A DNA stretch of 64,000 nucleotides from Petasospora fabianii. Lineage: Eukaryota > Ascomycota > Saccharomycetes > Phaffomycetales > Wickerhamomycetaceae. The notes beneath the pieces are model-generated. The model was not told the DNA's origin. It worked only from the letters and a program-made list of their open reading frames with translations, and ran no database searches. The DNA is taken from NCBI GenBank assembly GCA_022641835.1, contig CP048716.1, forward strand, positions 1 through 64,000, read 5' to 3'. Positions 1 to 64,000 of this stretch are shown one piece after another (the stretch's first letter is position 1; the number at the start of each line of letters is the position of its first letter). A program made the translations under genes and the position numbers.

Positions 1-428
1 TTTTTTTGCATTTTTTTTTTGTTTTTGGCAACGTTGTCGCAGTGACTGGTAACCGGGGCTACGAGCGCGAAAAAGGAGGCAGTGGGCATCACAACAGCCC
101 CCAGAGAAAAAAGCATAACGACCCCTATTTAACTTTCCGCTCTCCACACACGCGCTGGTATCTGTTTGCCGACGTATTTCATCCTACCACCACCCTCCTT
201 ATCCATTTCACCTCCCCCCTTACCTAGACATACCCTCCCACCACATAACACTCGACTTTCCATCGCCCTTCCCTTAGCACACACCACACAGCTTTCTCAC
301 GAGTCGTTATATCCTGTGTCCACACATACAAACCCCCGGTATACCTATCCCACTTCACCATCTTCAACAACTTTTGAAGTTCATTTTGGGCCTCCCACAC
401 TAAAATATAACTCCCAAACACTTCCACC
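1..428. other. Upstream region of the SUR1/CSH1-like gene, no gene seen
   Basis: The segment starts with T-rich runs and becomes strongly C/T-rich on the plus strand from about 180 to 350, ending in an A/C-rich leader just before the ATG. This is the usual composition of a yeast promoter and 5' leader. Short open frames here have no recognisable protein features. Confidence 0.6.
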
Positions 429-1448
429 ATGAAGAGAGAATTACAATTCTTGATATGGGCTCACGTTTTCATTGTCGTTGTGCTCCTCTACAATGTTTTC
501 GACCTCATGACGCTGTTGTATGACGACTCGTTCGCTGATCAGCTGACAGACCTTGACCTTAACCCACCACCAGGATCACCAGAACAGCCACAGCTCATCC
601 CAAAGATCCTTCATCAAACATATAAGGACACAAATGTTCCAGCAAAATGGCGTGGAGCTCAGCAAAAGTGCATTGACCTCCACCCTGACTACCAATACAT
701 TCTCTGGACCGATGAAATGGCTAGAGATTTTATTTCAGAACAGTACCCTTGGTTCCTTGAGACATTTGATGGCTACAAATACAACATTGAACGTGCTGAT
801 GTCATCAGATACTTTGCATTGATCCACTACGGTGGTATCTACATTGACTTGGACGTTGCCTGTGAGCGCAGACTCGACCCACTTCTCACTGTTCCAGCCT
901 TTGTGAGAAAGACTTTGCCAACAGGTATCTCCAACGATGTCATGGGTTCAGTTCCAAGACATCCATTCTTCCTCAAGGTTGTCGACAGTTTACAGAAGTA
1001 TGACATGAACTACCTTGTGCCGTACTTGACTATCATGTACTCCACTGGCCCATTGTTCCTAAGTGTCATCTGGAAACGTTATAGACGTTGGGTTCAGGTC
1101 CCAGTGTCTGGTGTTGTCAGAATCATGTTCCCAGAAGATTACAAGAAGCACACAAAGTCGTTTTTCTCTGTCCTCGAGGGTTCTTCCTGGCACTTGGGTG
1201 ACGCCCAGTTCATCAAGAGCATGGGCAATCACATTGCTGTTGCTGTCGTTGCCGGATTCCTCTTGGCTGCCGTCCTCTTGTATGGTGAGTACAGACTCTA
1301 CCTCTGGTTGGTCAACGGTTCTTACAAGAACACTTTCATTAAGAGATGGTGGAACAAGCACGTCAGAAAGACCCATGTTAAGAGAAACAGAAAGAACTCC
1401 AACTTGGAGTCTTACGAGATGAACCCTCCAATCAAGACTGAGGTCTAG
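429..1448 (+). CDS. SUR1: Mannosylinositol phosphorylceramide synthase catalytic subunit, Sur1/Csh1 type (GT32)
   Basis: Predicted Golgi enzyme that adds mannose from GDP-mannose to inositol phosphorylceramide, in the sphingolipid pathway. The 339-aa protein has an N-terminal membrane anchor (about residues 8-26), the GT32 entry motif IPKILHQTYK (57-66), the ERADVIRYF helix (121-129) and the catalytic DXD motif as YIDLDV (DLD at 140-142). A second hydrophobic stretch lies at about 270-295, followed by a basic tail. This order matches yeast Sur1 and Csh1 (about 380 aa); ours is somewhat shorter. The start follows a CACC context. Sur1 and Csh1 are paralogues and cannot be told apart here; Och1-like GT32 enzymes lack the C-terminal membrane segment. 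In S. cerevisiae the partner is Csg2, which is not in this window. Family call is firm, exact orthologue less so. Confidence 0.88.
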   Translation: MKRELQFLIWAHVFIVVVLLYNVFDLMTLLYDDSFADQLTDLDLNPPPGSPEQPQLIPKILHQTYKDTNVPAKWRGAQQKCIDLHPDYQYILWTDEMARDFISEQYPWFLETFDGYKYNIERADVIRYFALIHYGGIYIDLDVACERRLDPLLTVPAFVRKTLPTGISNDVMGSVPRHPFFLKVVDSLQKYDMNYLVPYLTIMYSTGPLFLSVIWKRYRRWVQVPVSGVVRIMFPEDYKKHTKSFFSVLEGSSWHLGDAQFIKSMGNHIAVAVVAGFLLAAVLLYGEYRLYLWLVNGSYKNTFIKRWWNKHVRKTHVKRNRKNSNLESYEMNPPIKTEV

Positions 1449-2473
1449 AGACAATCCATCCTACCAAAACCATATTGCTTTGTTCTATTAAAGGATCAAA
1501 AAGAAGCTCATGATGCCATGATTTCCTCCTCTTATTTTCTTCATTTTTTCTTTTCTTCGTGTGTCCCACCCAATAATACTTGTCTCTACAACCCACACTG
1601 GTTACACACAATTTGACATTTTACATTTCATTTTAACGACAACTCAAATACTTTTTATCACAAGTACATATTACCCACGCTTTTTTGCTGTTTGTTTTTG
1701 GAGTTCTTTTCGAGAAACGACAACGTTTCTGTCAGGTTCCCTGACACCACGCTCACTTTACACACTTTGCATTGTACATTAGAACATCTGGAGTTTTGTA
1801 CATATTTCGCCAGGGACATGTTTCCTGCTCTTGTTAGAATTGTGATGCCCAAACGTGTAGTAGCCATCAAAACACTCAGTCGTTGAGCCGCGCCAGTCCT
1901 GAGATCAGGACGTGAATGTAAACAAAGACGCGTTCTCAAAGTTTATTTATACTCGACTCTGTTGGCCACACAAACGGAGATGTGTTCGCCCCTCTAAGTC
2001 TTCCAGCTTGCCTCTCTGTGATGTTTGAGGCATGAAAAATACCCTGATTGAAGGTGCTGGACTATCAAAAGAAGCAGCTCTTTGGACGTAATACTCCCCG
2101 CGCAACGTGGTGGTATGGTATCTTGCGCGGACCCTGCACTTCCCGCTCGCAATTAGAATCTATTTGGTTATTTTAATTCTTGGTTTTGGCCGACATTACT
2201 TCAACGTGACTGGTTTTGTTGTCCTGATCATAAACACTGACGCGTACCAACTCCAAATCCTTTTAGATCACGCACTAGTTAGAGTTTCGCGTTGCCTAGG
2301 GAACGCCCCGTCAACTTGAAGAGGAATATTTTCCGCATTGGGCGATTTACCGCAGCTCGTGTAAACAAAAACCGACCAAACAAAAAAGAGAGCTGTTCAG
2401 AAAAATAGCACAACAAACCGCCACACGGATACGTGAAGCTCCACGCAACTCAGCACAAACTCAAACAAACACA
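1449..2473. other. Long intergenic region and TUB2 promoter
   Basis: About 1 kb between the SUR1-like stop and the TUB2 start, with no convincing gene. It carries two ACGCGT elements (1928-1933 and 2240-2245), the MluI cell-cycle box bound by MBF in yeasts; a third lies in TUB2 intron 1. The last 100 bases are A/C-rich, as expected of a leader. Small open frames here look random. Confidence 0.55.
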
Positions 2474-4194
2474 ATGAGAGAAATTGTACGTCTCCTTTCA
2501 TCTCCCAAGAACGATTCTCTGCCGCTTGAGCCAACTTTGCACGTCCTTTGAACGCTCTGAACGCGCCAGATATCTCAGATCTGACGCGTAACATTCCCGT
2601 CGTCACGGGGGTATCACGCTCAAGGAGAACGCAGCTGAGGGCGGCTCAACGTGGCGGTCAGCGCTCTTTTCTCCCTTCTAATGTCTCATACTAACTTCTC
2701 TCAAGATCCATTTGTCTGCTGGTCAGTGTGGTAACCAAATCGTGAGTACTTTGACCCCTCTAGTCCCAAGACGCGAAACCTTACCTCAGCGATGGCTTGT
2801 TTACATTTCATTGAACAACCGAACAATCACCTGGGCGCTCGCCTTCACGACTTCTATGATGTTGATCCTCAGTATACTAACAAGTTTTATAGGGTGCTGC
2901 TTTCTGGGAGACCATCTGTAGTGAACACGGCTTGGACAACAACGGTAACTATCATGGAACAGAAGAGATCCAGAGATCGAAGTTGAACGTCTACTTCAAC
3001 GAGGCCTCATCTGGCAAGTACGTCCCACGTTCTGTCAACGTCGACTTGGAGCCAGGTACCATCGATGCCGTCAAGACCTCCAGAATTGGTAACTTGTTCA
3101 GACCAGACAACTTCATTTATGGTCAGTCCTCCGCTGGCAATGTTTGGGCTAAGGGTCACTACACCGAGGGTGCCGAGTTGGTCGACTCCGTCATGGACGT
3201 TGTCAGAAGAGAAGCTGAAGGCTGTGACTCCCTCCAGGGTTTCCAAATCACTCACTCCCTTGGTGGTGGTACCGGTTCTGGTATGGGTACCTTGTTGATC
3301 TCCAAGATTAGAGAGGAGTTCCCAGATAGAATGATGGCCACTTTCTCCGTGGTTCCATCCCCAAAAACTTCTGACACCGTTGTAGAGCCATACAATGCTA
3401 CTTTGTCTGTCCACCAGTTGGTTGAGAACTCCGATGAGACTTTCTGTATCGATAACGAGGCTCTTTACGATATCTGTATCAAGACCTTGAAGTTGAGTCA
3501 GACTTCTTACGGTGACTTGAACCATTTAGTTTCCTCTGTTATGTCAGGTGTCACCACCTCCTTGCGTTACCCTGGCCAGTTGAACTCCGATTTGAGAAAG
3601 TTGGCTGTTAACTTGGTTCCATTCCCAAGATTGCACTTCTTCATGGTTGGTTACGCTCCGTTGACCTCCTTGGGTTCTAAGGAGTTTAGATCCCTCAGTG
3701 TCCCAGAATTGACTCAGCAAATGTTCGACGCTAAGAACATGATGGCCGCTTCTGACCCAAGAAACGGTAGATATTTGACTGTTGCTGCCTTCTTCAGAGG
3801 TAAGGTCTCTGTCAAAGAGGTTGAGGATGAGATGTACAAGGTTCAGGCTAAGAACTCTTCCTACTTTGTTGAATGGATTCCAAATAACGTTCAGACTGCC
3901 GTTTGTTCCGTTGCTCCAAAGGACTTGGACATGTCCGCTACTTTCATCGGTAACTCCACATCTATCCAGGAGTTGTTCAAGAGAGTCGGTGACCAGTTCA
4001 GTGCTATGTTCAGAAAGAAGGCTTTCTTGCACTGGTACACTTCTGAGGGTATGGATGAGATGGAATTCACTGAGGCTGAGTCCAACATGAATGATTTGGT
4101 TTCTGAGTACCAGCAGTACCAGGATGCTACAATTGAGGACGACGAGGATATTGAATACGGTGAGGAGCAGTCTCTTGATGAGGTTCTTGAGTAA
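2474..4194 (+). CDS. TUB2: Beta-tubulin, three exons
   Basis: Beta subunit of microtubules. Exons are 2474-2485 (12 nt), 2706-2741 (36 nt) and 2893-4194, giving 449 aa. The joined start reads [16 protein letters not shown] then [15 protein letters not shown], which is the conserved beta-tubulin N terminus. Intron 1 has donor GTACGT at 2486 and branch TACTAAC at 2689-2695; intron 2 has donor GTGAGT at 2742 and branch TACTAAC at 2875-2881. The GTP-binding tubulin signature GGGTGSG is present (plus strand about 3262-3282), the MREI autoregulatory tetrapeptide opens the protein, and the C terminus is acidic. The first ATG inside exon 3 is not the start. ACGCGT elements upstream and in intron 1 suggest cell-cycle control, by inference. 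Codon use is strongly biased, as in abundant proteins. Confidence 0.98.
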
Positions 4195-4229
4195 ACTCTT
4201 TGAGCAAACTCCTTCACATCACTATGATC

Positions 4230-4290
4230 ACGATACCCACCACCACCACAACCACCACCGTTTTTCATCATCATCATCATCATCAACCTT
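4230..4290. repeat. CAC/CAT trinucleotide microsatellite in TUB2 3' region
   Basis: A run of CAC-type triplets (about 4238-4259) is followed by six or more CAT/TCA-type triplets (about 4266-4286), just after the TUB2 stop. It is a simple repeat in the probable 3' UTR. Confidence 0.85.
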
Positions 4291-5180
4291 AATTTTATCA
4301 TGCACTTGTGGATCTTATCATCCTTTTTCCACCTCTCTCTCTTTGGCGTTATTGGACCGTCTCGAAGGTGGTTCGGCTATATCTTTTCTTCCCCTCTTTC
4401 TTTCTTACTCTTTTTGATCTCTCAAATGAGATTGTTGCTGTTTAGGTTCCCAATTCGGTTATTGAAATTTGCTATTAATGTAGTTGATGGACTGTTTGTA
4501 GATGTCTGGAGGCTGGCTACACGCGACCCGTCTCTACCGTGTGGAGGACGTTAAAACGCGTCTGTCTACAACGGGGCGGGGCCAACGGCGGAGGGCAGTG
4601 TACTTGGGTTTCTCCGTTCTTTCATCCCGCTTCCATCATTCGTTATGTTGTTTTCTCAACAACTGCTTCGCTGTGACAGCGATAATCTTGTGGTACTTCG
4701 TTTCTCTTTTAGGTCCCTACGTGTTTTCTGTAGCCTAGTCTTCATGTGGCTTAGTCGCCTTTTTTTATCTCTCACATGCATCGTCAGCTTAAGTTGTTCT
4801 CTGAGCCCGACGTCGTCTCTGCCAAAGCGTACGTTTCATATTTGATGATCTTGGATTAGTGATAGTGCTACAACAGAAAGCTAGACTTCCTATGCGCTGA
4901 CCGTTCGAGACCTACGACCCTTGTAGTATGGGAGCAGAAGAATGTACGGCTGATAGTAACCACTCAGTGTCTGTCATGCCTTACACTTATTGTTGGAATA
5001 ACACAATGTACAGCGTCCAGATTTAATGATACAGAATGACGTTTATATGGGTCTCATATGACAGCACCAATGAGTCGAATATAAAGTGAGAAAATACTAG
5101 TAAAAGACATGTAACGAAAAAGCAAGAAATCAACGGGCGAATCTTCAAAAACCCTGGAAGTACAGTCCTATGATACCAGT
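4291..5180. other. Convergent intergenic region between TUB2 and the CYSTM gene
   Basis: About 890 bases with T-rich tracts near 4380-4450 and 4640-4800. No conserved protein, tRNA or splice-signal set was found on either strand. It probably holds the 3' UTRs and terminators of the two convergent genes; the length is larger than usual for convergent yeast genes. Confidence 0.5.
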
Positions 5181-5631
5181 TTAGAACAAGGCATCGAGAG
5201 TACAGCAGATACAAAGGGCACCAAGACAGGCCATGCAACAGTCTGAGCTACCAGATGATTTCTGTGGCTGCTGTTGGACGTATACTGGCTGCTGCTGCTG
5301 GTAGTAGCCCTGTTGTGGAGGACCCTGCTGATAGTAGCCTTGCGGTGGAGGACCTTGCTGGTAATAGCCCTGTTGGCCACCGTACTGCTGTTGACCAAAG
5401 CCACCAAATCCTCTGTCACCATCGGATGGTGGTGGACCATTTGGAGCAGAGTACTGCTGGGATGGTGGTGGACCGGATGGAGCGGCGTAGTCCTGGTTAC
5501 TGTTCTGTGTATGATGTTAGTTTACTGCTGCAATGTCATGGCAAATCACAACGGGGAATGATAGAGCTGATACATTGGGAACCCATTGTTCTATATTTCG
5601 TACTCACGTTGTAGTATTTCTCAGCAGACAT
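5181..5631 (-). CDS. CYSTM-family cysteine-rich tail-anchored protein, two exons
   Basis: On the minus strand exon 1 is 5608-5631 (MSAEKYYN) and exon 2 is 5181-5504, joined across a 103-nt intron with donor GTGAGT, an AACTAAC branch and a CAG acceptor, giving 115 aa. The middle is a Q/P/G/Y-rich spacer with repeated GYYQQGPP units. The C terminus, [20 protein letters not shown] then LF and stop, is the CYSTM module found in small stress-related eukaryotic proteins; the yeast YDL012C/YBR016W group has the same layout. Such proteins sit in the plasma membrane through the cysteine-rich module. No single open frame shows this gene, because the intron breaks it after eight codons. It is divergent from the DUF2075 gene, sharing a promoter of about 400 bases. 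Which yeast paralogue it matches is uncertain. Confidence 0.9.
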
Positions 5632-5909
5632 GGTGAATCACAGTCGAAAATGTGTCGTAGTGGATGAGAATCCGTGAGGTGCTTTGTTTGGGCAGGCTAT
5701 GAGGGAGCAGTCTCGGGATGCAAAGCAAGTAGAAAAGATATTTGTAGGCCTGAGTGAACGAGGATTCAAATGAATTGCGTATAAATGGGGTTGATCCGAC
5801 AGACAGGGGGTGCACAATGGGATATAAGGCCGCAGGGAGGCACTGCTATTGCCTCGTCGTGACTTTTTTTGAAACTGCCCCGGAGATCCTTGGCAGTGGT
5901 GTGGCTAGT

Positions 5910-5927
5910 CACGTGGTCTATCACGTG
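5910..5927. promoter_or_regulatory. Paired CACGTG E-box elements
   Basis: Two CACGTG hexamers, at 5910-5915 and 5922-5927, each preceded by T, lie 12 bases apart in the divergent promoter between the CYSTM and DUF2075 genes. In yeasts this site is bound by Cbf1, Pho4 or related bHLH proteins. Their presence also argues against starting the DUF2075 protein further upstream than about 6039. Confidence 0.55.
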
Positions 5928-6092
5928 TGTAATCGTAGTCCGGCGGAGGCCCTGGTGCGGGCACATCGCATCACCTTTAGCGGACTTAAGCTCACGTATC
6001 TCTCTTTCCAATTTGATCTTTTGTTGTTTCCTGAGCCAATGTTCCTTTGTCCAAGGTTACATAGAGCATCGTTAATCCATAGAGGTCTCAGA

Positions 6093-7481
6093 ATGTCGTC
6101 GTCAGCAGTTAAGAAAAGAGCATCTACTCGTCCAAAGGGACCTCAAGCACACAAGAGGCCAAACAACACTAATTTTGATCCATACAAACCGAGTGCTGCT
6201 GTGAACAAAATCTCTAATATTAATCTCTCTGATGAACAAACGATGCTCAAAGGGAAAATTTTGAACTTCATCAACGACAACCTTGAAACAAACAACTCGG
6301 GGAAGCCATCAGTTTTCGTGATCAACGGTGATGCAGGTACTGGAAAGAGTGCTATCATCAATGCTATTTTCAATGAGATTCAAAAAATCTCCAGAACCAC
6401 AACTGGCAACACTTTGTCTGGCACTTCAAACTTTCTTGTTGTCAATCACCCAGAGATGCTGAAACTTTACCATCAAATCTCTAAACAGTTCCCATACATC
6501 AACAAATCTGATTTGGAAAGACCAACGTCCTTGATCAACCGTTACGTTCATAAGAATCACAAGGCCGTATCACAGGAGGTTGATGTTCTCATCATTGATG
6601 AAGCTCATCTTTTGGCAACCTCAAAGGATGCTTTCAAACGATTTCAGCAAGACAATCACCTTGAGGAGCTGCTCAAGTTGTCCAAGGTTGTTATCATCGT
6701 GTTTGACGATAAGCAGTCACTACGTATGGGCTCATTCTGGAACTTTAACGGCGAGGATGGTGCTTCCCTCTCCGAATACCTCTCTTCTGATCATGTCAAT
6801 CACTATGAGCAGTACAACCTCACCAAGCAGTTCCGTGTTGTTGCCCAAGATGACCTTATCAAATGGATCACTGTTCTTTCAACCAAGAAGAGTATCCTTC
6901 CACTCCCGATCCGTGATGCCATTGACAACACTTTTGACTTCAAGATTTTCGAGAGTTGTCAGGAGATGTATAATCAGATAAAGCTGCAGAACACGCTGCA
7001 TGGTCAGTCCAGACTTCTTGCCACATATGACTTCCCTTACAGACTTGACGGTAAGGACTACTTTGTCTACTCTCAGAGTGACGACTTCAAGCTGAGATGG
7101 GATCGTTACCTTCCACAAATTACTACTCCATGGAGTGAGAGGGACGACACCATCGACGAAGTAGGATCAGTCTACACTATCCAAGGCTTTGACTTGAATT
7201 ACGCCGGTGTCATCTTAGGGAGATCCATCGGCTATAATAAGGAAACAGACACGATAGAGATCAAACCAGAGTTGTATGATGACCACGCTGGATTCACAAG
7301 GAAGAAGAACATCAAAAATGTGGATACCGTGAAGGAAAAAATTATTCTCAACTCGCTCAACGTGCTGCTTACAAGAGGTGTGAAGGGGTTATACTTGTTT
7401 ATATGGGACAATGAGCTCAGAGAGAGACTATTAAATGGTCCTGGATCCGATGAGAAGGTCATTGTGAGAAAGCAGTGGTAA
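6093..7481 (+). CDS. DUF2075 / Schlafen-group-3-like P-loop ATPase (putative helicase)
   Basis: The 462-aa protein has a basic N-terminal 25 residues, a Walker A motif GDAGTGKS (79-86), a Walker B motif VLIIDEAHLL (about 167-176), and the downstream SVYTIQGFDLNYAGVILGR and LNVLLTRGVKGLYLF motifs. These correspond to helicase motifs of the DUF2075 superfamily-1-like fold, common in bacteria and present in some fungi; S. cerevisiae has no clear copy that I know of. The cellular role is unknown. The chosen start has A at -3. An in-frame ATG at 6039 would add 18 residues (MFLCPRLHRASLIHRGLR), arginine-rich and without acidic residues, resembling a mitochondrial presequence. Its stop at 7479-7481 directly abuts the convergent acyltransferase stop. 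Family call is good, function is not assigned. Confidence 0.85.
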   Translation: MSSSAVKKRASTRPKGPQAHKRPNNTNFDPYKPSAAVNKISNINLSDEQTMLKGKILNFINDNLETNNSGKPSVFVINGDAGTGKSAIINAIFNEIQKISRTTTGNTLSGTSNFLVVNHPEMLKLYHQISKQFPYINKSDLERPTSLINRYVHKNHKAVSQEVDVLIIDEAHLLATSKDAFKRFQQDNHLEELLKLSKVVIIVFDDKQSLRMGSFWNFNGEDGASLSEYLSSDHVNHYEQYNLTKQFRVVAQDDLIKWITVLSTKKSILPLPIRDAIDNTFDFKIFESCQEMYNQIKLQNTLHGQSRLLATYDFPYRLDGKDYFVYSQSDDFKLRWDRYLPQITTPWSERDDTIDEVGSVYTIQGFDLNYAGVILGRSIGYNKETDTIEIKPELYDDHAGFTRKKNIKNVDTVKEKIILNSLNVLLTRGVKGLYLFIWDNELRERLLNGPGSDEKVIVRKQW

Positions 7482-9443
7482 TCAAAGCTTGAGCTCGCTC
7501 AATGAAGTGTTGACTTGTTGAAAAACTTCATGCTCATACTGTAGTGGACGGTTAGTTCGAAGACAGTGCAAATACTGACGCAACTGTAGCATCTTGTCAT
7601 CATCTATTACCTCAATCTCAATGGCTTTGTTCAATCTGATGAGTTTCAGTGACTGAAGTGTGTAGATAGCGTATAGTATGTTCGATTTGTTTAGACTTTC
7701 TTTGTAGGAAACATTCGGGGAAGAAATGTAGAGAAGATGGAGCCAACGCTTTAGTGTAATCTTGATGACACCACGCAAGTTGTTCAGCACCAGTTCATAG
7801 GACTCAATAAAGGGATTCAGGAGATCACCAAATAATAGATAGTCGCGCTGTGTAAGTTCGGTTGTATCATCAATTCTTGAAGTCAAGAACTCAAAGTCAA
7901 AGAGCTTTTTCAGCACTGTCATAGTCACTGGTGATTTGTTCGTCTTAATCAAGAACATCTCAGAGATAAAGTTATTCAGAAGGGAGTTCTTATAGTAAAC
8001 CAAGGCAGTTTCTTCCATAATCATGAACTCGTCATCCTCAGTAGTCACATGCTCAAAGAGGAAATTCTTGACCAAGGAATCGCACATAATGACAATTTCA
8101 TCATCGGTCATCGAGACGCATCTTACCAAGTGTTCTGTATCTGCACCTCTTTCTGCCAACATCACACATAGCTCCTTAAATAGTACGGCCACAGCAGACT
8201 TCTTGAGTCTTTTCATATGGACCTCCTTGTAGAACAATATGCTCATAGCCAAGCCAAGAACTGAAATTTCTGTAATATAACTGATATCATGGATCTTCCG
8301 TAATACTTCGTTGCCCAGGTCTTTCATATCCGGATAATCATGGAACCTTAAGAACCCGTCGTCGAATTTGATGATCAGCTTACCATAGTTATCACTTTTG
8401 CCAAGCAAAAGCTTTGCCCCAGCAGAGAAGATACTCGTGAATGATTCCTGTACCTTGTCCATACCATTAAGCTCCACTAAATACTCATTAAATTCGTAAG
8501 GCTTCTCATAGATCATACTGATAGGTTGGACGAATGCATCTATTCCCCGCATACTTTCCTTCAACAGTTGCATAAAGCCGGTCTTGGCAAGCATGAGCTT
8601 ACCGTTTCTTGATCTTGTTCCTTCGATAAACAGTTCAATTTGCTCGCCTGGTTTAGCAGTTTTCCAACCCATAAGGTTCTTCATGTTATTGATATACCAG
8701 AAGTCATCACTGCTGAACTTACGCTTGATGAAGACAGCGCCAAGTCGTTTCAGGTACGGTCCAAAGACTGGGACGTTGAGGTTCTCACCGGCAATGACGA
8801 GAGGGGTCTCGAGTTGAAAGCGGGCATACATGAAATGTATGATTATGTAGTCAATGTGAGACTTGTGATTTGGTAGGAGAAGGACAGTGGCAGAAGGGTG
8901 TGACTTGACACGCTCGAGAAAGCTATAGAACGTGCGTTTGTGGATCCAGATCCCATCTTTGAAAATGCAGGGAAGAATATGGGCAAATACGACATAAGCG
9001 ATTCGTAGATGCAAAGCATGATTGTTGCGGGTTGAAGTAGAGGTGTTCGAATACCGTTCAAGCTGATTGTAGTAGAACCCTCGTAGCCAATCTCGTAGCT
9101 GCTGCCGTCTTTCACGTACGTATTCTGGTTTGAGGATTCCAGACTGGATCTCAAGTGTCACAATCTGTGAGATCTGATCTTGAACACGTTCGTCCCTGTC
9201 AAACGCATCATCAAATGCCTTATTGAATGTAGCCTCAGTGAACTGCTCTTTACTCTTGGGTATGCGGTACACGTCAAACCAATCCACACCCAAAAGTGAG
9301 GTAATGAGCGAGCGTAAAGTCGATAAGCTTTTCTCGGAGACATCAGAATTAGACCTCCAGGGAGCAACAATGGGTGGCAGCCTAATCGTTGGTGCCTTGA
9401 GTGGGTCTCGGAGGAGGTCTATGTAGTCGTCTTCGAAGCCCAT
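7482..9443 (-). CDS. GNPAT/PlsB-like glycerol-phosphate or DHAP O-acyltransferase
   Basis: Predicted first-step acyltransferase of glycerolipid or ether-lipid synthesis, moving an acyl group to glycerol-3-phosphate or dihydroxyacetone phosphate. The 653-aa protein carries the HX4D catalytic block as PNHKSHIDY (H193, D198), the substrate block GPYLKRLGAVFIKR (228-241) and EGTRSR (274-279), followed by a PISMIYE block. Order, spacing and size fit the GNPAT/PlsB family, not the Sct1/Gpt2 enzymes that do this job in S. cerevisiae. No clear membrane anchor is visible. The protein ends in LKL, close to but not a canonical peroxisomal PTS1; mammalian GNPAT ends in AKL. The start is the first in-frame ATG; an upstream GTG adds nine codons. 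It is divergent from POM33/PER33. Substrate preference and location are unproven. Confidence 0.88.
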   Translation of the reverse strand: MGFEDDYIDLLRDPLKAPTIRLPPIVAPWRSNSDVSEKSLSTLRSLITSLLGVDWFDVYRIPKSKEQFTEATFNKAFDDAFDRDERVQDQISQIVTLEIQSGILKPEYVRERRQQLRDWLRGFYYNQLERYSNTSTSTRNNHALHLRIAYVVFAHILPCIFKDGIWIHKRTFYSFLERVKSHPSATVLLLPNHKSHIDYIIIHFMYARFQLETPLVIAGENLNVPVFGPYLKRLGAVFIKRKFSSDDFWYINNMKNLMGWKTAKPGEQIELFIEGTRSRNGKLMLAKTGFMQLLKESMRGIDAFVQPISMIYEKPYEFNEYLVELNGMDKVQESFTSIFSAGAKLLLGKSDNYGKLIIKFDDGFLRFHDYPDMKDLGNEVLRKIHDISYITEISVLGLAMSILFYKEVHMKRLKKSAVAVLFKELCVMLAERGADTEHLVRCVSMTDDEIVIMCDSLVKNFLFEHVTTEDDEFMIMEETALVYYKNSLLNNFISEMFLIKTNKSPVTMTVLKKLFDFEFLTSRIDDTTELTQRDYLLFGDLLNPFIESYELVLNNLRGVIKITLKRWLHLLYISSPNVSYKESLNKSNILYAIYTLQSLKLIRLNKAIEIEVIDDDKMLQLRQYLHCLRTNRPLQYEHEVFQQVNTSLSELKL

Positions 9444-9854
9444 TTTCTCTCTAAGCTCAAAGGAGTACACTGATATTGAGATGGTTCTATCCCGGGTCGG
9501 GTGGAATTACTAGAACATAAAACTACTGGTCATAAGAAACACAACCTATGTGGGGTCCAAAATTGTTGAGCAGATCGTCCCCGTGAAAGGTGGGGATCTT
9601 CATCTGTGCACGTGACCCAACTTTTTCGTTTTGCAACTACGATCGCGAACATGTTTGATATCACCGTATCACGTATTGCTGGCGGCTTCGGAAATCGGAG
9701 CGCGCTATCGGCGCCTTGTTCGAACGGCTTCTCGAATATAGAGGCTATCGGAAAACGATCCTCCAGGCTTAAATCAAACACTTCCGCAGTGTGTACTGCC
9801 ATAGAGCTACTCCAATTACACAGTCCGCTGTGAGTGAACCGAACCAAACATCCA
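9444..9854. other. Divergent promoter of acyltransferase and POM33/PER33 genes
   Basis: About 410 bases with one CACGTG element at 9609-9614 (Cbf1/Pho4-type core). Two open frames cross it but show no protein features. TATA-like sequence is not obvious. Confidence 0.5.
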
Positions 9855-10667
9855 ATGCCTCCAAAGCAGAATCAACAGGTTGCCGCCACGACAACGTTTA
9901 GCTCCTTCTTGGAGCAGCTCAAGCCCAAGTTCAAGACACCACAGTTCTTCTGGTTCCTCGGGCATGTTTCCACTGTCTTCAATATCACCCTCTACACTTT
10001 CTTTTCCATCTTTGGCCGCAGATTGTCCTTAAGATACTACAATTTTGCACTTCTCTCCATTGTGACCACATACTTCATTGTCTTATTCCAGGTGTTCAAG
10101 GCCTCCAAAACCAGCTTCTTTTCAATCAAAAATCTTTCAACAAATGACAATTTCCAGTACCTCTCACTCGCTGTTGTCTGGTATCTTGTTTCCAACATCA
10201 AAGTGATTGGAGGAGGGCTTACCCCATTCATCATCTTCTCCGTGTTCCACGCTGCCAACTATTTCAAGAATTATATCTTACCAATACTTCCATCCGTGCC
10301 AGCCACAACCAAAGATCAAGCGTCTCGTATCATTAACACTCTCATTACAAGGTACAACGAGCAGTCTCTCGTTTTTGCCACCAATTGTGAGATATACATC
10401 CTTTTTTCCCTCCTTGTGGGCTTCCCACTGACGCTGTACTATCTCATTACCAACTTCTGGCTCGCTGTCGTGAATGTGTTGGTACTCGCTCAGTACATTC
10501 ACTTCATGAAAGTCAGATATTCCCACTCCAAGCACACCAAACTGATGATTGATGGTACCATCTACCAAATTGAAGCTAAGATCAACTCCGGTATTCTTCC
10601 ACCAGCTATCTCTGCCTACTACAACAAGATCAAACAGCAGGCCATCACCATCGTCAACCTTTTGTAA
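9855..10667 (+). CDS. TMEM33-family nuclear pore/ER membrane protein (Pom33/Per33)
   Basis: A 270-aa protein of the TMEM33/Tts1 family. These proteins shape peripheral ER and help nuclear pore distribution. The N-terminal FLEQLKPKFKTPQFFWFLGH is the family opening; at least three to four hydrophobic segments follow (about 28-50, 58-76, 96-125, 175-205). The basic C-terminal part with amphipathic character ends INSGILPPAISAYYNKIKQQ, matching the amphipathic membrane-binding helices known in Pom33. Length fits Pom33 (279 aa) and Per33 (273 aa), and the two paralogues cannot be separated here. The start is the first ATG; the frame is open a little further upstream without ATG. Confidence in the family is high. 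Confidence 0.9.
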   Translation: MPPKQNQQVAATTTFSSFLEQLKPKFKTPQFFWFLGHVSTVFNITLYTFFSIFGRRLSLRYYNFALLSIVTTYFIVLFQVFKASKTSFFSIKNLSTNDNFQYLSLAVVWYLVSNIKVIGGGLTPFIIFSVFHAANYFKNYILPILPSVPATTKDQASRIINTLITRYNEQSLVFATNCEIYILFSLLVGFPLTLYYLITNFWLAVVNVLVLAQYIHFMKVRYSHSKHTKLMIDGTIYQIEAKINSGILPPAISAYYNKIKQQAITIVNLL

Positions 10668-11016
10668 GCAACTCACAATGCTTGCACTTTGGTTCCATGG
10701 ACCGCACCGGTTGTCTTCAATTGTTGGGTCCCTTAAACAATTCACCAAGACTTGAAGGATTTATGTTCTGAGTAGCTCTGGTACTTTGATATCCTGTCGA
10801 CGTCTCGGTCGCTTTTTAATTACCCTTCTATCTTACCTCTGATGGTACTATATTATGCACTGTCTTTTGTAATAGTACTATAAATAAGTAATTGTGTGAT
10901 AGTGTGAATTGACGTAAAGCAAATGTATTCTAAAACCGGTACTAAAAACAATCAGACGTAAAAATCGTGAACATGAGTGAGAACTTTTTTAGAGGAGTCA
11001 ATCATGAGATTCATGA
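10668..11016. other. Convergent 3' region of POM33/PER33 and PSD1
   Basis: About 350 bases, AT-rich from 10840 to 10950, with TATATTATG and ATAAATAAGTAA tracts of the kind seen in yeast 3' ends. No gene was seen. Confidence 0.5.
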
Positions 11017-12636
11017 TCACTCCGATGCAACGGAACCCAATGGCTGGCCCATCTTGACCTTCTGGCCTTGTTTGATATCAAACTTGAAGTCCTTTGGCGC
11101 TTCGAAGACCAGAACAACAGTAGATCCCAACATGAAACCACCAACCTCCTGGCCCTTGGTGACCGGGTATCCTCCCAAGATCTTTGAGGCGCCCTCATAA
11201 GTGGCTTCGTAGCATGTGTTCTTTTTAACCTTCACTGGCTGGCCGCCAGTTTCTTTATAGTGTGGACTCTCGTACTTGGTGTTAGTGGCCAAATCTTTAT
11301 CAAAGTTGACTTTGATACTTCCAACGTTGGTAGCACCCACTGGAGTCATACTAAAGAAGCCATGTTTCCAGTAACCCAAAAGAGAAACTCTCTCATTCAA
11401 AACGAACAAGTTTTGCAACGTCTTCTGGAAGTATGGCGCAACACTGTACAACTCACCAATGAAATGACGTCTCAAAGTGACAACCCAGTTAGTCGGTGAG
11501 TGGTATCTGTGGTAGTCACCTGGGGCAAGGTAAATCACCGCGAAGAAAAGCTCCTTCTCATGAGCAGATCCCATTACCTTGGAGGCTGCCAAGTCATTGG
11601 CAACCTGAACCACCTTCTCAGTACCAGCCTTAGTGTGTGATCTGTCACCTTCTTCCTTATAAATAATTTTCTTCAAGTGGGTCACATTCTTACCCTCACC
11701 ACCGATAATGTCGTCCAAAGTATAGGAAATTCCGTTTATCTGGGCAAACTCTTCATGTCTCTTTTGAACATCATCCGGGTTCTCGTGGTCGAAGGCAACG
11801 TTATGGGAAGGAGCTGCAAGTTTATGGTTGGTAGCATCACCAAGGAAAGCATCAAGAGTATAAGTGAGGCCCTTGACCTGCTCAATCTTACCGTCGTCAA
11901 TGACACCATAATGCAAGACAAGACCATCACTTGGACAAACAAGATCAGATTCATTGTCGACTGGTCTTGCACCATCCTCCAATTCTCTGTAGAAGAACTC
12001 ACTCAAGTTTTTGTATGACTTCAAATCCTTTACTTTCATCTCGTCGAGATTAGCACCGAAACAGTAAGCATAAAACTTGTAACCTGGCTCTCTCATCCAC
12101 TCTGGAAGGTCCATGCTGTTCACGCGACCCCACAATCTCGAGATGGCATTCAATGGTAATGTGCTGTAACAGAAGAATGACCAAGAATGCGTTGGCTTAA
12201 CTCGCTTCTCGCCATTTTCATCCTCGTCATCATCGTCATCCAGCGATTTACCACGAGCCTGATAGTAGTAGCGAGACGAGACACCATAAAAGATGACACC
12301 AATGGACAAGATGATAAAGTACTTGATCAACTGGTTGTTATGTTTGGTCTTGATTTCATTGGTGGAACTTCCATTGAGTCTTTCATAGGTGTTAGAGAAG
12401 CCGCGGATGGGCGGAAGTCTATGCTTAATGCCCTTCTTCAACTTGTCACCATAGTAGAAGGTGTTGTAGTAGAGTGCGTTACGTTTGGAGCGTGGGATCT
12501 TTGGGAATGGGTAAGAGGTAATGAAGCGAGAGCCCTTCTTCAATGGTGCAGCAGTGGCCTTTCTCGCAAGTGTCTCTGTAGCGTGTGCGGTAGCAGCGTT
12601 AGTTGCGCCTACGACGTGTTTGACATGTGATAGCAT
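11017..12636 (-). CDS. PSD1: Phosphatidylserine decarboxylase, mitochondrial
   Basis: Inner-membrane enzyme that converts phosphatidylserine to phosphatidylethanolamine. The 539-aa precursor has an A/T/R/K-rich mitochondrial leader (about 1-35), a single membrane segment (about 105-122, YFIILSIGVIFYGV) and the catalytic domain. The autocatalytic LGST site is at 503-506, so self-cleavage between G504 and S505 would yield a short alpha chain with a pyruvoyl group. The conserved PGDYHRYHSP block precedes it. Length is a little above S. cerevisiae Psd1 (500 aa). The vacuolar/Golgi-type Psd2 has C2 domains, absent here. It is divergent from DCD1 over a 440-base promoter. Confidence 0.97.
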   Translation of the reverse strand: MLSHVKHVVGATNAATAHATETLARKATAAPLKKGSRFITSYPFPKIPRSKRNALYYNTFYYGDKLKKGIKHRLPPIRGFSNTYERLNGSSTNEIKTKHNNQLIKYFIILSIGVIFYGVSSRYYYQARGKSLDDDDDEDENGEKRVKPTHSWSFFCYSTLPLNAISRLWGRVNSMDLPEWMREPGYKFYAYCFGANLDEMKVKDLKSYKNLSEFFYRELEDGARPVDNESDLVCPSDGLVLHYGVIDDGKIEQVKGLTYTLDAFLGDATNHKLAAPSHNVAFDHENPDDVQKRHEEFAQINGISYTLDDIIGGEGKNVTHLKKIIYKEEGDRSHTKAGTEKVVQVANDLAASKVMGSAHEKELFFAVIYLAPGDYHRYHSPTNWVVTLRRHFIGELYSVAPYFQKTLQNLFVLNERVSLLGYWKHGFFSMTPVGATNVGSIKVNFDKDLATNTKYESPHYKETGGQPVKVKKNTCYEATYEGASKILGGYPVTKGQEVGGFMLGSTVVLVFEAPKDFKFDIKQGQKVKMGQPLGSVASE

Positions 12637-12948
12637 TGTGGATGGGGGTGTGGAGGGTCGGAAGGATCACACGAGCCTGGGAATGGCACCTTCAGAGGGT
12701 GTGAGACACGGCGGTAATGTTAATGATGGGCGGCAAGGATAGATGATCACAACAGGAGCTTGCTGGATGCATATAGCAGCAATTCCGATGGGTAATGTGT
12801 GATTAGAGACAGACAACTGTGTGTATTCGACTAGCGCTTGACGATTTCTTTGTGGGAATTTTTTTGTTTATGAGTTCGCGCCAACGGCCTCTGCGGGAAG
12901 ATCGCAGCGCGATCAATTTCGCGATTCCGCGGGGGGCACACGAAGACG

Positions 12949-13033
12949 ACGCGTAAGATCCTTAAACCCGGACACCACGCTCGGGGCCTCATCTCCTATA
13001 TCTGATCTCAGACTAGAAGTACGCTTGACGCGT
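12949..13033. promoter_or_regulatory. Two ACGCGT (MCB) elements upstream of DCD1
   Basis: ACGCGT occurs at 12949-12954 and 13028-13033, within 130 bases of the DCD1 start, and a TTTCGCG element lies nearby at about 12917. MBF binds ACGCGT and drives G1/S genes for dNTP synthesis in yeasts, which suits a dCMP deaminase gene. Confidence 0.6.
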
Positions 13034-13075
13034 CCATGTTATCAGTGTTACGCAAGCGTTTCCACACTTTCCAGT

Positions 13076-14071
13076 ATGATCATCGGTATATCTGGTACCC
13101 TTGGGTCAGGAAAAACTGAAATAGCCCGTTATTTGACGCAAAAGGGGTTTGAATTTATCGACTACAAGAGAGACACATCTATCACCGACCGCATTAATGG
13201 ACTTGACTTGAACGAAGCCACACTTGACATTAACGAGTTGACACCCCAAACGGTCTTCGAATCACTCGGTGATCTCATTGATTATGTGACAATGAAGTGG
13301 AGAACACTCTTCGTCATGACAGACATAAATTCTATCCACGACATCTCCCTACTTGCAAAGAGGCCATTTTTTCTGCACATCTCTGTGGATGCCCCACTCA
13401 ATATCAGATGGAACAGATACCAAAAACATTATCCAGACCTTGATTTTGTGTCATTTGCCGAGGCATCTGAACTCCAACGATTTGACAAGGGCACACTGTT
13501 AACCGAGGTGATATCGAAAGCCGATGTCAAAATCATTAACACATCAAGCAACATTACCGAGCTTTATTCTCAACTTGATGAGCTGAATCTCCTGGACGAG
13601 ACACGTCTACGTCCAAGCTGGGATTCATATTTCATGCGTCTTGCAGACTTGGCTGCGTTGAGGTCAAATTGTATGAAGAGAAGAGTAGGTGCAGTGATTG
13701 CCCGTGATAAGAGGGTCATCGCCACAGGATACAACGGTACTCCAAGACATATGACGAATTGTAATGAAGGCGGTTGTCCTAGATGTAACACTGGTAATGG
13801 ATCTGGTGCAGGGCTATCTACTTGTCTATGTCTTCACGCTGAAGAGAATGCATTACTCGAAAGTGGAAGAGACAGAATCGGGACAAACGCCACGTTATAT
13901 TGCAACACATGCCCTTGTCTCACCTGCTCAGTCAAGATCGTTCAGAGCGGAATTACAGAAGTGGTATACTCACAGAGCTACAGCATGGACGACTTGTCTT
14001 CGAGTGTTTTAAAGGAGGGCGGTGTCATTCTGAGGCAATTCGTGTCCCCAAAAGATGGTGTCATGATCTGA
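13076..14071 (+). CDS. DCD1: Deoxycytidylate (dCMP) deaminase
   Basis: Deaminates dCMP to dUMP to feed dTTP synthesis. The 331-aa protein opens with MIIGISGTLGSGKTE, a P-loop-like segment also present at the N terminus of yeast Dcd1. The zinc deaminase domain is in the C-terminal half: CLCLHAEENALL (HAE, catalytic glutamate) and CNTCPCLTCSVKI (PCxxC-type zinc ligands), with an additional Cys-rich insert CNEGGCPRCNTG as in fungal enzymes. S. cerevisiae Dcd1 is 312 aa. The start is the ATG at 13076; the frame stays open upstream without ATG. Upstream ACGCGT elements suggest G1/S expression. Confidence 0.96.
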   Translation: MIIGISGTLGSGKTEIARYLTQKGFEFIDYKRDTSITDRINGLDLNEATLDINELTPQTVFESLGDLIDYVTMKWRTLFVMTDINSIHDISLLAKRPFFLHISVDAPLNIRWNRYQKHYPDLDFVSFAEASELQRFDKGTLLTEVISKADVKIINTSSNITELYSQLDELNLLDETRLRPSWDSYFMRLADLAALRSNCMKRRVGAVIARDKRVIATGYNGTPRHMTNCNEGGCPRCNTGNGSGAGLSTCLCLHAEENALLESGRDRIGTNATLYCNTCPCLTCSVKIVQSGITEVVYSQSYSMDDLSSSVLKEGGVILRQFVSPKDGVMI

Positions 14072-14362
14072 GGCTTTACTATGGATTAGAACAGACTTAT
14101 ATTTAGATATTGTATAGCCACAGATCACATGTTTCACAAGTAGGTGCTTAAAGAAAGTTGGAGTTCATGTTATCCGCATGGGCCATCCAGGTGTTACCCT
14201 ACTGTTTCAAGCTCGCGCTCGCCTTTATCGCTCTTTCAAAAATGTAGCACCAGCAGCGCGCAACAGCGCCACGGAACACATCTCCCTACACACCTATCTT
14301 CAAGGCCGTGCTTTCTCACACACGCAGACACCCTTGAGCCCTCACACTTTAGACATTCGAAA

Positions 14363-14980
14363 ATGAACACTGAATACGATTACTTGTTCAAGCTGCTTTT
14401 GATTGGAGACTCCGGTGTTGGTAAGTCGTGTTTGTTGCTGAGATTTGCCGACGACACGTACACTACCGACTACGTCTCCACCATTGGTGTGGACTTCAAG
14501 ATTAGAACCATCGAGCTTGATGGAAAGACTATCAAGTTGCAGATCTGGGATACTGCTGGCCAGGAGCGTTTCAGAACAATCACCTCCTCCTACTACAGAG
14601 GCGCCCATGGTATCATCATTGTCTACGACGTGACCGACCAGGAGTCCTTCAACAATGTGAAGCAATGGTTGCAGGAAATTGACCGCTACGCCACTGGTGG
14701 TGTGATGAAGTTGCTTGTTGGTAACAAATCTGATTTGACTGATAAGAAGACTGTTGACTACAACGTTGCCAAGGAGTTTGCCGATGCCCTCGATATCCCA
14801 TTCTTGGAGACCTCCGCCCTCAACTCCACCAACGTTGAGCAGGCTTTCTTCACCATGGCCAGACAGATTAAGGCCAATGTGTCGAACAATGCCGCTGCTG
14901 GTGCCGCTGGAAACAGCAAGGCCGGTGTCAACTTGAAGGGTCAGTCCATTGGCGGTGGCCAGTCCAGCAACTGTTGTTAA
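14363..14980 (+). CDS. YPT1: Rab GTPase Ypt1, ER-to-Golgi traffic
   Basis: Small GTPase for ER-Golgi transport and autophagy. The 205-aa protein has GDSGVGKS (15-22), the Rab1 effector region [25 protein letters not shown] (62-70), NKSD (120-123), ETSAL near 150 and a double-cysteine end for geranylgeranylation. S. cerevisiae Ypt1 is 206 aa. Codon use is biased. CTG codons stand at conserved leucines in the first 25 residues, which shows the standard genetic code. About 290 bases of promoter separate it from DCD1. Confidence 0.97.
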
Positions 14981-15692
14981 TGCCCCCTTGTTCTGCTACA
15001 TACGTACACACACATACACTATACTTTGGGAGAAAAGTGCAACAGGATGACAGAAGTCCATCAAACACACCACACCACACCACAAAGATTACCTGAAGTG
15101 GGCTCTACACACATTCTGGCTGTTTTCCATCTGGCTTTTGATTTACCCGCCCACCCCCTATCTTCTTAATACGTAACTGTCCCCCCTGGGACCAACGGTC
15201 CCGAGCTTCTACTGTTTTTCTTACAAACTCTTCTGGTACTCCCCGGCTTCTTTATTTTTGTTGATGGTTGATGAATTAATGCATTTTGTGTTAGACTGGT
15301 GGCGTTGTAGTGATTTTTAATCTTTAAGTAGGGTCCTACGGATAGCTACGATAATATGGGGTGTTAGTGTCCAAATACTATGGGAACAATCTTTGGAGCG
15401 GTTAAACGGGTCAAAGGGTAATAGCACAAGAAACATCGTATTGTTTGTAGCATATAAAAGTGATATGGCTCAATGTCAGTCTGCTCTCCGTCTTGAAGTA
15501 ATCATGCGTTCATGGTGAGTCCTGGGTAGGTTTCATTGCATCCATCGCGCGAAAAAGCCAGCCACCGCATTGTATCAACAAACAGCACTTGATCAGTCGA
15601 GTCACGAATTTAGCCATCAACTGCTCCTATCGTATCAGCGGGCCCTCTGAGAAGTTAGACACTACTGGAATCTCCATATCCAAACAGACATC
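14981..15692. other. Intergenic region between YPT1 and ENV10/SND2
   Basis: About 710 bases. It includes a CACACCACACCACA tract near 15067, a T-rich YPT1 3' region (15200-15260), and the ENV10/SND2 promoter. Some intron-like signals (GTGAGT at 15515) are not supported by a branch site. No gene was seen. Confidence 0.5.
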
Positions 15693-16223
15693 ATGGCAGG
15701 CCAAAGTGCAAAGAAGCAGGTCGCATCCAACACCAAGATTCTCAAAGAGATACACCTCGTCACATGGACGACACTTGTCTTCTTTGGATTATTCACCCTC
15801 TACTTCAACAGACCGGCATCATCAAAGCCATTTATTTTCTTCTCCTTACCTTCTCTGGCATCTCTCTTTGTGCTTGAGAAGACCGGTCGTCCTCGTGTCG
15901 ATGACTCTGGTAAGATCATCCGTCAGGGTCAAGACCTCAGCGCGGAGGGCCTCACAGAGTACCTCTTTGATGTGATTTACTACACTATCATCTGTCAATT
16001 CTTGGCCTTTGCCACGGGATCGAACAAAATGTGGTGGCTTTACCTTGCTATTCCAGCTTTTGCTGGTTACAAGGTTTACGGGCTCATCTCCGCTGGTAAG
16101 GAGATGTTTGGCATGGGGAAGAAGCCTGCTGCTCAGAACGCTGCTCCAGAAGAATCACAGAAGAGTAAGAGACAACAAAAGATGGAAAAGAGAGGTGATA
16201 AACCAAAGATGAGATACAGATGA
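15693..16223 (+). CDS. ENV10: SRP-independent targeting protein Snd2/Env10 (TMEM208 family)
   Basis: ER membrane protein of the SND pathway, which targets proteins to the ER independently of SRP. The 176-aa sequence opens MAGQSAKKQVASNTKILKEI, the typical TMEM208 start, then has hydrophobic segments at about 25-40, 46-60, 94-112 and 114-130, and a lysine-rich tail (KSKRQQKMEKRGDKPKMRYR). Length and layout fit Env10/Snd2 (about 197 aa). A longer overlapping frame on the same strand is a shadow. Confidence 0.9.
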   Translation: MAGQSAKKQVASNTKILKEIHLVTWTTLVFFGLFTLYFNRPASSKPFIFFSLPSLASLFVLEKTGRPRVDDSGKIIRQGQDLSAEGLTEYLFDVIYYTIICQFLAFATGSNKMWWLYLAIPAFAGYKVYGLISAGKEMFGMGKKPAAQNAAPEESQKSKRQQKMEKRGDKPKMRYR

Positions 16224-16438
16224 TTAGTTATCGCTTCCTTTTAATAGAATGATGTTGCGCTTACCGGCTTATGTAATCCCGCGAGTTTTTTCACTGTCAA
16301 AAATTTAGCAGACAAGACGAAGTGCAAAAGCTTGACTCTATTGAAACAATCTTAAGCTCTGTCCAATCCTGTGCACCTTTATTCTGCTGTTTACTGGACC
16401 ACACACACCTCAACAAAGCACAACATACACATACAACA

Positions 16439-16651
16439 ATGTCTAAGGAAGGTTTTGTCCCGCCACAGAACTTGAGTTCTGCCAACGCTGGTTTCGCATC
16501 TTCAAAGAACAACACCGTCAAGTACATCTGCACAAACTGTGCCACTCCTGTCTCTCTCGGTAGAAATGATGCTATCAGATGTAATGCTTGCGGTCACAGA
16601 GTGCTATACAAGGCTAGAACCAGAAGAATGGTGCAGTTTGAGGCCAGATAA
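16439..16651 (+). CDS. RPC10: RNA polymerase I/II/III shared subunit ABC10-alpha (Rpb12)
   Basis: The smallest shared subunit of the nuclear RNA polymerases. It is 70 aa, the same length as S. cerevisiae Rpc10/Rpb12, with the zinc ribbon cysteines C31, C34, C48 and C51 and the invariant C-terminal LYKARTRRMVQFEAR. The ATG at 16439 follows a CACAACA leader; the open frame extends upstream but only this start gives the family N terminus. It lies 215 bases after ENV10/SND2 on the same strand. Confidence 0.97.
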   Translation: MSKEGFVPPQNLSSANAGFASSKNNTVKYICTNCATPVSLGRNDAIRCNACGHRVLYKARTRRMVQFEAR

Positions 16652-17616
16652 GTTGTTGAAGATGATTGATTTCAAATCGAGGTGATGAGGTCAGAAATAT
16701 GATGGGCTTGAAAGGTGAAAGAAAGATGAAGGTACTGGTCATATCAATGATCAAAGAAGGAAGATTTTTAAGGTGATTTATCAAGTCAGGGTGGATCAGG
16801 TGGCTGATTTCAAGGGTACCGACGACTTTATCATTGTAATTATACTCGTCGCTGTCGTATCCTGGCATTCCTTTTTTTTAATTTTGGAAACGCCTGAAGT
16901 GCCAAACCTCCTGACTCTGTATTATAGACAAGATACCCACATAGCTATGTTCTGGGTTCTGAAAATGCATGTTTGAAATGATGACCCTAAATTGTAGAGT
17001 ATTTGCCTCTCTCGGACCACACTTTCCGCATTCGGCCATTTTCCGTTCTTTCCGCGTTTTTGGGAGCCAGCCGTTGGCGGCTTCGTCATCGTACACAGCA
17101 AACAAAACATCTATGTCACCTTGCTTCAGGATCAACTTACGCGTCCGTTGTCCACCACAAAGAGCAGACGCAGGAACAAGAAGACCCACGTCTTGTATTG
17201 TGAAGCTGATACACCAAAACAGCTCCACATCGAACAGCAGCACCCTAAACACGCATCAAGGACGCCACAGCTCGCCGGTAGCCTTCACAACTAAAGATTC
17301 TCGCCCAACGCAGGTACACCGGCCCAAAAGATCCGTCAGATCTCTAAAACGTTGAACACTGCCCCGCCAGAAGTCTAAAACAGATCCTGTTTTTGAACAC
17401 ATCGTGGCCTTATACATTATCGTCGAGGCCATCTACACTTCAACACTCCAACACACTCTTTTGGAGACCGATTAACCCACAACGCAAGGTTCCGTCATAT
17501 TGGAGCTTGCACAGCTAGCATCTCCGCACAGACAACACGATCGCCCCTCGTTACAAGACGTGTACTAGCGTTTCTAATTTCATCTAGCCCACATCAAGAT
17601 ACATCCTTCTTTCACC
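16652..17616. other. Long SKO1 upstream region with possible uORF
   Basis: About 960 bases. An 80-codon open frame with ATG at 17113 and stop at 17355 lies ahead of SKO1; it is basic and serine-rich with no family features, and could be an upstream ORF or chance. The last 150 bases are A/C/T-rich like a leader. No other gene was seen. Confidence 0.45.
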
Positions 17617-18936
17617 ATGGCCACTGCCAACGAAGACAGACAGCAATATTCGAACGCAAGCTCCAAGACTTCGTTTGACCTTGAGCCAAACCCCTTTGAG
17701 CAAAGTTTTGCTAACAAGGACCAGAAGCCACCAAACATCGGAAACGCTACATCTCCCCAGATTCTAACTCCGGGAGGACGTAAGCTTCCCCCTCTGGTTC
17801 TCTCTCCAAATGCTCCTTCGAGTTGGGGATCGACTCAGTTCCCAAGAACGGGGCTTACGCCAAATGAATCATCCCTAAGAACTGGCCTCACACCAGGAGG
17901 AGCAAACTTCCCACACTCTCTTAATAATCTTGTATCAGGCTTAAATACCCCCGGTGCTCTTGCTGGATTCACGGGTTTTACACCAGGTTTAAGCTCATTA
18001 CTTGGTACCAACACCAAGGAGTTTGACCAACAGGCACAGACACAGGCTCCACCTGTTATTGCTAATGGTCCACCACCTTCAGACGCTGGTGTACGAGACG
18101 CTACAGCTCGTGCTCAACAAGCACAACACCAGTCTCACCAACAGGCTCCACCGTCCCAGCCATCGCAGCCACGATCAGCGATGTCGAATGGTGAGGGTTC
18201 AACAAGGGCTACGACTGCTACTACTGCGGCGCCACCATCACAGGCCTCTAGTGAGTCTAAGGCTAAAAGCCCTCAACAGACCAAGAAGTCCAAGAGAAAA
18301 TCCACCGCATCCAAAAAGGAAGAAGAGGCTACTCGCAAGAAGCCGAAACCAGAGACGAAGGATTCATCCCCAGAGGAGTTAAATGAGGAAAATATGACCG
18401 AGGAGGAGAAACGTCGCAGTTTCTTGGAGAGAAACAGAGTTGCAGCATCCAAGTGTAGGCAAAGAAAGAAGCAACAGATTCAAAAGATGGAGACTGACCT
18501 CAATTTCTACTTGAACGAGTATAACAACCTCACTGCTGCACTTGATTCGCTAAAGGAGCAGTCCAGTGCTCTCCGTTCTCATCTTGTTGCCAAGGCCAAT
18601 AACCCAGAAATCATTGGATCGATTGACAACATCCTCGGGACGATCAATCAGACAAACTACATGTCTCGACTTCGTGGTGATAACCCTTCAAACATAATCC
18701 CAACTGTGCAGCCGATCAATCCAACGTTGGTACAGCAAAATCAACAACGTGTCGGGACTACCTTACCGCAGATGCCAATACCACCACAACCTGTTCAAAA
18801 CATTCCAGGTGCTGTTCCAGTGGTCAATGGTGCAGTCCCTGATGGTGCTCAAATGATCGCTCCGAATGGACAGCCAATGGTGCCTGTTGTTAATGGTAAT
18901 GGGAAGGTGATGATGGATTGGGGTCAAGGTGCATGA
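17617..18936 (+). CDS. SKO1: bZIP transcription factor, Sko1/ATF-CREB type
   Basis: Predicted stress regulator that binds CRE-like TGACGTCA sites; in S. cerevisiae Sko1 is phosphorylated by Hog1. The 439-aa protein has an N-terminal FDLEPNPFEQSFA motif and repeated LTPGG/LTPNES elements, as in fungal Atf1/Sko1 proteins. A K/E-rich segment follows (about 205-260), then the basic region ERNRVAASKCRQRKK (270-284) and a leucine zipper (about 290-325). The C-terminal 110 residues are P/Q/N/V-rich. The many TP and SP sites in the first 140 residues are candidate MAP-kinase sites, by inference. The chosen ATG has good context. Confidence 0.92.
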   Translation: MATANEDRQQYSNASSKTSFDLEPNPFEQSFANKDQKPPNIGNATSPQILTPGGRKLPPLVLSPNAPSSWGSTQFPRTGLTPNESSLRTGLTPGGANFPHSLNNLVSGLNTPGALAGFTGFTPGLSSLLGTNTKEFDQQAQTQAPPVIANGPPPSDAGVRDATARAQQAQHQSHQQAPPSQPSQPRSAMSNGEGSTRATTATTAAPPSQASSESKAKSPQQTKKSKRKSTASKKEEEATRKKPKPETKDSSPEELNEENMTEEEKRRSFLERNRVAASKCRQRKKQQIQKMETDLNFYLNEYNNLTAALDSLKEQSSALRSHLVAKANNPEIIGSIDNILGTINQTNYMSRLRGDNPSNIIPTVQPINPTLVQQNQQRVGTTLPQMPIPPQPVQNIPGAVPVVNGAVPDGAQMIAPNGQPMVPVVNGNGKVMMDWGQGA

Positions 18937-19176
18937 AACGCAGCTATGAACGTTGTTTTGTTTCAATAGATTCTCTTTTTTATATATATAAGCGTTCGTA
19001 AATTTGTATCAAATGGCAGTTAAGCATTAGCAGTATTGTTAACTGTGCCATACTCGGCACCGGGAATCTCGCGCGTCTTCTCCGATAGCGAAAAGATAAA
19101 AGAGTGGCTCCCCCACCAACGCACGGCCACAATGACCTTCTTCAAATGAATTAACATTGACATATTGAGTGCAAAC

Positions 19177-19881
19177 ATGTCCTTTCAATTCGCTAGATCA
19201 GCCCGCAAAATTCTCTGTATCGGCCGTAACTACGCTGCTCACATCGCTGAGCTGAACAATGCCAAACCACAGCAGCCATTCTACTTCCTTAAACCATCAA
19301 CCTCGATCCTCGAGCCATCAACAGGTCCTGTGCTAATCCCAAAGGGAGTTGTCGTGCATCATGAAGTTGAACTTGCAGTGATTCTCAATAAGGAGCTCAA
19401 AAACCTCAACCCGGAGACTTTTACTCAGAAGGATGCTCTTGATGCGGTTGAAGGTTATGCGCTGGCTATCGACTTCACAGCCCGTAATGTTCAGGATGAA
19501 GCCAAGAAGAAAGGTTTGCCATGGACCATTGGTAAAGGTTTCGACACATTCTGTCCACTGTCGTATTTCATTCCAAAGGAGAAGATCCCAGATCCGTACA
19601 ATGTGGAGTTGTACTTAAAAATTAACGGTGAGGAGAAGCAGAGAGATTTGACAAGTTTGATGATCTTCCCGATCCACAAAATCTTGAGTACGATGTCCAG
19701 TGTTATGACTTTGGAAAAAGGTGATATTATCCTCACTGGTACACCAAAGGGTGTTGGAAAGGTTGTTCCGGGTGACCATATCAGTGCTGGCTTGAGTGTT
19801 GATGGCAAGGAGATCAGTGAGGGTAAGCTAGAGCTAGAGGTAGAACAGAAGCCAGGTCCATACGAGTACAAAGAGACTTGA
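19177..19881 (+). CDS. FMP41: Fumarylacetoacetate-hydrolase family protein, Fmp41/FAHD1 type
   Basis: Predicted mitochondrial oxaloacetate tautomerase or acylpyruvase. The 234-aa protein has a short basic start, then KILCIGRNYAAHIAE, HHEVELAVIL (metal-binding glutamates), GYALAIDFTARN and GDIILTGTPKGVGKV, the ordered motifs of the FAH family C-terminal fold. Fmp41 in S. cerevisiae is 259 aa and mitochondrial. The first in-frame ATG is at 19177; a TTG four codons earlier is not used. Its stop lies 47 bases from the convergent coiled-coil gene. Function is inferred from FAHD1. Confidence 0.93.
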   Translation: MSFQFARSARKILCIGRNYAAHIAELNNAKPQQPFYFLKPSTSILEPSTGPVLIPKGVVVHHEVELAVILNKELKNLNPETFTQKDALDAVEGYALAIDFTARNVQDEAKKKGLPWTIGKGFDTFCPLSYFIPKEKIPDPYNVELYLKINGEEKQRDLTSLMIFPIHKILSTMSSVMTLEKGDIILTGTPKGVGKVVPGDHISAGLSVDGKEISEGKLELEVEQKPGPYEYKET

Positions 19882-19928
19882 TACTATTACTCATTGACTA
19901 ATAAATAATCGTTACCATGCATCATAAA

Positions 19929-20882
19929 CTATTGACGCCGAGCACTTAAACGCTCACGCTCGGCGCACACGCTCAAGATCCAATCGCTCATCATGTTGAG
20001 TTCCCATTTCAAGAGCTCGACCTCCTTCAGCGCCTCGCTCGAAATTGTCGAGCTAATACTGATGTTATTTCTCTTTGTTGGCGACAGCTTCCGTGGAGAC
20101 TTCTCAATCGATCCAATTGCAGAGCAATCCTCGTTCAGCTGGGCCAAATCACGCTTTAACTCCTTGTTCTGTTGTCGCAACCCAACCTGCTCCAGCGTCA
20201 ACTTGTCAATCTCATCATCCTTCTCTTTTATAACCTTCTCCAACTCTTCCTCAACCAGAAATGCAGGCGTTTTTTTCAATCTTAAGAGCTCACCTTCGCT
20301 TACGCCAAGTCTCTTCTTCAACTCAGCGTTCTCAGACTCTATCAAGTTTACCCTCTGCATTAATACCAAGTTACGACCACTCAAGTCCTGGTCATCGTAC
20401 AAAAACTGTTTCAACTCCTCTCTATCAGCATCATCCAACATGGAAATCGTGGAGATGGCGATACCGCTCTTGAAGCTGTGCAAGCCAATCTCGGTAAAGA
20501 CGAAGCATAGCACGGTGAGGGCAAAGTATTCACCCCGAGCTAACTCATCGAGCTTGAGCATGTCCAAGTATTTGAACAACTTCTTCTTAGACCACAACTT
20601 ATCTTTGGAATACTGTCTTACAGCATCGAATATGGCCAGGTACTCCTCCTCGTCACTGACATCCACCAACAATCCTTCCTGGAGCCCCTTATACTGCTCA
20701 AAATCCACATCTACGGTGAAGTGCTCGTCCATGAGGAGACGTAGAATTGTTGTGATCATCTGTGGATGGCGAAGATGGTCTAATGGCTCATTGGCATCAA
20801 TAGTGGATGATGGGAAGGCAGAGATCCAGTGCATTACTGCAGTCATGAACTTGGGATTGGACTCGATGTTGTGGGTAAACAT
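19929..20882 (-). CDS. Coiled-coil protein with possible Hook-like N-terminal domain
   Basis: A 317-aa protein that I do not recognise with certainty. Residues 1-150 are helical and compact (FMTAVMHWISAF, then DELARGEYFALTVLCFVF and SGIAISTISMLDDADREELK). This resembles the Hook calponin-homology-like domain in layout: a W-x-x-x-F start, and a helix followed by a repeated leucine hairpin. Residues 165-245 are a heptad-rich coiled coil, then a serine-rich linker with an SPRKLSPTKR CDK-like site, then a short final helix. A Hook-type cargo or microtubule adaptor is possible, but this is inference from shape. It has a sensible ATG and 216 bases of promoter before UPF3. Confidence 0.8.
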   Translation of the reverse strand: MFTHNIESNPKFMTAVMHWISAFPSSTIDANEPLDHLRHPQMITTILRLLMDEHFTVDVDFEQYKGLQEGLLVDVSDEEEYLAIFDAVRQYSKDKLWSKKKLFKYLDMLKLDELARGEYFALTVLCFVFTEIGLHSFKSGIAISTISMLDDADREELKQFLYDDQDLSGRNLVLMQRVNLIESENAELKKRLGVSEGELLRLKKTPAFLVEEELEKVIKEKDDEIDKLTLEQVGLRQQNKELKRDLAQLNEDCSAIGSIEKSPRKLSPTKRNNISISSTISSEALKEVELLKWELNMMSDWILSVCAERERLSARRQ

Positions 20883-21098
20883 AGCGCTAAGTTTGAAATA
20901 GCCCTTGAGGTAGAGACTAATGGTATTAGAAGTCTAGGATAATTACTATACTTCCAAAATCATGAAGTATAGCAGTCAAACGCCGTTGTTCACAAGTGAA
21001 GCATCCACAAATGGCAGATGGAGCATTCAGCGGGGAGCCATCTCCGAAACAAGGAGATCGTACATTGAAGGGTTTTCAGATAGTCATTAAAATATGCA

Positions 21099-22388
21099 TT
21101 ATTCGGATGATCTCTTCATCAGGATCTTCTTCTTCTTGACAGGTGTTGTTTTGTCCTGTTGATTCTTGGTCATCTGCGTGGCAGGGGCTTGTTGTTCCTT
21201 ATTCTTCGGCGCCTCCTTTGGTTGTGCACTGTTAGTTGTCGATTCACCAAGGACTGGGAAGTATGATGGAGATGGAGATGTTTGAGCTGATCTTGTTGCT
21301 TTTGTAGGTTTTACTCTCTTCTTTTTCTGCTTCTTGGCTTCATTATTAGGCTGGCTCTGTTGATTCTGGTTCTGCACAATGTTTGCATTCTCCGATATCT
21401 TCTTCTTTGACTCACTCTCCTTGAGGTTATCGTCCTTCGCCTTGCGGTTTGCCTTTTGCTTACCCTTCCGACTCTGTTTTTGGTTATCCTTCTGACTTTC
21501 AACCTGATTCTCCTTCTGATTCGGTGGCTGCTGCTGTCTCTCTTTCTTGTCCGCTTCAGTTGCAGCAGAGGCAGGTTTTGAGGAGGGGTCAAAAGAAGGT
21601 TTTCCCTTCTTCTTTTTCTCCTTTTTCTTCGTTTTCTCTTTTTTCTCCTTTTTCTTCTTTTTCTTCTCTTTCTTATCTGCTTTCTTGTCTGTTGTCTTCT
21701 TATCGTCTTCCTCAGGACCACTGTTCGAGTCAGTCTTCTTGGAAACCTGAGCCTCAGCCCTCTTCTTATCCTCACTCTCGCTGGTCAGGAAAGATGGTGG
21801 TTTCTCAATCTCACCCGCATGGAACTTCATGAACTTTTTGAACTCTGAAAGATCTTGTAGCTTAGTCTTTGGTGCCATTAACTTCTCTTGAGAGTCCGGC
21901 ATTTTTGCAAGTAGCGATGCTGTAATGTTGGGCACGAAAGACTCCTTATCATCCTCGAATGCATGATCTTTGAACTGTTTGGAGAACTTCTCAGCATGTT
22001 GTGGGGTTTTGAAGCTGATATATACTCTAGAAAACTCTGGCTCTTTGAATGGCTTAGTTGGATAGTGGCCCTTGATGTAATACGAATCAAACGCTGCTTG
22101 TGGGCCCGTCAGCGGGGCAGTTGTCTTGAAGAAATCATCTGCTTCCAGATTAGGTGGCAGAAGTCTCACCACAACTTTCACACCTTTGTTCTTTTTGGCC
22201 TTGTTCCTCGTGCGCTTACGCTTCTGTTTGTCCTCACCGTTGGACATCTTCTCCGATGCATTAGGTATGGACTTGGCAGATATGGTCTTCTTCTTCTGTT
22301 GCTGTTGCTGTTGCTGTTGCTTCTCAAAATCCTCACGGGTCAGAAGCTTAGGTCCCTCCAATGGGGGCCTTCTCGATGATATATCCAT
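21099..22388 (-). CDS. UPF3: Nonsense-mediated decay factor Upf3
   Basis: Component of the Upf1-Upf2-Upf3 complex. The 429-aa protein has a poly-Q run (about residues 23-30), a basic KRKRTRNKAKKNK segment and then the Smg4/UPF3 RNP-like domain: KVVVRLLPPNLEADDFF (about 69-85), SYYIKGHYP, FSRVYISFKTPQHAEKF. The rest is a very K/E/Q-rich low-complexity tail of about 250 residues, typical of fungal Upf3. The start is the first ATG (22388); a TTG three codons earlier is ignored. It is divergent from THP1 over 172 bases. S. cerevisiae Upf3 is 387 aa. Confidence 0.94.
   Translation of the reverse strand: MDISSRRPPLEGPKLLTREDFEKQQQQQQQQKKKTISAKSIPNASEKMSNGEDKQKRKRTRNKAKKNKGVKVVVRLLPPNLEADDFFKTTAPLTGPQAAFDSYYIKGHYPTKPFKEPEFSRVYISFKTPQHAEKFSKQFKDHAFEDDKESFVPNITASLLAKMPDSQEKLMAPKTKLQDLSEFKKFMKFHAGEIEKPPSFLTSESEDKKRAEAQVSKKTDSNSGPEEDDKKTTDKKADKKEKKKKKKEKKEKTKKKEKKKKGKPSFDPSSKPASAATEADKKERQQQPPNQKENQVESQKDNQKQSRKGKQKANRKAKDDNLKESESKKKISENANIVQNQNQQSQPNNEAKKQKKKRVKPTKATRSAQTSPSPSYFPVLGESTTNSAQPKEAPKNKEQQAPATQMTKNQQDKTTPVKKKKILMKRSSE
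22291..22321. repeat. CAA/CAG repeat coding for poly-glutamine in UPF3
   Basis: A short trinucleotide tract, read on the minus strand as CAA/CAG, encodes eight glutamines near the Upf3 N terminus. Such tracts vary in length between strains. Confidence 0.85.
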
Positions 22389-22560
22389 TGTAATCAAAGG
22401 AAGCTGCTTGGATGGTGCGTAATGAGTGGTAAGTGATCTTGCCTACCTTAGTCTGTGGTTTTTTTCCCCGACACACTTGAACTCGCGAGCCATGGAAAAC
22501 AACACACAGACAAACACCAACGTCATCGGTCCCATGTTCTGATTAAGAATTCGTTAGATC

Positions 22561-23922
22561 ATGGCATCCCAGCAGTTTCTTGGGCAGATCTTACAGGTGA
22601 GCTCATCTGCTGCCAATAACAACGATGTTTCGTCCCAACTCGCCGAGCTTCTCAGTGTTGACCTCAGCAGAAGCTCTACATCGGCTCAAGTCGGTGCTCT
22701 CCAAGGTGCACTTTCTGGGGCTACAGACGCTCAATTACTGAAGACCGTCGAGGATCAGAAGCTGTTCGATGGGGACTGGCCAGCATTCGAAAGCACTGTT
22801 GTCTCGTACCTCAAGTACTGCAGGGACCTTGACCCGTGGTCCATCCTCAAGTCCCACGACCTCATCCTCACCTTCTTCAACGACCTCGCTGTGGCTTTCA
22901 TGAACACGATGCACGGCAATCAACTCTCCACAGTGATGTACAACACAGTAAGATACATGATGCCACTGGTTAAACGTGTTGATGTTGTTCTCAATGCCGC
23001 GGTCCCAGGAAAGAAGTTCAAACGACTAATCTTTGTTTCCTCTGTCTTATCCAAACTCTTCAATCATGTCAGGGCCTTGAAGGGCCGCTCAAGCAAAAAG
23101 GTTTTAACGCTGTTCATTGCCAACAACCTCAACAAGATCTACTTCATCATTGACTCCCCACTCTTGTGCCAGAATATCTTTGCGAACATGAACCTGCTCG
23201 ACCACAAGTTCAGTCAATATCCAAAGGCACAACAAGTGGAGTACCGATATATCTTGGGCCGTTACTACCTCATCAAGAACCAGATCATCAACTCATTTAC
23301 ACACCTTAACTGGGCCTTTACACATGCGCCACGCTCCGAACAGAAGAACATTCTCAAAATTCTTCGTTACCTTATCCCGGTCTCTCTCCTTGCGGGCCGC
23401 ATCCCAAGTAAGAGAGTGATCACACAGTATCCCGAACTACACCATCATTACACACCCCTCATCATCCATATGAAGACTGGTAACCTCTTTGCGTTTGAGC
23501 AGCACCTTTCGCAAAACCAGGAATACTTCAAACAGAAACACATCTTGATCCTCCTTGCGCAACGTTCCAGAATTTTAATCTTCCGTAATCTCTTCCTCAA
23601 CGTCCAACGCACCCATCCAACATCGAACAGACTTACATTTATAGAGCTACAAGCTGCTCTTCGAAAATCAATAAGGTCCCCACAGGAACAGCAACATGCC
23701 TTTAACGATCAGTTCCTCTATCAGACTCTCGATGAATCCGTGGATATCCCATTCGTCGAAAATGTGTGCTCTTCTCTGATTGAAAACTATCTCATGAAAG
23801 GTAACTTGGCCACAAAGAACCAGTTGGTTGTGTTGTCCAGATCAGATGGATTCCCAGACGTGTTTTCGACTTATCAACGTATTTATGGTGGTGGTAATGG
23901 TGAATCCTGGATGGACGAATGA
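22561..23922 (+). CDS. THP1: TREX-2 complex PCI-domain subunit Thp1
   Basis: Nuclear-pore-linked mRNA export factor that pairs with Sac3 in TREX-2. The 453-aa length is almost that of S. cerevisiae Thp1 (455). Shared features are the YCRDLDPWS block (about 83-91), FVSSVLSKLFNHVRAL, NNLNKIYFIIDSPLLCQNIF and the PCI hallmark EYRYILGRYYLIKNQI, then the winged-helix part with LSRSD near the end. Csn12, the other yeast PCID2 relative, is shorter and lacks the DPWS block as I recall it. The start ATG has a TTAGATC context. Confidence 0.94.
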   Translation: MASQQFLGQILQVSSSAANNNDVSSQLAELLSVDLSRSSTSAQVGALQGALSGATDAQLLKTVEDQKLFDGDWPAFESTVVSYLKYCRDLDPWSILKSHDLILTFFNDLAVAFMNTMHGNQLSTVMYNTVRYMMPLVKRVDVVLNAAVPGKKFKRLIFVSSVLSKLFNHVRALKGRSSKKVLTLFIANNLNKIYFIIDSPLLCQNIFANMNLLDHKFSQYPKAQQVEYRYILGRYYLIKNQIINSFTHLNWAFTHAPRSEQKNILKILRYLIPVSLLAGRIPSKRVITQYPELHHHYTPLIIHMKTGNLFAFEQHLSQNQEYFKQKHILILLAQRSRILIFRNLFLNVQRTHPTSNRLTFIELQAALRKSIRSPQEQQHAFNDQFLYQTLDESVDIPFVENVCSSLIENYLMKGNLATKNQLVVLSRSDGFPDVFSTYQRIYGGGNGESWMDE

Positions 23923-24336
23923 TAATTCCATCAATATTGTAACGATCCAATGCATGACGATTGTACGACTACAGCATTCATAGAGATGTAACATGACAAA
24001 TCAAATGTTCAGTTCATTATATAAGGCATGAGAACGCTCGTACTATAGCGTATGCATGTATGTATCATTGGCATCATGGGTCCAGCTTTGAATCTCAACA
24101 GAGAAAGTTGTTGGCATCACCATGAAGGAGGCTCAAGCCATGAGCCGAGATGAAAGAGAATCTCAAACTTGTTAACACATCGACATAAAAATTCGGAACA
24201 ATTCCATGAAACACATTAAGTGGAGAAGAGGGGAGAGAGAAATAGTTGTAAAACAAAGAGCAAGAATAGGTCAACAAAAACATTGCATCAATCATGAGTG
24301 AGAATACATCGGTCAAGCCAACATCAGACTAAAACA
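23923..24336. other. Convergent 3' region of THP1 and SIT4
   Basis: About 410 bases, rather AT-rich, with a purine-rich GAGAAGAGGGGAGAGAGAAA stretch near 24223. One open frame on the minus strand has no protein features. No gene was seen. Confidence 0.5.
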
Positions 24337-25266
24337 TCAGAGGAAGTATTCACTTCTCTGAGTCTTCTGTGGAGCAGCTTTCTCAGTATCATCAGGGACA
24401 GCACTAAAGATTTTGAACTTTGGTGTTAAATCATCATCAATCTTCATGACACTTGCAACATTACCACATCTGTAACAGTAGTTCGGGGCACTCCAGACGG
24501 TAACAACATCCTTTTCCTTGAAATGATACTTGAACCCCTCCATAACAAGCTGATGAGCACGAGCAATCAACTGCAAATTGTTGACATGGTTAAATTCACG
24601 GGCAACCCGACTTCCAAAGAGCCATCCGGCACCACGAGGACTCACCTGCCATGTATCAACTTCATCGGGATCACTCCATACCAGATCACAAAATCCACCT
24701 TCGTGTGGAACCTCCTGGGCTCTAGAAAGGACGCGGATTTGATCAAGCATACGGATCTCAGGGGAGAGACCACCGTGGACACAAAGAATCTTACCATCGA
24801 TAATGGCTGCGAGTGTGAGGAAGTCAAACACTTGACAACAGTACTTCCAAACAGTAGTAGACCCGTACTTGGTAAGACACTCCTCGTAGAAACCATACAC
24901 CTGTGTAATTTGTCTAGACTCGTGGTTTCCTCTAACAAGTGTAAGTCTTGATGGGTATTTCACTTTCAAACACATGAGAAGGGTAAAAGTCTCCAGAGAG
25001 AAGTAGCCTCTATCAACATAATCACCGAGGAAGATGTAATTGACATTGTCTGGCAGTCCACCACTTGTTCTAAACAGTTCAAGTAAATCGTGGAACTGAC
25101 CATGGATATCTCCACACACGGTGACGGGGCTCTGCACAGGTTGAATGTTGGATTCCTCCATGAGGAGCTCTTTCACCATCTCACATAGCTGCTTCATGTC
25201 AGCCTCAGGGAGATGTTGGCACTTTTTGACCGTTTCAAGCCAGAGATCAGGTCCTCTTTCTGTCAT
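24337..25266 (-). CDS. SIT4: PP2A-like Ser/Thr phosphatase Sit4 (PP6 type)
   Basis: Catalytic phosphatase acting with SAP subunits in TOR and G1/S control. The 309-aa protein has all PPP metal-site motifs: [23 protein letters not shown], and the later HGGLSPE and RAHQLVMEG. The [19 protein letters not shown] and [20 protein letters not shown] stretches follow Sit4 rather than Pph21/22 or Pph3. The end YFL is the methylatable PP2A-family tail. Sit4 in S. cerevisiae is 311 aa. The start is a clear ATG. Confidence 0.97.
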
Positions 25267-26054
25267 TATGATGGTGTTGTGTAGTGAAGCGGGGCTTTTG
25301 AGAGATGCTGCCGGTTAAGAGATGCTGCGGGTTGTGGATAATAGGTCCAGGGATGAAAATGTGAATGCTGTTCGTAACTAGTCGTTTAAATCTCCAAAGG
25401 TTAAGGTCTGAATATGGATATGAATGCGAGAAGCGGGTAATCCAGCAGTTGTCTATGGCGTACAACCAATTATCAGTGGAGTAAGAGTGAGTTTCTAATG
25501 TTCTCAAAGGGACGGTGAGCTGTCTGTTATTGCTGTGATGTACTTCTCACGCAATGGGGATATCGCCTGCTGTATGTAGGTGATAGGCTTAGTGATTATG
25601 CTCGCTGCTGGATCAGTTAAATTGTAATATGAGCAAGACGATTGCACCGTGTGATGGCAAAAGCAAAGGAGTCTTTTAGAGACGATGGCGTTAATGCTCA
25701 CTGGACTCCGCTCGCGGCTGTTTTTTTCTCAAGGGCGCGCGCGCAATTGGCCCGAGTGGTCAAAAATGTCCGGAAACAGTAACATGCCGAATGCGGTACG
25801 GAACCCGAAAGTGTAACTCATCTGATACACATATCTCTCTACTCTACAGTCCCCATGGGGCAAACAATTAACGTAACAAAGATCATACCTGTATCATCGG
25901 TGTGTGGGTGAGTTTTTTTTATCCACGTGGTGCATGGGAATGCTATTAAATACAAAACCAAGTAGAAAAAGAATAAGAAGAAAAAGAAGAAGGAGAACAA
26001 GAAGAATAAGCGAGGGAGAACATAATTACAAGAAGACAGCGATCATTAGTGCAC
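25267..26054. other. SIT4 promoter and ARG1 3' region
   Basis: About 790 bases holding the SIT4 promoter and the ARG1 3' end. It has an alternating GCGCGCGCGC stretch at about 25735, a CACGTG at 25924-25929 and an A/G-rich AGAAGAAAAAGAAGAAGG tract near 25975. No gene was seen; the small minus-strand frame at 25504-25701 looks random. Confidence 0.5.
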
Positions 26055-27311
26055 TTACAAAGTGATTGGGTCGTTCTTCTCTCTCTTGGACTCACCGTAC
26101 TTCTTGATTCTGATGGCCTGGACAGCAATGAATCCAGAAGCCTCCTGTGGCTGGAAACCGGTCAACTCATCCATAGAGGACTCGGTGGCATCGTAAAGCT
26201 TCTCAGTCTCGGAAGATCTACCTAGGATCTGAATAGAGCCCTTATAGAGTCTAGCTCTAACCTGACCGTTGACGGTGTTCTGGGAAGGCTGGATCATGGA
26301 ACGGACGTACTCACCTTCTGGAGTGAAGTAAAGACCGTTGTAAAGGATCTTGGAATGTGTTGGGGTGACAAAAGTATCTCTGATGGCTCTAACCTCTCTG
26401 TCCAATGTCAAACCTTCCAAATCAATGTGGGTGGTTCTCAAGATGGTCAAACCTGGAGTCTCGTAACAACCTCTGGACTTGATACCGATGAATCTGTTCT
26501 CAACGATATCGATTCTGCCAACACCGTTTCTTCTGGCAATCTTGTTAGCAGCAAGGAAGAGCTCAACTGGCTCGGTAACCTCGACAGTCTTACCTTCCTC
26601 CTGGTAGACAAGCTTGGATGGCTTACCCTTGTCAAAGAAGACGGTGAAGTCCTCTGGGGTCTCTGGAGCGTCCAATGGATCAACGGTGAGCTTCCACATA
26701 TCCTTTGGTGGAGTTGTGTCTGGGTCTTCGAGGATACCAGCCTCGAAGGAGATGTGGGCCATGTTCTCATCGGTGGACCATGGCTTGGCCTTTGTCTGTG
26801 TAACCTGGATGTTCTTCTCAGCAGCATAGTCGAGCAAGTCCTTTCTACCAGCAAATCTCTCGAAGAAAGTTGGGTCTCTCCATGGGGCAATAACGACAAC
26901 GTCTGGCTTCAAGGCATAGAAGGACAACTCGAATCTAACCTGATCGTTACCCTTACCGGTACAACCGTGAGAGACAGCGAAACAACCTTCTTCTTCGGCA
27001 ACCTGAATCTGAGCCTGGGCAATAACTGGTCTAGCGAGAGAGGTACCAAGCAAGTAGACATTCTCATAGATACCGTTGGTCTGAATGGCTGGGTACAAAA
27101 CATCCTCAACAAACTGCTTTCTGACATCGACGAGAACGTACTTAGTGGCACCAATGGCGAGAGCCTTAGCTCTAGCAGCTTCAAAGTCCTCCTCTTGACC
27201 AATGTTGGCCATAAAGGCAATAACCTCATAGCCCTGTTCAAGCAACCAGGCGAGGATCACGGAGGTGTCGAGACCACCGGAGTAAGCGAGACAGACTTTT
27301 CCCTTAGACAT
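26055..27311 (-). CDS. ARG1: Argininosuccinate synthase
   Basis: Joins citrulline and aspartate with ATP in arginine synthesis. The 418-aa protein (420 in S. cerevisiae) has the PP-loop AYSGGLDTSV at 9-18, VSHGCTGKGNDQVRFE, and IARRNGVGRIDIVENRF with the SRGCYETPG segment. The two argininosuccinate synthase signature regions are intact. Strong codon bias produces long shadow frames on the opposite strand. The promoter holds TGAGTCA and GAGTCA sites for Gcn4, fitting general amino-acid control. Confidence 0.98.
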   Translation of the reverse strand: MSKGKVCLAYSGGLDTSVILAWLLEQGYEVIAFMANIGQEEDFEAARAKALAIGATKYVLVDVRKQFVEDVLYPAIQTNGIYENVYLLGTSLARPVIAQAQIQVAEEEGCFAVSHGCTGKGNDQVRFELSFYALKPDVVVIAPWRDPTFFERFAGRKDLLDYAAEKNIQVTQTKAKPWSTDENMAHISFEAGILEDPDTTPPKDMWKLTVDPLDAPETPEDFTVFFDKGKPSKLVYQEEGKTVEVTEPVELFLAANKIARRNGVGRIDIVENRFIGIKSRGCYETPGLTILRTTHIDLEGLTLDREVRAIRDTFVTPTHSKILYNGLYFTPEGEYVRSMIQPSQNTVNGQVRARLYKGSIQILGRSSETEKLYDATESSMDELTGFQPQEASGFIAVQAIRIKKYGESKREKNDPITL

Positions 27312-27463
27312 TGTGTTGTGTTGTTTTGAGTTGTGTTGTGTTCTGAGTTTATGATGAAAAGGAAAGACGAGATGGAGATTTTCGAGGCGATGATGGGGTT
27401 TTTATATCCCAGGAGGTGTCGAGATTTTTTTTCACGATGCGGCAGGTTGTATGTGAGATGGAA

Positions 27464-27672
27464 GAGTCACTTGTACGGCAATGAATTAATGTGTTGTTTA
27501 CACTATAAGTTTGTATGTTAGGGCATGGTTTTTATGGTTCAATTGAGTTCTATAGGTATCAATTGATTGAAATAAGAGTTTATATAGACAATAACGCCGC
27601 TTCTCTAATGTTATTTAGCGCCCCCAAAAGTCGAGCTCGATCCCGTCGAGGTCGGACTTATCAGCTGAGTCA
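27464..27672. promoter_or_regulatory. Gcn4-type sites upstream of ARG1
   Basis: TGAGTCA, the consensus Gcn4/AP-1 site, is at 27666-27672, and a GAGTCA half-consensus is at 27464-27469. They lie about 355 and 153 bases upstream of ARG1. Gcn4 activation of ARG1 is established in S. cerevisiae. Confidence 0.65.
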
Positions 27673-28246
27673 CTTACGCCCACAACTCCCAACCCTCCGG
27701 GACCGGGGCCAACCAGCCAGCGAGAAAAATTCTTCACCGGTATCGAACAGCCCAAGGGGACATAAGCCGAATGCTTTTTTTAGGGATCAGCAACAGAAAT
27801 GGTGGCGGTGGTGCTGGTGGTGCTCGTGTTTGTGATAAAGCACTGACTATTGTCGCTTGTGTGGAGTCGTTATCAACGTGCGTCCCCCATCCCCGGACCC
27901 TGGTGGTGCTTGAAGAGAGAGGCTCCCTTTGCGCCCCTAAGTGCAGGTCAGAGAGAGAGCGTAGGAGGACAGTCCCCTAAGTACAAGTCATAGAGAGCGT
28001 CGCGGACGAAGGCGGTGAGGGGGAGCCGGTCAAGTTAAGCCTATACTGGTGCTCTGTAGCATCGAGAGCAGAGTTCTTTCTACTTTATAGCCGGCAAAAA
28101 TTCCCAGCTTCTTAGTGACCCTGCTGCTTCTGCTGCTCCTGTTCCATCAACAACTACCCATCCTCCATCGCCTTCCCTACCAGGCAAAGAACGTAGCGGC
28201 GTAACCTTCCCTTGCCTGTCCAGCGTGCCCGCTCCCCAAAACACGA
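27673..28246. other. Intergenic region between ARG1 and RFA2
   Basis: About 570 bases of the divergent region, G/C-richer than its neighbours, with short GTGGTGCT-type repeats near 27800 and two related segments around 27935-27995 (CCCCTAAGTGCAGGTCAGAGAGAG and CCCTAAGTACAAGTCATAGAGAG share most bases). No gene was seen. Confidence 0.45.
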
Positions 28247-28327
28247 ACGCGAACGCGAGTTTATGGAAGCCAGACGCGAAAACGCGTAGAGAGAAGCCCA
28301 AACGCCACTCGAAATAAAAACACGCGT
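28247..28327. promoter_or_regulatory. Cluster of MCB/SCB-like elements upstream of RFA2
   Basis: Five elements in 81 bases: ACGCGA at 28247, 28253 and 28274, and ACGCGT at 28282-28287 and 28322-28327. They sit 80-160 bases before the RFA2 start. MBF control of replication genes, RFA1-3 included, through ACGCGT is known in S. cerevisiae. Confidence 0.75.
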
Positions 28328-28407
28328 TTACTAGAGTGAGACAGAGAGACAGAGACACATCTAGGTGGCGGCTAGACACAACGAAGAAGTATATCGATTA
28401 ATCCGCT

Positions 28408-29260
28408 ATGTCTAGTTAGTATTCACCCACCCTTATGCCTTTACAGGGCTGTCATTGATCACAAAATACTAACACACCCCGCTCCCGCAGACTATCAACC
28501 ATACGATGGCTACAACGCCGGTGGCTTTAACAATAACGGTGGTGGCTTCGATAGCAACACCACTTCTTCCCAGAATCGTACACAGACAGTATCGACCATC
28601 ACTCCAGTAACGCTTAAAATGATCAAAGAGGCCCAGACTGAAGTGCAAGACGGTAGTTTCTTCGTCCATGGAATCGAACTAAACTTTGTCTCATTTGTTG
28701 GTGTTGTGCGTAACATCCAGGACAACACCTCGAACTTGTTGATCCAGATTGAGGACGGTACAGGCCAGATTGATGTCCGTAAGTGGGTCGACGAGAAGGC
28801 TACCGATGATATCAACTCTAGGCTGGTACCAGGTGTTTACGTCTACGTCACGGGTTCCGTTAAGGGATTCGGTGGTAAGACCAACATTAACAACTCCACC
28901 TTCCATATTATCGAAGACTACAACCAGGTCATCTATCACTTCCTTTCAGTCATTGATAACTACAACAATGTCACGGGTAAGATCGGTGCCGTTCCTGGTG
29001 CAGCTGGTGCTACGTCCACTAGTGGTAATTCGTTATTCGATAGCAAACCAGCTGCTTCAGAACAGAACAATAGTGTCGAAGACAGAATCTTTGAATGTAT
29101 CAATGAATTCACCCCATCCATGCCTGAAGGTGTGCCTATCCCACACATTGCTCAACAATTGGGATTGATTGAAGAAGATGTCCATATGCACTGTCAAAAA
29201 TTGACAGAAGATGCAAAGATCTATGTGGGTTACACAGATAATGGATACTTGGCTGTTTAA
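28408..29260 (+). CDS. RFA2: Replication protein A subunit 2, two exons
   Basis: The 32-kDa subunit of the single-strand DNA-binding RPA complex. Exon 1 is only 28408-28414 (ATGTCTA); the 76-nt intron has donor GTTAGT at 28415 and branch TACTAAC at 28467-28473; exon 2 is 28491-29260. The joined start reads MSNYQPYDGYNAGGFN, matching the MATYQPYNEY start of S. cerevisiae Rfa2. The 258-aa product has a G/N/S/T-rich phosphorylatable N terminus, an OB fold (VSFVGVVRNIQDN, IEDGTGQIDVRKW) at about 58-160 and a winged-helix C-terminal domain (about 195-258). An internal ATG at 28619 would cut off the N terminus and part of the fold. Confidence 0.95.
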
Positions 29261-29541
29261 AAAAGAGATTCTGTGTTAATGACGCTTATTTGAATGAAAT
29301 TGTTTTTTATGCTACAACTTAACTGCTCATGATTATCGTACAATTAATCTAGTCAAAGTGTAGAATCGCTATATATATATATATACACAAAAAAGAGACA
29401 AAAGAAAATAACAACAACAGCAAACAGCAAAGGCGTATATAACCATCACTCGAAGCAAATGCCCGCACTTGTCGATGTGATGAATAGACCACCAATATTA
29501 AGATCAGAATTATTAATGAGTGCATCATTGGTTGTGTGTAA
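29261..29541. other. 3' regions of RFA2 and the Zn2Cys6 gene
   Basis: About 280 bases between convergent genes, with an alternating ATATATATATATATATAC run at about 29370-29386. No gene was seen. Confidence 0.5.
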
Positions 29542-31011
29542 TTATAAACGCTTAACAAAGCTCATAAAGACATCCATAGAGAAATCATAGTCGAGAGACA
29601 TCTGAATCAAACGCTGAATAATGTCCGAGTCCTGGCGGTTCCAAAAAGTGTTGAGCAACGATGGAGCGTAAATAATGTTCTTGGTATTCTGTGTCAAAGA
29701 AAAGTGTTGATGAATGTAGAACAAGGTGAAGTTGTAATAGATGTGTATGCGTCTCGCTTTTAAGCTGCTATACCCGAGACTGGTCTTTGGGTGTAAGGAG
29801 GTTCTGTGCACCGTAGAGCTCGATGAAGAGGCACTGGAGAAGGAACTGTCATCATGAGACACCGGGAAAAACGCACTAAGAAACTGGTTGTTCTCAAAAT
29901 CCTTCAAATCTCTGATTATCTGCATCAAGATTGGATATGACTTGTGTTGATGGTGGCGAAGGTTGTTGAGTCTTAGCAAGATGGTGGTAATTCTCACAAG
30001 GAAGTAATTCAGATCGTCAACCAAATTGGTAGCAAGAATCTTTTCCAAGACGTATGAGCTTCCTTCAAAATCCATTCTGTAAGAGTTCGGCTTGTTGTAC
30101 TTCAAGGAGTCGTTCAAATCCATAAGCATCAACTCATATAGATTCATCAAATTGTTTTGATTGTGAGCCTTCTCATAGGTGGAAAGGGCCTGTCTGGAAA
30201 ACGACCAGTTATGAATATTACTGACATCGTAAATACCAGTGAGCACTCTTGAACTTGCAAATGTTTCACTAAAGAGATCTATGACACCACTCTTGACACA
30301 CAAGGAAAGAGAATTAAGAAACACTGTAAACTCAGCAATGAAGACGGCCTCAACATGACCCAACGCTTCCCATCTGTCGAAGAAAGATGCAAAATCCAGC
30401 AATGTAACTTTATCATCAACAGCGGGTCGAACGTTCGTCCCACTCAAATATCTCAACAATGGCTCCTGGTTGTTCTGAATGAACATCGTCGTGTCACCAT
30501 ACATCAAAGGTGGTCCCAATGCCAAAACCTTGGCAACAAACTCCACCGTGTTGAGAGGAACAGGTGTTCCAGAACTCTGCCTACTTGTCTCACTGTCCGA
30601 GTTCTCTTGGCTTTGGTTCTGTTGTACCTGTGCAGCTCTTCTCCTGCTGGGTGTATCACTAGCGGTCTCGCCTTCTCTGATATCGGCATCTGACTCTCTT
30701 AACTCCTGCTTGCTGTGGTATCTCAACCAGTCCGAATAGTCGTGAAAGTCATTGCAGCGGTAAAGCCTATGAATACTGAGCGATTGATCAATGTATCTGA
30801 TTCTGGAGTAATCCTCATCCTTGTTCTTTTCAATCGTCGTGGTGAGTGACTTCAAAAAGTTGAAACGACATCCTCTCTCACAATCCCTATTGGACCTGCG
30901 ACAGTTCTTGCATACAGGCAGTCCCTCGTCACACTTGATGTGACGCTGGCGGCAGGTGAGGCACCCATTCCTAGATCGAGACTTGTTGGCCCTGGTTTTC
31001 TTGATCATCAT
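29542..31011 (-). CDS. Zn2Cys6 fungal transcription factor
   Basis: A 489-aa zinc-cluster regulator. The N-terminal binuclear cluster has six cysteines in GCLTCRQRHIKCDEGLPVC then KNCRRSNRDCERG, at residues 17-46, preceded by basic residues. A CRFNFLK segment and a helical, probably regulatory, C-terminal region follow; the layout is that of fungal-specific factor family 2. There is no obvious coiled coil after the cluster, which suggests monomer or unusual dimer binding. I cannot assign a named orthologue or a target pathway. An acidic, serine-rich linker lies at about 105-150. The promoter side is long (1.9 kb to the next gene). Confidence 0.9.
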   Translation of the reverse strand: MMIKKTRANKSRSRNGCLTCRQRHIKCDEGLPVCKNCRRSNRDCERGCRFNFLKSLTTTIEKNKDEDYSRIRYIDQSLSIHRLYRCNDFHDYSDWLRYHSKQELRESDADIREGETASDTPSRRRAAQVQQNQSQENSDSETSRQSSGTPVPLNTVEFVAKVLALGPPLMYGDTTMFIQNNQEPLLRYLSGTNVRPAVDDKVTLLDFASFFDRWEALGHVEAVFIAEFTVFLNSLSLCVKSGVIDLFSETFASSRVLTGIYDVSNIHNWSFSRQALSTYEKAHNQNNLMNLYELMLMDLNDSLKYNKPNSYRMDFEGSSYVLEKILATNLVDDLNYFLVRITTILLRLNNLRHHQHKSYPILMQIIRDLKDFENNQFLSAFFPVSHDDSSFSSASSSSSTVHRTSLHPKTSLGYSSLKARRIHIYYNFTLFYIHQHFSLTQNTKNIIYAPSLLNTFWNRQDSDIIQRLIQMSLDYDFSMDVFMSFVKRL

Positions 31012-32883
31012 AGGTACTATAGTGGGTCTCCATGCAAAAGTCGAGCGCGCAAGCTGGGTGTGCTAGTGGTGTCTGGATGTGTGGGGGCGCGGTTGTTGCT
31101 GTGGACAGCTGGTGCCGCTATTGTCCTTGCCGAGGTGGTGTGAAGGCAATGTGTGTACAGAACGGTGGTATATAGTAGTGGCCGTTCTGGTATGATCTAC
31201 TATAGAAATGAGGTGTAAGGACAAGAAAAACTGGGGGGTTGTGTGTTCTTATATCTTTTCCCCAGAGATCGGAACTAGGCAAAGTGTTTCTTTTGCACAG
31301 CTTCCTTGCAGCTGTGCCTGGTAACAGCGCCTTTGTGGGCGGGTGTTCCATGCATCAACCCGCATGACGGGCTCTGCCTCGCTTGAGCGTTCGCAGTTGC
31401 AAGACACAATTACGGCGCCTAGTGGGCACTGCCATGACGCCCAAACGGCTTTAAATTGTGGCTTTCCATTGAATTATGACGACATTGTACCTAGATAGAG
31501 GCAGGCTCTGGCAGGAATACAGATGCCGAAGGGAAAACACCGGTTTGAGTGACCGTTAACTGGCGTCCCAGGCTCAGCGCTTCACGAGAATCTTGCATGA
31601 CATCAGATACCGTTAGCATGTGAACTTTTAACAATTGACTGCTATATATCCTAATATGATTTTCTGCTTCTTTTTGTCTTACCCAGTTCTCCCAATGGCT
31701 CATAATGGCAGGTGAATCAAAGCTAACCCTGTTGAGTTTTTGCCTCCACGAGAAGCAAAACCGCTTACTACACAATTGATCTGTCTAGATTCATCACCCA
31801 GACAATTCCAATACATTCCATCTTATTCATAGCATGTATTGCTACTTCAAAAAGCTCTTCAACTCTGTAAGGCGCCCTATTTCCCGTGTAATATTTCCAA
31901 AGAGTCCCCAGAGTGACCCTGATCACCGTTTGATACGGGCACGACTTTTCTGCACGCTAGCGCACGGAATGGGCTCTGCCATAACATCGCCTACACAAGA
32001 GAAGCAGGGCCTGCAAGGGAACAATATTGGTGTGGAAGCTAAACAAACCGGGATCTGACCCGTATCAGAGCAGCTCTAATCGGCCGGAATCCCGCATTTT
32101 TTGACATCATAGACTAATGATACGAGGCAGTTCACATTGAGCGTGAAATTTTCGCAAGAAGGTGATACTTTATGAACGTTTGCACACGATGATAAGCGCT
32201 ACTCAGGGTTGGTGGTGGCTTTGTCTAGAGAGACTGGCGCGCTGCCTCAACTGTTCGCGAAATCGACAGCGCCTCAGGCTGTTCGCGCACACCGCCACAA
32301 TCTACACCGCCCACATTCTATTACCTCTCAATAATCCCCACAAACCAGCTTTAAGGCCCGGAAAAGATCAATTGGTATAACAGAATCCTTCAAGTTTTCG
32401 GTGTGACTTCATTGTCTTTTTTCTTCCGACCCCAAGCGAGCGCCTGAAGCCCATTTTTTGAAAATCAAGGCGGTGCAGCCTGGCAGGCTGTGTTAGGTGG
32501 AGGTTCCCTACGAGCTAGAGCAATTGATCCTCTTCGAAAAAGTGTTTCTGAACGTATCTACTTCGAGTTCCGCTACTTTTTTGACTTCCTTTAGAAGGTG
32601 GGATCTCGCTGATTATATACTTTAGTGGATGGTGCGGCAGGGCCAGAGACAAAGGAGAGGGAACAATAGAAGGGGGAGAAGGAGGCGATGCGAGCATAGC
32701 CCCGCATAGCCTCTATGGATAAGGAATTTCTTTTTCTTCCTCCAAGTGTTGCGCTTACCGCTTACTTTTCTCGCGAACACGTTCTATGCGCGAATTTGGT
32801 AACCAACAGTGTGATGAAGTGTGAGGAGCAAGAGATACTCAGGCGCTGATTTAGAAATAAGCAAATCAAAGCATATCAACGAA
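31012..32883. other. 1.9-kb divergent intergenic region, no gene identified
   Basis: The longest gap in the left two-thirds of the window, between the Zn2Cys6 gene and CWC21. All open frames are under 95 codons and overlap each other on both strands. No tRNA, splice-signal set or known ncRNA motif was recognised. It may be an extended regulatory region of the zinc-cluster gene or hold an unrecognised ncRNA. Confidence 0.45.
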
Positions 32884-33282
32884 ATGTCATACAACGGTGT
32901 TGGTTTAACTACTGCTAGAGGTTCAGGTACGAACGGATTCATCCAAAAGAACTACACGCGATCCGTTGGGTCGGGATATAAACGTCGCCAGAAGAACAAG
33001 GAGGCCAATAACAAGAGAGATCAGCTTGCGTCACAGTTGGTGCGTGATAAGGAGCTTCTGAAGCACGATGATAAGAGAAAGATTGAGCTCAAAGTGAGTG
33101 AAATGAGAGATGAGCTTGAGGATGAAGGCAAACTGGATGATGATGAGATTGACAAGCGTTGTGAAGAGTATAGAAAGTCACTGATGAGGCCGAAGGACAT
33201 CAGGGATAGCTACAAGAAAAGAGAGGATAGGGAGCGGGGCGATCAGAAAGAGAGTGACGATAAAAAAGACGTTGACTACTGA
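32884..33282 (+). CDS. CWC21: Spliceosome-associated protein Cwc21
   Basis: Small factor bound to the spliceosome near Prp8 and Snu114 (SRm300/SRRM2 counterpart). The 132-aa protein opens MSYNGVGLTTARGSGTNGF, the conserved Cwc21 N terminus, and has the cwf21 domain IELKVSEMRDELEDEGKLDD (about 71-110) followed by a charged K/R/E/D tail. S. cerevisiae Cwc21 is 135 aa. The open frame extends 21 codons upstream without ATG; the family start fixes 32884. Confidence 0.94.
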   Translation: MSYNGVGLTTARGSGTNGFIQKNYTRSVGSGYKRRQKNKEANNKRDQLASQLVRDKELLKHDDKRKIELKVSEMRDELEDEGKLDDDEIDKRCEEYRKSLMRPKDIRDSYKKREDRERGDQKESDDKKDVDY

Positions 33283-34359
33283 CCACATGCTATTAATTGC
33301 TACGATGTTATGACCTTGAATTTTACTGTTGTGAATGTAGTAAAGTAATATTTTGGACCGTATCATGGGAAGATGTCTGGTCTAGAATCTAGGATGCATC
33401 AGTTCAAGCTGTTGTTTAGTAAATGTCGGTAGTTAAGCACTCATACTCATATCTATATGAGACCGTGGCTTTTGCCAAATACTTCCGTGGGACTTATGTC
33501 TCTTTAGGGAAGCGCAGTCCGATAGATGGCCCATATACGGGGACTGTACGCTATAGCTACGCCAGAAACAAGACATAAAAATAGTACGGCTGCTATAGAT
33601 CATAACAGTAGCCTTATTGCGCTCTGCTATCTAATGTCAGCTGATTGAACACCTGGCAAATTACAAGCTGTCGGAAGCAATGACCCCGACGCATCTTGTT
33701 TGGGCATCACCCCGACCGCGGGAAGGCGTGTCAGTGGCCAAGAGGGGTTCACGGGCCAATACAAGTACTTCACACAGCACAGTCCATCTGTACATTTCCA
33801 GGACAGAACTTTGCTTAGGAAAGCTGTACTAAATGATGTACTGTAATCTATAGTAGAATTTTCGAACAAGTAATTGACATGGCGCTTCTTCCAGACCAGA
33901 CGAGTTGATCAAGGCCCTGCAACTCACATGCCTAACAGGCTATAATGCCGTTCACTTCTATTGCCTACCATATTTTTGGAAAAGCTTCAAAGGTGCAATC
34001 TTAGCATGTTCCAGCGAGTGAACAACCATTTGATGAGAAAGTCACCAAAGTTTATCTTACACATGTCTGCAGTTGCCCCAGCGATAATCATGCAATTAGA
34101 GTTTGCTATAGAAGTTTAAAAGCGGCGATAGCGATCTGTCTAATTACCGGATTTAGACCCCTACTAGTAAAACCTACGCCTGAGTGTGCACACCCAAGTT
34201 GAAGGATGAAGGGTGGAGAACAAGAGTAAGGGGCAGCCATTACTGGCCAGTATATAAGAGGACGCTTTAATTCACCTGTCCTCCTTGTTTCTCCCTCGAG
34301 GATCATAAAGCGGGGTCCACTATACTTGTCTGTCTCTTTTCATTCACATATTCTCCATT
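33283..34359. other. Long upstream region of the orphan gene
   Basis: About 1.08 kb. A TATATAAG box at 34251-34258 and an AGGGG stress-type element at about 34229 lie near the downstream ATG. Nothing else was recognised; the minus-strand frame at 33627-33869 looks random. Confidence 0.5.
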
Positions 34360-35190
34360 ATGAACATCCTTGCCCACGTCCACATCTTAAGTGACTCTAT
34401 CTCCCTCAAGGGGAACATCTCAGATTTTGGCAACCCACCAACCATCATCAAGATCAAAAACTTTGAACCCCTCCAGCTTGCCAAAAAGAAACACTATATA
34501 TCATCCTCCCAAGGCTCATCCCCTCCACCACAGTTCAAAGTCACCAAGAAGACAAGCAGATCTAATTCCAGAAGCTCCGATAGTTCAACCAGTTCATCTG
34601 TGTCTCTTGCGAAGCCACAGGGAAGACCTTTCAACGAGTCTCTGAACGCTCGCTTCTTGTACTTCGACACCATTGATGAGATGATCTCCGAGTTGTTAAC
34701 AAGCAAAGTTGAAATGCTTACGCTCATCACCGACTTTGGTTCATTCAAAGTTGATGGATTCCTCACAACCAACAGCATGCAGTTGCGTGTCCGCGTTCCA
34801 GAGACTCCGCAGTATCAGATGCAACAGATTGAGTTTGATAAGGAAAATGATGACGATGATGAAGTACCAGACATCGTCCCAGAGCTTTGCGATACTTTTG
34901 GTACTGATGACTTGTCATTTGTCAAGATCATCAGAAATAATAAGGGTAAGCTTGTGAAGTTTGAAGTGTTGTCTGACTTGAAGAATGAGGACTTGGACGT
35001 CAACTACATCAAGAAGTTCATCACATACCCACGCTACAAGGCCAAGATGAAAATCTATCTCATCAGGGGAAGATTTGATAAGAACATTTGGTTCTATAAT
35101 GATATGAGAATGCTTATTTGGGACTTGGAGAACGTCTATTTGGGTGATAAGAAAATCTTGATCAACAACAATATTCTTACCGACATCTGA
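34360..35190 (+). CDS. Conserved-looking protein of unknown function
   Basis: A 276-aa protein I do not recognise. It has no signal peptide or membrane segment. Residues 1-35 look like a small beta-rich start, 45-85 is a serine/lysine-rich linker, 100-150 is ordered (FLYFDTIDEMISELL, LITDFGSFKVDGF), 158-172 is a run of D/E, and the rest is ordered and aromatic-rich (KKFITYPRYKAKMKIYLIRG, FDKNIWFYNDMRMLIWDLEN). The promoter has a strong TATATAAG box 109 bases before the ATG, unlike most housekeeping genes here, which suggests regulated expression. Codon use resembles the neighbours, so recent transfer is not indicated. Confidence 0.82.
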   Translation: MNILAHVHILSDSISLKGNISDFGNPPTIIKIKNFEPLQLAKKKHYISSSQGSSPPPQFKVTKKTSRSNSRSSDSSTSSSVSLAKPQGRPFNESLNARFLYFDTIDEMISELLTSKVEMLTLITDFGSFKVDGFLTTNSMQLRVRVPETPQYQMQQIEFDKENDDDDEVPDIVPELCDTFGTDDLSFVKIIRNNKGKLVKFEVLSDLKNEDLDVNYIKKFITYPRYKAKMKIYLIRGRFDKNIWFYNDMRMLIWDLENVYLGDKKILINNNILTDI

Positions 35191-35206
35191 GTCTGTTTTT
35201 TTCCAT

Positions 35207-35230
35207 ACACACACACACACACACACACAT
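35207..35230. repeat. (AC)n dinucleotide microsatellite
   Basis: About 11-12 AC units lie just after the orphan gene stop, followed by a looser CATACATC-type tract to about 35340. Confidence 0.9.
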
Positions 35231-36247
35231 ACCACTACTCCCTACCTGTTCTCACCACACTCATTTAAGGTGTATACATCGTCGTCTTCCACTATCATAC
35301 ATCGCATACATCATACATCCATCATACATCCATTTAATCCTATTATTTTATTGGTTTTAATGTCCCCTCTTCTTTCACTTCTTCCTACACTTGTTCTCAT
35401 TGTGGACCATGTTGAACTCGTCGAAACTTCTTTTGTCTTCACAAACGACGACGTCGTCTTACGCTATTAATGACCCCCTTAATGATAAGCGGCAAAAGGC
35501 CTTGCTAGAAACCCTTGAATCCACCTATGAGGTTATGGCTTCAATAAAAATTCGTAGACATCGCTAAACGCTGTCTTGAGAGCACATCGAAGGTTTAACC
35601 CTTTGGATAACAGACAGGACCGTATTGTCGGGTCGCGCAGGAGATAATAATTGTCAAAAAGCCTTGGCATGATGAGAATAGAGATTAGCAATGATTTACG
35701 AGCATATTCTTTATCATTTTAGAGTGTGAAGTTGTGTTCCTAAATGACTCTAAGATGATGACAACCACTAAACAGATGCTACGGAACAAAGGATCTGGGA
35801 TCAACAAGTCTTACGTCATTATCAAGGGTACATGCCTCCAGTCCGCAGGTACAGAAACTGGGAAGCTCGACTGCAAACGAAGCACTAGCTCTGGCAGCTG
35901 GTTCCAAACGACGACATTTCTATAGTGTCATTGATCTTTTCATAGCTTTTTCTCTTGTAATCAAAGTGACTATGAACATCGCTCGAGAGAAGGAATTTAA
36001 CAAGTGGAACATGTAACCATGGCGACGAACTAAAAAAAGGGGCGGCGGCTGCGGCGCTTAAGCAAGCCAGAAGAGAAAAAGGAGAAAAAAAACCGAAAGA
36101 GGAAGTCATCCTGATTCTCGGCGATGAGAACAGCGTAGTCGCGTACTGGGCTGAAGCTCAATATTTCAAACCTTTTGTTATCCTTGCTAGCTACTTGCTT
36201 CTTCTCTCCAGCTCCCCCTGGTCTGCTCATACACATACACTCAAGCA
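35231..36247. other. Intergenic region before the first GT15 gene
   Basis: About 1 kb, with CAT/CATC tracts at 35290-35340 and no supported gene. Frames at 35734-35925 (+) and 35885-36248 (-) have no protein features. Confidence 0.5.
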
Positions 36248-37378
36248 ATGCTGCGAGTCAACGAAAGGTTCATAAAAATCTCAGTCTTTGCATTATTCAT
36301 ATTGGGGACCATCTCTGTTCTATCTCGATCGTCTGGTCCACAACTCAACTTTGACTCCACGAACGCAGCTACCACTGCCATTTCAAAGGGATTTTCATCT
36401 GACTACCAACGTGAGAATGCCACGTTTGTCTCGCTTGCCCGTAACGATGATCTTTGGGAGTTGGCAAATGCTGTTCGTTCCGCTGAGGACCGTTTCAACT
36501 TGAATTACCATTATGATTGGGTCTTCCTCAACGATGAGCCATTCTCTGATGAATTCAAGACCGTAATGACCCGTTTGGTGTCTGGTACTGCCAAATTTGG
36601 TGTCATTCCAAAAGAGCATTGGTCATACCCTGACTTTATTGACCAGCAAAAAGCTGCAGAGACGAGAACGAAGATGAAGAACATTATCTACGGTCCGAGT
36701 GAATCGTACCGTCATATGTGTCGTTATGAATCTGGATTCTTTTACAGACATCCACTGATGATGGAGTATAAGTACTACTGGCGTGTTGAACCAAGTATTA
36801 AGTTCCATTGTGATATCAGTTATGATGTATTCAAGTTCATGCGTGAGCAGAAGAAGGACTATGGTTTCACCATCACCATCCACGAGTTCCGTTCCACCAT
36901 TGAGACACTATGGGATACTACATTGGCATTTATGGAAAAGAACCCAGAGACTGTCCATCCAGATAACCTTCTAGCTTGGATCTCTGACGACAATGGTAAG
37001 AACTACAACCTTTGTCACTTCTGGTCCAACTTTGAGATTGGTAATATGGACTTTTGGCGTGGCGAGGCTTATTCCAAGTACTTTGATTTCCTCGACAAGG
37101 CTGGTGGCTTCTTCTACGAACGTTGGGGTGATGCTCCTGTTCATTCTATTGCTGCAGCCCTCTTCTTGCCAAAGGACAGAATCCACTACTTTGAAGAGAT
37201 TGGATATTACCACAATCCATATAACTCATGTCCCATTAACGACAAAGTGAGAATTGAGAACAACTGTGTCTGTGATCCGAATAACGACTTCACCTGGAAT
37301 GACTACAGTTGTACCAGACGTTACTTTGACGTCCGTGGTTTCGAGAAACCGGCTGGTTGGGAGAAGCACACCGGTTGA
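36248..37378 (+). CDS. Kre2/Ktr-type alpha-1,2-mannosyltransferase (GT15), copy A
   Basis: Golgi type II enzyme that extends O- and N-linked mannans from GDP-mannose. The 376-aa protein has a short cytoplasmic tail, one anchor (about 10-26), a short stem, and the GT15 catalytic domain: YDWVFLNDEPFSDEFK, YRHMCRYESGFFYRH, YYWRVEPSIKFHCDISYDVF (donor and Mn site), NNYNLCHF-type block NYNLCHFWSNFEIGNMDFWR with the catalytic glutamate region, and GGFFYERWGDAPVHSIAA. The stem is shorter than in Kre2/Mnt1. The nine S. cerevisiae paralogues cannot be separated by eye. It lies 940 bases from a second GT15 gene in convergent orientation. Confidence 0.94.
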   Translation: MLRVNERFIKISVFALFILGTISVLSRSSGPQLNFDSTNAATTAISKGFSSDYQRENATFVSLARNDDLWELANAVRSAEDRFNLNYHYDWVFLNDEPFSDEFKTVMTRLVSGTAKFGVIPKEHWSYPDFIDQQKAAETRTKMKNIIYGPSESYRHMCRYESGFFYRHPLMMEYKYYWRVEPSIKFHCDISYDVFKFMREQKKDYGFTITIHEFRSTIETLWDTTLAFMEKNPETVHPDNLLAWISDDNGKNYNLCHFWSNFEIGNMDFWRGEAYSKYFDFLDKAGGFFYERWGDAPVHSIAAALFLPKDRIHYFEEIGYYHNPYNSCPINDKVRIENNCVCDPNNDFTWNDYSCTRRYFDVRGFEKPAGWEKHTG

Positions 37379-37689
37379 TCTGTCAAGGTATAGTTTTGAT
37401 TTTTCAATGTTAGACTATACAAAAATCAATCAAAAAGTTGTCTGCTCCTTCATTTGTAGAAAAGGAAATGACGTTCTTTGCTGAAACGTGCAGCGCTCGC
37501 AACAGCTTATAGGCGGAATGTCGCGCCTGAGCGTAGGCAGAGAAACTCCGGTGGAGCTCCACCGATCGCGCGGGCACGAATCTCGAGGGGTTTCCAGAAA
37601 TTTTGACACTTTCTCGGTCTTGACCTGACATCGCCACACGGGCTCATTTCTTGTACCTCGCACACATCCACCACATAGGTCTCTACATT

Positions 37690-38232
37690 ATGTCCTTTGT
37701 TCCAAGACTCGCGAGACGCAGTGCCATCACATTGGCTTCTCGCGTCGCATGCAGACGTCCACTACAGGGTGCTCTGGCGCCTCTCTCCACACTCCTCCGC
37801 AATCCATCGCAACCCATCGCTACCCGTCTCCAATCCACCCAAGCACCAAACACTGCCCAAATCAAGGTGGATAAACCACAGCTTATGATAGCATTCACGT
37901 GTAAGAAATGTGACACTCGTTCGAGTCATGTAATGTCTAAGCAGGCGTACACTAAGGGAACCGTCCTCATCACTTGTCCGGGATGCAAGAACAGACATCT
38001 CATCGCTGACCATTTGAAAATCTTCTCGGATAATAAGATCACAATAGAAGACATTCTTGGTGCTAAAGGTGAGAGCGTGTCGCAGACCACAGACGACCTT
38101 GCATTTGATGATATCCCTGAAAGTTTGAAGAAGTTAATCGGTCATCATGCAAAGGATGCCCCAGATCACGTTGTAAAGGAGGCTGAAGGTGGTGAGGAGC
38201 AAAAGATCTTGCCTGATGGAGCCAAGAAATAA
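37690..38232 (+). CDS. ZIM17: Mitochondrial Hsp70 escort protein Zim17/Hep1
   Basis: Matrix zinc-finger protein that keeps mtHsp70 (Ssc1) soluble during protein import. The 180-aa precursor has an arginine-rich leader (residues 1 to about 45), then the DNL zinc ribbon with CKKC (in [19 protein letters not shown]) and CPGC (in [17 protein letters not shown]), the defining DNLZ/Zim17 pattern. S. cerevisiae Zim17 is 174 aa. The first ATG after the open frame begins is at 37690. It lies between two GT15 genes. Confidence 0.96.
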
Positions 38233-38312
38233 AGAGGAAGGAAAGATTATCCTCTACAGTTTTTAATTGTAAATAGTTAATTTCACAGGTATAAGTACAG
38301 TCGTAAACATCA

Positions 38313-39533
38313 TTAGTCAAAGTAATCTCCATTTCCTCTGTGCGACTCCCATCCATCTGGCTTCTTTTTCCCGGTGATTTCATAAAACTCGTTAACACAT
38401 GAGTACTCCCTGAATGTGACGTCATGTGCCTGATCACAAATGCATCTATTTTTAACCCACACTTCATCATTGATTGGACAACTGGTGGATGGAGTGTGGA
38501 AGTATCCAACATCATCGAAAAAATGGACATCGGACTTACTCATGAAGAGTGAAACAGCAATGGAATGTACTGGTGCGTCTCCCCAGCGCTCGTAGAAAAA
38601 GCCTCCAGTACTGTCAAGGAATTGGAAGAACGTCTCATATGCTGTGGAGCGGAAGAAGTTAAGGTCGGCAATCTCAAAGTTGGTCCAGAAGTGACACAAG
38701 TTGTAAGACTTTCCCTGGTCAAAGGAGATGAAAGGGAGGAGATTGTCTTGTGCAATGAACCTTGAATGCAATCCAATGAAATTCGAAACTGCCTTCCATA
38801 GGGTCTTAATCGTGTCTGGGAATTCATGAATGCTGACAGCAAAGCCATAGTGCTTATCGTTGCTCCTCATAAACTTGAAAACATCATAGTTGATATCACA
38901 CAGTAACTCTGTTCCTGGTTCCACTCTCCAACTATAGTCATATTGCTTCATTGCCTCCAATTTGTAGAAGAAACCTGAGAAGAAACGACACATGAGTCTA
39001 TAACTCTCCGATCCACCATACATCATCTCTCCCCTGGCACCACGTCTGGCAATCATTGCTTTCTTTTGATCTACCCAGTCAGGATACCCCCAGAACTCAT
39101 GAGGAATCTCCACAAATTTAACCTCACCAGATACCAATGCGGTCATCTGTCGTTTGAACTGATCTGAAAACGGTTCGTTGTTGGCAAATACCCATGGATA
39201 GTGGAACTTTCTGTTAAACCTATCCTCAAAGGATTGAACAGTTCTTGCAAGAGCAGCGACCTCCTTGTTCCGTGCGAGTGTGAAAAGCACTGCATTCTCC
39301 CGTTCATAACTTTGATTCACTTCTCCTCTGTATTCCACTTTGATACCTTGGTCATCACCAGTAGCAGGTTTCACCAACTCTGAATGTAGATCGTGCTGTT
39401 CCTTGTGAAGCTGTTCTTTCAACTCCAAGATCGCCTGATGCCTCTCCTTGGAGAAGGACCGATGTACGAAGACGTAAATCACGACAGCGAGTACCGCTGT
39501 GAATCGCAGCAGTCGTGTGTATCTCGTAGCCAT
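38313..39533 (-). CDS. Kre2/Ktr-type alpha-1,2-mannosyltransferase (GT15), copy B
   Basis: Second GT15 Golgi mannosyltransferase, 406 aa. It has a basic tail, an anchor at about 10-24 and a longer charged stem with coiled-coil character (KERHQAILELKEQLHKEQHD). The catalytic domain holds YPWVFANNEPFSDQFK, YRLMCRFFSGFFYK, YSWRVEPGTELLCDINYDVF, SYNLCHFWTNFEIADLNFFR and GGFFYERWGDAPVHSIAV. It is clearly homologous to copy A but well diverged, so this is an old duplication rather than a recent tandem copy. It ends 80 bases from the ZIM17 stop. Confidence 0.94.
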   Translation of the reverse strand: MATRYTRLLRFTAVLAVVIYVFVHRSFSKERHQAILELKEQLHKEQHDLHSELVKPATGDDQGIKVEYRGEVNQSYERENAVLFTLARNKEVAALARTVQSFEDRFNRKFHYPWVFANNEPFSDQFKRQMTALVSGEVKFVEIPHEFWGYPDWVDQKKAMIARRGARGEMMYGGSESYRLMCRFFSGFFYKLEAMKQYDYSWRVEPGTELLCDINYDVFKFMRSNDKHYGFAVSIHEFPDTIKTLWKAVSNFIGLHSRFIAQDNLLPFISFDQGKSYNLCHFWTNFEIADLNFFRSTAYETFFQFLDSTGGFFYERWGDAPVHSIAVSLFMSKSDVHFFDDVGYFHTPSTSCPINDEVWVKNRCICDQAHDVTFREYSCVNEFYEITGKKKPDGWESHRGNGDYFD

Positions 39534-39841
39534 ATAGTATTCCGAGAAACCTCAACTTGAGAGGTGTGACCAGTTCATGAGCTGAGCATGAGTTACTGGA
39601 ACCGGTCTGTAAATTTTCAAGGCTATCTACTTCTGCTTTCCCATGCACCGCAAAATGCAAGCCGAACCGGCCGTCGCGAAATAACGCGTCAACGCGTACT
39701 GCTTTGATCTCGGAGTCATTTAGCCGCTTAAATGAGTCCAAGGGGCCGTCATAGAACCTTTAGTGGTGAACACACAAATACAACGGGAAAAAAATGGCGA
39801 TGAATGACATTCTACTCCATGGAATGCGAGATGCAAAAAAA
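39534..39841. other. Promoter of GT15 copy B
   Basis: About 300 bases between the GT15 start and the tRNA-Val 3' end. No gene was seen. Confidence 0.45.
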
Positions 39842-39915
39842 TGATTTCGCCCAGGATCGAACTGGGGACGTTCTGCGTGTTAAGCAGATGCCATAACCAA
39901 CTAGACCACGAAACC
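39842..39915 (-). tRNA. tRNA-Val (anticodon AAC)
   Basis: A 74-nt intronless gene on the minus strand. The acceptor GGTTTCG pairs with CGAAATC plus discriminator A, the anticodon stem TCTGC/GCAGA carries loop TTAACAC (anticodon AAC), and the B box GTTCGATCC is present. A T-run follows at once as Pol III terminator. The RNA sequence closely matches yeast tRNA-Val(AAC). Confidence 0.97.
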
Positions 39916-40456
39916 AAGGATACTGCTTTGGAATTTGCAGTTGACCATGCTTTGTGATCTTAGTAGGAAATATAGTAAAGTGCTAAATTAAGGTTAAGTT
40001 CAGTTAATTTCTCAAGTTTATTGGAATCAGGCTCCTCCTGAAATCAATAGTACTTCTATTTCCATACTTGGTCTACGTTGTCTGAAAAATTGCGCTCTCT
40101 TTTCATGTTATTCACGCTTATTAACACTATCGATCATCGCTGGCGTTACATTAGATCTATAGTGACTTCATTGTAATCATACACAATATTACCGGCCATG
40201 AGCAATGAATTCATTTGACAAAAGAGGCATAAGATGCTGCTAGGCATCTACTGTTGATCCACTCCAGTTTTCTCTTTACCTTAAGACCGGGCCAAACGAC
40301 GGCGCTCGGAAAGCGCTTCTGTGTACCGTTCCCTACACCACATGCCTAGCCGCCAATGCTATCGACAACAGACATGTCCACGTTGGTCTTGATGACAAGC
40401 CAGAGCGCTTCAGTTTACATTTATGCCCCTCAGTCGATCTGTGTATCCTTGCCGCC
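39916..40456. other. Intergenic region between tRNA-Val and the GAS4-like gene
   Basis: About 540 bases, AT-rich from 39950 to 40250. No gene was seen; it must hold the GAS4-like promoter. Confidence 0.5.
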
Positions 40457-41902
40457 ATGTTGTTCCGATTCCTTCTTGCCAGATTCGTGACCCTTCTTCT
40501 CCTTGCCGCCCCAGCAGCTGCCTTTACACACCCAATTGGCATCCATGGGCGCTACTTCATCGACACCGTTACTAGACAGCCGTTTTTCCTTAAGGGAATT
40601 GACTACCAGCCAGGTGGTTCCTCTGCAGTGACCGAAAGTATCGACCCTCTCTCAGACCCAAACACCTGTGCTAGAGATATCATCTTGTTCCAAGAGTTGA
40701 ACATCAACACAATCAGAGTCTACTCCATCAACCCAGATCTTGACCACGATGTCTGTATGAGTATGTTGGCCTCCGCTGGCATCTACCTTGTCTTGGACGT
40801 TAACTCACCACTCCAAGGGCAGCACATGAACAGATACGAGCCATGGACGTCCTATAATGAGGATTACCTCGAGCATGTCTTTAAGGCTATTGAGCAGTTC
40901 TCTGGCTACAACAATACATTGGGATTCTTTGCTGGTAACGAGATTGTGAATGATAAGAAGTCGGCACGCAATTCTCCTCCGTTTATAAAGAACTTGATCA
41001 AGGACATGAAGTTATACATAGATGCCCACAGTCCGAGATCCATTCCTGTTGGTTATTCGGCTGCCGATGACTTGAACTTTCGAGTCTCCTTGTCAAAATA
41101 CTTAGAGTGTACTGATGGCTCATTTGTTGACTCTGTTGACTTCTATGGTGTGAACACATACCAGTGGTGCGGAGAGCAGACCTTCTACACCAGTGGTTAC
41201 GATGCCTTGACACTGGACTACGAGGACTATGTCCGTCCTGTTTTCTTCTCTGAGTTTGGATGCAATGCCATTTCTCCACGTGTTTTTGAAGAGGTTTCCT
41301 CCATTTTTGGTGATGAGATGATTGGTGTCTTCAGTGGAGGCTTGGTCTATGAGTATTCTCAAGAACCTAACAACTATGGATTGGTAGAAATTGACGATAA
41401 GGGTGCAGTGAGGTTGATGAAGGACTTTGATTACTTGAAGGTTCAGTACACTTCCACTGAAATCCCAACAGGAGAACGTATCGCTGAGTTGTATAATCGC
41501 GGTGGTAAGGGCTTGAAGTTAGGTGCACAGGCGTTGCCAGAGTGTGAGGAGGAGTATGACAACTTAGAAATCACACTGATGGTCGATGACTCTATCAGCT
41601 CAAAACTTTTGAAGAACGGGGTTGATGCCAAAAGAGGAAGGTTTGTCACTATTGATGATAACGATCTTTACACCACATATCAAATTTACAACACAGACGG
41701 AACATCTTTTGATAGAAAGTACGTCCGTGTCACGCACCTGTTAGATGAAATTACGGAGTGCGAAGCCATCAGACTCAAACAATTGTCAAACGATAGTAAG
41801 TATCCTTGAAGATTCACCCGCCTCTCCAACAGCAATGATTTTAACCTCTTTTCAGAGTTCGAGGAAGACGGGGGCAGCAGTGATGATGATTGCAGCTATT
41901 AA
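40457..41902 (+). CDS. GAS4: GH72 beta-1,3-glucanosyltransferase, Gas4-like, probably with a 3' intron
   Basis: Cell-wall glucan elongating enzyme. It has a signal peptide (1-22), the GH72 domain with acid/base glutamate E162 (GNEIVND) and nucleophile E266 (VFFSEFGCN), and a C-terminal part without a Cys-box, as in Gas4 and Gas2. SADDLN-type, YQWCGEQT and GGLVYEYSQE blocks follow Gas4 closely. Read without splicing it stops at 41809 (450 aa). A GTAAGT donor at 41796 precedes that stop. Splicing to the CAG at 41853-41855 gives 461 aa with an acidic end (GGSSDDDCSY, stop 41900-41902). Splicing instead to the AAAAG at 41915 gives 470 aa ending in a hydrophobic GPI-type tail (stop 41987-41989). 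S. cerevisiae Gas4 is 471 aa with an acidic stretch then a GPI tail. Orthology to sporulation-type Gas4/Gas2 is likely; the 3' structure is inference. Confidence 0.9.
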
Positions 41903-42068
41903 CTAACATTAAAAGGTATAAAGATATCACACATGGCCGTCCTCAAAACGCTTTTGGTATCACTCTTCTTATGGCTTCCTATTATTTGAGCTCTAAGCTA
42001 AGTTATTGTCTCGTAGAATTATATGTTATAAGCATTATCATACATCATCATTATCATTAGTAGTATTA

Positions 42069-43511
42069 TCATGGTCTCTCGTTTCTTGTGAAGAGCACTG
42101 ACCCATCCTTATCCAATATTCTCACACTATTCGTTGAGGTGAAGCACGGCTGTAAGAGTTTGGTCCACTCATCTCTTGTTCTCCTTTGGTGGAGCTTGTA
42201 GTTCTTTAACATTATAAATTCCACTCTGTCAAAGTTTTGGAGCATAGCGAAGAACTTGAAGCCGTTGGTATTGACCAGATTACATTCTGGATTCTCCAAG
42301 TCTTCTGGGTCGACTGGAGTAATGTTCGTAAACGAGCAATTGACAAAAGACACTTTGTTCACTCGTGGTAACTTCTCCATAACCTCAACGAAATGGCCGT
42401 AATTCAGGTAGAACTTTGGCACGAACTTTGAGTTGAAGTATGCATAATTGGAGTTATTATTCTGTGTGTTGATTACCAGGGCCTCCGATGAATTGTACAA
42501 ACTGAAACACTTGGAGTTAAGATCGATGTAAAGAGTCTCAAGGTGTGGGAAACAATGGGCAAGGAGGAGGTCATAGTGAGATTTGAGGGACACGAGACGA
42601 AGCGAGCGAACTTCTCGGAAATATCCAGCGAGCAGCCTTGAACCGCTTGAGGCAATTGAGCAGGATGATAAGGTAAGTGACTGAATTGGAGACCAGCGAT
42701 TGTTTGATTCGAGTATGGCGGCATCCTTGGACACTAAGGGACCATTCTCGTTTGATAGTGTGAGAAGAGCTGGTTTTGTGAGGGAGTGGGAATCGATTAC
42801 CATGTCATAGAGAATTAGTTCATCTATAAGACCAAAAGGCCAGAGGAGATTAGGGCGAAGTGGGATGCTCCATCCAAATTCTGAAGACATGCGGAGACGA
42901 CGTAGTGTGGGGTAATAGTTGTGTTCAAGGGCATATGTCTTGAGTGTAGATGTCCATTCTGGGAACTGAAAACCTGGTGATATTTGACGAAGAGAGATTT
43001 CCGAGAGGTTGGGGAGAAGCGATACAACTTCTAGCAATAGTGTTATGTAGTTGTCCGATGGTGCATTGGGCTTGAAGTTGAAACCCACGATGGAAGTGGA
43101 CTCATGAGACAAATCTTTCTCAGGTTTGATAAAATCGATACTTTGAACATAGAGCTGTAGCATGTTCCGTTTCTTATCCTTGGATAAAGTCTTACGAAAG
43201 CGGGAGAGTGCCTCCTTGTTGTGTATCTTAACCTTGCGATAAAGGAAGAATCGATTCACGAAGTCGTTCATCTGGCGACATACAAGGACGAGAGCCAGAA
43301 AGTCATGGATGGTAAGATTGGCAATGATACGAGAGAGCACCTCATTGGGCAGGCCAAGAAGAGTCATTCTCTGGTCTACTGCAGCGTCTGTATCGTTGGT
43401 CAGGAGCTGCTGATGCTGCTCATTCTGCTGCTGATGCTGTTGTGACAGGCGGAGGTCATCGGCGGTCTTTGAAGAGCTTCTGAAACGGCTCTTCTTGAAG
43501 ATGCTGAACAT
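42069..43511 (-). CDS. F-box protein with leucine-rich C-terminal region
   Basis: A 480-aa probable SCF ubiquitin-ligase substrate receptor. An N-terminal basic and Q/H-rich segment (1-45) precedes the F-box LPNEVLSRIIANLTIHDFL then ALVLVCRQMNDFVNRFFLY (about 54-95), followed by irregular leucine-rich repeats (TLRRLRMS, IQSLTLSSCSIAS, VRSLRLVSLKSHYD, HLETLYIDLNSK). The overall plan recalls the uncharacterised S. cerevisiae F-box protein YDR306C (about 478 aa), but I could not confirm that. The start is the first ATG; the frame is open 25 codons upstream from a TTG. Confidence 0.87.
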   Translation of the reverse strand: MFSIFKKSRFRSSSKTADDLRLSQQHQQQNEQHQQLLTNDTDAAVDQRMTLLGLPNEVLSRIIANLTIHDFLALVLVCRQMNDFVNRFFLYRKVKIHNKEALSRFRKTLSKDKKRNMLQLYVQSIDFIKPEKDLSHESTSIVGFNFKPNAPSDNYITLLLEVVSLLPNLSEISLRQISPGFQFPEWTSTLKTYALEHNYYPTLRRLRMSSEFGWSIPLRPNLLWPFGLIDELILYDMVIDSHSLTKPALLTLSNENGPLVSKDAAILESNNRWSPIQSLTLSSCSIASSGSRLLAGYFREVRSLRLVSLKSHYDLLLAHCFPHLETLYIDLNSKCFSLYNSSEALVINTQNNNSNYAYFNSKFVPKFYLNYGHFVEVMEKLPRVNKVSFVNCSFTNITPVDPEDLENPECNLVNTNGFKFFAMLQNFDRVEFIMLKNYKLHQRRTRDEWTKLLQPCFTSTNSVRILDKDGSVLFTRNERP

Positions 43512-43813
43512 CACAGCAGTGGTTGAAGTATTAGACAAATGAGAAGCGGCAAATGAACAGTTTCTGGTTATAGAAGCGCCTCTCAACTGTGCAATAGACT
43601 ATTCGAATATCTAAATTTTGTATTGGCCGCAGATGGAAAAAAGACCGCATTTTCCCTTTCGTCTCCGCTTTCGTGTACGGCGCACAGCACCAGCCGTCAC
43701 AATTACGAGCTCTAACTTTCCAAAGTATCTACATCTTTCTTTTCCGAAAACCCAAAACCGTGTGTTAACAAAGAAATACAAACTAAATCAAATAAACTTT
43801 TCAGGGTACAAGC
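43512..43813. other. F-box promoter and RPS22 3' region
   Basis: About 300 bases between two minus-strand genes. No gene was seen. Confidence 0.5.
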
Positions 43814-44512
43814 TTAGTAGACGTAACCCAAGATCTTACCAGAGACGTGCTTACGTCTAGCCTCCTCGTGGTCCATGATACCAGCAGAGGTGGTCAAGAT
43901 AACGTAACCAAACTGTCTAGCTGGGAGCAAGTTGTCAGTCCACTTCTCAATGTCACCAATTCTGACGTTGAATCTTGGAGAGATAACACCAACCTTGTTG
44001 AGACGGCCGTTAAGCTGAACAACAATCTTACCTGATCTGTGGTCGTCAATGTACTCGAACTCATCGATGTAACCTAAAAGAAAAAAGTTAGTACTCCATA
44101 AAGAGAACAAAATCTTTTGCTTCTCAAACACTAGAAACCCAAGCTCAAAAGATGTCAAGGAAAAGTAAACGACAGCGAGGACGAAAGAACAAAATGTTCC
44201 CTCGCAGACGTGTAAGAAGCATTTCCAGATTGTTCTTCCGGACACTTAAAAGACAGAGAGCGATTGCAACAACAATCCATCCAGTTATAAGCCCGGTGAA
44301 GGAAATAAACAAAAAAGCAGGGAATGAGAAAGGGTTTCATGTGAAGATGAGAAATTGTAAAAGGAACAAAAAAACATACCGTGCTTCTGGATAACCTGCA
44401 AGAACTTGACAATGACCTTGGAGGATGGTCTGATGATGACCTGTCTCTTACCGGTCTTCTCAGCGTTGTTGATAACGTTCAAGGCGTCAGCCAAAACAGA
44501 GGTTCTAGTCAT
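43814..44512 (-). CDS. RPS22: 40S ribosomal protein S22 (uS8), two coding exons
   Basis: Small-subunit protein uS8. Exon 1 is 44380-44512 and exon 2 is 43814-44073, joined inside the HGY codons across a 306-nt intron (donor GTATGT, branch TACTAAC at plus 44087-44093, acceptor TAG). The 130-aa product opens [20 protein letters not shown] and ends [14 protein letters not shown], nearly identical to S. cerevisiae Rps22. That intron encodes an H/ACA snoRNA, and a second intron lies in the 5' UTR directly before the ATG. This is the architecture of S. cerevisiae RPS22B. The gene is divergent from TTI1. Confidence 0.97.
44150..44305 (-). ncRNA. snR44: Intronic H/ACA snoRNA, snR44 counterpart
   Basis: Within the RPS22 coding intron the minus strand folds as hairpin, H box AGAACA (plus 44231-44236), second hairpin, and ACA followed by three bases (plus 44150-44155). 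The 5' hairpin has a CCGG/CCGG lower stem, an apical GATTG/CAATC stem, and a pocket whose arms are ATAACT (plus 44283-44288) and TTTAA (plus 44246-44250). These pair with the two sides of the conserved 18S stretch UUAAA-UC-AGUUAU, leaving U106 in the pocket, 14 bases ahead of the H box. The 3' hairpin has GGAAA/TTTCC and GCGAGG/CCTCGC stems. In S. cerevisiae, snR44 sits in the RPS22B intron and guides 18S pseudouridine 106 and one 25S site. The 5' boundary is approximate. Confidence 0.82.
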
Positions 44513-44857
44513 CTGGAAATAGGTGTTAGTATGCCTATGAGAGACTTGGCAAATTAAAGAGCAACATGAGTGTCCTCAAACAAAGTTGGGAGTCATGAGC
44601 AAAAGCTTTTAGGCAAAGGCCATAAAAGCTTGCTGAAGGGGGGTGTCAAGTCCCAAGTCAACGTAAAACTGGCCCATCAACAGATAGGAACCGAAAAAGT
44701 CTTACTCGTCAAACTTGCAGATACACTTGATTCCCACTTCAGATTTGGTCCATTCCTCAAAGAAAAGTAATCCCGTCGAATGTCCCCTTCCTGTGAAGGC
44801 AGCGAGACATTCGGTGCGAGAGAAAACCTGAAGCTCAATAACAGTCGGGGTACATAC
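44513..44857 (-). other. 5'UTR intron of RPS22
   Basis: Minus-strand donor GTATGT (plus 44852-44857), branch TACTAAC (plus 44525-44531) and acceptor CAG immediately before the ATG define a 345-nt intron. It contains a long hairpin with arms at 44598-44611 and 44623-44634 that can be extended outwards. S. cerevisiae RPS22B also has a 5'UTR intron carrying a stem-loop cut by RNase III (Rnt1). The loop here is not an obvious AGNN tetraloop, so Rnt1 cleavage is only a possibility. Confidence 0.8.
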
Positions 44858-45104
44858 TGTGTATGGTTTTTAGGAGCTTATGATGAGGCGGGGTCTTCTG
44901 AAGGAGTCCTTTTGTTCTTCTCAGTGAAGAAATGTTGAAAATTTTTCAGTTTCCTCGAAGCGCGTAATCTGTGGTGATAAATATTACGCATTGTGCGCGT
45001 AAATTGTGGCCTTAAGATCATCGCGTTCCCTCTAAACCATCAGGATGCGCCATCTAGGGCCAATGTCTCTCCAGTGATGGCTCCAAAAGCACAACGGACT
45101 AAAA

Positions 45105-48100
45105 ATGGCACCAGATGGTGACCGAAGAGTCTTCTCAGAGGTATGATGGACTAGATTGGTAATTTGATTGCGCTCGATTGACTAACACACACTCAAGATA
45201 AGGCCATATTGTGTGGCACTCTCCAAGCTAGCACTTGCCCCACCAGGGGTATTCAATCCTAATGGTCCAGAGGTATCGGCTGCCCTTCAAGATGTATATA
45301 CCCACTTTGAAAGTTCGATAACACCGACGACTGTTCTCTCCACCAACATTGCAGACTATATCTTCCTGCCTCTTTCACACCTTCTTAAACATCCAAAACT
45401 CGGGGACACACAGACCACATATCTTCTCCGCATCTTGACTCTACTCATCCGTCATTGTTGGTCCGAACCAAACACAATGCCCTATGTCATGGCTAAGCAG
45501 CTCTTTCCACTACTCACATTCCTCACAGGAGGTGCACCTAACCCAAAGGATAACACTGAGATCAATGCCAAGTCTGAAGAGTTAAAGCAGGCTGGATCTG
45601 CTGCTTTAGAAGCCATCTTCTCATCCCTTTCAGTTCAAAAGTCGGCGAAATTGTACGACTTCTTCAGTAATGTTGAGAACCTTCCTGCTCTAGGACATGG
45701 TGTTACGATCCTCTTGGAGTTTGCTTTAAATGGAAAATCTATTGAGCTGCAACTTCAAGCCCTGGAGGCTTTGAGAACGCTATACGTCGATGTGATTCAT
45801 GATGGTGAAATTATATCCTACATCCTTCCAGGTAATGTGTCCGTGTTAACCAAGGTAATTTCCATTACTGGATCCAAGACACATTACACAGTCATTGTGA
45901 AAGCTTTGAGTCTTTTGAGAACGATTCTAAAGATCGTATACAATGATGAAGAACTTGAAGTCAACATCAAGGAGGTTGAAGCAATTGAGGAGATTATTGA
46001 AGACCCAGAGCTGACACAGATCACAATCACTGAAGAAGGTTTCAAGAAGGTGCACAGAACTAATGCTTGGCTAAAAGCTACATCGTCCCAAGTGAAACTT
46101 GCGCTCGCTAACATCAAGAAGATCTACAGCCATTCAAAGTTTGAGGTGAGACAGGAGCTTGCCAACTTGGCGTCAATGATTGTCTCGCATTGTGTTCTGT
46201 CATTAAACAGTTCTGTGTCTGTTGCTGTGGACATCCTAGCCCACCTCTCCAATGATGGTTCTGTAATCGTCCCACGTGAGATCTTTGAACCAAAGGTTCC
46301 ACAACAAAAAGAGATTCTCGATAAGATTATCACAACAGAACTCGACACATACGTCAACACTTTCAACTCCGTAATCCAGTCGCCAAATGAAAAAAAGATT
46401 CTTTCCTCAATCAGTGCTATCAAATTCGCTGCTGCTCGCTCCCCAAACAGCTTTTTGCTCGATAAGCTTACAAAATCCTGTGTAATTGAACTCTCGGACT
46501 CACTCCGCCGGTCTCAGAAGAAGCCAAAGGTCATTTCCACATCCAATGATATGACGGAACTTATTCTTATTGCTGAGGATTCTTCTAAACTTCAGGTTGA
46601 TAACCACAAGCTCGCGGTATTTGATACCGTGATGACTCCACAAGTCCAACTTGCCCTCTCAGACCTTTTTCAATCTCTCGCACAGATCAAAGACCCGACA
46701 CAAGTTATTAATGAGCTTCTTTCAATGGAGGGCCAATCTTTGAACGAGCGCTCGATTATCTTGTGGATTGTCAACAATTTTATGCAAGGATACGTCTCGA
46801 AAGTGGCACCACATATTCTCTCTGCTGACTTTCTCACGTTTGATGATGATGACGACGACGATGAGCTTGTGCTTCTGCAGAAGCCAGAATTTGTCTACTC
46901 TATCCTGGACTACTCCAAGTCGCTCCTTGATGAGCTGTCTGAGATGGATCCAACAGAAGCTGTTGTTCAGGCTAACAGCATTGCCCTTGACACCATCGCT
47001 GTGGTGCAACAGTTGTTGAAAGAGGAGTTCCGGCCTGAGCTAATCGACTACCTCTATCCAGTTGTTGACTCACTGGCATCCCCTTCTGAGACAGTGAGAC
47101 AGCATGCTCTTAACACGAGTTTGGTCATCGCTGATGAACTGTATGGAGGATCGTTGGAAAGTATGATCATGGAAAACGCTGACTACCTGATCGATGCTAT
47201 TTCTGTTAGGTTGAGTAACGCCATGACAACGCGGTCTACTGCTATATTGGCTGTCTGTACAAAGATTGCCGGCTTTGAGATCATTGACACTTTCAAAGAC
47301 CTAATGGAGATCTTGTTCAGTTTGATTGATAACTACCATGGGTATGAAGATATCTGTATCGGCTTCTTTTTGTTGTTCGAAATCATCTCAGATGAGATCA
47401 GAAAGCAGTATATGAGTGATTATGGTATGGAGAAGATTGAGTCTTTTGAAAGCAGCTCTACCTATGCTCCATGGGGTCTGAAAAACATCAGGCAGCTTGT
47501 GGCTTTACTTGATAAGCGGAACAGAGATATAAGTGAGCTTGCTGCCACTCCACTTGAAGGTGACGTTGAAGACGAGATCAACAAGCCAGACAGTGATGAT
47601 GAGGACGATGTGTCCGGGGAGATCCCCGATGTTCACAAGGAGTGGACCTCACTTGTTCCCCAAGATGCATACAAGCTTCTCCAACAAATCACTTACTACG
47701 GTGAAAGACTCTTGACGCATCCTTCTATCAAGCTCAGATTACAAATTCTGAGAACGTACAACAAGATCATACCAATACTTGCTACTGCACCTGACAACTT
47801 GCTTCCAATCGTGGCCTCCATCTGGGCTGTCGTCGCCTCCATGGTCACTTCGCCAGATCCAAAGATCGTCCTTCCTGCCTCTGAAGTCCTGGAGAAAATG
47901 ATACTTTACAGTGGGAACTTTGTCATGAAACGCTTCCTGGATATGTGGGTCAATCTCCAGAAGAGTCCAATTCTGGTCAATGCTGTGAGGCAAAGCGCTC
48001 ATCAACAGAAGGTGGTACTCCCGGGCATAGAAATGAAGTGTTATAACTCTGTTGTTGCCATGCTGGTCACAGCTCTCAACACTATGGGCAGATCCATTTC

Positions 48101-48287
48101 TGATATAACCACAGAACATATTATTCGCAGTTGTATTGGTGTTGTACCTACAGAGAAATTTGAACAGCATGCCGATATGGCTTGGTGTCTAAAGAGAGAA
48201 GTCTATGGTGCTGAGAGTGCTCCTTCCTGTGCAAAGAGTCACCCAAAGATGTTCGAGATTGATGGTGAGGCTTATCACCTGGTATAA
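45105..48287 (+). CDS. TTI1: TTT complex subunit Tti1, two exons
   Basis: HEAT-repeat partner of Tel2 and Tti2 that supports folding and stability of PIKK kinases (Tor, Tel1, Mec1, Tra1). Exon 1 is 45105-45140, the 57-nt intron has donor GTATGA, branch GACTAAC (45180-45186) and acceptor AAG, and exon 2 is 45198-48287, for 1041 aa (S. cerevisiae Tti1 1038). Splicing produces RRVFSEIRPYCVALSKLALA, which matches the FxxLRPVCVxL opening of Tti1 proteins; without it no ATG exists at this end. The body is all-helical with repeated LLxxL hairpins, and acidic inserts are present (FDDDDDDDEL, and PDSDDEDDVSGE near 800). Confidence 0.93.
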
Positions 48288-48743
48288 AATGAGTGTACTC
48301 GTGGGAATTAATGAATTTATGACTGCTTTTAACCATACAACGAACCAGTTCTAGTGCAAATGTGAAGCGATGTGACTGTTGGTAAAGTGGAAAGCATATG
48401 CCTGCTTTTTCTGCAACTAATGTATAGAGGCTGGATATAGCCGCTATTGATTACTTTAGCATTCTACTATAAACTGACAACTACAGATTAATTGCTAGTG
48501 TATTCGAGGAGAAAACGTTGGGTCTATCTGCATGAAAGATGACAAATTGATACTCAGCTCTAGACTTCTCAACCAATTCTAGATGAAGACCTTTTGGGGA
48601 TGTTCAGTGTATCAATGATGATGAATACAATTATCGTTGAAAACAGAGCCTAAGCTCGGAGTAATACAATTATCGTTGAAAACAGAGCCTAAGCTCGGAG
48701 TTGGAATGACCAGTCTAGTAAAAGCACGTCAGCTAAACAGAAA
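48288..48743. other. TTI1 3' region
   Basis: About 450 AT-rich bases between TTI1 and tRNA-Ile. It contains a 39-nt tandem duplication described separately. No gene was seen. Confidence 0.5.
48624..48701. repeat. Perfect 39-nt tandem duplication
   Basis: Bases 48624-48662 are repeated exactly at 48663-48701. The unit begins AATACAATTATCG and ends GCTCGGAGT. It lies 42 bases upstream of tRNA-Ile. Exact identity suggests a recent event. Confidence 0.95.
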
Positions 48744-48817
48744 GATCCCTTGGCCCAGTTGGTTAAGGCGTGGTGCTAATAACGCCAAGATCAGCAGTTC
48801 GATCCTGCTAGGGATCA
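48744..48817 (+). tRNA. tRNA-Ile (anticodon AAU)
   Basis: A 74-nt intronless gene. The acceptor GATCCCT pairs with AGGGATC plus discriminator A, the D arm is GGCCCAGTTGGTTAAGGC, the anticodon loop is CTAATAA with anticodon AAT, and the B box GTTCGATCC is present. A long T-run follows as terminator. It closely matches yeast tRNA-Ile(AAU). Confidence 0.96.
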
Positions 48818-49381
48818 TTTTCTTTTTTTTTTTATTTTCTCACCTTCAAACTGGTGTCCGGATGACTATCAGAGATAGCCTATCAATAGCAATTAATAGA
48901 CCAATGATGAGTTAAGAAAGATTTCAGTGCAATGTGCAATAATGATGGATAATAGAAGTGTAGAGTTAGTTTGAGAGCTTTTCAAGAGAGTTTCAGGTGC
49001 CTACTTGCGATGCACTTATCTTATGTTCTAAACTTTTTAAATGATTCAAAATATGAAATAAGTTCTTCCAGTTAACACTAAAAAATTGGATTTTTTTTTT
49101 TTTGAATATAATCCTTCAATTCCCGATTTAAAACACACTTATGGATAAAATCAGATCTTCTCGATTACTGTGAATTTTTATGAATAAGTAAGTATAGCGG
49201 AAGGTAATTCTGTATCAATATATGTCCGTAATTATTGGATCGAGGTGTCCGGGTGTTATGGAAATCACCCAGCTACTTAATAAGCCCTACAGATTACGGC
49301 TGCTACAAAATTAATCTTGGTAATGTGAAACATAACGTCGTGAAGTAATCTATTAACAAGGCGAGTTAAACATGCGTAAAT
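48818..49381. other. AT-rich intergenic region after tRNA-Ile
   Basis: About 560 bases with T-runs at 48822-48833 and 49090-49103. No gene was seen. Confidence 0.5.
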
Positions 49382-50041
49382 TCAGATCAAGATTCCAACA
49401 ACTACTGTCCAGATGACGTTGACGAAGCAGTTGAAGGGGAAGATGTAAAACGTCGGAAGAAAGTTGAAGGAGACTATCGAACAGATGGGCCAGATCATGT
49501 AGCAGCTTAGAAGCATTCTCATAAATGTCTGCAGGATATGTTAGTATTGTTATAACAACGAGGAAACGTGGCTTGATCGACATACCGTTTTGAAGGCTGG
49601 AAGAATGTCCAAATTTTCCCAGATGCAGTTGTAGATGATGAAGATGGCTTGGAAGAAAGGTGAACCGATGCATTGATCCACGGCGACTCTCATGGACACA
49701 GCTGGAAAGTTGTAGACCAGATAGTCAATCCATAGGGATGAGATAACACCATTGACAGCACCCCATACGTAGAACTTCGCCAGCCTGTGGTAATTTACGT
49801 ATCTGTATAGTTGAATGACGGATTGTGCAAAACCTGCGGTGAACATGCCCATTAGGATCGAGTTGAGCATTTGATGTAAGCTGTCAATGTATTCTCTGTG
49901 GTGCATGAGGAAGATGATACATGCGAGTTCAAAGAACGTGATGAGCAGAATTGTTGACTTGGATCGGGCTTGTATGTCAACCTCGAGATTCTTTTCGATG
50001 TCCACCTTATGTGCCACGTCAAGGTTTGTCTTGGGCTTCAT
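49382..50041 (-). CDS. Mpv17/PMP22-family membrane protein, two exons
   Basis: A 200-aa small membrane protein. Exon 1 is 49586-50041 and exon 2 is 49382-49528, with a 57-nt intron (GTATGT donor, TACTAAC branch at plus 49540-49546, CAG acceptor). It has four hydrophobic segments and the family blocks KFYVWGAVNGVISSLWIDYL, MRVAVDQCIGSPFFQAIFI and, across the splice, LLSCYMIWPICSIVSFNFLP, where Mpv17 members read WxxWPxxQxxNFxxVP. The family includes Sym1 (mitochondrial inner membrane) and peroxisomal PMP22. The N-terminal 35 residues are hydrophilic and the family Q and N positions are partly altered, so it is a divergent member. Location and role are unknown. Confidence 0.85.
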
Positions 50042-51031
50042 TGTGAGATGTTGATGTGGATGTGGTGATTTTTTTCGGGTGCGCAGGTGACGGTGTTTCC
50101 CGTAGTGGAGGCTCGGGAGAGAGGCTAAGAGAAGTTTGTTTATCAGGCCGATATCTGAAGTATGGCGCTGTAAAGTGTTCCTGTTGTCTCTATCGGTGAC
50201 TTGGTTTTTTCCAACGCCCTGATCTTTTCGAGCGTTGTCCCAGTGACAATTACCGATCAAGAGTCAAAGATCGCTTCGCGGACCACGCGCCTGTGGGGAA
50301 GCTAACAAGTACTTACTCGGACAGGGGGACACTCTCTCACTTCACCGTTAAGTTTAGACAAAAGCCAGACACGCATGTTATTGCTAAAGAATTTGTCGTA
50401 TTGGCAATACAAGTCAGAGGGAAGACATAAAACAGGCAGCAGATGCCTTGAAGTCGAGTCGCTATTGAGTGCCCTTTATTAAGGTCAAGGCTCATGAGCT
50501 ATGAAGCCCTTTTAGATCCCAAGTAGTTTTGTCAGACGCGTTAGGTTCCATTTTGGCCTAGGCCCTTAAGCGGCTCATCACCGAGAAACTCCTTCTTCCG
50601 CCGAGCCCTTCGCGAACCATGGAGCCAATCAGCGGTCGGGGAAATATGCTGACACTTTACAAGTTAAACGATGACATAAGCCGCTGTGGAAAGCTGATGT
50701 AATCTCAGCAGGGTCTTCAAAGCTTCTCTTATAAATATAAGCGAAAGACCCACAGCAACACCAACGTGCCACCCAAAGGTTGTGAAGGAAGCCAAACAAG
50801 CCTAATAACACTCACAACACAGCTACGGAACTTGCTGCGTTCACCTAATAGCTGGTATCCGTTCAGAGACCAAAGAGACCACATTACCGGCCCGTTACAG
50901 CAACACCCACGTTTTCGCCCATTTCGAGGTCTGTAAAACCGCCGTCCCGCTTTCACGCAACGCACGCAACCAAACACAGATAAGCTCGCAGAGAAAACAA
51001 CCAACTTCTGCTTCTTATTTGTATTTCCACC
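50042..51031. other. Divergent promoter region of the Mpv17-like gene and CCC1
   Basis: About 990 bases. A CCAATCA (HAP-type) site is at 50625-50631, about 400 bases before CCC1. The last 180 bases are A/C-rich like a leader. No gene was seen. Confidence 0.5.
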
Positions 51032-51907
51032 ATGTCAATCATCGCCATCAAGCAGGCGGTTTCAGCTCTCACTGGCAACAAGAACGACCAGGCTGTCCTC
51101 AACCCAAACAACACTACAACATACAACACTATGGGTGACGAAGAACGACTCCTTACCTCAGACAATGTGGACTCCAAGAGTTTATCCTCCAGTAGCTCGA
51201 ATGCACCAGGAATTCTGGGGAAGATTGACCCAAGAGTCATGTCCGACATCGTGATTGGTCTCTCTGATGGATTGACCGTGCCATTCGCCCTCACTGCTGG
51301 TCTTTCGTCTCTTGGTGACGCCAAGTTAGTCATTACTGGTGGTTTCGCAGAGTTGATTTCTGGTGCCATTTCTATGGGTCTTGGTGGTTACTTGGCTGCC
51401 AGATCTGAAGCTGATTATTACCGTTCAGAGTGCAGTTCTGAGAAGCAGAAATTCTACAGCAACGTGACTGAGGTCAACCATCAACTTGAAGACATCCTCT
51501 TGGATATCAATCCAGACTTTTCAGACGAGACGATAGTTTCATTCATCAAGGACATGAAGAAGAATCCATCTACAATGATTGATTTTGTCATCAGATACGG
51601 TAAGGGTCTTGAGGAGCCAGCTGAAAACAGAGAACTTATCAGTGCTGCCACCATTGGTTCTGCCTACTTCTTTGGTGGTTTCATCCCATTGATTCCATAC
51701 TTCTTTGTCGAGCACGTCGATACGGGTCTGATTATCTCCATTATGGTGATGGCCCTGACGCTTTTCGTTTTTGGTTACTTCAAAGCCGTCATTTCTCTTG
51801 GTGACCAGTGCTCTCAAATGAAGAAGGTTAGCGAAGCTGTGCAGATGGTTGCTGTTGGTGGTATCGCTGCTGGTTCCGCTTGGTTCCTTGTTAGAATGAT
51901 TGGTTGA
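51032..51907 (+). CDS. CCC1: Vacuolar Fe2+/Mn2+ transporter Ccc1 (VIT1 family)
   Basis: Moves cytosolic iron and manganese into the vacuole. The 291-aa protein has a polar N terminus (1-65), then the VIT fold: DIVIGLSDGLTVPFALTAGL (TM1 with the family metal-path aspartate), GGFAELISGAISMGLGGYLA (TM2), the charged cytosolic metal-binding helices with ARSEADYYRSE and E-rich residues (120-200), then three further TM segments (about 215-235, 240-260, 268-288). S. cerevisiae Ccc1 is 322 aa. The first ATG is used; a second in-frame Met follows at about residue 34. Confidence 0.95.
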   Translation: MSIIAIKQAVSALTGNKNDQAVLNPNNTTTYNTMGDEERLLTSDNVDSKSLSSSSSNAPGILGKIDPRVMSDIVIGLSDGLTVPFALTAGLSSLGDAKLVITGGFAELISGAISMGLGGYLAARSEADYYRSECSSEKQKFYSNVTEVNHQLEDILLDINPDFSDETIVSFIKDMKKNPSTMIDFVIRYGKGLEEPAENRELISAATIGSAYFFGGFIPLIPYFFVEHVDTGLIISIMVMALTLFVFGYFKAVISLGDQCSQMKKVSEAVQMVAVGGIAAGSAWFLVRMIG

Positions 51908-52385
51908 AACCTAGGTGCTCAAGTCTCACGATCGAGACCAAAGTTTCTTAGTCATTCATCAACATCCAAGAGGCACCATTATCATTTCTACACTAATACC
52001 CCCTTATACATCCATATCTACCTCAATTGGTGCCCCTTGCCATTCATCTATTTGTGCTTCCACGCTCTACTCCATCACATCCCATCATCTCTGACGATCA
52101 GCCTTTCCATCCAACTCATTTGTCACACATCATCACACATGTACCGACACATTTTCTGGTACACCAATATTCATACCATCTCTGCATTTTCATTTGTTAT
52201 TTATTTGCTGTTTCGGTTTTGGTTTTCATTAGTTAGAAAGAACCCTTCAAAGAAAAAGGGGAACCCCATGCTTGGATTGAGAACCCAGGGTTCATGTACA
52301 CTATCACATCTCTTACGTCGTCTCGTTTTATTTATTACGTTGCTTTAATCTAAATCAAACCAACTAGCACATTCATCGTAAAATA
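51908..52385. other. Convergent 3' region of CCC1 and RSA3
   Basis: About 480 bases, C/T- and then T-rich. Open frames on the plus strand here lack protein features. No gene was seen. Confidence 0.5.
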
Positions 52386-52931
52386 TCACTTCTTAACAAC
52401 AGCCTTAAGCGTGTCTTCGTCAAAGATATTGCTACCATTTTTCAAGGCATTAGCTAGGATACCCAAACTTCTCTCGTTGAAATCAGGTGCCGTTCTCAAC
52501 TTGTTCATGTCTTCACCATAATTTTCAAGCATCAATCCAAGGTACTCGTTTTCCAGATCCTTTCTGTTCCTCGTCAACGTGTTTTCAACTTCTGTTGTGT
52601 TGAAGTTCTTCGTACGCTCATTCATCGCTGTCTTTGTCAATGTGACAATCTTTAGTTTCTCCTTAGTTATGTCAAAGTTTTCATTCTCGATTTGGATTTC
52701 CGTGTCATCAAGAACAACATCTCCATCAACATCAACATCAACGTCGGCCCCGATACCCTCGTTTTGTTTTGTAACGTCATCATTTTTTTGATTCTCTTCA
52801 TCACCAGAACCAGAATCACTCGACGATGATGAGTCTGAACTATCCGAGAAATCCTCAGTTCTTCTCTTTTTTCTTCTGCGTCTAGCTGGCCCTGAATTTG
52901 TAGTCTTCTCAGTCTTTGGAACGATACTCAT
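52386..52931 (-). CDS. RSA3: Ribosome assembly protein Rsa3
   Basis: Nucleolar factor of early 60S assembly, linked to the Dbp6 complex. The 181-aa protein has a basic PARRRRKKRR stretch (residues 15-24), an S/D/E-rich acidic middle (30-90) with a DVDVDVDGDV run, and the Rsa3 C-terminal domain NEYLGLMLENYGEDMNKLRT then APDFNERSLGILANALKNGS (about 125-170). S. cerevisiae Rsa3 is 220 aa. The ATG is clear. Confidence 0.92.
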   Translation of the reverse strand: MSIVPKTEKTTNSGPARRRRKKRRTEDFSDSSDSSSSSDSGSGDEENQKNDDVTKQNEGIGADVDVDVDGDVVLDDTEIQIENENFDITKEKLKIVTLTKTAMNERTKNFNTTEVENTLTRNRKDLENEYLGLMLENYGEDMNKLRTAPDFNERSLGILANALKNGSNIFDEDTLKAVVKK

Positions 52932-53358
52932 AATGGTTCTCTTTATCTCTTATTCAATCTGAATCTCAACGATAGAAGAGAGACACCTTATGCATCCTTC
53001 CCTTCTCAATCGCTACCCTCTCCAAATTTTCAGTAATGTGCCCTAATCGAAAAAAGTAGTGCTCTTACCATAGTCGTGCTCGTACCGGAAAAGAAGCAGC
53101 AGATCAATAATGTTAGCATAGTGTTGGGAAGGTTTTAGTATGAGGTTGTGCTGTTACGGATGGTAAAAGGTACATTAAGGCTTCGCCAGTCGATTTTATA
53201 ATCCCGAAATATTGTATTAGATCTATCAATATGGACAATTTCTTCTCAATAAATGTGAGAATAGAATTACGAACGGTAGTTTCTTACATCTACAATTTTT
53301 TCACCCTAAATCACTCGCCACACAGCATATCAAGCTCCTAATGATTTAGTTTTCAACC
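52932..53358. other. RSA3 promoter and tRNA-Val 5' flank
   Basis: About 430 bases, AT-rich from 53170. No gene was seen. Confidence 0.5.
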
Positions 53359-53432
53359 GGTTTCGTGGTCTAGTTGGTTATGGCATCTGCTTAACACGCA
53401 GAACGTCCCCAGTTCGATCCTGGGCGAAATCA
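53359..53432 (+). tRNA. tRNA-Val (anticodon AAC), second copy
   Basis: A 74-nt gene with the same mature sequence as the copy at 39842-39915, here on the plus strand. A T-run follows as terminator. Confidence 0.97.
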
Positions 53433-53783
53433 TTTTTTGCTTCTCACAACGTCAGAAGTTGAAAATCTCATTTTTTTAGTAGCTTATTGTACTCAAAATT
53501 GAGATTACTTTGTTCTATTCTCTTTTTGAGATCTAAAAAAGCGCTGGTTATGGAGATAGAGGGATGTTGCCGGGAAGTGGGACGTATGCGCCACATATCA
53601 TGCGCCGCGCACGTTGAACTCTGCAGCTGATGAGAGGTGACCGTTCTCCAGGTTGGATGTGTTCCATTGTAAAGGTGTAACGACTCATTAATATCTAGAG
53701 ATGAAGAGCGTGCTTGAGCATAGAGCGCATGGGATATGGTGCTTGAGCCGTATGTAATTCCAAAGAAGTTATATAGACAAAGT

Positions 53784-54539
53784 TCAGTAGAGACCATCAT
53801 CAGATGATTCAAAGAAGTTGACTCCAATGGGCTGTAAACCATAGTAATCGGCCCAGTCCTGAATACCATGTCCTGAGATGTTAGTCCCCCAGTTTAACCT
53901 CTGCTTCAAGTGATGATATGGAAGTCTTCCTAACGGCTGTCTGAACAAGATAAAAACAAACTCATGCTTTCCGGTACCCGATATTGGTTGTGGCCCAAGG
54001 TATTGAACCAAGGCCTTATCATCCTTCAAGTCAAGTGCAACTGTGAAGTAGTCGTTCTTTATAGCCGGTGCCTTCTTGTTAGGCCCTGTTTTATTCACAA
54101 TCCTATCTTGATCGAGAGCCAAGTTAATCCATACCGCTCGAGCATTCTGTTGCTCATCACGCCCAATGTCAGTAATGGCAAGCAGATACAAATCCTGTGA
54201 AAAGGAGTCAAAGTATGGGAAGAAAGACTGAAAAGTCACCGAGGGTGCCTCAATGGCATACATTGGTGAGATGTAGTTCCCATACAGAACCGAATAGCCA
54301 TCACCATAGGGATACTTGACAAACAACTCACCGGGAGGGTTGAAATGATCAAGATACCCTGGGAGTATCTTCTCTACTTTTATGGCTTCTTGTATATCAT
54401 TGGAGCGTGATTCAAAGTCTGGGTGGACTTTGTACGTGACAGCATGCTCATACACGCCTGGGGCTTGGAGGTTTGCGGCTGAGGTGTATGCAGGGAGAAG
54501 CGCGGTGAGGAGGAGACCCGCATGAAGGATTTCGATCAT
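53784..54539 (-). CDS. Secreted PEBP-family (phosphatidylethanolamine-binding) protein
   Basis: A 251-aa protein with an N-terminal signal peptide (about 1-21, ending TSAA) and a PEBP fold. Family features are LYLLAITDIGRDEQQNARAV (the TVxMxDPD region in relaxed form), HEFVFILFRQPLG (the HRYVxLLYxQ strand) and RLNWGTN then LQPIGVNFFES near the C terminus. The S. cerevisiae relatives Tfs1 and YLR179C are cytosolic, so a secreted form is notable. Tfs1 inhibits carboxypeptidase Y; whether this protein does is unknown. An N-glycosylation sequon (NKTG) is present. The start is the first ATG. Confidence 0.88.
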   Translation of the reverse strand: MIEILHAGLLLTALLPAYTSAANLQAPGVYEHAVTYKVHPDFESRSNDIQEAIKVEKILPGYLDHFNPPGELFVKYPYGDGYSVLYGNYISPMYAIEAPSVTFQSFFPYFDSFSQDLYLLAITDIGRDEQQNARAVWINLALDQDRIVNKTGPNKKAPAIKNDYFTVALDLKDDKALVQYLGPQPISGTGKHEFVFILFRQPLGRLPYHHLKQRLNWGTNISGHGIQDWADYYGLQPIGVNFFESSDDGLY

Positions 54540-57500
54540 GATGAGCTTCTGAGTTACGGAAAAGGATAGAGAGGGCGGATGCGTGAACTAGAATGGGGTT
54601 GAAGAGCCTAAGAGTGAAGAGCAAATAGTGGAGAAAGACACTGGTTAAGAGGGGTTTTTCATGGTTATATTTTTGTCCGAAATTGTGGAAGGTAGGACAC
54701 AAAACTCTAAGTTATGACGTGAGCTGCGATTTGATCCGAAAGTGGAACTAAACACGACAGTTCTTGACCAAGGCATTTTATAGCTCGTTTGGGAAATGAT
54801 ACATCACACTGTTTTTGGGAGCAAACACCTACAGCTATTTGCAGCAGGTTCTTCCTTCGTTGTATGTCATGTTGGACAAGCCCCGACAGATGATCACCTA
54901 ATTTAAATGCAGGACATGCTTCAAGAACTGAAATCGATATATCTTGTAAAGTGGACTTTGGTTAACCATCTGAAAGGTTAGTGCCGATGAGTGTGTATAT
55001 TTATGTAGTCGTGCCGGCCAAATCCGACCTACGATAACTTGAAAGCGGTCAAGGTTGACCGGCGTGAAAACCTGATGAGCCTTCAGATGTTTCAGGATGG
55101 CAATTTTCGGTAATAGGTACTCATGTGGCGCCTCAACAGCTTGCCAGATCAAAATATAGAAAAGTTAAAAGTTGACAGAGCGTCGGTGTGGAGTTAGTTA
55201 CAGCTATGGCTCTATACGGCTTTTTTCCCACTCGAACTCTCTGTTTCACCCCCCGATAGAGTACCTTACCACACATATCCCTTCGCTCATATCCGTCAGT
55301 GTCAGCTGGCATCCATTGCCGATTTCCATAAGGCAAAATGTCCGTCGGAAATGCAGACGTGCAGCACACGCTTACCCGCTTTGATTCTGTGGCATTTTTC
55401 TTACCACTGGTGAGTTAGACCAGTCGGTGGTTTCTCAGGCGACCCTTCAAACGCTAGAGGTGGGAGTCAAAAAAAAAAAAAAAATTAAAGCGGAAAGGCG
55501 ATGTAGCGAGAAAAGAAATTACTCAGCGCGTGCGAGGCCGCCCTGCTAGGGCTTTGCTTTGCATCGAGCAAATACTCTGGGGGCAGCCAAAAAACCAAAA
55601 CTAAAAAATAAGAGAAAAGGCGTTGTGCCGATGTGGCCTCATCGGAAACAGTCGGGCTGCTGAGTTACCGCTCGGTGCGTTTGGTTAAAGCATCATAAGC
55701 TACTTCACTATTAAATGGCGCGCGTTTACTCCGGCGCTGGCGGGCCTGAGGACACAGAATGCCTAATCGATGCTGAGGGCTCTCGGTGTTTCGGATTCTG
55801 AGGGCATGCCGTTGACCCTAAGAACGGCGGTAGGCTTTGATACCCTGGGCTCTTACGTGGTTTCTGACACCCTGTTCATCCTCGGTTTGCGACTCTATAG
55901 ACTGCTAGAGTGCTAGACTTCTCGCGTGCCTTCTTCCAGAAGGACGCACCGAAGGTTCGCCTTTGCCAGAGAGGGAGACCGGATGAGGCGAAAATAGCCT
56001 ATGAAGTCCATATATGAGCTGCACATAGGTGCGCTGGCGCGCCGTGTGCACCACTAAGAGGATCAGATCGGATCAATGCACCAAAAGCATTTACCTAAAC
56101 GCAGTACAGGCAGGCCCCGGGACTGTAAGTAATGAGAACAATTGTGTACTGCCCACAAAACTGCCATCGGCGCCTACCACCGTGTCTGCTATTCTTTTTT
56201 TTTTTGAGGTTTCTTGGTCCTTAGTCATGCGTCCAGGGGTGCCCATTGCTACATTCTTTTCATCTTTGCTGGCTAACAGATCATATCCTCTATCTTTATT
56301 ATGTAGAACACAGCGTCGGGCTGGCCAGAAGGGCCCAAACACCCTCTCCGAGTCACAGAAAGCACAAAGTCACTCATTCGTAATACCCCTTTAAACACTG
56401 GCTGTCGTCCATGGCGTCTTCTACGGTGCCCACCTCGAATACTACTCTGCGTTACGCCTCGACATGCATCCCTTCCAGTGCAATCCGCCTTTTTGTGAGC
56501 CTCGAGAGTTCAGAGGCTCTCAGGCGTTTTTGAAGCTTCTTGGAAGAAAAGGTAACAGGCACGATACACACTGAAACCTGCCTTCCTATTCAGGAAGTCA
56601 AACAGGACGCGTCATTGGATCTTGGACATGTTGGTGACTGTAAACTGTTATTGATCACACCACTAGCTTCTAAGAGTACAAGAAAACTCTAAACACAAAA
56701 GGGAATAATACTGTGTCTCCCCAACTTTAAGCCTAGCTCTTGCCCTTGATTGGCTCCTTTCTCTTTAGCACTGGCATTTGCCCCTCAAGGACATCGTTAT
56801 ATGGACTGATAGCGTGCGAGTTCCAATCTGGCAGCCCGCGTACACCCACTTGCCCAATTGGGTCAAAAGATAAGATTGTTTTTATCAGCCCAAGAGGTGG
56901 GCGTGAGAACCGCCCTGCCCAGCCTTTAGCAAAAGGGGGTGTTATACGATGATCCAGATGTGTTACATGAGCCGCAGGAGCTGTTTGCTTGTGATGTCTC
57001 AGTCAACAAAGACGTTTTCCGCCTGAGGCGTTTTCACCAATTGCAAAGCCTGAAAATTGTGTACAGCAGCCTCGGAGAACTTTTCGCGATACGCCCGAGA
57101 TCACATAGATCCGTTGAATAGGGTGCAGGATCTTGCATCCCCACAGGTCTACATCTTTAGCATGTGGCATAAGCGAGCGGAGGCGGGTTGTGGAGGGAAG
57201 GCACTTTAGCACAGGAGTGATTAGGGTGTGATTCGCTGTTATTGATATTTTTTCGTGATGTCAAGAACAGCGTCACTTAAATAGCTATGAACAAAAAGCA
57301 ATATATAACTCACTCTAAATACAATTACGAAACAATTGTAGCAATTTGCCTGCCTCGTAGCGAACACTACCCACCTCTCGAACTTTGAAAGACGAGGCCC
57401 TACATGCGCCTGATCTGCAGAGCTCGACGCGAAGGCGCATGCGGATCAGTTTCGAACAAGAGGCAAAAAAAGGAAGGCCTAACGGTCACAAACGGAGACA

Positions 57501-57704
57501 CATGCAGACGCGTCTAGCATAGAGAAGGTGGCTCTCCAGATTAGCTCTCGAGGTGAAACAATACTCCTTCGTGAGGTATATAATTACACGATGCCCCCGG
57601 TACTCTATCTCAAATCTATGTTTAACTATTATCATCACACAAACAGGTTCCTTTTCTGCTCGCTTCGCATTCACAAGCACTTCATTCACATCAACTTTAT
57701 CACA
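54540..57704. other. Gene-poor region, left part (3.2 kb)
   Basis: No supported gene. It includes an A15 run at about 55470 and a T11 run at about 56195. Open frames are short and overlap on both strands. A TATATAA box at 57577-57583 belongs to the small secreted-peptide gene downstream. The stretch could be an extended promoter, a centromere or replication element, or decayed sequence; nothing in it decides between these. Confidence 0.5.
57577..57583 (+). promoter_or_regulatory. TATA box of the small secreted-peptide gene
   Basis: TATATAA lies 122 bases before the ATG at 57705, a normal yeast distance. The leader between them becomes A/C/T-rich and G-poor, as in highly expressed genes. Confidence 0.6.
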
Positions 57705-57869
57705 ATGAACTTCTCTACTCTTCTGGCCCTCGTCACCACCGCCACTCTCGCCGTTGCTGCTGGCCCAATCGAGATCTATGTCACTCGGTACCACACTGTC
57801 GACTATATCCAGTATGTGACGGAGACTTCCACTCAGATCGTTCTCGAGACCCAGTACGTCTCTCTCTGA
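57705..57869 (+). CDS. Small secreted or cell-wall peptide, 54 aa
   Basis: The product starts MNFSTLLALVTTATLAVAA, a clear signal peptide with an A-x-A cleavage site, followed by about 35 residues rich in T, V, Y and I (GPIEIYVTRYHTVDYIQYVT and so on). That composition recalls the first mature residues of yeast mannoproteins, but there is no S/T-rich stalk or GPI signal. Promoter features (TATA box, CACA ATG context) and codon choice suggest real and possibly strong expression. It may be a stand-alone secreted peptide, or the 5' part of a longer gene: a GTACGT donor-like sequence occurs near its end (about 57855), but no good branch site follows. No family was recognised. Confidence 0.6.
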   Translation: MNFSTLLALVTTATLAVAAGPIEIYVTRYHTVDYIQYVTETSTQIVLETQYVSL

Positions 57870-59788
57870 TCACCCCTCCCAAAGGTTGAGTCTGGATGCT
57901 CGCCACAACTCTGCATATTTTCTCATGTTCTTGATTCGAACACTGTACGCTTACTATTTTTATGACTTCTTTATTCTGGGTTTTCTGTTTGTATGGCTTG
58001 GTATGGTTACAGTTATGATGTCACGGTTTGACATCCGGTTTTATTTATTACAGTTATGATCAATTGATAGATTTGTTCCTCCTCCTCTGTTAATTCATTT
58101 CCATTGTAGCTATTGTAATCTTAGCCTCTACCAGTGTTCGCACATTAGTGTTTGGGTGCTCACGAATCTCCGTGCGTAGAGGTGAGCTAAGGGTGTGTTG
58201 CTGCGACCGAGCCTTGAGGGCCTGGCCCGCGCGCCTTGAGATCATGATCAACACACAGGTGCTGTGGGAAAATGTACTCAATATTCTCACAGGGGCTGGG
58301 GGCAAATAACTGGCATAAGGGGCCAGATGGTGTCCATCACTGGGCTATTGTCACGATGAAACATGTCAGTTATATAAGGCGGTGCTACCGCTTAAGCTTA
58401 ACTTTAGAAAGACACTGTTAGTATCATGGTCTATAGGCACACCTATTATATATATTTTAGAAAGCCTAAAGCCGTGGGTTCTTTTGGTGAACATGCCACA
58501 AGCTGTATCTTTCCTTCGTGAACCGCGAGCCGTTACCTTGACCTCCCACCTCGAGCTGCCCACATCTCCTCGTCTATCAGCCTCCTGTTCGCCTGCACGC
58601 CTCGCCTCAAAGACACGCGTTTTGCCGCACCGACAAAAGAAATTAACAGGCACACTTTGCCCTTTAAAGCTCGTCTATGGCGTGCGTTACGGCCGCAGAA
58701 TGATTTACCCTTCTTTTGCAGCGCTCTATTCTTACCCCTCTGCCGCCTTGGTGACGTGGTACTGGCCGAAGATCGCACAGGGCGCTTCCGTGCGCTTTCG
58801 TCAACTTTTCGCGGTGTGTTAAAAAGATTGAGTCCTGGTTAGCGAGGATACTAGGGAAGTGTGGTGCGGCGAAAAAAATGCGTGTTATTCAAGTTGGGCA
58901 GCTTCGGACAGCACTAAAACTTTTTTTTTCTCGGAAGGTTGTGCGTTGGCCGGGGTTTAGTGCTCATAGAAAAAACAGGCGAGAGGTGGTGGGAAGTCCT
59001 GCATGGGATATGGTGTGGTGCTTGCAAAACTCTAGAGTTGAGCCGCGTAGTGTGCATTCGAGATTCGAAGAGTCCGCATACTCTATGGTATGGTGTGCAG
59101 GAGGAGGGAAAAGACGTTTTCTTCTGGAAGCCCTATCTGGAGTTGACCACGTTTCGAATCTTGAGAGAGTTATGCACAGGGGTTATTTTCTCCCCGCGTT
59201 TTGGACAATTGGGTCCACGACACGCCGCTAGCATGAGTAATAGGGTATACAGAAAGAGAATAAAGGACCACCTGCGAGGACTATAACACCCCTGTGTGTG
59301 GTATGATCTATTTCGTTGATTGTTATCTATCAGACCTTAACATATATCGAAGGCTCCGGCCCTTTTGCACAACTCCAAGAGAACCTGATTGGATCGATAT
59401 GGGTTCATGCGGTCTCATTAACTAAACGTAAAGCAAAGGCAATTCTTAGTGTGTGTATATATCTTAAGAAAATGTGAGATTTTAGGGGGCTCAACATCAA
59501 CAACTGAACCAGACCTTGAGGCAAAAATGGCAAGATAGTAAGATCGACAGAGGATTGGGGCTACTTTTCAGAGATCGGCCCTCCAACCCCATGATCCTCC
59601 GCCTTTCGCGGACAACCAATATTACTATGGTAACGCTGTAGCCGTTTCTGGGATGTGGTTCGTTAGCCTGATTTGATCATTATTGTCGTTGTGATATGAC
59701 AGGGTTCATTTGCGTGATCCTTTAGTCATTAAATTAAAGTATAAAAACACAACTTAAGCTGGCCAGCTCAAGAGATTACCCTTCTGAT
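57870..59788. other. Gene-poor region, right part (1.9 kb)
   Basis: Overlapping frames on both strands (58366-58842 and 58878-59286) have no protein-family features and differ in codon use from the real genes. A minus-strand TACTAAC at plus 58411-58417 has no matching donor. No supported gene. Confidence 0.45.
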
Positions 59789-59972
59789 ATGATGCAGGAT
59801 CCTGGTGAGTTTGCATGAGTCGCTTCTGGCCAGCGGTTCTGAAGGTGACCACCACTAACTGGCGTCTACTTTTCCGCAACTTTATTTTATAGCTGAAGAT
59901 CACCGGTCGATCGGGCACTGTTATAGAGGCATGGGTACCCTGTCATTGCTGTTTTACAGATACACTTTGTGA
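59789..59972 (+). CDS. Possible spliced micro-ORF (31 aa)
   Basis: An ATG at 59789 opens a 16-nt exon ending at a GTGAGT donor (59805). A CACTAAC branch-like site at 59852-59858 and a TTTATTTTATAG acceptor ending at 59892 follow, for an 88-nt intron. The joined frame continues to a TGA at 59970-59972 (31 aa, start MMQDPAEDHRS). TATAAAAA lies about 50 bases before the ATG. The signal set is like those of TUB2 and CYSTM here, but the peptide matches nothing I know. It could be a spliced non-coding RNA or chance. Confidence 0.3.
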
Positions 59973-60121
59973 TTAGGAGGTAAAACAAACCATCAACATA
60001 TTCGTAATTAGACTATTAGAAGAGAACCCCATCATGCGTTAACTATTAATGTCTCTGGAGTTCAGTTGGCCATCATCATTATCTTCTTCTTGTAACTCTC
60101 TATCTCCCTTACCAGTACCGC

Positions 60122-63100
60122 TTATGAAATCTGGCTCAAACAAGTGTTCATCTCTTCCTCTGTCAATGCCTTAATGTAAAGACACTTACTCAACACCTCA
60201 TCGTTGTACTCCATTCTGTATAAAGTGGACCACTGAATACATTGGATCAAGGATCTCACAATCTTGGATGTGTGCTTGAATTTACCAAAGTTGATCAATT
60301 CACCCTGGACACTGCGCTTCTCCTTGTTGAAGATCAAGTCGGACAAGTAGAGACCAAGGAATGGAACACATCCCAATGATGGCTTGATCTTGTTCAGCTC
60401 AATTCTCAAATTCATAAAGTTCTTCAATGGCGATGAGATCGATTCTAGGTTCTTGAAGATCAAAATGTCACCCGGCTCAACAATTCTCCATGTCTCCTTC
60501 AACTTCATCACCTTATCAGAGCCCAGAGCGAGCAAGATTTGCATCAACGTAGAGAAGTTCTGTAAAGTTTTACAGTGCTGGGCAACATGAATAAATCTCT
60601 GGATAGTCAATTTTCTCAACTGGATGTCCTTGGTCAATAAGACTTCCGAAATGATCCAGTTAACAGTGAGATTGAACCTGGAAACACACAAGTCAACACC
60701 TTGGATATCCTGGTTCTGAACAAGAAGTTCAAGCCAGCTGTTGATAGGAACAAGCTTCTCAGATTCCCACTTCAACTCAACGAGCTCTTTCCAATCAATT
60801 TCTAGCAGAGCATCCTTCTCAATTAAAGTCAACTGCTCGGCAAGAGTCTTGGAGTCAAAATTCAAAATAAATGAAACATGATGCTCACTGTTCGACACCT
60901 GCAAGATCTCACTTGTAATCTTATGGCTCAACAACAATTCCAACAAGATTCTTGAACCACTCTCATCAAACTTGATCTCCTTCTGTTGCACTGGAGTCAG
61001 GGCAAACAACTTGGTCTTGCGCCTCTGGTGAATCACAGCGCTCTCCCTCTTGCCCTTTATAGGAGTACGAATACTCAAGTTTTCAACCTGCTTGCTCAAC
61101 TCAGCGGTATCAACCGAAGACCCTGAAGCAGGTGTGCTCGTTCTCTGAGTAGTCTCACCTTTTCTCTTACTCTTTTTGTACTGGCCCTCAAGCTTCTGGA
61201 GGGCAGCATTAATGGGATCAGCCTGATAGGACTCGTCGGAGATGGCAGCAAGTTCAGCAATGGCATCACTATCAACACCAGGGTATGGCACTTGGAAGTC
61301 CTCAGAGTCGATAGTTTGAACAGTATACTCAGGTGTATCGGTGGCGTTAGAAGCACTAGATTGGCGAGGAGTGATCATACCAGTGATTCCTGTGACGAGT
61401 CCATCATCATCAGACTTCTCAGAAACGTCTTGCTCATGTCCGTCATTTACTTTCACGAGACTGTTGCTTCTCTTGTCACTGAAAATGGAATCATCGGAGC
61501 TAGAGACCCTGTGTACTTTCACGGAACGTTGGTACAAATGGGAGAGACGCTTGTCTTCATGGCCAATTGGAGAGTGAGATGCAGTGGAGATGGAGGTGTT
61601 GGAGATGCGTTTGAAAGATGGGACGCGGTTCAAATTGAGGGAGCCAGTAGATGGAACAGCTGGTGGGAAAGAGCCATGTGACTCAAGCTTCTGGTACACC
61701 ATCTGGTGGTGGTCTTCATTAATTGCCTTAATTGGAGAAATCTGTGGAGTAGAGGAGATGAGACCTTCATCATGTGTTGGCGTGCTTGGCTCATTTTCAG
61801 CAACAATTGCGTCACTATGGTTGGGACCGCTGGTGTCAATCTCTGGCACATTGGTCTCATCATCGTCCGGCTCTTCGTATGTTGAGACAAAGGAGTCAAT
61901 GTCGTCATAGTCTGAAACCTGGGAGTGGACACTCTGGCTTGGAGATAACATACTCTGCTCTTCCTGAGAGTCATGGAAGCTATCAACACTTGGGTTAGCT
62001 GAAGAGTAAGGCGAACCAGCAACAACCATATGAGTGTCTTGAGCAGCATTCTCAGCTGATCTCCCTTGGGCGATTGAGTCGTTTTGACTAGCTTCTTGGG
62101 TCTCTGGAGAGGCAACTATAGCGGTATCTATTTCAGCCTCCGAGGTAGATTCAGGGACAACTGTAGAAGCAGACTCAATGGCGATTGCGGTCTTCTCAGC
62201 AGGAACCTCTTGGGCCTCCGGTGTCAGAAAATCCTGATCAACATGCTGCGGGACCACATTTTCATCACCAAGGATGTTCTTAACATCATGCACTTGCTCT
62301 TCATCAGGTACTGTCGTGTGAACAGCACCATCTGTAGCACTACTTTGATCATGATGATCTGGTGTGCTTTCCGAAAGGATAGAAGTTGGGAACGTATCCA
62401 ATGTCCTATCATCCTGTCCTTCATTACTCTCGAATTCAAACCTTTCATTATCGGCATCTTGGGAAATGTTGTAGTCTGGAGACGGTGTCGCCTCAGAATT
62501 CTCAAAGTTGAAGTCTCTGAGATTGTCCTTACCGCCTCTCTTCTTCAAAGCAGCCTCAGCATTACTTAAATGGAGATTACGGGCACGATTCTGGGTGGAG
62601 TACATGGAGTCGTATGAGATGTAGCTCTTGCATGATCTTGTCTCAGATTCCATGAGTTGTTGAAGAGAGATGACACTCTTGGAAATATTGGAGATGGTCT
62701 CACAGATGTTCATGTTATCAATGTTGGAACCTGCTTTGAGCACCTCTTTAGATCCTGGAAGGGTGAAATCAAACGTGTTCCTGATATCCTCGTGACCAGC
62801 AATAGAGCTGTGTCGACTGATGATCTCATTATGGAACCTCACCAGATATTCAACCTCATCAATGGTTCTGGCACAGAGTATATCAAACTTACCCAGAGCA
62901 AGCTTCTCGAGCTCCTCGGAGGTTGGTTTGGCAACCGATACCACGGATTGCATGAACTTTTCAACGTATGGAGTGGTTTGGAGTTTGGCCTTATTATTAG
63001 TGTGGAGGTGGAACGTCTTCATCCAGTGCTCAATCAAAGGCTTGAGACCCTTCGGTTGTGGCTTGGTTGGGGGAGGAAGCGGCACGACGAGTTCCATCTT

Positions 63101-64000
63101 CTTCACCGGTGTTGGTGGGAGAACTTTCGTTAGTGTCGAGTTTTTAGGGAATCGACGGTCATCCTTGATAATGTTTCTGGTCTTTGGGTGAAGCACGGAG
63201 AGAAGTGGAATGTACAACGGGTCTGATGGCGATCTTGGTGAGACAGGTGATGTAGGTGAGCGTGATGATGATGGGAACGGTGGTGCAGTGATTGAGGGTG
63301 ATTCTAAAGACCTCTGTGCGATGATACTCAGTCTCAGGTTGGAGTTTTTTGGGTTGAGAAAGATATTTGGCTTGCGTGTCTGAGCGAGGGACGGCAGTGG
63401 GATGGGCAGTTTGTGGACAACGTTCATGTCGTATGTGGATAGCATCATGGAGTTTCTTGTTACTGGGTCATTTTGTTGTGAGAGAGCCATTACCGAAAGT
63501 CTCTTGTTTCGTGTGCTTTGTGGACCAATCTTGAGATCTAAATGGTAATAATCTGCTGATTCAACCTTCTCATTCCAGGATTTGTTGCAGCATTCAGTCC
63601 ATGTTTTCTTCAAGCTGCCAACGACACGTTGGACGAAAAGTTCCTCGTGCCTGAGACCATTGATCTCCTGCACAAACAAATCTCTCAATTCCTCAGATGA
63701 AAGGTAATCCTCAGTGAAGTAGTTCATGAGCCAATGTCTTATCACAACAAAGGTTCTCACGAGTGTCAACTTGCCCGTGTTCTGCCTTTGTTCATGAGCC
63801 TCATCATCGATACCTTTGAGACACCATCGGATCCTCAGCAGTAGCAGCCTCAGAAGTGTCCTCTGTGAGATGAACGAGCGATATACGAGGAAGAAGTCGG
63901 CGGTAAACTGATAGTCGATCTCCGTGGGCGTTGTGAGATTGGATATCAGGGATATAATGTCAAGGTAGTTGCCCTCTTTGTCCTTGTTTGTGCTCGGTGT
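60122..64000 (-). CDS. LTE1: Lte1-type guanine nucleotide exchange factor homologue, 5' end cut by the window
   Basis: Mitotic-exit regulator with Ras-GEF-like domains, acting at the bud cortex upstream of Tem1 in S. cerevisiae. The visible 1292 codons start inside the RasGEF N-terminal module (SLISNLTTPTEIDYQFTADF, then FLVYRSFISQRT), continuous with the frame that runs to the edge. A long disordered S/T/E/D-rich middle follows (about 350-900 of the visible part, with many SP/TP sites), then a C-terminal RasGEF catalytic domain (SRFNLTVNWIISEVLL, QRFIHVAQHCKTLQNFSTLM, PCVPFLGLYLSDLIF-type GCVPFLGLYLSDLIF block). S. cerevisiae Lte1 is 1435 aa. The N terminus lies beyond position 64000. Cdc25-type GEFs have an SH3 domain, which is not visible here but could lie outside. 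Confidence 0.9.
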   Translation of the reverse strand, partial: TPSTNKDKEGNYLDIISLISNLTTPTEIDYQFTADFFLVYRSFISQRTLLRLLLLRIRWCLKGIDDEAHEQRQNTGKLTLVRTFVVIRHWLMNYFTEDYLSSEELRDLFVQEINGLRHEELFVQRVVGSLKKTWTECCNKSWNEKVESADYYHLDLKIGPQSTRNKRLSVMALSQQNDPVTRNSMMLSTYDMNVVHKLPIPLPSLAQTRKPNIFLNPKNSNLRLSIIAQRSLESPSITAPPFPSSSRSPTSPVSPRSPSDPLYIPLLSVLHPKTRNIIKDDRRFPKNSTLTKVLPPTPVKKMELVVPLPPPTKPQPKGLKPLIEHWMKTFHLHTNNKAKLQTTPYVEKFMQSVVSVAKPTSEELEKLALGKFDILCARTIDEVEYLVRFHNEIISRHSSIAGHEDIRNTFDFTLPGSKEVLKAGSNIDNMNICETISNISKSVISLQQLMESETRSCKSYISYDSMYSTQNRARNLHLSNAEAALKKRGGKDNLRDFNFENSEATPSPDYNISQDADNERFEFESNEGQDDRTLDTFPTSILSESTPDHHDQSSATDGAVHTTVPDEEQVHDVKNILGDENVVPQHVDQDFLTPEAQEVPAEKTAIAIESASTVVPESTSEAEIDTAIVASPETQEASQNDSIAQGRSAENAAQDTHMVVAGSPYSSANPSVDSFHDSQEEQSMLSPSQSVHSQVSDYDDIDSFVSTYEEPDDDETNVPEIDTSGPNHSDAIVAENEPSTPTHDEGLISSTPQISPIKAINEDHHQMVYQKLESHGSFPPAVPSTGSLNLNRVPSFKRISNTSISTASHSPIGHEDKRLSHLYQRSVKVHRVSSSDDSIFSDKRSNSLVKVNDGHEQDVSEKSDDDGLVTGITGMITPRQSSASNATDTPEYTVQTIDSEDFQVPYPGVDSDAIAELAAISDESYQADPINAALQKLEGQYKKSKRKGETTQRTSTPASGSSVDTAELSKQVENLSIRTPIKGKRESAVIHQRRKTKLFALTPVQQKEIKFDESGSRILLELLLSHKITSEILQVSNSEHHVSFILNFDSKTLAEQLTLIEKDALLEIDWKELVELKWESEKLVPINSWLELLVQNQDIQGVDLCVSRFNLTVNWIISEVLLTKDIQLRKLTIQRFIHVAQHCKTLQNFSTLMQILLALGSDKVMKLKETWRIVEPGDILIFKNLESISSPLKNFMNLRIELNKIKPSLGCVPFLGLYLSDLIFNKEKRSVQGELINFGKFKHTSKIVRSLIQCIQWSTLYRMEYNDEVLSKCLYIKALTEEEMNTCLSQIS

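Follow-up and report, generated by a model that had tools for sequence, protein, structure and literature searches.

A probable 3′-terminal intron that would restore a GPI-like tail to a GH72 glucanosyltransferase gene of Petasospora fabianii

In the 64,000-nucleotide stretch of Petasospora fabianii DNA that we analyzed (hereafter the window), a beta-1,3-glucanosyltransferase gene of family GH72 probably contains one 120-nt spliceosomal intron near its 3′ end (GTAAGT...AAAAG, 41796–41915 on the forward strand), the removal of which would restore a GPI-like tail to the encoded protein. We call this gene GAS4-like, a presumptive name. Splicing of the intron, a GPI-signal function of the tail, and a role of the enzyme in the spore or cell wall are inferences from the DNA sequence. 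A first-pass annotation of the same DNA had proposed a GH72 gene of this kind in which one donor can be joined to either of two acceptors, the distal one giving the GPI-like tail. The gene, the likely intron, and the distal acceptor are supported by a Pfam match, by analysis of the reading frames, and by a rule for GPI-like ends.

The open reading frame call at this locus spans 40457–41809 on the forward strand and corresponds to an unspliced protein of 450 aa. Exon 1 (40457–41795, +) encodes an N-terminus that resembles a signal peptide by eye, followed by the GH72 (Gas/Phr/Gel-type) domain and a linker. The Pfam family Glyco_hydro_72 (PF03198) matches residues 20–334 over profile positions 5–313 of 314 with an E value of 2.3e-132, and the best PDB match is Saccharomyces cerevisiae Gas2 (2W61/2W62; E 1e-75, residues 24–335). 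In an alignment with Gas2, the two catalytic glutamates are conserved, each within the corresponding motif, AGNE (E162) and SEFGCN (E266), and because these residues are kept, the catalytic domain looks intact. The roles of the two GH72 glutamates are described in PMC5753161 (partial text). As judged from the domain match and from both glutamates, the predicted protein is a GH72 beta-1,3-glucanosyltransferase. No second Pfam family, X8/CBM43 included, matched the 450-aa protein at E values up to 0.001, and we therefore place the protein provisionally in the GH72- subfamily (Gas4/Gas5 type) as defined in PMC5753161 (partial text). In this respect it differs from Gas2, a GH72+ enzyme with a CBM43/X8 module (PMC5753161, partial text). 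A single-sequence AlphaFold model was discarded because its mean pLDDT was 32.7.

Rereading and recomputation showed the positions given in the first-pass annotation to be exact for the donor GTAAGT (41796–41801), the CAG acceptor ending at 41855, the AAAAG acceptor ending at 41915, the TAA at 41900–41902, the heptamer AACTAAC at 41901–41907, and the last TGA at 41987–41989. That annotation was silent on an earlier stop, the TGA at 41807–41809, which closes the unspliced frame after 450 codons. Use of the proximal acceptor would remove 60 nt and give a 461-aa protein ending in KFEEDGGSSDDDCSY, the translation of an acidic stretch (41856–41902, including the TAA) that is read only in this form. 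Use of the distal acceptor (AAG, 41913–41915) would remove 120 nt, and with them both in-frame stops (TGA 41807–41809 and TAA 41900–41902), so that a 470-aa protein ending in LSNDSIKISHMAVLKTLLVSLFLWLPII would terminate at the TGA at 41987. Exon 2 (41916–41989, +) then encodes the GPI-type tail (S)IKISHMAVLKTLLVSLFLWLPII and its stop codon. As had been proposed, the acceptors lie 60 nt apart and share one frame; the two introns are multiples of three in length, and the proximal, distal, and unspliced forms are therefore all read in that frame. Other pairings were set aside. The next AG (41923) shifts the frame and gives a 491-aa form without a GPI-like end, a donor at 41758 yields no GPI-like tail with either 41915 or 41923, and an intron running from a donor at 41719 up to 41915 would, at 197 nt, break the frame by its length.

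To judge the splice signals, we compared them with those of seven other introns in the window: two in TUB2, one in RFA2, two in RPS22, and one each in a SYM1/Mpv17-like gene and TTI1. They were found by scanning for a donor together with CTAAC, which biases the sample to CTAAC; the comparison therefore cannot tell how often other branch sites serve. Homology supports the junctions of four of them. The joined N-terminus of TUB2 aligns without gaps to residues 1–116 of beta-tubulin chains that we take to be yeast tubulin, and its Tubulin match grows from profile positions 97–189 with the open reading frame alone to 1–189. Across the join of RPS22 intron 2, the protein matches Ribosomal_S8 over residues 7–130. 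The joined SYM1/Mpv17-like protein gains Mpv17_PMP22 (E 1.7e-6, residues 145–195), a family that its unspliced frame did not match, nor did that frame match any other. The remaining three (RFA2, TTI1, and the RPS22 5′UTR intron) rest on motifs and on the need for a start codon. The RFA2 protein has identical families before and after joining, and its first residues appear to be those of RFA2. For TTI1, the match extends from profile positions 85–329 to 1–329 on joining, but most of this gain comes from the part of exon 2 that precedes the ATG and not from the junction. The RPS22 5′UTR intron is defined by motifs only.

The branch sites of these seven introns are TACTAAC in six and GACTAAC in TTI1. 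Distances from the end of the heptamer to the end of the AG are 10, 11, 17, 12, 13, 11, and 11 nt, the acceptors are CAG (three), TAG (two), and AAG (two), and the donors are GTATGT in three and GTACGT, GTGAGT, GTTAGT, and GTATGA in one each, with GTAAGT absent. Several of these introns have features of their own. In TUB2 intron 2 (2742–2892, +), whose junction is supported by the tubulin alignment, an AAG directly behind TACTAAC must be passed over and the TAG at 11 nt used instead, which illustrates within the window that branch site and acceptor need a minimum separation. Two introns in unrelated genes, SYM1/Mpv17-like (49529–49585, −) and TTI1 (45141–45197, +), share one geometry: each measures 57 nt, has its branch heptamer at offset 39, and leaves 11 nt from the heptamer to the AG end. 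Support for the TTI1 intron is weaker, and its branch site and donor would be GACTAAC and GTATGA. The RPS22 gene (43814–44857, −; Ribosomal_S8) has a probable 5′UTR intron and a second intron that contains snR44, an arrangement like that of S. cerevisiae RPS22B. Together with the yeast-like beta-tubulin and the TACTAAC introns, snR44 fits a budding-yeast host.

Upstream of the distal acceptor of the GH72 gene lies TATTAACTAAC, in which two branch-like heptamers overlap, TATTAAC (41897–41903) and AACTAAC (41901–41907), each one mismatch from TACTAAC. The first, absent from the first-pass annotation, has a distance of 12 nt to the distal AG end, within the 10–17 nt range of the comparison introns, and has its mismatch inside the ACTAAC core. 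The second ends 8 nt before the end of the AG, a shorter distance than in any of the seven. Counted as the nucleotides between heptamer and AG, the spacing for AACTAAC is 6 nt, which falls in the usual range of Debaryomyces hansenii and Eremothecium gossypii; 6–8 nt are found in 65% of D. hansenii introns (PMC2483917, partial text). Units with at most one mismatch followed by NAG at 7–17 nt number 50 on the two strands of the window, a count that includes the true introns and corresponds to 0.047 units per 120 nt. Although these two heptamers and the AAG ending shared with two of the seven comparison introns speak for the 120-nt intron, it lacks the TACTAAC consensus found in six of the seven, its donor is not among theirs, its AAAAG acceptor has no pyrimidine at −3, and the codon score of exon 2 is low. 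Introns of the Saccharomycetaceae are described as following a strict GTATGT/TACTAAC consensus (PMC4202332, partial text).

The TAA at 41900–41902 overlaps both heptamers. The first-pass annotation had placed the branch site of the distal acceptor over this stop codon, which our reading supports. It had also suggested that ribosomes might read through the TAA to produce an acidic stretch followed by the GPI tail, a scenario that we regard as extremely improbable. The same frame does run on into the tail, and the proximal form read on through the TAA with one placeholder residue passes our GPI rule. However, proximal splicing would have to precede readthrough, and among the stop codons UAA usually shows the least leakage. 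A TAA is part of the branch motif, and the motif may happen to lie in frame; an overlap of stop codon and branch site is therefore what one would expect of an intron, and readthrough is uncalled for. In-frame TAA codons arising from the branch motif are on record for introns of Yarrowia (PMC2911113, partial text), and with this precedent neither readthrough nor the recent nonsense mutation that had been offered as a simpler alternative is needed. The retained Yarrowia introns resemble the window gene in that the branch-motif TAA is in frame and, in unspliced mRNA, would end translation. They differ in that the Yarrowia stops are a genome-wide matter (PMC2911113, partial text), whereas here a single gene is concerned, in which the motif lies at the extreme 3′ end and the unspliced frame is closed earlier, by a TGA.

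The C-terminal ends were assessed with a GPI rule of our own (omega and omega+2 residues, a spacer, and a hydrophobic end). Among four unmodified forms, only the distal 470-aa protein passes, with NDS at the attachment region and a mean hydropathy of 2.19 over 16 residues. The rule is supportive rather than diagnostic, because 25 of 1906 open stretches in the window (at least 20 codons) also pass and because it is uncalibrated on known GPI proteins. These further passes, together with the open reading frame call of exactly 450 aa and the low codon score of exon 2, are what favor an unspliced 3′ end, in which the protein would simply stop at 41809 and the tail would be accidental. That reading is very unlikely, since the donor, the branch sites, the acceptor, the frame, and the hydrophobic tail would all have to be accidents. 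When we held 40457–41737 fixed and dinucleotide-shuffled 41738–42400, an intron (one of six donors, NACTAAC, and an AG at 7–17 nt) arose in 417 of 20,000 shuffles, and an intron together with a GPI-like tail in 4 of 20,000; because the rules were set after the candidate had been seen, these figures serve only as a guide. Codon scores of such short stretches did not separate coding from non-coding sequence. Exon 2 (41918–41986) scores low, with 2.7% of real coding stretches scoring as low and 35% of non-coding open stretches as high; the acidic stretch is intermediate with no clear coding signal (its score is not diagnostic), and the most coding-like piece, 41810–41854, is intronic in every spliced reading.

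The first-pass annotation had gone further and proposed that the locus switches a wall enzyme between secreted and anchored forms. Of this proposal, the distal acceptor that would supply the GPI-like tail is supported, and the proximal acceptor is weakly supported. The proximal unit (41839–41855, +) consists of the branch-like TTTTAAC (41839–41845), two mismatches from TACTAAC, and CTCTTTTCAG, which provides a pyrimidine run and ends in CAG at 41855 with a spacing of 10 nt. Because the CAG, the pyrimidine run, and the spacing are all good, this acceptor should not be dismissed, and the resulting 60-nt intron is close in length to the two 57-nt introns of the window. Units with at most two mismatches that keep the TAAC core and are followed by YAG are expected only 0.028 times in 60 nt. 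When the core is not required, however, units with up to two mismatches plus YAG occur at 0.26 per 120 nt in the window. We regard the proximal unit as weakly supported: it is possible on its motifs, but nothing requires it.

A switch between secreted (461 or 450 aa) and GPI-anchored (470 aa) forms, made by the choice between two 3′ splice sites or by regulated retention of the intron, draws on the shared frame of the two acceptors and on this proximal unit. It also has a fungal precedent in SKI7/HBS1 of ascomycetes, where one intron has been shown to be spliced to either of two 3′ acceptors, a conserved usage that yields two proteins (PMC3597508, partial text); the window gene likewise has two acceptors, but its proximal one is weak and a candidate only. 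The idea is weakly supported because the proximal acceptor pairs a good CAG with only TTTTAAC as a branch site, which is unlike any in the CTAAC-biased comparison sample. In addition, the acidic stretch carries no clear coding signal, and the RNA of 41780–41940 folds in an ordinary manner (z 0.48), with 131 of 200 shuffles reaching an equal or better fold. On balance, we consider such a switch unlikely. Also unlikely is its extended version, in which 3′ splice-site choice or intron retention switches the enzyme between secreted and GPI-anchored forms, the branch site doubles as the stop of the secreted form, and the missing GPI signal of Candida albicans PHR3 reflects the same unrecognized arrangement across the GAS4 clade. 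If the switch were real, splicing would here decide whether an enzyme is wall-bound or released, something rare in yeasts.

C. albicans PHR3 is a stated GAS4 orthologue in GH72 clade gamma and the sole family member with an intron, and its product has no identifiable GPI site (PMC5753161, partial text). Like the window gene, PHR3 encodes a GH72 protein without X8/CBM43 (PMC5753161, partial text), but the GAS4 orthology of the window gene is presumptive. Because PHR3 is reported to contain an intron, an intron in the GAS4/PHR3 clade has precedent, and as no GPI site is reported to be recognizable in Phr3, the clade may do without the anchor (PMC5753161, partial text). By this analogy the precedent may cut both ways, pointing either to loss of the GPI signal or to a GPI tail masked by an intron boundary. 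The former would correspond to a real proximal intron in the window gene with the anchor lost through the TAA, leaving a soluble or decaying GAS4-like protein comparable to Phr3. The length and spacing of the proximal intron fit this account, and the tail still passes the GPI rule when one placeholder residue replaces the stop. Nevertheless, we judge it quite improbable, as the proximal acceptor has a poor branch site, the GH72 domain is complete and retains its two catalytic glutamates, and the distal intron accounts for the same DNA without any mutation.

In the single 120-nt intron that we prefer, U1 would recognize GTAAGT at 41796–41801, U2 would pair within the overlapping branch region TATTAACTAAC, and the AG at 41915 would be used. 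Splicing would join LSND to SIKISHMAVLKTLLVSLFLWLPII with both in-frame stops removed, and because of this fusion the hydrophobic tail would be removed in the endoplasmic reticulum and a GPI anchor attached close to one of the residues N, D, or S in LSNDS, the sequence at the junction. In this reading the TAA belongs to the branch site, and an unspliced message would yield an unanchored 450-aa protein. If this single intron is real, annotation based on open reading frames would call a GPI-anchored enzyme unanchored, and the GPI site reported missing from C. albicans Phr3 could possibly be an annotation effect of an intron boundary. The literature searched, available in part, holds no description of a 3′-terminal intron ahead of the GPI tail of a GAS gene. 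Sequence searches found no yeast relative in viral contigs, genome contigs, or plasmids: viral contigs gave no related sequences, genome contigs gave no match to the protein query and two weak bacterial relatives (23–24% identity) to a two-row alignment, and plasmids gave one weak bacterial match.

Elsewhere in the window, two neighboring genes for KRE2/MNT1-type mannosyltransferases (Glyco_transf_15) lie on opposite strands near the GH72 gene, at 36248–37378 (+) and 38313–39533 (−). An interval of 5.6 kb flanked by PEBP-like and RasGEF genes (54540–60121) contains no ATG-initiated open reading frame of 150 aa, no Rfam match at E values up to 0.1, and no direct repeat of 20 nt; seven weak inverted pairs (71–81%) are present, and the interval is a candidate for a long regulatory, non-coding, or centromeric stretch. 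At 5817–7481 (+), this yeast encodes a protein that matches the Schlafen group 3 helicase domain (SLFN-g3_helicase) at an E value of 8.6e-106.
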